A DNA stretch of 15,864 bases. Source: Solirubrobacteraceae bacterium (GTDB lineage Bacteria; Actinomycetota; Thermoleophilia; Solirubrobacterales; Solirubrobacteraceae). How positions within the stretch are numbered: position 1 is the stretch's first letter; every line of letters starts with the position of its first letter. Location: contig JANJUA010000419.1 of NCBI GenBank assembly GCA_024710825.1, positions 1 to 15,864 of the forward strand. Direction: 5' to 3'. The position numbers and the translations under genes were made by a program. This document shows, one piece after another, positions 1-15,864 of this stretch. The notes beneath the pieces were generated by a model that worked only from the letters and a program-made list of their open reading frames with translations, made no database searches and was not told the DNA's origin.

Positions 1-399
1 GCCCAGCTCGCTCAGTGGCTGGCGCGCGCGACGCCGGCGACGCCGGCGCGCCTGCGCGAGACCGAGGCGGTGGGACGCGAGATCGGCCGCGAGCTCGCCC
101 CGCGCGACGCCACGGGCGCCCCGCGGGAGACGCTGCACGCCACGCTCGTCGCGCTCGGCTTCCAGCCGCACGAGTCGGAGGGCGCGCCGGGGACGGTCGG
201 CTACTGCCTGGGCAACTGCCCGTACCGCGAGGCGGTGCGCGCGAACCAGTCGGTGGTCTGCACGCTGCATCGCGGCATCACGCGCGGCCTGCTCGACGTC
301 GTGGATCCCGAGGCGACGCTCGACGAGTTCGTGCCCCAGGACCCGGACGCCGCCGGCTGCCTGATCCAGATCAGCCGCGCCGGTAGTACGCCTCGTTGA
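1..399 (+). CDS. SufR-like cysteine-cluster transcriptional regulator, C-terminal part (partial)
   Basis: The reading frame is open from the first base of the window, so the gene starts outside; 132 residues are visible, ending in TGA at 397-399. The N-terminal winged-helix DNA-binding domain expected for this family is not in the window. What remains is the C-terminal ligand domain, with four cysteines: YC and NCP three residues apart, VVC fifteen residues after the second, and a final GC near the end. A NCP(Y/F), VC, GC cysteine series after a helical linker is characteristic of ArsR/DeoR-like regulators related to SufR, where the cysteines hold an Fe-S cluster or metal. Cluster binding here is inferred. 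The last 29 bases overlap the 3' end of the opposite-strand ferredoxin gene, so the two genes converge. Exact family assignment is moderate because the helix-turn-helix is missing. Confidence 0.6.
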   Translation, partial: AQLAQWLARATPATPARLRETEAVGREIGRELAPRDATGAPRETLHATLVALGFQPHESEGAPGTVGYCLGNCPYREAVRANQSVVCTLHRGITRGLLDVVDPEATLDEFVPQDPDAAGCLIQISRAGSTPR

Positions 400-634
400 T
401 CCCGATGTACTGCTGCCACTCCGGCGGGACCATGTCCTCCGGGGTGATGGCGTCGACGGGGCAGGCCTCGACGCACGCGTCGCAGTCGATGCACTCGGTC
501 GGATCGATGTAGAGCTGGGCGTGCTCCTCGAAGTCGGGCTCGTCGGGCGTGGGGTGGATGCAGTCGACGGGGCACACCTCGACGCACGAGGTGTCCTTGG
601 TGCCGATGCACGGCTCGTTGATGACGTACGCCAT
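371..634 (-). CDS. fdxA: 7Fe ferredoxin ([3Fe-4S] + [4Fe-4S]), FdxA type
   Basis: This is a soluble low-potential electron carrier of 87 residues. The N-terminal cluster motif is C9-x7-C17-x3-C21-P, followed by C25. The second motif is C48-x2-C51-x2-C54-x3-C58-P. This cysteine pattern and the start MAYVINEPC match the seven-iron ferredoxins of actinobacteria (FdxA). Between the motifs is an acidic stretch (residues 28-40) longer than in mycobacterial FdxA, and the C-terminal tail is short. The ATG at 632-634 was chosen over a longer in-frame GTG/ATG-type extension because CCGGAGG lies 5 nt before it and homology begins exactly there. The 3' end overlaps the converging SufR-like gene by 29 bp. 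The 5' end faces the hydrolase-cyclase gene across a 130-bp gap. A TATTTT hexamer at 670-675 (minus strand) is a possible -10, with no clear -35. The electron partner is not in the window. Confidence 0.92.
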   Translation of the reverse strand: MAYVINEPCIGTKDTSCVEVCPVDCIHPTPDEPDFEEHAQLYIDPTECIDCDACVEACPVDAITPEDMVPPEWQQYIGINEAYYRRG

Positions 635-752
635 GGGAACCTCCGGAGACTTTCTACATTGCGACTGGGAAAATAGCAGCTGGGGCGACCCGGCCCGTAC
701 CATCGCAGCCCGCGATCGCCGGAAGATCCCGCACGAGCCCCATCCGGCCGCG

Positions 753-758
753 TATCGT
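753..758 (+). promoter_or_regulatory. Putative -10 of a leaderless promoter (hydrolase-cyclase gene)
   Basis: TATCGT is followed by exactly 6 nt and then the ATG at 765. No Shine-Dalgarno sequence precedes that ATG. This spacing puts the expected transcription start at or next to the A of the start codon, as in leaderless actinobacterial mRNAs. No convincing -35 is visible 17-18 bp upstream. Confidence 0.45.
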
Positions 759-764
759 GGGCCG

Positions 765-2090
765 ATGGCCCCCTCGGTGCACTACGTCACCAGCGCGGGC
801 GCCTCGATCGCCTGGTCGAGCGTCGGGGCCGGCCCGCCGACGCTGGCGTTCGTCCCCGGCTTCGCCAGCCACCAGGACCTCTACTGGGACGAGCCGGCGG
901 TCGCCTCGTTCTTCGACCGCCTGGCGTCGTTCGCGCGGCTCGTGATGTGGGACAAGCGCGAGCAGGGCCTCTCGGACCGCACGGGCCAGCCGCCGACGCT
1001 CGAGCAGAGCATGGACGACCTCGTGGCGGTGCTCGACGCCGCCGGCGCCGAGCGGGTCACGCTGTTCGGCGTCTCCGAGGGCGGCCCCATGGCGGTGCTC
1101 TTCGCCGCCACGCACCCCGACCGGGTGGACGGGCTGATCCTCTACGGCAGCTACGCCCGGCTCGTGGCGACGCCGGACTTCCCGACCGGCCTCGCCGAGG
1201 AGGCCTTCGACCGCTTCGCCCAGGAGGTCTTCGAGCACTGGGGCGAGCCCGTGGCGCTGCGCTGGTTCGCGCCGTCCCTCAGCGACGACGAGGCCTTCGG
1301 CGCATGGTGGGGCCGCTTCCTGCGGGCCGGCGCCAGCCCTCGCGGCGCCCTCGCCCTGCTCGGCCTCTACCGCCGCCTGGACGTCCGCCGCGTCCTGCCC
1401 GCGATCCACGCGCCGACGCTCGTGCTGCATCGGACCGACGACCGGATGATCGACGTCGGCCAGGCGCGCTACCTCGCCGAGGAGATCGAAGGGGCGCAGC
1501 TGGTCGAGCTTCCCGGCGCCGACCACCTTCCGTTCGCCGGCGACACCGACGCCCTGGTCGACGAGGTCGAGGCGTTCCTGACCGGCAGCCGGCCGAGCCG
1601 GAGGCCCGACCGCGTGCTGGCCACCGTGCTCTTCGAGGACATCGTCGACTCGACCCGCCGCGCGGCGGCGCTCGGCGACCGGCGCTGGCATGCGCTGCTC
1701 TCCACGCACGACCGCGTGGTCGCCGAGACGGTGAGCCGCCACGGCGGCGCCGTCGTGAAGTCGCTCGGGGATGGGGTCCTGGCGATCTTCGACGGCCCGG
1801 CGCGGGCGATCCGCGGCGCGCTGGCGATCCGGGAGGAGGCGCGTCGGCTCGGACTCGACGTGCGCGCCGGCCTGCACACCGGCGAGCTCGAGCGCGACGG
1901 CGGCGACGTGTCGGGGATCGCGGTCCACATCGGCGCGCGGGTCGCGGCCGCCTCCGCCCCCGGCGAGGTGCTGGTCTCCCGCACGGTCACCGACCTCGTC
2001 GCGGGCTCCGGCGTGACGTTCGAGGACCGCGGTGAGCACGACCTCAAGGGCGTGCCGGGGGCGTGGCGGCTGTACGCGGTCACGGCCTAG
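765..2090 (+). CDS. Alpha/beta hydrolase - class III adenylate cyclase fusion (Rv1900c-like)
   Basis: A 441-residue two-domain protein with no signal peptide or membrane segment, so probably cytosolic. Residues 1-275 form an alpha/beta hydrolase: oxyanion region PGF near 31, nucleophile elbow G-V-S104-E-G, acid D225 or D226 in HRTDD, and H254 in GADH. Residues 285-440 form a class III nucleotide cyclase. The metal aspartates are D292 (FEDIV) and D336 (KSLGD). The adenine-selecting pair is K332 and D381, the transition-state arginine is R392, and H388 replaces the usual Asn in VNxAAR. The catalytic set therefore looks complete and predicts an ATP-to-cAMP enzyme working as a dimer. M. tuberculosis Rv1900c has the same domain order. 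The hydrolase substrate is unknown. The ATG at 765 was preferred over an in-frame start further upstream because homology begins there and that extension runs antisense through fdxA. Confidence 0.88.
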   Translation: MAPSVHYVTSAGASIAWSSVGAGPPTLAFVPGFASHQDLYWDEPAVASFFDRLASFARLVMWDKREQGLSDRTGQPPTLEQSMDDLVAVLDAAGAERVTLFGVSEGGPMAVLFAATHPDRVDGLILYGSYARLVATPDFPTGLAEEAFDRFAQEVFEHWGEPVALRWFAPSLSDDEAFGAWWGRFLRAGASPRGALALLGLYRRLDVRRVLPAIHAPTLVLHRTDDRMIDVGQARYLAEEIEGAQLVELPGADHLPFAGDTDALVDEVEAFLTGSRPSRRPDRVLATVLFEDIVDSTRRAAALGDRRWHALLSTHDRVVAETVSRHGGAVVKSLGDGVLAIFDGPARAIRGALAIREEARRLGLDVRAGLHTGELERDGGDVSGIAVHIGARVAAASAPGEVLVSRTVTDLVAGSGVTFEDRGEHDLKGVPGAWRLYAVTA

Positions 2091-2128
2091 ATGTTATTTT
2101 CACACCCCAACTAGGTAAACCCAGCACC

Positions 2129-2134
2129 AAGGAG
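2129..2134 (+). promoter_or_regulatory. Shine-Dalgarno sequence of the RIC gene
   Basis: AAGGAG lies 7 nt before the ATG at 2142 and fixes that start. The 51-bp gap between the cyclase stop and this ATG (2091-2141) is clearly AT-richer than the genes around it. It is therefore a plausible site for a promoter or operator, but I see no clean dyad or -35/-10 pair in it. Confidence 0.75.
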
Positions 2135-2141
2135 CCCGGGC

Positions 2142-2855
2142 ATGAAGGCCATCGACCCAACCATCAGCCTCGCCGAGCTCGTCGTCGCGGAGCCCCGCCG
2201 AGCGCGGCTGTTCGACCAGCTTCGCCTGGACTACTGCTGCAACGGCCAGCGCAGCCTCGAGGAGGCGTGCGGGCAGCGCGGGCTCCACGCCGCGACCGTC
2301 GTCGAGCTGCTCACCGTCCTCGATCGCGAGCCGGCGCTCGTAGCCGATGAGCCGCACGACGTGGCCGACGTGTCCATCTCCGAGCTCTGCGAGCACATCG
2401 TCACCGCCCACCACGACCGGATGCGCGCGACGCTGCCGGAGATCTCCGAGCTGGTCGCCACGGTGGTCCGCGTGCATCAGGTGCAGCGCCCGGAGCTGCA
2501 GGACCTGCGCCGCCTGTTCGAGGGGATGCGCGAAGAGCTCGAGTCGCACATGACGGTGGAGGAGGAGACGCTGTTCCCCATCTGCCGCGCGATCGAGGCC
2601 GGCGACGCCGACGACGTCGACGAAGGCCTCATCGTCGCCCACGAGACCGAGCACGAGAGCGTCGGCGAGGCCCTGGTGGCGCTGCGCGAGGTCTCCGGCG
2701 GCTACGAGTCCAAGCGCGCGCTCTGCGGGACGCACCGCAGGATGCTCGAGAACCTGCGGGACCTGGAGCTCGACCTGCACCAGCACGTCCACGAGGAGAA
2801 CAACATCCTGTTCCCGCGGGTCCGGGCGCTCGCCGGCGCTCAGACCGCCAGATAG
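2142..2855 (+). CDS. ric: Iron-sulfur cluster repair di-iron protein, RIC/YtfE/ScdA family
   Basis: A 237-residue cytosolic protein. Residues 1-60 form the ScdA N-terminal domain with the signature D30-Y-C32-C33-N-G. Residues 80-230 form a hemerythrin-like four-helix bundle rich in the expected iron ligands: H85/H90, H112, H136 with E140 in ESHMTVEEETLFP, the AHETEHES stretch around 167-171, and H213-H217 with E218/E219 in HVHEENNILFP. The two LFP-ended motifs are the two halves of the bundle. Family members use a di-iron centre to help restore Fe-S clusters damaged by nitric oxide or oxidants. The gene ends 16 bp inside the converging response regulator gene. It starts 51 bp after the cyclase gene on the same strand, so co-transcription is possible, but its own AT-rich upstream gap argues for a separate promoter. 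NO or oxidant control is inferred from the family, not from a recognised operator. Confidence 0.9.
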   Translation: MKAIDPTISLAELVVAEPRRARLFDQLRLDYCCNGQRSLEEACGQRGLHAATVVELLTVLDREPALVADEPHDVADVSISELCEHIVTAHHDRMRATLPEISELVATVVRVHQVQRPELQDLRRLFEGMREELESHMTVEEETLFPICRAIEAGDADDVDEGLIVAHETEHESVGEALVALREVSGGYESKRALCGTHRRMLENLRDLELDLHQHVHEENNILFPRVRALAGAQTAR

Positions 2856-3487
2856 CGGACGACCGCGAGCACCCGACGATGGTCGTCTCCGCTGACGGGC
2901 AGCTCGAGCTCGTCGTAGATGTGCGACGCGTGCTTGACGACCGCCTTCTCGGAGATCGTGAGCCGCTCGGCGATCGCGGCGTTGCTGCGCCCCTCCGCCA
3001 TCAGCCCGAGCACCTCGAGCTGGCGGGGGGTCAGGCGGTGCAGGGGGTCGTCGTCACGGCGCGCGCGGCGCAGCAGCGTCGACACCACCTCCGGGTCGAG
3101 CACGGTGCCGCCGGCGCAGATGCGGCGCACGTCGGCGACGAACGCCTCCACGTTGGCGACGCGCTGCTTGAGCAGGTAGCCGATGCCCGCCGACCGCTGC
3201 TCGAGCAGCTCGGACGCGTAGCGGCGCTGGAGGTGCTGTGAGAGGACGAGGACCGCGATGTCGGGACGTGCGGCGCGAACCTCCAGCGCCGCACGCAGAC
3301 CCTCGTCCGTGTGGCTGGGCGGCATGCGGATGTCGGTCACGAGGAGGTCGGGCGCGTGGGCGAGCGCCTTGCGCACGAGGTCGTCGCCGTCCTCGGCCGC
3401 GCCGACGATCTCGAAGCCGGCCTGCTCGAGCACGAGCGTCAGGCCGCCGCGCATGAGCGCCTCGTCCTCGCCGATCACGACGCGCAC
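2840..3487 (-). CDS. NarL/LuxR-type response regulator
   Basis: A 215-residue two-domain regulator. The receiver domain (1-120) has acidic pocket residues E7/D8, phosphoacceptor D52 in TDIRMP, S83 at the switch position and K107 in YLLK. The LuxR-type helix-turn-helix is at about 148-205, with LTPRQLEVLGLMAEG and AERLTISEKAVVKH. The start codon is GTG (3485-3487). The coding sequence begins 13 bp inside the 3' end of the sensor kinase gene, so the two are translationally coupled and almost certainly a cognate pair. The 3' end overlaps the converging RIC gene by 16 bp, so neither gene has room for a conventional terminator and antisense read-through is likely. All residues needed for phosphotransfer are present. 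Target genes are unknown; the small divergent gene at 5405 is the nearest candidate. Confidence 0.92.
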   Translation of the reverse strand: MRVVIGEDEALMRGGLTLVLEQAGFEIVGAAEDGDDLVRKALAHAPDLLVTDIRMPPSHTDEGLRAALEVRAARPDIAVLVLSQHLQRRYASELLEQRSAGIGYLLKQRVANVEAFVADVRRICAGGTVLDPEVVSTLLRRARRDDDPLHRLTPRQLEVLGLMAEGRSNAAIAERLTISEKAVVKHASHIYDELELPVSGDDHRRVLAVVRYLAV

Positions 3488-5235
3488 GGCAGCTCCGCGA
3501 CGATGCGGGTCCCGCCTCCCGGCGGGCTCGTGACCGTCAGGCGCCCGCCGAGGACGTCGATGCGGTCGGCCATCCCGCGCATCCCGGTGCCGGCGCCGGC
3601 CGCGGCGCCCCCGACGCCGTCGTCGCTGACCTCGATGCGCAGATGGCCGTCGGGCCGCGCCAGGTGGATCCGCAGCTCATGCGCCTGGGCGTGCTTGACC
3701 GCGTTCGCGAGCGCTTCGGCGACGACGAAGTAGCCGGCCAGCTCGATGGCCGGCGGCAGCTTGGCGCCCGCGTGACTGACGGCGCGGTCGACGTCGACCT
3801 CGGTGGGGAGCGGCATTCGGTCGGCGAGGTCCTCGGTGGCGGCCGACAGCCCGCGCTCGATGAGCGCCGCGGGCATCACGCCCTGCACCAGCGTGCGCAG
3901 CTCGTCGACGACCGCCTCGATCCCGGTGCGCAGCCCGGTCGCCCTGGCGCGCGCCGCGTCGGGAAGCTCGCGGTCGGTCGCGAGCCCGTTCGCCCCGATC
4001 GCGAGCACCACGAGCCGCGCCTGGAGCCCGTCGTGTAGGTCGCGTGCGATGCGGCGGCGCTCGTCGTCGGCCGCCTCGACGACCCGGGCGGCGGAGCGGC
4101 GGACCTGGTCGCGGCTGGCGATCAGCTCGACGGTGAGCCGCTCGTGGTCGAGCGCGACGGCCGTCATGCGCGCCGCGGCCTCGACGAGCGAGCGGTCGGC
4201 GATGAGGGTCGCGTCGTAGGCGATCGCGCCGATGCGGCGTCCGTCGCGGCGGATCTCGACGACCGGGCGTTCGACGTCGCCGGACGGCAGCGTCACCGGA
4301 GCGCCCGCGAAGTCGACGTAGCCGCCGGCCTCCGGCACCCAGAGCACGAGCTCGAGCGAGCGGTCGCCGAGCGTCTCGGCGAGAGCCGCGGATAGGGTCG
4401 GCCGCCCGCCCTCGTCCGCGCCGAGCCAGGCGCCGAGCTCCTCGACGTCGCGCATGCGGGCGAACCCGCCGCGCAGCACGCCGGCCGCGAACGCGAGCGG
4501 CACGCCGGCCATCAGCGCGAGCTGCACGACGACGCGCTCCTCCTGGTAGCCCGTGAGCACGCGGTCGGCGAGCTGCGCGGCGAGCACGACGAACACGACC
4601 GCGACGATGCCGTACGCGGCGAGCGGCCCGAGGACGCGACGCTGCGCGGGCGAGGCCGCGCGCAGCCGCCGGTGGAGCAGCACGCTGGTCGCCACCATGA
4701 CGAGCGTGCCCGCGACGTCCTGCACCCAGTGCCCGGCCTCCGCGAGGCCGGGGCTGTCGGCCACCATCAGAGGCTCGCCCGGGAGCCCGGACGGCGCGAA
4801 GAGGTAGAGCGGCGCCTGCAGGACGAGCGTGACGAAGTAGGCGGCGGCGACGGTGGCGCGGCTGAAGCGGCCCCGCAGCCGCCCCGACGGAAAGCCGTGG
4901 AGGAGGTGCACGACGACCGCGAGCGGGAGCGTCGCGCAGACGACGCCCACGACGACCAGCGCGGGCGGCTCGACGTTGCCCAGCGACGCCACCAGCCAGG
5001 CCAGCGCGCCGGCCACCAGGAGCCCGCCGGTGCGGTTGTGCGGCCGGCGCAGGCCGGCCAGCACGCCGGCCGCGAGGTACGCGCAGGCGACGGCGGGGAA
5101 CAGGACGACGATCCACGTCGGCTCGCCCGGCCCGTCGACCAGCAGCACGACCTCGACTCCCGCGAGCAGCGCGATGGCGGCGCCCGCCTGCGCGAGCGAG
5201 CGCGCGTTGGTCGAGCGCGGCGTGCCGAGGCGCAT
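3475..5235 (-). CDS. Membrane sensor histidine kinase, NarL-type (HisKA_3)
   Basis: A 586-residue kinase. About seven or eight hydrophobic segments lie between residues 13 and 255 (for example 15-33, 42-61, 71-87, 91-113, 127-147, 174-187, 205-222, 236-254), giving a multi-pass membrane sensor with no large extracytoplasmic domain. A GAF-like linker region follows (265-370). The dimerisation/phosphoacceptor motif ERRRIARDLHDG has H401. The ATPase domain has N511 in EALANAVKHA, D538/D539 in SDDGVGG, and a glycine-rich GTGMRG lid, all intact. The signal sensed is unknown. The ATG at 5233-5235 was chosen because the longer open frame upstream would run antisense through the small gene at 5405 and reads as low-complexity sequence; the Shine-Dalgarno sequence before this ATG is weak, so the start is moderately certain. 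The gene is followed by its response regulator with a 13-bp overlap. Confidence 0.9.
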   Translation of the reverse strand: MRLGTPRSTNARSLAQAGAAIALLAGVEVVLLVDGPGEPTWIVVLFPAVACAYLAAGVLAGLRRPHNRTGGLLVAGALAWLVASLGNVEPPALVVVGVVCATLPLAVVVHLLHGFPSGRLRGRFSRATVAAAYFVTLVLQAPLYLFAPSGLPGEPLMVADSPGLAEAGHWVQDVAGTLVMVATSVLLHRRLRAASPAQRRVLGPLAAYGIVAVVFVVLAAQLADRVLTGYQEERVVVQLALMAGVPLAFAAGVLRGGFARMRDVEELGAWLGADEGGRPTLSAALAETLGDRSLELVLWVPEAGGYVDFAGAPVTLPSGDVERPVVEIRRDGRRIGAIAYDATLIADRSLVEAAARMTAVALDHERLTVELIASRDQVRRSAARVVEAADDERRRIARDLHDGLQARLVVLAIGANGLATDRELPDAARARATGLRTGIEAVVDELRTLVQGVMPAALIERGLSAATEDLADRMPLPTEVDVDRAVSHAGAKLPPAIELAGYFVVAEALANAVKHAQAHELRIHLARPDGHLRIEVSDDGVGGAAAGAGTGMRGMADRIDVLGGRLTVTSPPGGGTRIVAELPCAS

Positions 5236-5404
5236 GCCGAGGTTCAGTCCCGGGTCGACGGCGTGGATGGCATGAGCTTCGCGGAAGTCTCCCGCATCGG
5301 CACGGGACCGACGTGGCGTCGCCGCGGGGGTGAGGGGGATCCAGGTCCCCTCCGACGGCGCGCAACACTGTGCTCTCGCGCAACCGTCCGAGGAGGCATT
5401 CCGC
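5236..5404. promoter_or_regulatory. Divergent promoter region between sensor kinase and small repeat protein
   Basis: This 169-bp gap must hold the promoters of both the kinase (minus) and the small gene (plus). The only dyad I see is a 6-bp inverted repeat, GAGGGG (5332-5337) and CCCCTC (5347-5352), with a 9-nt spacer. It could be an operator but is short enough to be chance at this base composition. I found no convincing -35/-10 pair on either strand. Confidence 0.3.
5391..5396 (+). promoter_or_regulatory. Shine-Dalgarno sequence of the small repeat protein gene
   Basis: A perfect AGGAGG sits 8 nt before the ATG at 5405. It decides that start over an in-frame upstream start at 5330 and is strong support that this small gene is real. 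Confidence 0.8.
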
Positions 5405-5722
5405 ATGGCTCGACGCAGCATCTCCGTCCGTCGTCTCGTGACCGGCATGCAGGCGACCGCGGCCAGCGCCGTGGGCGCGAAGGCCGTCGGCGTCCGGGTG
5501 AGCGGCCCGTCCGCCTGGGGCCCCGTCGCCGTGGCGGTGTCCGCGATCGGAGCGGTGGCGCTCGGGCGCATCGCCATCGGCAAGGCGGTCGTCAAGTCGC
5601 TCCAGGCGCAGGAGATAGAGATCGGCAGGCTGAAGGTCGGCGAGCTCGAGGTGGGCGGCCGACCGTGGACGGCCCCGCCCGCCCCGCCGGCGCCCCCCGG
5701 CCCCGAGCGTCCCCAGCCCTAG
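5405..5722 (+). CDS. Small protein with strict five-residue glycine repeats (predicted beta-solenoid), function unknown
   Basis: A 105-residue protein that I cannot assign to a characterised function. From residue 24 to 84 there is an almost unbroken five-residue period. Gly is at 24, 29, 34, 39, 49, 54, 59, 74, 79 and 84, with A44, K64 and Q69 filling the missing steps, and mostly V/I/L/W just before each. The unit reads roughly x-[A/I/E]-x-[V/I/L]-G. Such regularity resembles pentapeptide-repeat or related beta-solenoid proteins and suggests about three coils, although the classic A(D/N)LxX consensus is not met. The first ten residues are basic (MARRSISVRR) and the tail (90-105) is proline-rich. 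The central part (41-63) is hydrophobic enough to be mistaken for a membrane helix. A perfect AGGAGG precedes the ATG. The gene is divergent from the sensor kinase, hinting at control by that two-component system. Confidence 0.8.
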   Translation: MARRSISVRRLVTGMQATAASAVGAKAVGVRVSGPSAWGPVAVAVSAIGAVALGRIAIGKAVVKSLQAQEIEIGRLKVGELEVGGRPWTAPPAPPAPPGPERPQP

Positions 5723-5756
5723 CGCGGCTCGGCGGAGGTCACGGAGGCGGCGCGCG

Positions 5757-7655
5757 TTAGCCGGGAAGCGCCGCCGCCGCGCCCGTCTCGGCGGCGGCGG
5801 CCGCGGCGCGCTCGACCGCGTCCACGTCGCGGACCGCGCCCGTGTCGGCCGAGGTCGCCATCGCCGCGTAGGCGCGCAGCGCGGGGGAGACGACCCGGTC
5901 GCGCGCCACGGGGGCGTAGCCGCCCGCGGACTCGAGGCGCTCGCGCCGGGAGGCCAGCTCGTCGTCGGAGACCTCGAGCGTCAGCCGGCGGTTGGGGATG
6001 TCGATCGAGATCGTGTCGCCGCTCTCGACGAGCGCGATCGCTCCGCCCGACGCCGCCTCGGGCGAGACGTGCCCGATCGACAGCCCGGAGGTGCCGCCCG
6101 AGAAGCGGCCGTCGGTGATCAGCGCGCACGCCTTGCCCAGGCCGCGGCCCTTGAGGTAGGAGGTGGGGTAGAGCATCTCCTGCATGCCGGGCCCGCCGCG
6201 CGGCCCCTCGTAGCGGATGACCACCACGTCGCCCTCCACGATGCGCCCGCCGAGGATGGCGTCCACCGCGTCCTCCTGGGACTCCACCACGACCGCCGGG
6301 CCGCTGAACGACAGGATCGACTCGTCGACCCCCGCCGTCTTCACGACGCTGCCGTCCACCGCCAGGTTGCCGTAGAGGATCGCCAGGCCACCGTCGGCCG
6401 AGTAGGCGTGCGCGACGTCGCGGATGCAGCCGTCGGCCGCATCGGTGTCCAGCGACTCCCAGCGCTCGGACTGCGAGAACGCGGTCGACGAGCGGCGGCA
6501 GCCCGGCGCGGCGTGGAAGACCTCGAGCGCCTCGGCGGACGCCTGCCCGCTGCGGACGTCCCACGGCAGCAGCCACTCGTCGACCGTCCGCGCGTGCACG
6601 GTCGTCACGTCCTCGTGCAGCAGGCCGCCGCGGCGGAGCTCGCCGAGGATCGCGGGGATGCCGCCCGCGCGGTGGACGTCCTCCATCAGGTATGTCCCGT
6701 TCGGGGCGACCTTGCAGATGCAGGGCACGCGACGCGACAGCTCGTCGATGTCGCGCATCGTGAAGTCGACCTCGGCCTCCCGGGCGGCGGCGAGGATGTG
6801 GAGCACGGTGTTCGTCGAGCCGCCCATCGCCACGTCGAGCGTCATCGCGTTCTCGAACGCCTCGCGCGTGACGATCGAGCGCGGCAGGATGGACTCGTCG
6901 TCGCCGTCGTAGTAGCGGTCGGCGATCTCGACGACCGTCCGCCCGGCGGCCTCGTAGAGCTCCTTGCGCGCGGTGTGCGTCGCCAGGATCGAGCCGTTGC
7001 CGGGCAGCGCCAGCCCGAGCGCCTCCGTGAGGCAGTTCATCGAGTTCGCCGTGAACATGCCCGAGCACGAGCCGCAGGTCGGGCAGGCCGCCTCCTCGAT
7101 GCGCGCGATGTCCTCGTCGGAGACCTCGTCGGCGACGGCGTCGGCGATCGCGCTGATGAGGTTCACCCGCTTGCGCACGGTGCCGTCGACCAGCACCGCG
7201 GTGCCGCCCTCCATCGGCCCGCCGGAGACGAACACCGTCGGGATGTTCAGGCGCAGGGCGGCGTTGAGCATCCCCGGCGTGATCTTGTCGCAGTTGGAGA
7301 TGCAGATCAGCGCGTCGGCGCAGTGCGCGTTGACCATGTACTCGACGCTGTCGGCGATCAGGTCGCGCGAGGGCAGCGAGTAGAGCATCCCGCCGTGGCC
7401 CATGGCGATGCCGTCGTCCACCGCGATCGTGTTGAACTCGCGGGGGATCCCGCCCGCGGCCTTGACGGCGTCCGCGACGATCTCGCCGACCGGCTTGAGG
7501 TGCGTGTGGCCGGGGACGAACTGCGTGTACGAGTTGGCCACCGCGACGATCGGCTTGCCGAAGTCCTCGCGCTCGACTCCGGCGGCTCGCAGCAGCGCGC
7601 GGGCGCCGGCCATGTTTCGGCCGTGGGTGACGGTGCGTGACCTGAGGGCGGGCAT
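5757..7655 (-). CDS. ilvD: Dihydroxyacid dehydratase (branched-chain amino acid biosynthesis)
   Basis: A 632-residue enzyme converting 2,3-dihydroxy-3-methylbutanoate (and the methylpentanoate homologue) to the 2-oxo acids of valine, leucine and isoleucine synthesis, plus pantothenate. Family signatures are all present: [10 protein letters not shown] (48-57), SNC122DKITPG, CPTCGSC197[20 protein letters not shown], and the C-terminal [19 protein letters not shown]. Length and motifs resemble the E. coli IlvD branch, whose Fe-S cluster is oxygen-labile; cluster type here is inferred from that resemblance. The C-terminal tail is alanine-rich and unremarkable. The ATG at 7653-7655 is 17 bp from the start of the divergent TetR gene and has no Shine-Dalgarno sequence. 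A TAGCGT hexamer 6 nt upstream suggests a leaderless transcript. The gene ends 34 bp from the converging small repeat gene. No other ilv or leu gene is in the window. Confidence 0.97.
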
Positions 7656-7666
7656 GCGGGTACGCT
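7637..7666 (+). promoter_or_regulatory. Putative leaderless promoter of the TetR gene
   Basis: A -35-like GTGACC (7637-7642, four of six match TTGACA) is followed after 18 bp by TACGCT (7661-7666, a TANNNT -10). Then come 6 nt and the ATG at 7673. The expected start of transcription is at the start codon itself. The -35 lies inside the ilvD coding region and the -10 overlaps the ilvD -10 on the other strand. Confidence 0.55.
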
Positions 7667-7691
7667 ACCGGAATGGCCGTTCCGGTGCCAT
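7662..7691 (-). promoter_or_regulatory. Putative leaderless promoter of ilvD
   Basis: On the minus strand, ATGGCA (7686-7691, four of six match TTGACA) is followed after 18 bp by TAGCGT (7662-7667), then 6 nt, then the ilvD ATG. The -35 falls inside the TetR coding region. The -10 shares five base pairs with the TetR -10, so both promoters can hardly be occupied together. Confidence 0.55.
7667..7686. promoter_or_regulatory. Near-perfect 20-bp palindrome, probable TetR operator
   Basis: The arms ACCGGAA (7667-7673) and TTCCGGT (7680-7686) are perfect inverted repeats, and the centre is TGGCCG with a symmetric GGCC; only one base pair of the 20-bp dyad mismatches. The dyad coincides with the spacer of the ilvD promoter and covers the TetR start codon. 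A bound dimer would block ilvD initiation and its own. Length and symmetry fit a TetR-family operator; the assignment is inferred from position. Confidence 0.6.
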
Positions 7692-8269
7692 GGTCGTCGC
7701 TCACCGCCGACGAGAAGCGCACGCGCACCCTGGAGGTGGCCGACGAGCTGTTCGCCCGCGAGGGCGTCGACGTGCCGATGCCGACGCTCGCCCACGCGCT
7801 CGGCGTCGGGGTGGGGAGCATCTACCGCCAGGTCGGCACCAAGGACGACGTCCTCGCCGCGCTCGTCATCACCCGGTCGAAGGCGCTGCGCGCGCGGTTC
7901 CTCGCCACGCTCGACGAGCCCGATCCGTGGGCCGCCCTCGCCGCCGCCACGCACGCCACCGTCGACGACTGCCTGGGCGACGCGCTGTCGCAGTCCGCGT
8001 GGGACGTCGCCGCGTCCGCGTCCGCGGAGGTGCGCGCCGCGCGCGCGGGCGCCACCGACGCGCTCGCCCGGATGGTCCGGCGCGCCCGCGACGCGGGCGC
8101 TCTCCGCGACGACGCCTCTCACGAGGATCTCCGCCTCGTCTTCTGCGCCCTGCGTGAGCTGGCCGGCATCGGCCCCGAGGCCGCCCATCGGCTCGCCGAG
8201 CTCGCGCTGCGCGGCATCCGGGCCGACCCGCTCCGACCGAAAGGGGACCAATCTCCGGGGAACGGGTAG
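7673..8269 (+). CDS. TetR-family transcriptional regulator
   Basis: A 198-residue regulator. The N-terminal TetR DNA-binding domain spans about 14-62: RTLEVADELFAREGVDVPMPTLAHALGVGVGSIYRQVGTKDDVL is split here into helix 1 (18-30) and the helix-turn-helix (37-57), ending in the typical SIYRQVGTKDDVL recognition helix and helix 4. The C-terminal helical ligand domain (65-185) is variable as usual and gives no hint of the ligand. The ATG at 7673 is the only start that leaves the DNA-binding domain whole. It has no Shine-Dalgarno sequence, but a -10-like hexamer stands 6 nt before it. The gene is divergent from ilvD with 17 bp between start codons, and a 20-bp palindrome overlaps both promoters. 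Autoregulation and control of ilvD are therefore the simplest inference, with a branched-chain amino or oxo acid, or a related compound, as a speculative effector. Confidence 0.9.
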   Translation: MAVPVPWSSLTADEKRTRTLEVADELFAREGVDVPMPTLAHALGVGVGSIYRQVGTKDDVLAALVITRSKALRARFLATLDEPDPWAALAAATHATVDDCLGDALSQSAWDVAASASAEVRAARAGATDALARMVRRARDAGALRDDASHEDLRLVFCALRELAGIGPEAAHRLAELALRGIRADPLRPKGDQSPGNG

Positions 8270-8306
8270 ACCGATGTGCCACCGTCCGCCCCGGACGGGT
8301 CTACCC
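8264..8306 (+). repeat. Nested inverted repeats in the tetR-prkA gap (hairpin 1)
   Basis: A perfect 9-bp outer repeat, GGGTAGACC (8264-8272) with GGTCTACCC (8298-8306), encloses a perfect 7-bp stem, CCGTCCG (8282-8288) with CGGACGG (8292-8298) and a 3-nt loop; the two share G8298. The TetR stop codon lies inside the first arm. There is no T-run after it. It may be a terminator of tetR without a U tract, an operator for prkA (a TACCCT -10-like hexamer at 8302-8307 lies on the distal arm), or a leader structure. Confidence 0.55.
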
Positions 8307-8314
8307 TGAAGGAG

Positions 8315-8345
8315 TCGGCCGGTACGCGGTCCGCGCCCCGGCCGA
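8315..8345 (+). repeat. Stem-loop immediately upstream of the prkA ribosome binding site (hairpin 2)
   Basis: TCGGCCGG (8315-8322) pairs perfectly with CCGGCCGA (8338-8345). The loop contains a further CGCG-GTC-CGCG stem (8325-8335). The base of the hairpin is 5 nt from the Shine-Dalgarno AAGGGGG, so folding or unfolding could affect prkA translation. Confidence 0.6.
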
Positions 8346-8350
8346 AAGGC

Positions 8351-8357
8351 AAGGGGG
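8351..8357 (+). promoter_or_regulatory. Shine-Dalgarno sequence deciding the TTG start of prkA
   Basis: AAGGGGG lies 7 nt before TTG at 8365. No ATG or GTG start is nearby in frame, and family homology begins right at this codon, so the rare TTG start is the best choice. Confidence 0.7.
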
Positions 8358-8364
8358 CAGCACG

Positions 8365-10287
8365 TTGACTGACTTCAAGCAGGCGCTGGCGAAGGCGGTG
8401 ACCGAGGGGCCGGCCGCGACGGCCGAGGCCATCACCCTCAACGAGTACATCGATCGGGTGGCGGAACGGCCGACGATCGCCGCGACCGCCCACCAGCGCA
8501 TCCACGACATGCTCCGCGCCGCCGGCTCCACCGAGGGCCTGCACGCGGGGGAGGTCTCCTACAGCTTCTTCTCGGGCGAGCTGTTCGGCCTCGACGTGCC
8601 GCTCGAGCGCGTGGTCCGCTACTTCGAGACCGCCGCCCAGGGGCACGAGACGCGCCGGCGGATCCTGCTGCTGTGGGGCCCTCCGGGCGGGGCGAAGAGC
8701 TCGGTGGCCGCGATGCTCAAGCGCGGCCTGGAGGCGTGGACGGCGACCGACGAGGGCGCCGCGTACGCGCTGCGCGGCTGCCCGATGCACGAGGAGCCGC
8801 TGCACCTCATCCCGCAGTCGCTGCGCGCCCAGGCGCGCGAGCACACCGGTGTCGAGGTGGTCGGCGACCTGTGCCCGGTCTGCCGCTGGCGGCTCGAGCA
8901 CGAGTTCGGCGGCGACTTCCTCGGCTTCCCGATCGAGCGGATCGTCTTCTCCGAGGCCCGCCGGATCGGCATCGGCACGTTCGAGCCGGGCGACCCGAAG
9001 TCGATGGCGATGGAGCACCTGACCGGCGGCCTGGACTTCAAGGCCATCGAGACCCACGGGTCGGACTCCCATCCGCTCGCGCTGGACTGGGCGGGCGAGT
9101 TCTCGAAGTCCAACCGCGGCCTGTTCGAGGCGGTCGAGTTCTTCAAGAACCCCGCCGAGTTCCGCAACCTCTTCCTGACGATGGCCCAGGAGAAGCAGTT
9201 CAAGGTGGCCAAGTTCGGCTACATCGGCTCCGACACCGTCATCATCGCCCACACCAACGAGGCCGAGTTCCGCGCGTTCATGGCGGAGCGCAAGAACGAG
9301 GCGCTCAAGGACCGCCTCGTCGCGATCGCGGTGCCCTACAACGTCCGCGTCTCCGACGAGGAGAAGATCTACCGCAAGCTGCTGACCGGCGCCGGGACGC
9401 GCGACGACCTGCACATCGCGCCGTACGCGCTGCGTGCCGCCGCGATGGTGTCGGTCCTGTCGCGCCTGAAGGAGCACGAGAACCTCGGGCTCGTCGAGAA
9501 GATGAAGCTCTACGACGGCGAGGAGGTCGGCGACTGGAAGCTCGCCCAGATCCCGGAGATCAAGCGCGCCGCCGACCACGAGGGCATGAGCGGGCTCGGC
9601 CCGCGCGCGATCGTCGACATCCTGTCGGGCGCCGCGCGCAAGGCGGGCGAGGAGCACCAGACCGAGAAGTACCTCACGCCGATCATGTCGCTGATCGCCA
9701 TCACCGAGCACATCGAGCGCCTCGAGGCCCCGAAGGAGACGCGCGAGCAGCTCCGGGCGCTGACCGTGGACGTGCGCAACGAGATCGACCGCTCGCTCAA
9801 GGACGAGGTCCGCAAGGCGTTCGTGCCCGCGTTCGCCGAACATGCCCAGCGGCTGCTGGACAACTACCTCACCAACGTCGAGGCCTACTGCCAGGGGACG
9901 AAGACGCCCGATCCGATCACGGGCGAGGACCGCGACCCCGACGAGAACCTCATGCGGGCCGTCGAGGAGAAGGTCCGGCCGGCCGTGTCCGAGTCCGCGA
10001 AGGACACGTTCCGCCAGGGCGTCCTGATGCGCATCGGGATCGCGCTGCGCCGCGGAGAGCGGCCCCTGACCTACGAGACCGACACGGTCCTCGCCGGCGG
10101 GATCGAGGAGTACCTCTTCGACCAGCTCAAGGACATCGTGCGCGTCACGGTGTCCAAGACGAACCCCGACCGCGAGCAGGCCAAGCGGCTCAACGAGGTG
10201 CTGTCGACCCTCGTCGAGGAGCGCGGCTACACGGAGCAGTCGGCGCGCGACCTGCTCGACTACGTCGGTCAGCTCCTGAACCGATGA
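8365..10287 (+). CDS. prkA: PrkA/YeaG-family AAA+ serine protein kinase
   Basis: A 640-residue protein, close to the length of E. coli YeaG (about 644). The N-terminal AAA+ domain carries Walker A GPPGGAKS (105-112). A cysteine-rich insert, C139-P-M-H142 with C170-P-V-C173, looks like a zinc site and is typical of the family. The stretch SKSNRGLFEAVEFFKNPAEF (about 247-266) is the family's Walker B/sensor region, followed by AHTNEAEF and the C-terminal PrkA domain. Members phosphorylate serine/threonine in starvation or sporulation. B. subtilis PrkA has also been reported to act as an ATP-dependent protease, so the biochemical role is debated. The start is TTG with a strong Shine-Dalgarno sequence. 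The stop overlaps the yeaH start as ATGA. The gene heads a three-gene operon, and its 95-nt leader with two hairpins suggests added control of expression. Confidence 0.95.
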   Translation: MTDFKQALAKAVTEGPAATAEAITLNEYIDRVAERPTIAATAHQRIHDMLRAAGSTEGLHAGEVSYSFFSGELFGLDVPLERVVRYFETAAQGHETRRRILLLWGPPGGAKSSVAAMLKRGLEAWTATDEGAAYALRGCPMHEEPLHLIPQSLRAQAREHTGVEVVGDLCPVCRWRLEHEFGGDFLGFPIERIVFSEARRIGIGTFEPGDPKSMAMEHLTGGLDFKAIETHGSDSHPLALDWAGEFSKSNRGLFEAVEFFKNPAEFRNLFLTMAQEKQFKVAKFGYIGSDTVIIAHTNEAEFRAFMAERKNEALKDRLVAIAVPYNVRVSDEEKIYRKLLTGAGTRDDLHIAPYALRAAAMVSVLSRLKEHENLGLVEKMKLYDGEEVGDWKLAQIPEIKRAADHEGMSGLGPRAIVDILSGAARKAGEEHQTEKYLTPIMSLIAITEHIERLEAPKETREQLRALTVDVRNEIDRSLKDEVRKAFVPAFAEHAQRLLDNYLTNVEAYCQGTKTPDPITGEDRDPDENLMRAVEEKVRPAVSESAKDTFRQGVLMRIGIALRRGERPLTYETDTVLAGGIEEYLFDQLKDIVRVTVSKTNPDREQAKRLNEVLSTLVEERGYTEQSARDLLDYVGQLLNR

Positions 10288-11414
10288 CGGTCGTCGGCGG
10301 CTCGGGGCTCCCTCACGACGCGGGGCACCGGGACGCCCTGCACCACCGCGACCGGCTGCGCCGCAAGATCACCGAGCAGCTCAAGGCGCGCATCGGCGAG
10401 GAGGACATCATCGCGTCGGGACCGGAGAAGCGCGTCCGGGTGCCGGTCTCCGGCACGCGCTCCTGGCGGTTCATCCTGGACCGGGGGTCCGAGGAGGGCG
10501 TCGCGCAGGGCGACGGCGACCCGGGCGACGTGCTCGGGCCGCCCGGCGACGGGCCGCAGCGCGGCGAGGCGGGGACCGAGCCGGGGGAGGAGCTCTACGA
10601 GGTCTGGCTCGACATGGACGACATCGAGGAGCTGCTGTTCTCCGAGCTCCAGCTGCCGCGCCTGAAGCCCAAGGCGACCGCGGACGCGCAGGCCACGGAG
10701 GCGGTGTTCGACGACATCGCGCGCAAGGGCCCGCGCATCGACAAGAAGGAGACCCTCCGCCAGAACCTCGTGCGCAACGCCAAGCGCGGCCGCGCGCGGC
10801 TGGGCAGCATCGAGTCCGGCGACGTCCGCTACCTCTCCTACCGGGAGCGGCCCCTGCCGCGCCACAAGGCGGTCGTGTTCCTGGCGATGGACGTGTCGGG
10901 CTCGATGGACGTCTCGCGCAAGCGGATGGCCCGCCTGTTCTTCTACTGGTGCGTCCAGTTCCTGCACCGGCGCTACGACCAGACGGAGATCGTCTTCGTC
11001 GCGCACACCACCGAGGCGCGCGAGGTGACCGAGCACGAGTTCTTCCACCGGGCCGAGTCGGGCGGCACCCGCGTCTCCTCGGCGTTCGAGCTGATCGACC
11101 GCGAGCAGCCGGACCGCTACCCCGAGTCCGACTGGAACGTCTACGTGCTGCACGTCTCCGACGGCGACAACTTCACCGCCGACAACCAGCGGACGCTCGG
11201 GCTGATCGCGCGGCTCGCCGAGCGCTGCTCGCTCGTCGGCTACCTCCAGGTGGGCGAGAGCGGCTTTACGACCTCGCGGTCGCTGCTGCCCTTCTTCGAG
11301 GAGGCGGCGCCGGTGGACGGCTTCGTCTTCGCCGCGGCAGAGGACGACCGGGAGCTGTGGCCCGCGCTCAAGCGCTTCTTCGCCAAGGACAGCGTGGAGG
11401 AGGCCGTGCGGTGA
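10284..11414 (+). CDS. yeaH: YeaH/DUF444 family protein with VWA (MIDAS) domain
   Basis: A 376-residue protein of the DUF444/YeaH family, somewhat shorter than E. coli YeaH (about 427). The N-terminal part is charged, with a glycine- and acid-rich linker at 67-103 that looks disordered. The C-terminal von Willebrand factor A-like domain (about 195-370) has a full metal-ion-dependent adhesion site: D203-x-S205-x-S207 in DVSGSMD, T262 in SGGTRVSSA, and D293 in HVSDGDN. The ATG shares an ATGA with the prkA stop, and no clear Shine-Dalgarno sequence precedes it, so translation probably depends on coupling to prkA. AAA+ proteins are often paired with VWA partners (MoxR-VWA, RavA-ViaA, NorQ-NorD); by analogy YeaH may be the adaptor that brings substrate or SpoVR to PrkA. 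That role is inference. Confidence 0.93.
   Translation: MTVVGGSGLPHDAGHRDALHHRDRLRRKITEQLKARIGEEDIIASGPEKRVRVPVSGTRSWRFILDRGSEEGVAQGDGDPGDVLGPPGDGPQRGEAGTEPGEELYEVWLDMDDIEELLFSELQLPRLKPKATADAQATEAVFDDIARKGPRIDKKETLRQNLVRNAKRGRARLGSIESGDVRYLSYRERPLPRHKAVVFLAMDVSGSMDVSRKRMARLFFYWCVQFLHRRYDQTEIVFVAHTTEAREVTEHEFFHRAESGGTRVSSAFELIDREQPDRYPESDWNVYVLHVSDGDNFTADNQRTLGLIARLAERCSLVGYLQVGESGFTTSRSLLPFFEEAAPVDGFVFAAAEDDRELWPALKRFFAKDSVEEAVR
11396..11403 (+). promoter_or_regulatory. Shine-Dalgarno sequence of spoVR within yeaH
   Basis: GGAGGAGG inside the last codons of yeaH stands 7 nt before the GTG at 11411. It supports that start and suggests spoVR is translated well even though it overlaps the yeaH stop. 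Confidence 0.75.
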
Positions 11415-12850
11415 GCGACTACGCGCTCGAGGACCTGCAGGCGGTCGACGAGCGCTGCCGGACGATCGTCACCGGCGAGCTGGGCTTCGAGGCGCCGGAC
11501 GTCGTCTACCACCTCGTCCCGGCCGAGGAGGTCTACTACGCCGCCGCCAACGGCCTCCCCGCCCGCTACTCCAGCGCCCGCTGGGGCGCGCGCTTCGACG
11601 CGATGTACGGGCGCTACCGCCGCGGTGAGGAGCGCATCTACGAGCTGATCTTCAACACCCGGCCGGTGCACGCCTACCTCATGGAGGGCAACAGCCTCGT
11701 CGGCCAGACGCTCGTCATCGCCCACTGCCTCGGCCACGGCTACGTGTTCGAGCACAACGCCTGGCTGGGGGCCGTCGACCGCCAGATCATGCCGCGGGTG
11801 CTGTCGGCGGCACACCGCATCTCCGACTACATGGCCCAGCACGGACGCGAGCGGGTGGAGGGCCTGCTCGACGCGTGCCACGCGGTCGCGGTCCACCAGC
11901 CCCAAGCGCAGCTCATCCGCAAGGCGGGGACGTCGGAGCCCGAGCACCGTCCGGCGGAGTACGACGCGCTGTTCCCCGAGGAGGTGGAGGCCGAGCGCCG
12001 CCGGATCGCGGAGGAGCGCGACGCGCTACGCAGGCGCTTCCCGCGGGAGCCCGAGCAGGACCTGCTGGGCTTCGTCGAGCGCCACGCCCGCGCGCTGGCG
12101 GACTGGGAGCGCGACGTCATCTCGATCGTCCGCTCCGAGCAGGGCTACTTCCTGCCGCAGATGCGGACGAAGATCCTCAACGAGGGCGCCGCCGTGCTCG
12201 TCCACCAGGAGGTCTGCCAGCGCCTGTTCCTGCCGACGAACCAGTACTGGGAGTACGAGCAGCTCAACGCGGGCGTCGTGCAGCCGCATCCCGGGCCGGT
12301 GAACCCGTACAACCTCGGCATCGCGCTGCTGCGGGAGGTCATGCGCATCGCGACCGAGCCCGACGACGAGGACCGCGAGCGCTGGGGCTGGGCGGGCGAG
12401 GCCGACCCGTTCGAGCGGGTGCGGACCGTGCTGCGCAGCTACGACGACGAGGCCCTGGTGCGCGAGTTCCTCACCCCGCGCGTGTGCGAGCGCTGCCGCC
12501 TGTTCGCCTACGAGCGCCTGCAGCGCGACCCGCGGCGGATCCGGGTCTCCTCACGGGAGGCCGACGACGTCCGCGCGGCTCTCGTCGCGCAGGTCTCGAC
12601 GTCGGGGATCCCGCGCGTGGAGATCGTCGACGCCGACTTCGGCCGCCGGGGCGAGCTGCTGCTCGACCACCGCCACGAGGGCGTCGGCCTGGACCCGGAG
12701 TACGCGCGCGGCACGCTCGTGGAGCTCGCGCGGCTGTGGGGCAAGCGGTGCGTGGCGCGCACCATCCAGGGCGATGACGCGCAGCGCCGGATGTGGTTCG
12801 CGGGCTCCCCGGACGGCAGCTCCGAGCAGGGCTTCGGGGAGCCCCGGTAG
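11411..12850 (+). CDS. spoVR: SpoVR/YcgB family protein
   Basis: A 479-residue protein of the SpoVR family (E. coli YcgB is about 510). Visible family features include an N-terminal region with MYGRYRRGEERIYELIFNTRP (66-86, split by MYGRYR and YELIFNT), and an HCLGHGYVFEHNAW motif (105-118) rich in histidine as in the family's AHVxGHxxFFxNN. The conserved core has MRTKILNEG, TNQYWEYEQLNAG and NPYNLGIALLRE. The C-terminal region has REFLTPRVCERCRLFAY. SpoVR is needed for spore cortex formation in B. subtilis, but the family occurs widely in non-sporulating bacteria next to prkA and yeaH, as here. Its biochemical activity is not established. The start is GTG, sharing GTGA with the yeaH stop. 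The gene ends one base from the converging MMPL exporter gene, leaving no room for a terminator. Confidence 0.94.
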   Translation: MSDYALEDLQAVDERCRTIVTGELGFEAPDVVYHLVPAEEVYYAAANGLPARYSSARWGARFDAMYGRYRRGEERIYELIFNTRPVHAYLMEGNSLVGQTLVIAHCLGHGYVFEHNAWLGAVDRQIMPRVLSAAHRISDYMAQHGRERVEGLLDACHAVAVHQPQAQLIRKAGTSEPEHRPAEYDALFPEEVEAERRRIAEERDALRRRFPREPEQDLLGFVERHARALADWERDVISIVRSEQGYFLPQMRTKILNEGAAVLVHQEVCQRLFLPTNQYWEYEQLNAGVVQPHPGPVNPYNLGIALLREVMRIATEPDDEDRERWGWAGEADPFERVRTVLRSYDDEALVREFLTPRVCERCRLFAYERLQRDPRRIRVSSREADDVRAALVAQVSTSGIPRVEIVDADFGRRGELLLDHRHEGVGLDPEYARGTLVELARLWGKRCVARTIQGDDAQRRMWFAGSPDGSSEQGFGEPR

Positions 12851-12851
12851 C

Positions 12852-14951
12852 TCACGCGTGGCCGAAGCGGACGCGGGGCAGGACGCGCCCCAGCGGGCCG
12901 GGCAGCCACCAGGCCCAGCGGCCCAGCAGCCGCAGCGCGACCGGCACGAGCAGCAGGCGCACGAGCGCGGCGTCCAGCAGGACCGCGATGCCGAGGATCA
13001 CGCCCATCTCCTTGGGCGGCAGCGGCCCGGACAGCGCGAAGGTGAAGAACACGGCGACCATCACCGCGGCCGCCGCGAACACCACTCGGCCGGAGTGCGC
13101 GAGGCCGCCGACCATCGCGTCCTTCGGATCCCCGTTGCGGTCCCAGTGCTCCTTGGCGGAGGAGAGCAGGAACACCGTGTAGTCCATCGAGATGGCGAAC
13201 ACCATCGCGAAGAAGAACACGGGCGCCCAGGCGTCGAGGAAGCCCTGGGAGTCGAAGCCGAGCAGGCTCGCTCCGTGGCCGTCCTGGAAGATCCACTTCG
13301 CCACGCCGAAGGCGGCGCCCACGGCCAGGAGGTTGGTCACGACGCCGACCGCGGCGAGGATCGGGGCCTGGAGCGCGACGAGCAGCAGCAGGAAGCCGAG
13401 CGCCAGCACCACCCCGATGACGAGCGGCGTCTTCGCCGCCAGCGCCTGCTCGAGGTCGTGGTTCTCGGCCGCCGCGCCGCCCACGAGCGCCGCGGACGGC
13501 AGCTCGGCCCGCAGGCGGTCGATGGTGGCGCCGACCGCCGGGTCCGACGGGTCGGCGGTGGGGACGACCCCGATCAGCGCGAGGTCGCCCTGGCCCGGCA
13601 TCGGCGCCATGACGCGCGCGACGCCCGGATCGGCCTCGGCCGTCGCGGCGACCGCCTCGGCCTCGGCCGCCGGCGTCACCACCTGGAGCGCGCCCGGGGC
13701 GCCCGGACCGAAGGCCTCCTGGACCTGCCCGTAGGCCACGCGCGAGCCGTCCTCCTCGGGGACGACCTTGATCGACGGCATGCCGGTGTCGAGGCTCAGG
13801 ACCGGGATCGACAGGGCGACCAGGGCGACGAGCGCGGCGATGCCGTAGGGCAGCGGGCGGCGCCACAGGCGCTCTCCCCACGCGGCGAACCGCGGGGAGC
13901 GGTGCTCGCCCGAGCGCACCCACGGGAGCGCGAGCCGGTTCAGCCGCGGGCCGAGCTTCGCCAGGACCGCGGGCAGCAGGGTCAGCGTGGCGGCGAGGAC
14001 GAAGACGACCGAGAGCATGATCCCGAGCGCCATCGAGCGGAACGCGGGGGAGGGCACGAGCATCACCGCGCTCAGCGAGATGAGCACGGTCAGGCCGCTG
14101 AAGAGCACCGCCTTGCCCGCGGTGTCCATCGTCTCGGCGACGGCTTCCTCGGCCGGGAGCCCGCTGCCGAACAGCGCGCCGCGGAAGCGCATGACGACGA
14201 ACAGCGCATAGTCGATGCCGAGCGCGAGGGCGAACATCAGGGCGAAGTTCAGCGCCCAGATCGAGATGTCGAGAAGCTGCGTGCCCAGGTAGAGCGAGCC
14301 GGCCGAGGCGACGAGCCCGAGGATCGTCAGCAGCAACGGCAGGCCGGCCGCCACCAGCGAGCCGAACGCGAGCACCAGGATCGCGAGCGTCACGGGCCAC
14401 GAGATCAGCTCGGACTTGAGCATCGCGCTCTTGTTGGCCTCGTTGAAGTCCGACCACATGCCCGACGCGCCGGTGAGGGCGACCTCGACCCCGTCCGCGC
14501 CCTGGAGGCGCTCCTTGATGTCGCCCGCGGCGCGGACCATCTCGTTGGAGTCGGCGTTGGCTCCGGCCTGGATCACGGCCGTGTGGCCGTCCTCGGAGAC
14601 CTGCGGCGCGACGACGTCGGTGACGCGGTCCTCAGCGGTCAGCGTGCGCTCGGCGTCGTCGAGGACGGCGCGGAACGCCGGGTCGTCGGCCTGCAGCTCC
14701 GGGGCGTGGACGACGACCATCAGCGCCGAGGAGGAGAGGCCGGCGAAGTCGCGGTCGGCGATCTCGCGAACCTCCAGCGACTCGGATCCGACGGCCTCCC
14801 AGCCGGCGCCCGAGAGGGCGTGCTCGACCTTGGGGGCCAGCACGCCGAGGCCGACGGCCACGACGACCCAGGCGGCGGCGACGAGCGAGAAGTGGGCGGC
14901 CGTCCAGCGGCCGAGGCGGCCGAGGGGGCCGTACGAAGCGGGAGAGGTCAT
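12852..14951 (-). CDS. MMPL/RND-superfamily membrane exporter
   Basis: A 699-residue inner-membrane transporter with the duplicated RND layout. There is one membrane segment at 22-40, an extracytoplasmic loop of about 140 residues, then a cluster of segments (about 183-335). The second half repeats this: a segment at 368-386, a loop, then a cluster from 508 to 675. The proton-relay Asp-Tyr pairs of MmpL proteins are present twice, D247-Y248 in LGIDYALF and D590-Y591 in SMDYTVFL. Family members export lipids, drugs or other hydrophobic compounds by proton motive force; the substrate here is unknown. The ATG at 14951 lies 11 nt after the ArsR-family stop, so the pair is an operon. The Shine-Dalgarno sequence is weak, which fits translational coupling. 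Sequence further upstream in this frame is antisense-like, arginine- and alanine-rich, and was excluded. Confidence 0.93.
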   Translation of the reverse strand: MTSPASYGPLGRLGRWTAAHFSLVAAAWVVVAVGLGVLAPKVEHALSGAGWEAVGSESLEVREIADRDFAGLSSSALMVVVHAPELQADDPAFRAVLDDAERTLTAEDRVTDVVAPQVSEDGHTAVIQAGANADSNEMVRAAGDIKERLQGADGVEVALTGASGMWSDFNEANKSAMLKSELISWPVTLAILVLAFGSLVAAGLPLLLTILGLVASAGSLYLGTQLLDISIWALNFALMFALALGIDYALFVVMRFRGALFGSGLPAEEAVAETMDTAGKAVLFSGLTVLISLSAVMLVPSPAFRSMALGIMLSVVFVLAATLTLLPAVLAKLGPRLNRLALPWVRSGEHRSPRFAAWGERLWRRPLPYGIAALVALVALSIPVLSLDTGMPSIKVVPEEDGSRVAYGQVQEAFGPGAPGALQVVTPAAEAEAVAATAEADPGVARVMAPMPGQGDLALIGVVPTADPSDPAVGATIDRLRAELPSAALVGGAAAENHDLEQALAAKTPLVIGVVLALGFLLLLVALQAPILAAVGVVTNLLAVGAAFGVAKWIFQDGHGASLLGFDSQGFLDAWAPVFFFAMVFAISMDYTVFLLSSAKEHWDRNGDPKDAMVGGLAHSGRVVFAAAAVMVAVFFTFALSGPLPPKEMGVILGIAVLLDAALVRLLLVPVALRLLGRWAWWLPGPLGRVLPRVRFGHA

Positions 14952-14962
14952 GGCTGGGCCGA

Positions 14963-15313
14963 TCAGGAGGCGGGACGGAGCAGCTCGTCGAGCTCGGCGA
15001 CCTGCTCGCGCAGGCCGCCGCAGACCAGCTCGCAGAGCTCGAAGACGGTCGGGTCGGAGATGAAGCACCGCACGCGGGTGCCGTCCTTCTCGCGGCCGAC
15101 GATGCCGGCCTGCGCCAGGACCCCGACGTGCTTGGAGACGTTCTGCTGCGTGGCGTCGAGCGCCTCGGTGAGCTCGGCGATCGTCATCGGCCCCTCGCGC
15201 AGCGCGTCGAGGAGGCGGATGCGCATGGGCTCGCCGATCACCCGGAAGCGCTGGGCGATGAGCTCGACGAGCGCCTCGGGGAGCGGGTGGGGGATGGCGA
15301 CTGGCTCGGTCAT
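14963..15313 (-). CDS. ArsR/SmtB-family transcriptional repressor
   Basis: A 116-residue winged-helix regulator. The start MTEPVAIPHPLPEALVELIA leads into RFRVIGEPMRIRLLDAL (23-39, split from the start for clarity), the family's first helices. The recognition region is ELTEALDATQQNVSKHVGVL (48-67), and the wing is VGREKDGTRVRCF (72-84). The ELCVC metal site of classic ArsR is absent. Instead, C83 in the wing and C94-x3-C98 in the C-terminal helix (FELCELVC) are candidate metal or thiol sensors; that is inference. The ATG at 15313 was chosen over upstream starts because homology begins there and a promoter-like TTGTCA-18-TACAGT stands 7 nt before it. It is the first gene of an operon with the MMPL exporter and most likely represses it. 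An inverted repeat in its own promoter suggests autoregulation. Confidence 0.92.
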   Translation of the reverse strand: MTEPVAIPHPLPEALVELIAQRFRVIGEPMRIRLLDALREGPMTIAELTEALDATQQNVSKHVGVLAQAGIVGREKDGTRVRCFISDPTVFELCELVCGGLREQVAELDELLRPAS

Positions 15314-15316
15314 GGC

Positions 15317-15342
15317 CACAACTGTACCACTGTGCAGTTGTG
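15317..15342. promoter_or_regulatory. 26-bp inverted repeat, probable ArsR-family operator
   Basis: CACAACTG (15317-15324) and CAGTTGTG (15335-15342) are perfect 8-bp inverted arms with a 10-bp spacer. The dyad covers the -10 and most of the spacer of the ArsR-family gene's promoter. It is AT-richer than its surroundings. This is the expected place for the repressor to bind; the assignment is by position and symmetry. Confidence 0.65.
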
Positions 15343-15350
15343 ATTGACAA
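15321..15350 (-). promoter_or_regulatory. Promoter of the ArsR-MMPL operon
   Basis: On the minus strand, TTGTCA (15345-15350, five of six match TTGACA) is followed after 18 bp by TACAGT (15321-15326), a good -10. The ATG follows after 7 nt with no room for a Shine-Dalgarno sequence, so the mRNA is probably leaderless. Confidence 0.65.
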
Positions 15351-15351
15351 G

Positions 15352-15402
15352 CGACGGCACGAGTGCGCGCCGTCGGCGGACCGACACGGAGCGGCGGTCC
15401 GC
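15352..15402. repeat. Two abutting inverted repeats in the divergent gap
   Basis: CGACGGC (15352-15358) with GCCGTCG (15369-15375) is a perfect 7-bp dyad. It is directly followed by GCGGACCG (15376-15383) with CGGTCCGC (15395-15402), a perfect 8-bp dyad. Genes on both sides point away from here, so these are not terminators of visible genes. They may be operators, or chance at this GC content. Confidence 0.4.
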
Positions 15403-15474
15403 GCCTGCTCCGCGTCCGGGCGGTCGCCGGGGTGGTCGCCCGCTGTCCGCGCTGTGGCTGCCGCGCTGGCACCA

Positions 15475-15501
15475 GACTCGGGTGACGAGTCGCGCTAGGT
15501 T
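15475..15501 (+). promoter_or_regulatory. Palindrome and -10 of the glycosidase-like gene
   Basis: GACTCG (15475-15480) and CGAGTC (15486-15491) are perfect inverted arms around a 5-nt spacer. They end 4 nt before TAGGTT (15496-15501), which is followed by 6 nt and the ATG at 15508. The hexamer is a plausible leaderless -10 and the dyad, in the spacer region, a plausible operator. No clear -35 is visible. Confidence 0.4.
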
Positions 15502-15507
15502 CCCGCC

Positions 15508-15864
15508 ATGGGGCGCGGTGACGGCAGGGTCTACGAGCTGCTGCGCTTCGGCGCGCGCGACGGCGGGGAGACCACGGTCTACCTCGTCCGCCATCCGCTG
15601 CGGGCCACGCGCACGTCGGTGGTCTGCTTCCCCGAGCCCACCCGCCTGGACCACTGGTGCGCCCGCGAGCGCCGGCCCGAGGCGATCGTCGCCGGCTTCT
15701 TCGTGCGCGAGCCGCACCGTCCGCTCGGCGAGGTCAGGATCGCCGGCGACGCGGTCGCCCACGAGCCGATCGCCGAGCCGTGGGGCGCGCGGCGCGGCTG
15801 CGTGCACGTCGCCGGCGACGGGTCGGTGCGCCTGGCCGCCAGGGCAGAGCTCGGCGAGCGACCA
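15508..15864 (+). CDS. Phosphodiester glycosidase (NAGPA/DUF2233)-like protein, N-terminal part (partial)
   Basis: The frame is open from ATG 15508 to the end of the window (119 residues) and continues beyond it. The sequence begins MGRGDGRVYELLRFGARDGG. Further on, residues around RRPEAIVAGFFVREPHRPLG resemble the N(G/A)GFF-containing core of phosphodiester glycosidase/NAGPA-domain proteins, and a PWGARRGCVHV stretch follows; both are what can be seen of a glycosidase fold. No signal peptide is apparent. Members of this broad family cleave sugar-phosphodiester bonds or act in exopolysaccharide metabolism, but the substrate here cannot be told. There is no Shine-Dalgarno sequence; TAGGTT 6 nt before the ATG suggests a leaderless mRNA. 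The gene is divergent from the ArsR-MMPL operon. Family assignment is moderate because the active-site half is outside the window. Confidence 0.55.
   Translation, partial: MGRGDGRVYELLRFGARDGGETTVYLVRHPLRATRTSVVCFPEPTRLDHWCARERRPEAIVAGFFVREPHRPLGEVRIAGDAVAHEPIAEPWGARRGCVHVAGDGSVRLAARAELGERP

Follow-up and report, generated by a model that had tools for sequence, protein, structure and literature searches.

Bidirectional promoters have been reported in which the divergent starts lie most often 18 bp apart, the bases -7T and -11A are reciprocally paired and a T occupies position -18 (PMC10268837); the shared -10 class, as used here, comprises divergent starts separated by 7-25 bp, 18 bp being the most frequent distance. 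The basal activity of the five tested E. coli bidirectional promoters is described as too low for competition between polymerases, such competition being seen only after strong activation of one of the directions (PMC12825309). Leaderless genes are marked by the motif TANNNT about 12 bp ahead of the start codon, and this kind is reported to account for more than one-fifth of the genes of actinobacteria (PMC3160421). Three divergons unite some of these features. The csoR-cueA divergon of Bradyrhizobium liaoningense shares with the locus described below a regulator and a target in divergent orientation, overlapping -10 elements and a repressor box lying over them, and its regulator mRNA was mapped by RACE as leaderless; it differs in that cueA has a 42-nt leader and that the repressor is CsoR instead of TetR (PMC5057107). 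For prpD/Rv1129c of M. tuberculosis (PMC3898074) and cvkR/cas12k of Anabaena (PMC9938897), the mapped starts indicate that both the regulator and the divergent gene are leaderless, as predicted here, but the starts are 120 bp apart in the former (from the positions in Table 2) and the spacer is of 82 nt in the latter, so that the promoters are separate and no -10 is shared.

The window, i.e. the whole stretch of 15,864 nucleotides that was analysed, comes from a genome of the Solirubrobacteraceae, and the closest named match at the locus is HOG64 (Solirubrobacteraceae bacterium), whose TetR is 80% identical. On the forward strand, tetR (7673..8269) comprises 198 codons and its product matches TetR_N with 31.9 bits (cut-off 24) and TetR_C_43 with 35 bits (cut-off 27). 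On the reverse strand, ilvD (5757..7655) comprises 632 codons and encodes a dihydroxy-acid dehydratase (DHAD) of the E. coli-like type, matching PRK12448 (NF009103) with 1098.6 bits (cut-off 710) and TIGR00110 with 801.2 bits (cut-off 618.15). Re-reading of the letters confirmed the coordinates, hexamers, spacings and palindrome given by the initial annotation, including the gap of 17 bp between the ATG of tetR (7673, forward) and that of ilvD (7655, reverse), which corresponds to 18 bp from A to A. Downstream of tetR, positions 8365-12850 of the forward strand contain prkA (PrkA AAA and C-terminal domains), further frames and then a SpoVR-like protein, an order that is the usual PrkA-SpoVR neighbourhood. 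Elsewhere in the window (549-2090, forward strand), an alpha/beta hydrolase domain and an adenylate/guanylate cyclase domain are fused in one frame.

Between the two start codons, the motif TACGCTA (7661..7667, both strands) can be read as a shared symmetric -10. It provides TACGCT to tetR (7661-7666, forward) and TAGCGT to ilvD (7667-7662, reverse), each hexamer ending 6 nt ahead of its own ATG, with its first T 12 bp before that ATG. Both genes thus carry the TA-led leaderless signature, TANNNT being found on each side and no Shine-Dalgarno sequence being detected for ilvD, where this was tested; transcription is predicted to start at A 7673 for tetR and at 7655 for ilvD. The distance is a favoured one in the relative G460, where 894 genes were called in 1.2 Mb: TANNNT precedes in-frame ATGs at 6 nt in 39 cases and at 7 nt in 41 cases, against 1, 2 and 1 cases at 3, 4 and 5 nt and 12, 17, 11 and 6 cases at 8 to 11 nt. 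To be legible on both strands, the -10 needs an A directly after TANNNT. This A is present in the window, where each strand has its TANNNT and the bases -7T and -11A pair reciprocally.

The conservation of this mirror A was followed through the tetR subfamily in 34 distinct promoters, which had been picked for the presence of TANNNT, GGA and ATG and not for the A, the duplicates L087 and L009 having been removed. Of these, 32 have an intact mirror hexamer, with three variable middle bases, and the A is absent from L083 and L094. Among the 26 family tetR matches at E 1e-30 or better, 23 are part of this set; L096 and L097 have no such start, and L010 was excluded by the length filter (148 codons). 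Since L010 has a G after TANNNT, it counts against the symmetry and its inclusion brings the proportion to 32/35. L012 has its TANNNTA 11 nt from the tetR ATG. The promoters are related and the counts are not independent, so they are given without p-value. For comparison, an A follows TANNNT in only 3 of the 113 leaderless candidates of G460 (one of the three being the ilvD of the same locus) and in 1/39 of the class used as background. The same ilvD type was also found in loci without a tetR match in the fetched flank; 8 of 10 are leaderless-like, and in none of these eight does an A follow TANNNT, as judged by eye. The initial annotation had described mirror-image leaderless promoters with one common -10, and the comparison with relatives backs this description. 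It had also attributed to each gene a -35 hexamer and had extended the -10 into an 11-bp dyad, GGTACGCTACC (7659-7669, centred on 7664). As letters, both are there: GTGACC for tetR (7637..7642, forward) and ATGGCA for ilvD (7686..7691, reverse) each agree with TTGACA at four of six positions after an 18-bp spacer. Among nine distinct compact promoters, a -35 of this quality is present on the tetR side in one, the window itself, and on the ilvD side in three, and random sites of G460 reach four of six in 1.7% of cases at a fixed 18-bp spacer and in 7.1% with the best of spacers 16-19. The -35 boxes of both genes are therefore probably due to chance, or, for ilvD, set by the tetR codons. In the dyad, the inner TANNNTA is conserved and the outer GG/CC arms vary. 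Because neither the -35 boxes nor the outer arms are conserved in the compact relatives, they were set aside as functional parts.

We consider it likely that the locus functions as a bidirectional promoter around a single symmetric -10, with both mRNAs leaderless, a local TetR repressing both genes and a conditional DHAD isozyme under its control. RNA polymerase would bind TANNNTA in one of two orientations and would begin transcription at the A of the corresponding ATG, so that one direction yields a leaderless tetR mRNA and the other a leaderless ilvD mRNA. TetR bound at 7667-7686 would repress tetR and ilvD together until a ligand frees the operator, and this switch would add a conditional, E. 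coli-like, probably [4Fe-4S] DHAD beside the second DHAD-like gene that most of the linked genomes examined possess. From the geometry we also infer mutually exclusive transcription, as the initial annotation did, an expectation that is tempered by the low basal activities reported for E. coli (PMC12825309).

A family search of 146 genomes recovered 16 in which tetR and an E. coli-like ilvD are linked. The gap between the start codons is 17 bp in six of them and 18 bp in four, five have long gaps of 49, 75, 92, 93 and 108 bp, and in one the two genes are split; the gap of L082 was computed from a start 6 nt further upstream than the one estimated from the alignment. In the compact genomes, the distance from tetR to the -10 stays at 6 nt; where the gap is 18 bp, the additional base is found on the side of ilvD. 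The initial annotation had proposed to compare the tetR-ilvD gap of related genomes for conservation of both dyads; the conserved inner TANNNTA and operator agree with it, and the outer arms of the -10 dyad do not. The recurrence of the inner TANNNTA, of its spacing to both ATGs and of the operator in relatives is, judging from these comparisons, more than chance. According to the first alternative, only tetR would start at its ATG; ilvD would be transcribed from a separate, leadered promoter inside tetR, and the mirror hexamer would be incidental. The five long-gap loci, among the 13 linked ilvD loci examined, speak for such a promoter: they have a Shine-Dalgarno sequence and a longer region upstream of ilvD, and they lack the leaderless signal. 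However, the eight other loci are compact; TANNNT lies 6-7 nt from the start there and a Shine-Dalgarno sequence is absent. The mostly leaderless-like character of this ilvD type at loci without a tetR match and the rarity of the mirror A elsewhere in G460 argue in the same direction, so that we regard a separate ilvD promoter as unlikely. The genome with the 108-bp gap (L089, G546), whose ilvD was assigned a GTG start led by a Shine-Dalgarno sequence, also has an in-frame ilvD ATG at 18 bp, and may thus be a compact genome with a longer protein; this would correspond to a possible N-terminal extension of its IlvD.

Considering again the bidirectional promoter with a shared -10, the split locus L083 is, by its arrangement, a natural test of this reading. 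Its tetR and ilvD are about 0.9 kb apart (2047-2920) and each has its own copy of the promoter and operator; the copy on the ilvD side (TACGGTA) keeps the symmetry and the copy on the tetR side (TAGACTC) has lost the A. A tetR-like frame of 25 codons is carried by the promoter-operator copy on the ilvD side. The mirror A is also retained in relatives without ilvD, where the divergent start of a transporter or of another gene is 26-112 bp away. It does not, therefore, depend on the doubly leaderless layout, and in these relatives the divergent transcript made from the mirror -10 would have a leader.

The second element of the intergenic region is a near-palindrome (7667..7686, both strands), in which nine of ten arm positions are complementary and which is conserved in the ilvD-linked relatives. 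It looks like a TetR operator placed over the tetR start codon. Should both genes start at their ATGs, its conserved core, CGGAATGNCCRTTCCG (7669-7684), would occupy positions -14 to -29 relative to ilvD and -4 to +12 relative to tetR, the whole near-palindrome lying between -12 and -31 of ilvD. The proposal that the palindrome fills the ilvD promoter spacer and covers the tetR start is thus borne out, the element being conserved and, by its position, of the TetR-operator type; a single TetR dimer could block both genes from there. Codon 3 of tetR has T as its wobble base in all 34 promoter rows, and the third positions of the four tetR genes measured contain 94-98% G+C, so that the constraint seems to act on the DNA and not on the protein. 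In the 16 linked genomes, all exact matches to the pattern CGGAAYGNNCRTTCCG are at the tetR-ilvD locus, the window genome containing a single one; across the whole family, 46 of 146 genomes have the pattern, compared with 3 matches in the backward control. A wider TetR regulon was set aside on account of this confinement of exact matches in the linked genomes to a single locus; the pattern is exact and weaker sites, such as one in L003, would escape it. A second operator-like site, 37-42 bp upstream of the tetR ATG, is present in 12/25 non-compact rows and in 0/9 compact rows. Among solved structures, a sequence search with TetR found 11 sequences, all of them distant TetRs (best E 1.1e-12), and these gave no clue to the ligand.

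In a tree of 34 TetR sequences, rooted on a chosen outgroup, the ilvD-linked proteins group together as a single clade (15 rows, 94/94), which is nested within TetRs encoded mostly beside transporters or other genes. All three divergent neighbours tested for MFS_1 among these related TetRs belong to this family, and some other neighbours are not MFS transporters. The compact and long states require at least four changes on the tree, most forks inside the clade being unresolved. Relatives of this TetR already have the start codon within the operator and the symmetric -10; the promoter is thus probably older than its link to ilvD. In the TetR-MFS divergons L186 and L197 (site at 1501), an ATG located within the second operator offers the transporter frame a further possible start. 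This history bears on the second alternative, in which TetR would regulate only itself or, historically, a transporter, and ilvD would be a bystander neighbour. This explanation fits with an operator centred close to the start of tetR and with relatives of this TetR that stand beside MFS transporters or other genes. We nevertheless find it quite improbable, as the ilvD promoter spacer of the compact genomes lies under the operator, the ilvD-linked clade has kept its link, the split locus L083 retains an operator copy at ilvD, and the second operator of L003 and L081 is located between tetR and ilvD. The third alternative, in which the symmetric A would serve recognition by TetR or reflect a general preference of promoters and not be part of a second -10, agrees with the retention of the A in relatives without ilvD but is the least credible, since the equivalent base, read from the letters, is A in just 3 of 12 second operators and therefore does not look like an operator base, and since so few of the G460 leaderless candidates have it.

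A second DHAD-like gene, 38-41% identical over the N-terminal part, is present in 12 of 15 linked genomes examined (G543, the sixteenth, is outside this count); it was not found in the three others, G001, G539 and G541, the last being 82% complete. The second DHAD of the window genome, the only copy run against family models, passes TIGR00110 and PRK00911. No ilv gene was recognised with Pfam beside it among the six ORFs of an 8.5-kb stretch, four of which have no Pfam match and are perhaps not genes. The third cluster-ligand position is reported to separate the oxygen-sensitive [4Fe-4S] DHADs from the [2Fe-2S] ones (PMC9543379). At this column, mapped here by alignment, the window IlvD has Gly49, as expected for the E. 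coli-like [4Fe-4S] type, and this residue aligns with Cys45 of the second DHAD; the residue is Cys in all three second copies read. The window genome thus holds two DHAD types, and the window IlvD probably carries a [4Fe-4S] cluster. Given the second DHAD, TetR probably gates an extra, E. coli-like isozyme, and the idea of a TetR controlling the sole DHAD is weakened. The initial annotation had suggested branched-chain amino or oxo acids as effectors; with an E. coli-like type and a second DHAD, such a ligand is not the obvious guess. A role of the spare DHAD in self-resistance was also considered. Among the matches listed by a literature search on TetR with ilvD, no title or abstract opening dealt with a dedicated regulator of this kind.

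The pattern CAT-TANNNTA-ATG was also scanned in 61 relatives against a backward control. At gaps of 17, 18 and 19 bp, 12, 12 and 7 places were found against 1, 4 and 2 in the control (31 against 7 when pooled), with no such excess at a gap of 13 bp (3 against 2). Gene-like frames are present on both sides in 6/12, 3/12, 4/7 and 0/3 of the forward places at gaps of 17, 18, 19 and 13 bp, respectively. The 13 two-sided places among the 31 amount, by reading, to eight distinct gene pairs, and four of the 13 are the tetR-ilvD locus. The other pairs include, according to Pfam, a CsoR-type repressor and a heavy-metal ATPase, an aconitase, an acylphosphatase, an FAD-binding protein and a histone-deacetylase-like protein, and a peptidase and an acyltransferase. 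In L115 and L116 (about 1501-1525), a csoR-like repressor and a heavy-metal ATPase are separated by a 19-bp gap with a mirror TANNNTA, the repressor having been tested with Pfam in L115. The excess at gaps of 17-19 bp is suggestive of a promoter class. A scan of the phylum gave matches in 137/396 genomes and was not used as evidence, several genomes having as many backward as forward matches; few of the 30 loci fetched from it (L043-L072) have long frames on both sides. We tentatively propose, as an idea that could well prove wrong, that doubly leaderless bidirectional promoters recur in these Actinomycetota. Their start codons would be the paired starts of one symmetric -10, with the gap locked at 17-19 bp, and the choice of mRNA would be the orientation of the polymerase. 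Regulators would use them (tetR/ilvD here and, in two other genomes, the pair of a CsoR-type repressor and a heavy-metal ATPase), and the module would have placed a TetR switch on a spare DHAD isozyme of the oxygen-labile type.

If the preferred interpretation is true, leaderless mRNA and a symmetric -10 would be joined in one compact unit, with a geometry predictable from sequence; the choice of polymerase orientation would become testable at native genes without leader effects; and an E. coli-like DHAD isozyme would have a dedicated switch. Compared with described systems, the window resembles the bidirectional promoters of Warman, Grainger and colleagues in having a -10 symmetric on both strands with -7T/-11A paired; with the ATGs as transcription starts, the two starts would be 18 bp apart and position -18 would be a T for both genes. 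It differs from the published promoters in that the predicted starts are themselves the start codons, which fixes the gap between them, and in that the operator of a local repressor overlaps one of the starts. The TetR-MFS divergons found here (L006, L090, L197 and others) share the symmetric -10 and, for those within the 34-row set, the leaderless tetR start inside the operator; their divergent gene is a transporter and they often have the second operator upstream of tetR. No doubly leaderless shared -10 was found in the literature searched, where the nearest precedents are partial. The geometry of the locus is that of the published 18-bp bidirectional class, and its distinctive feature is that both RNAs would be leaderless.
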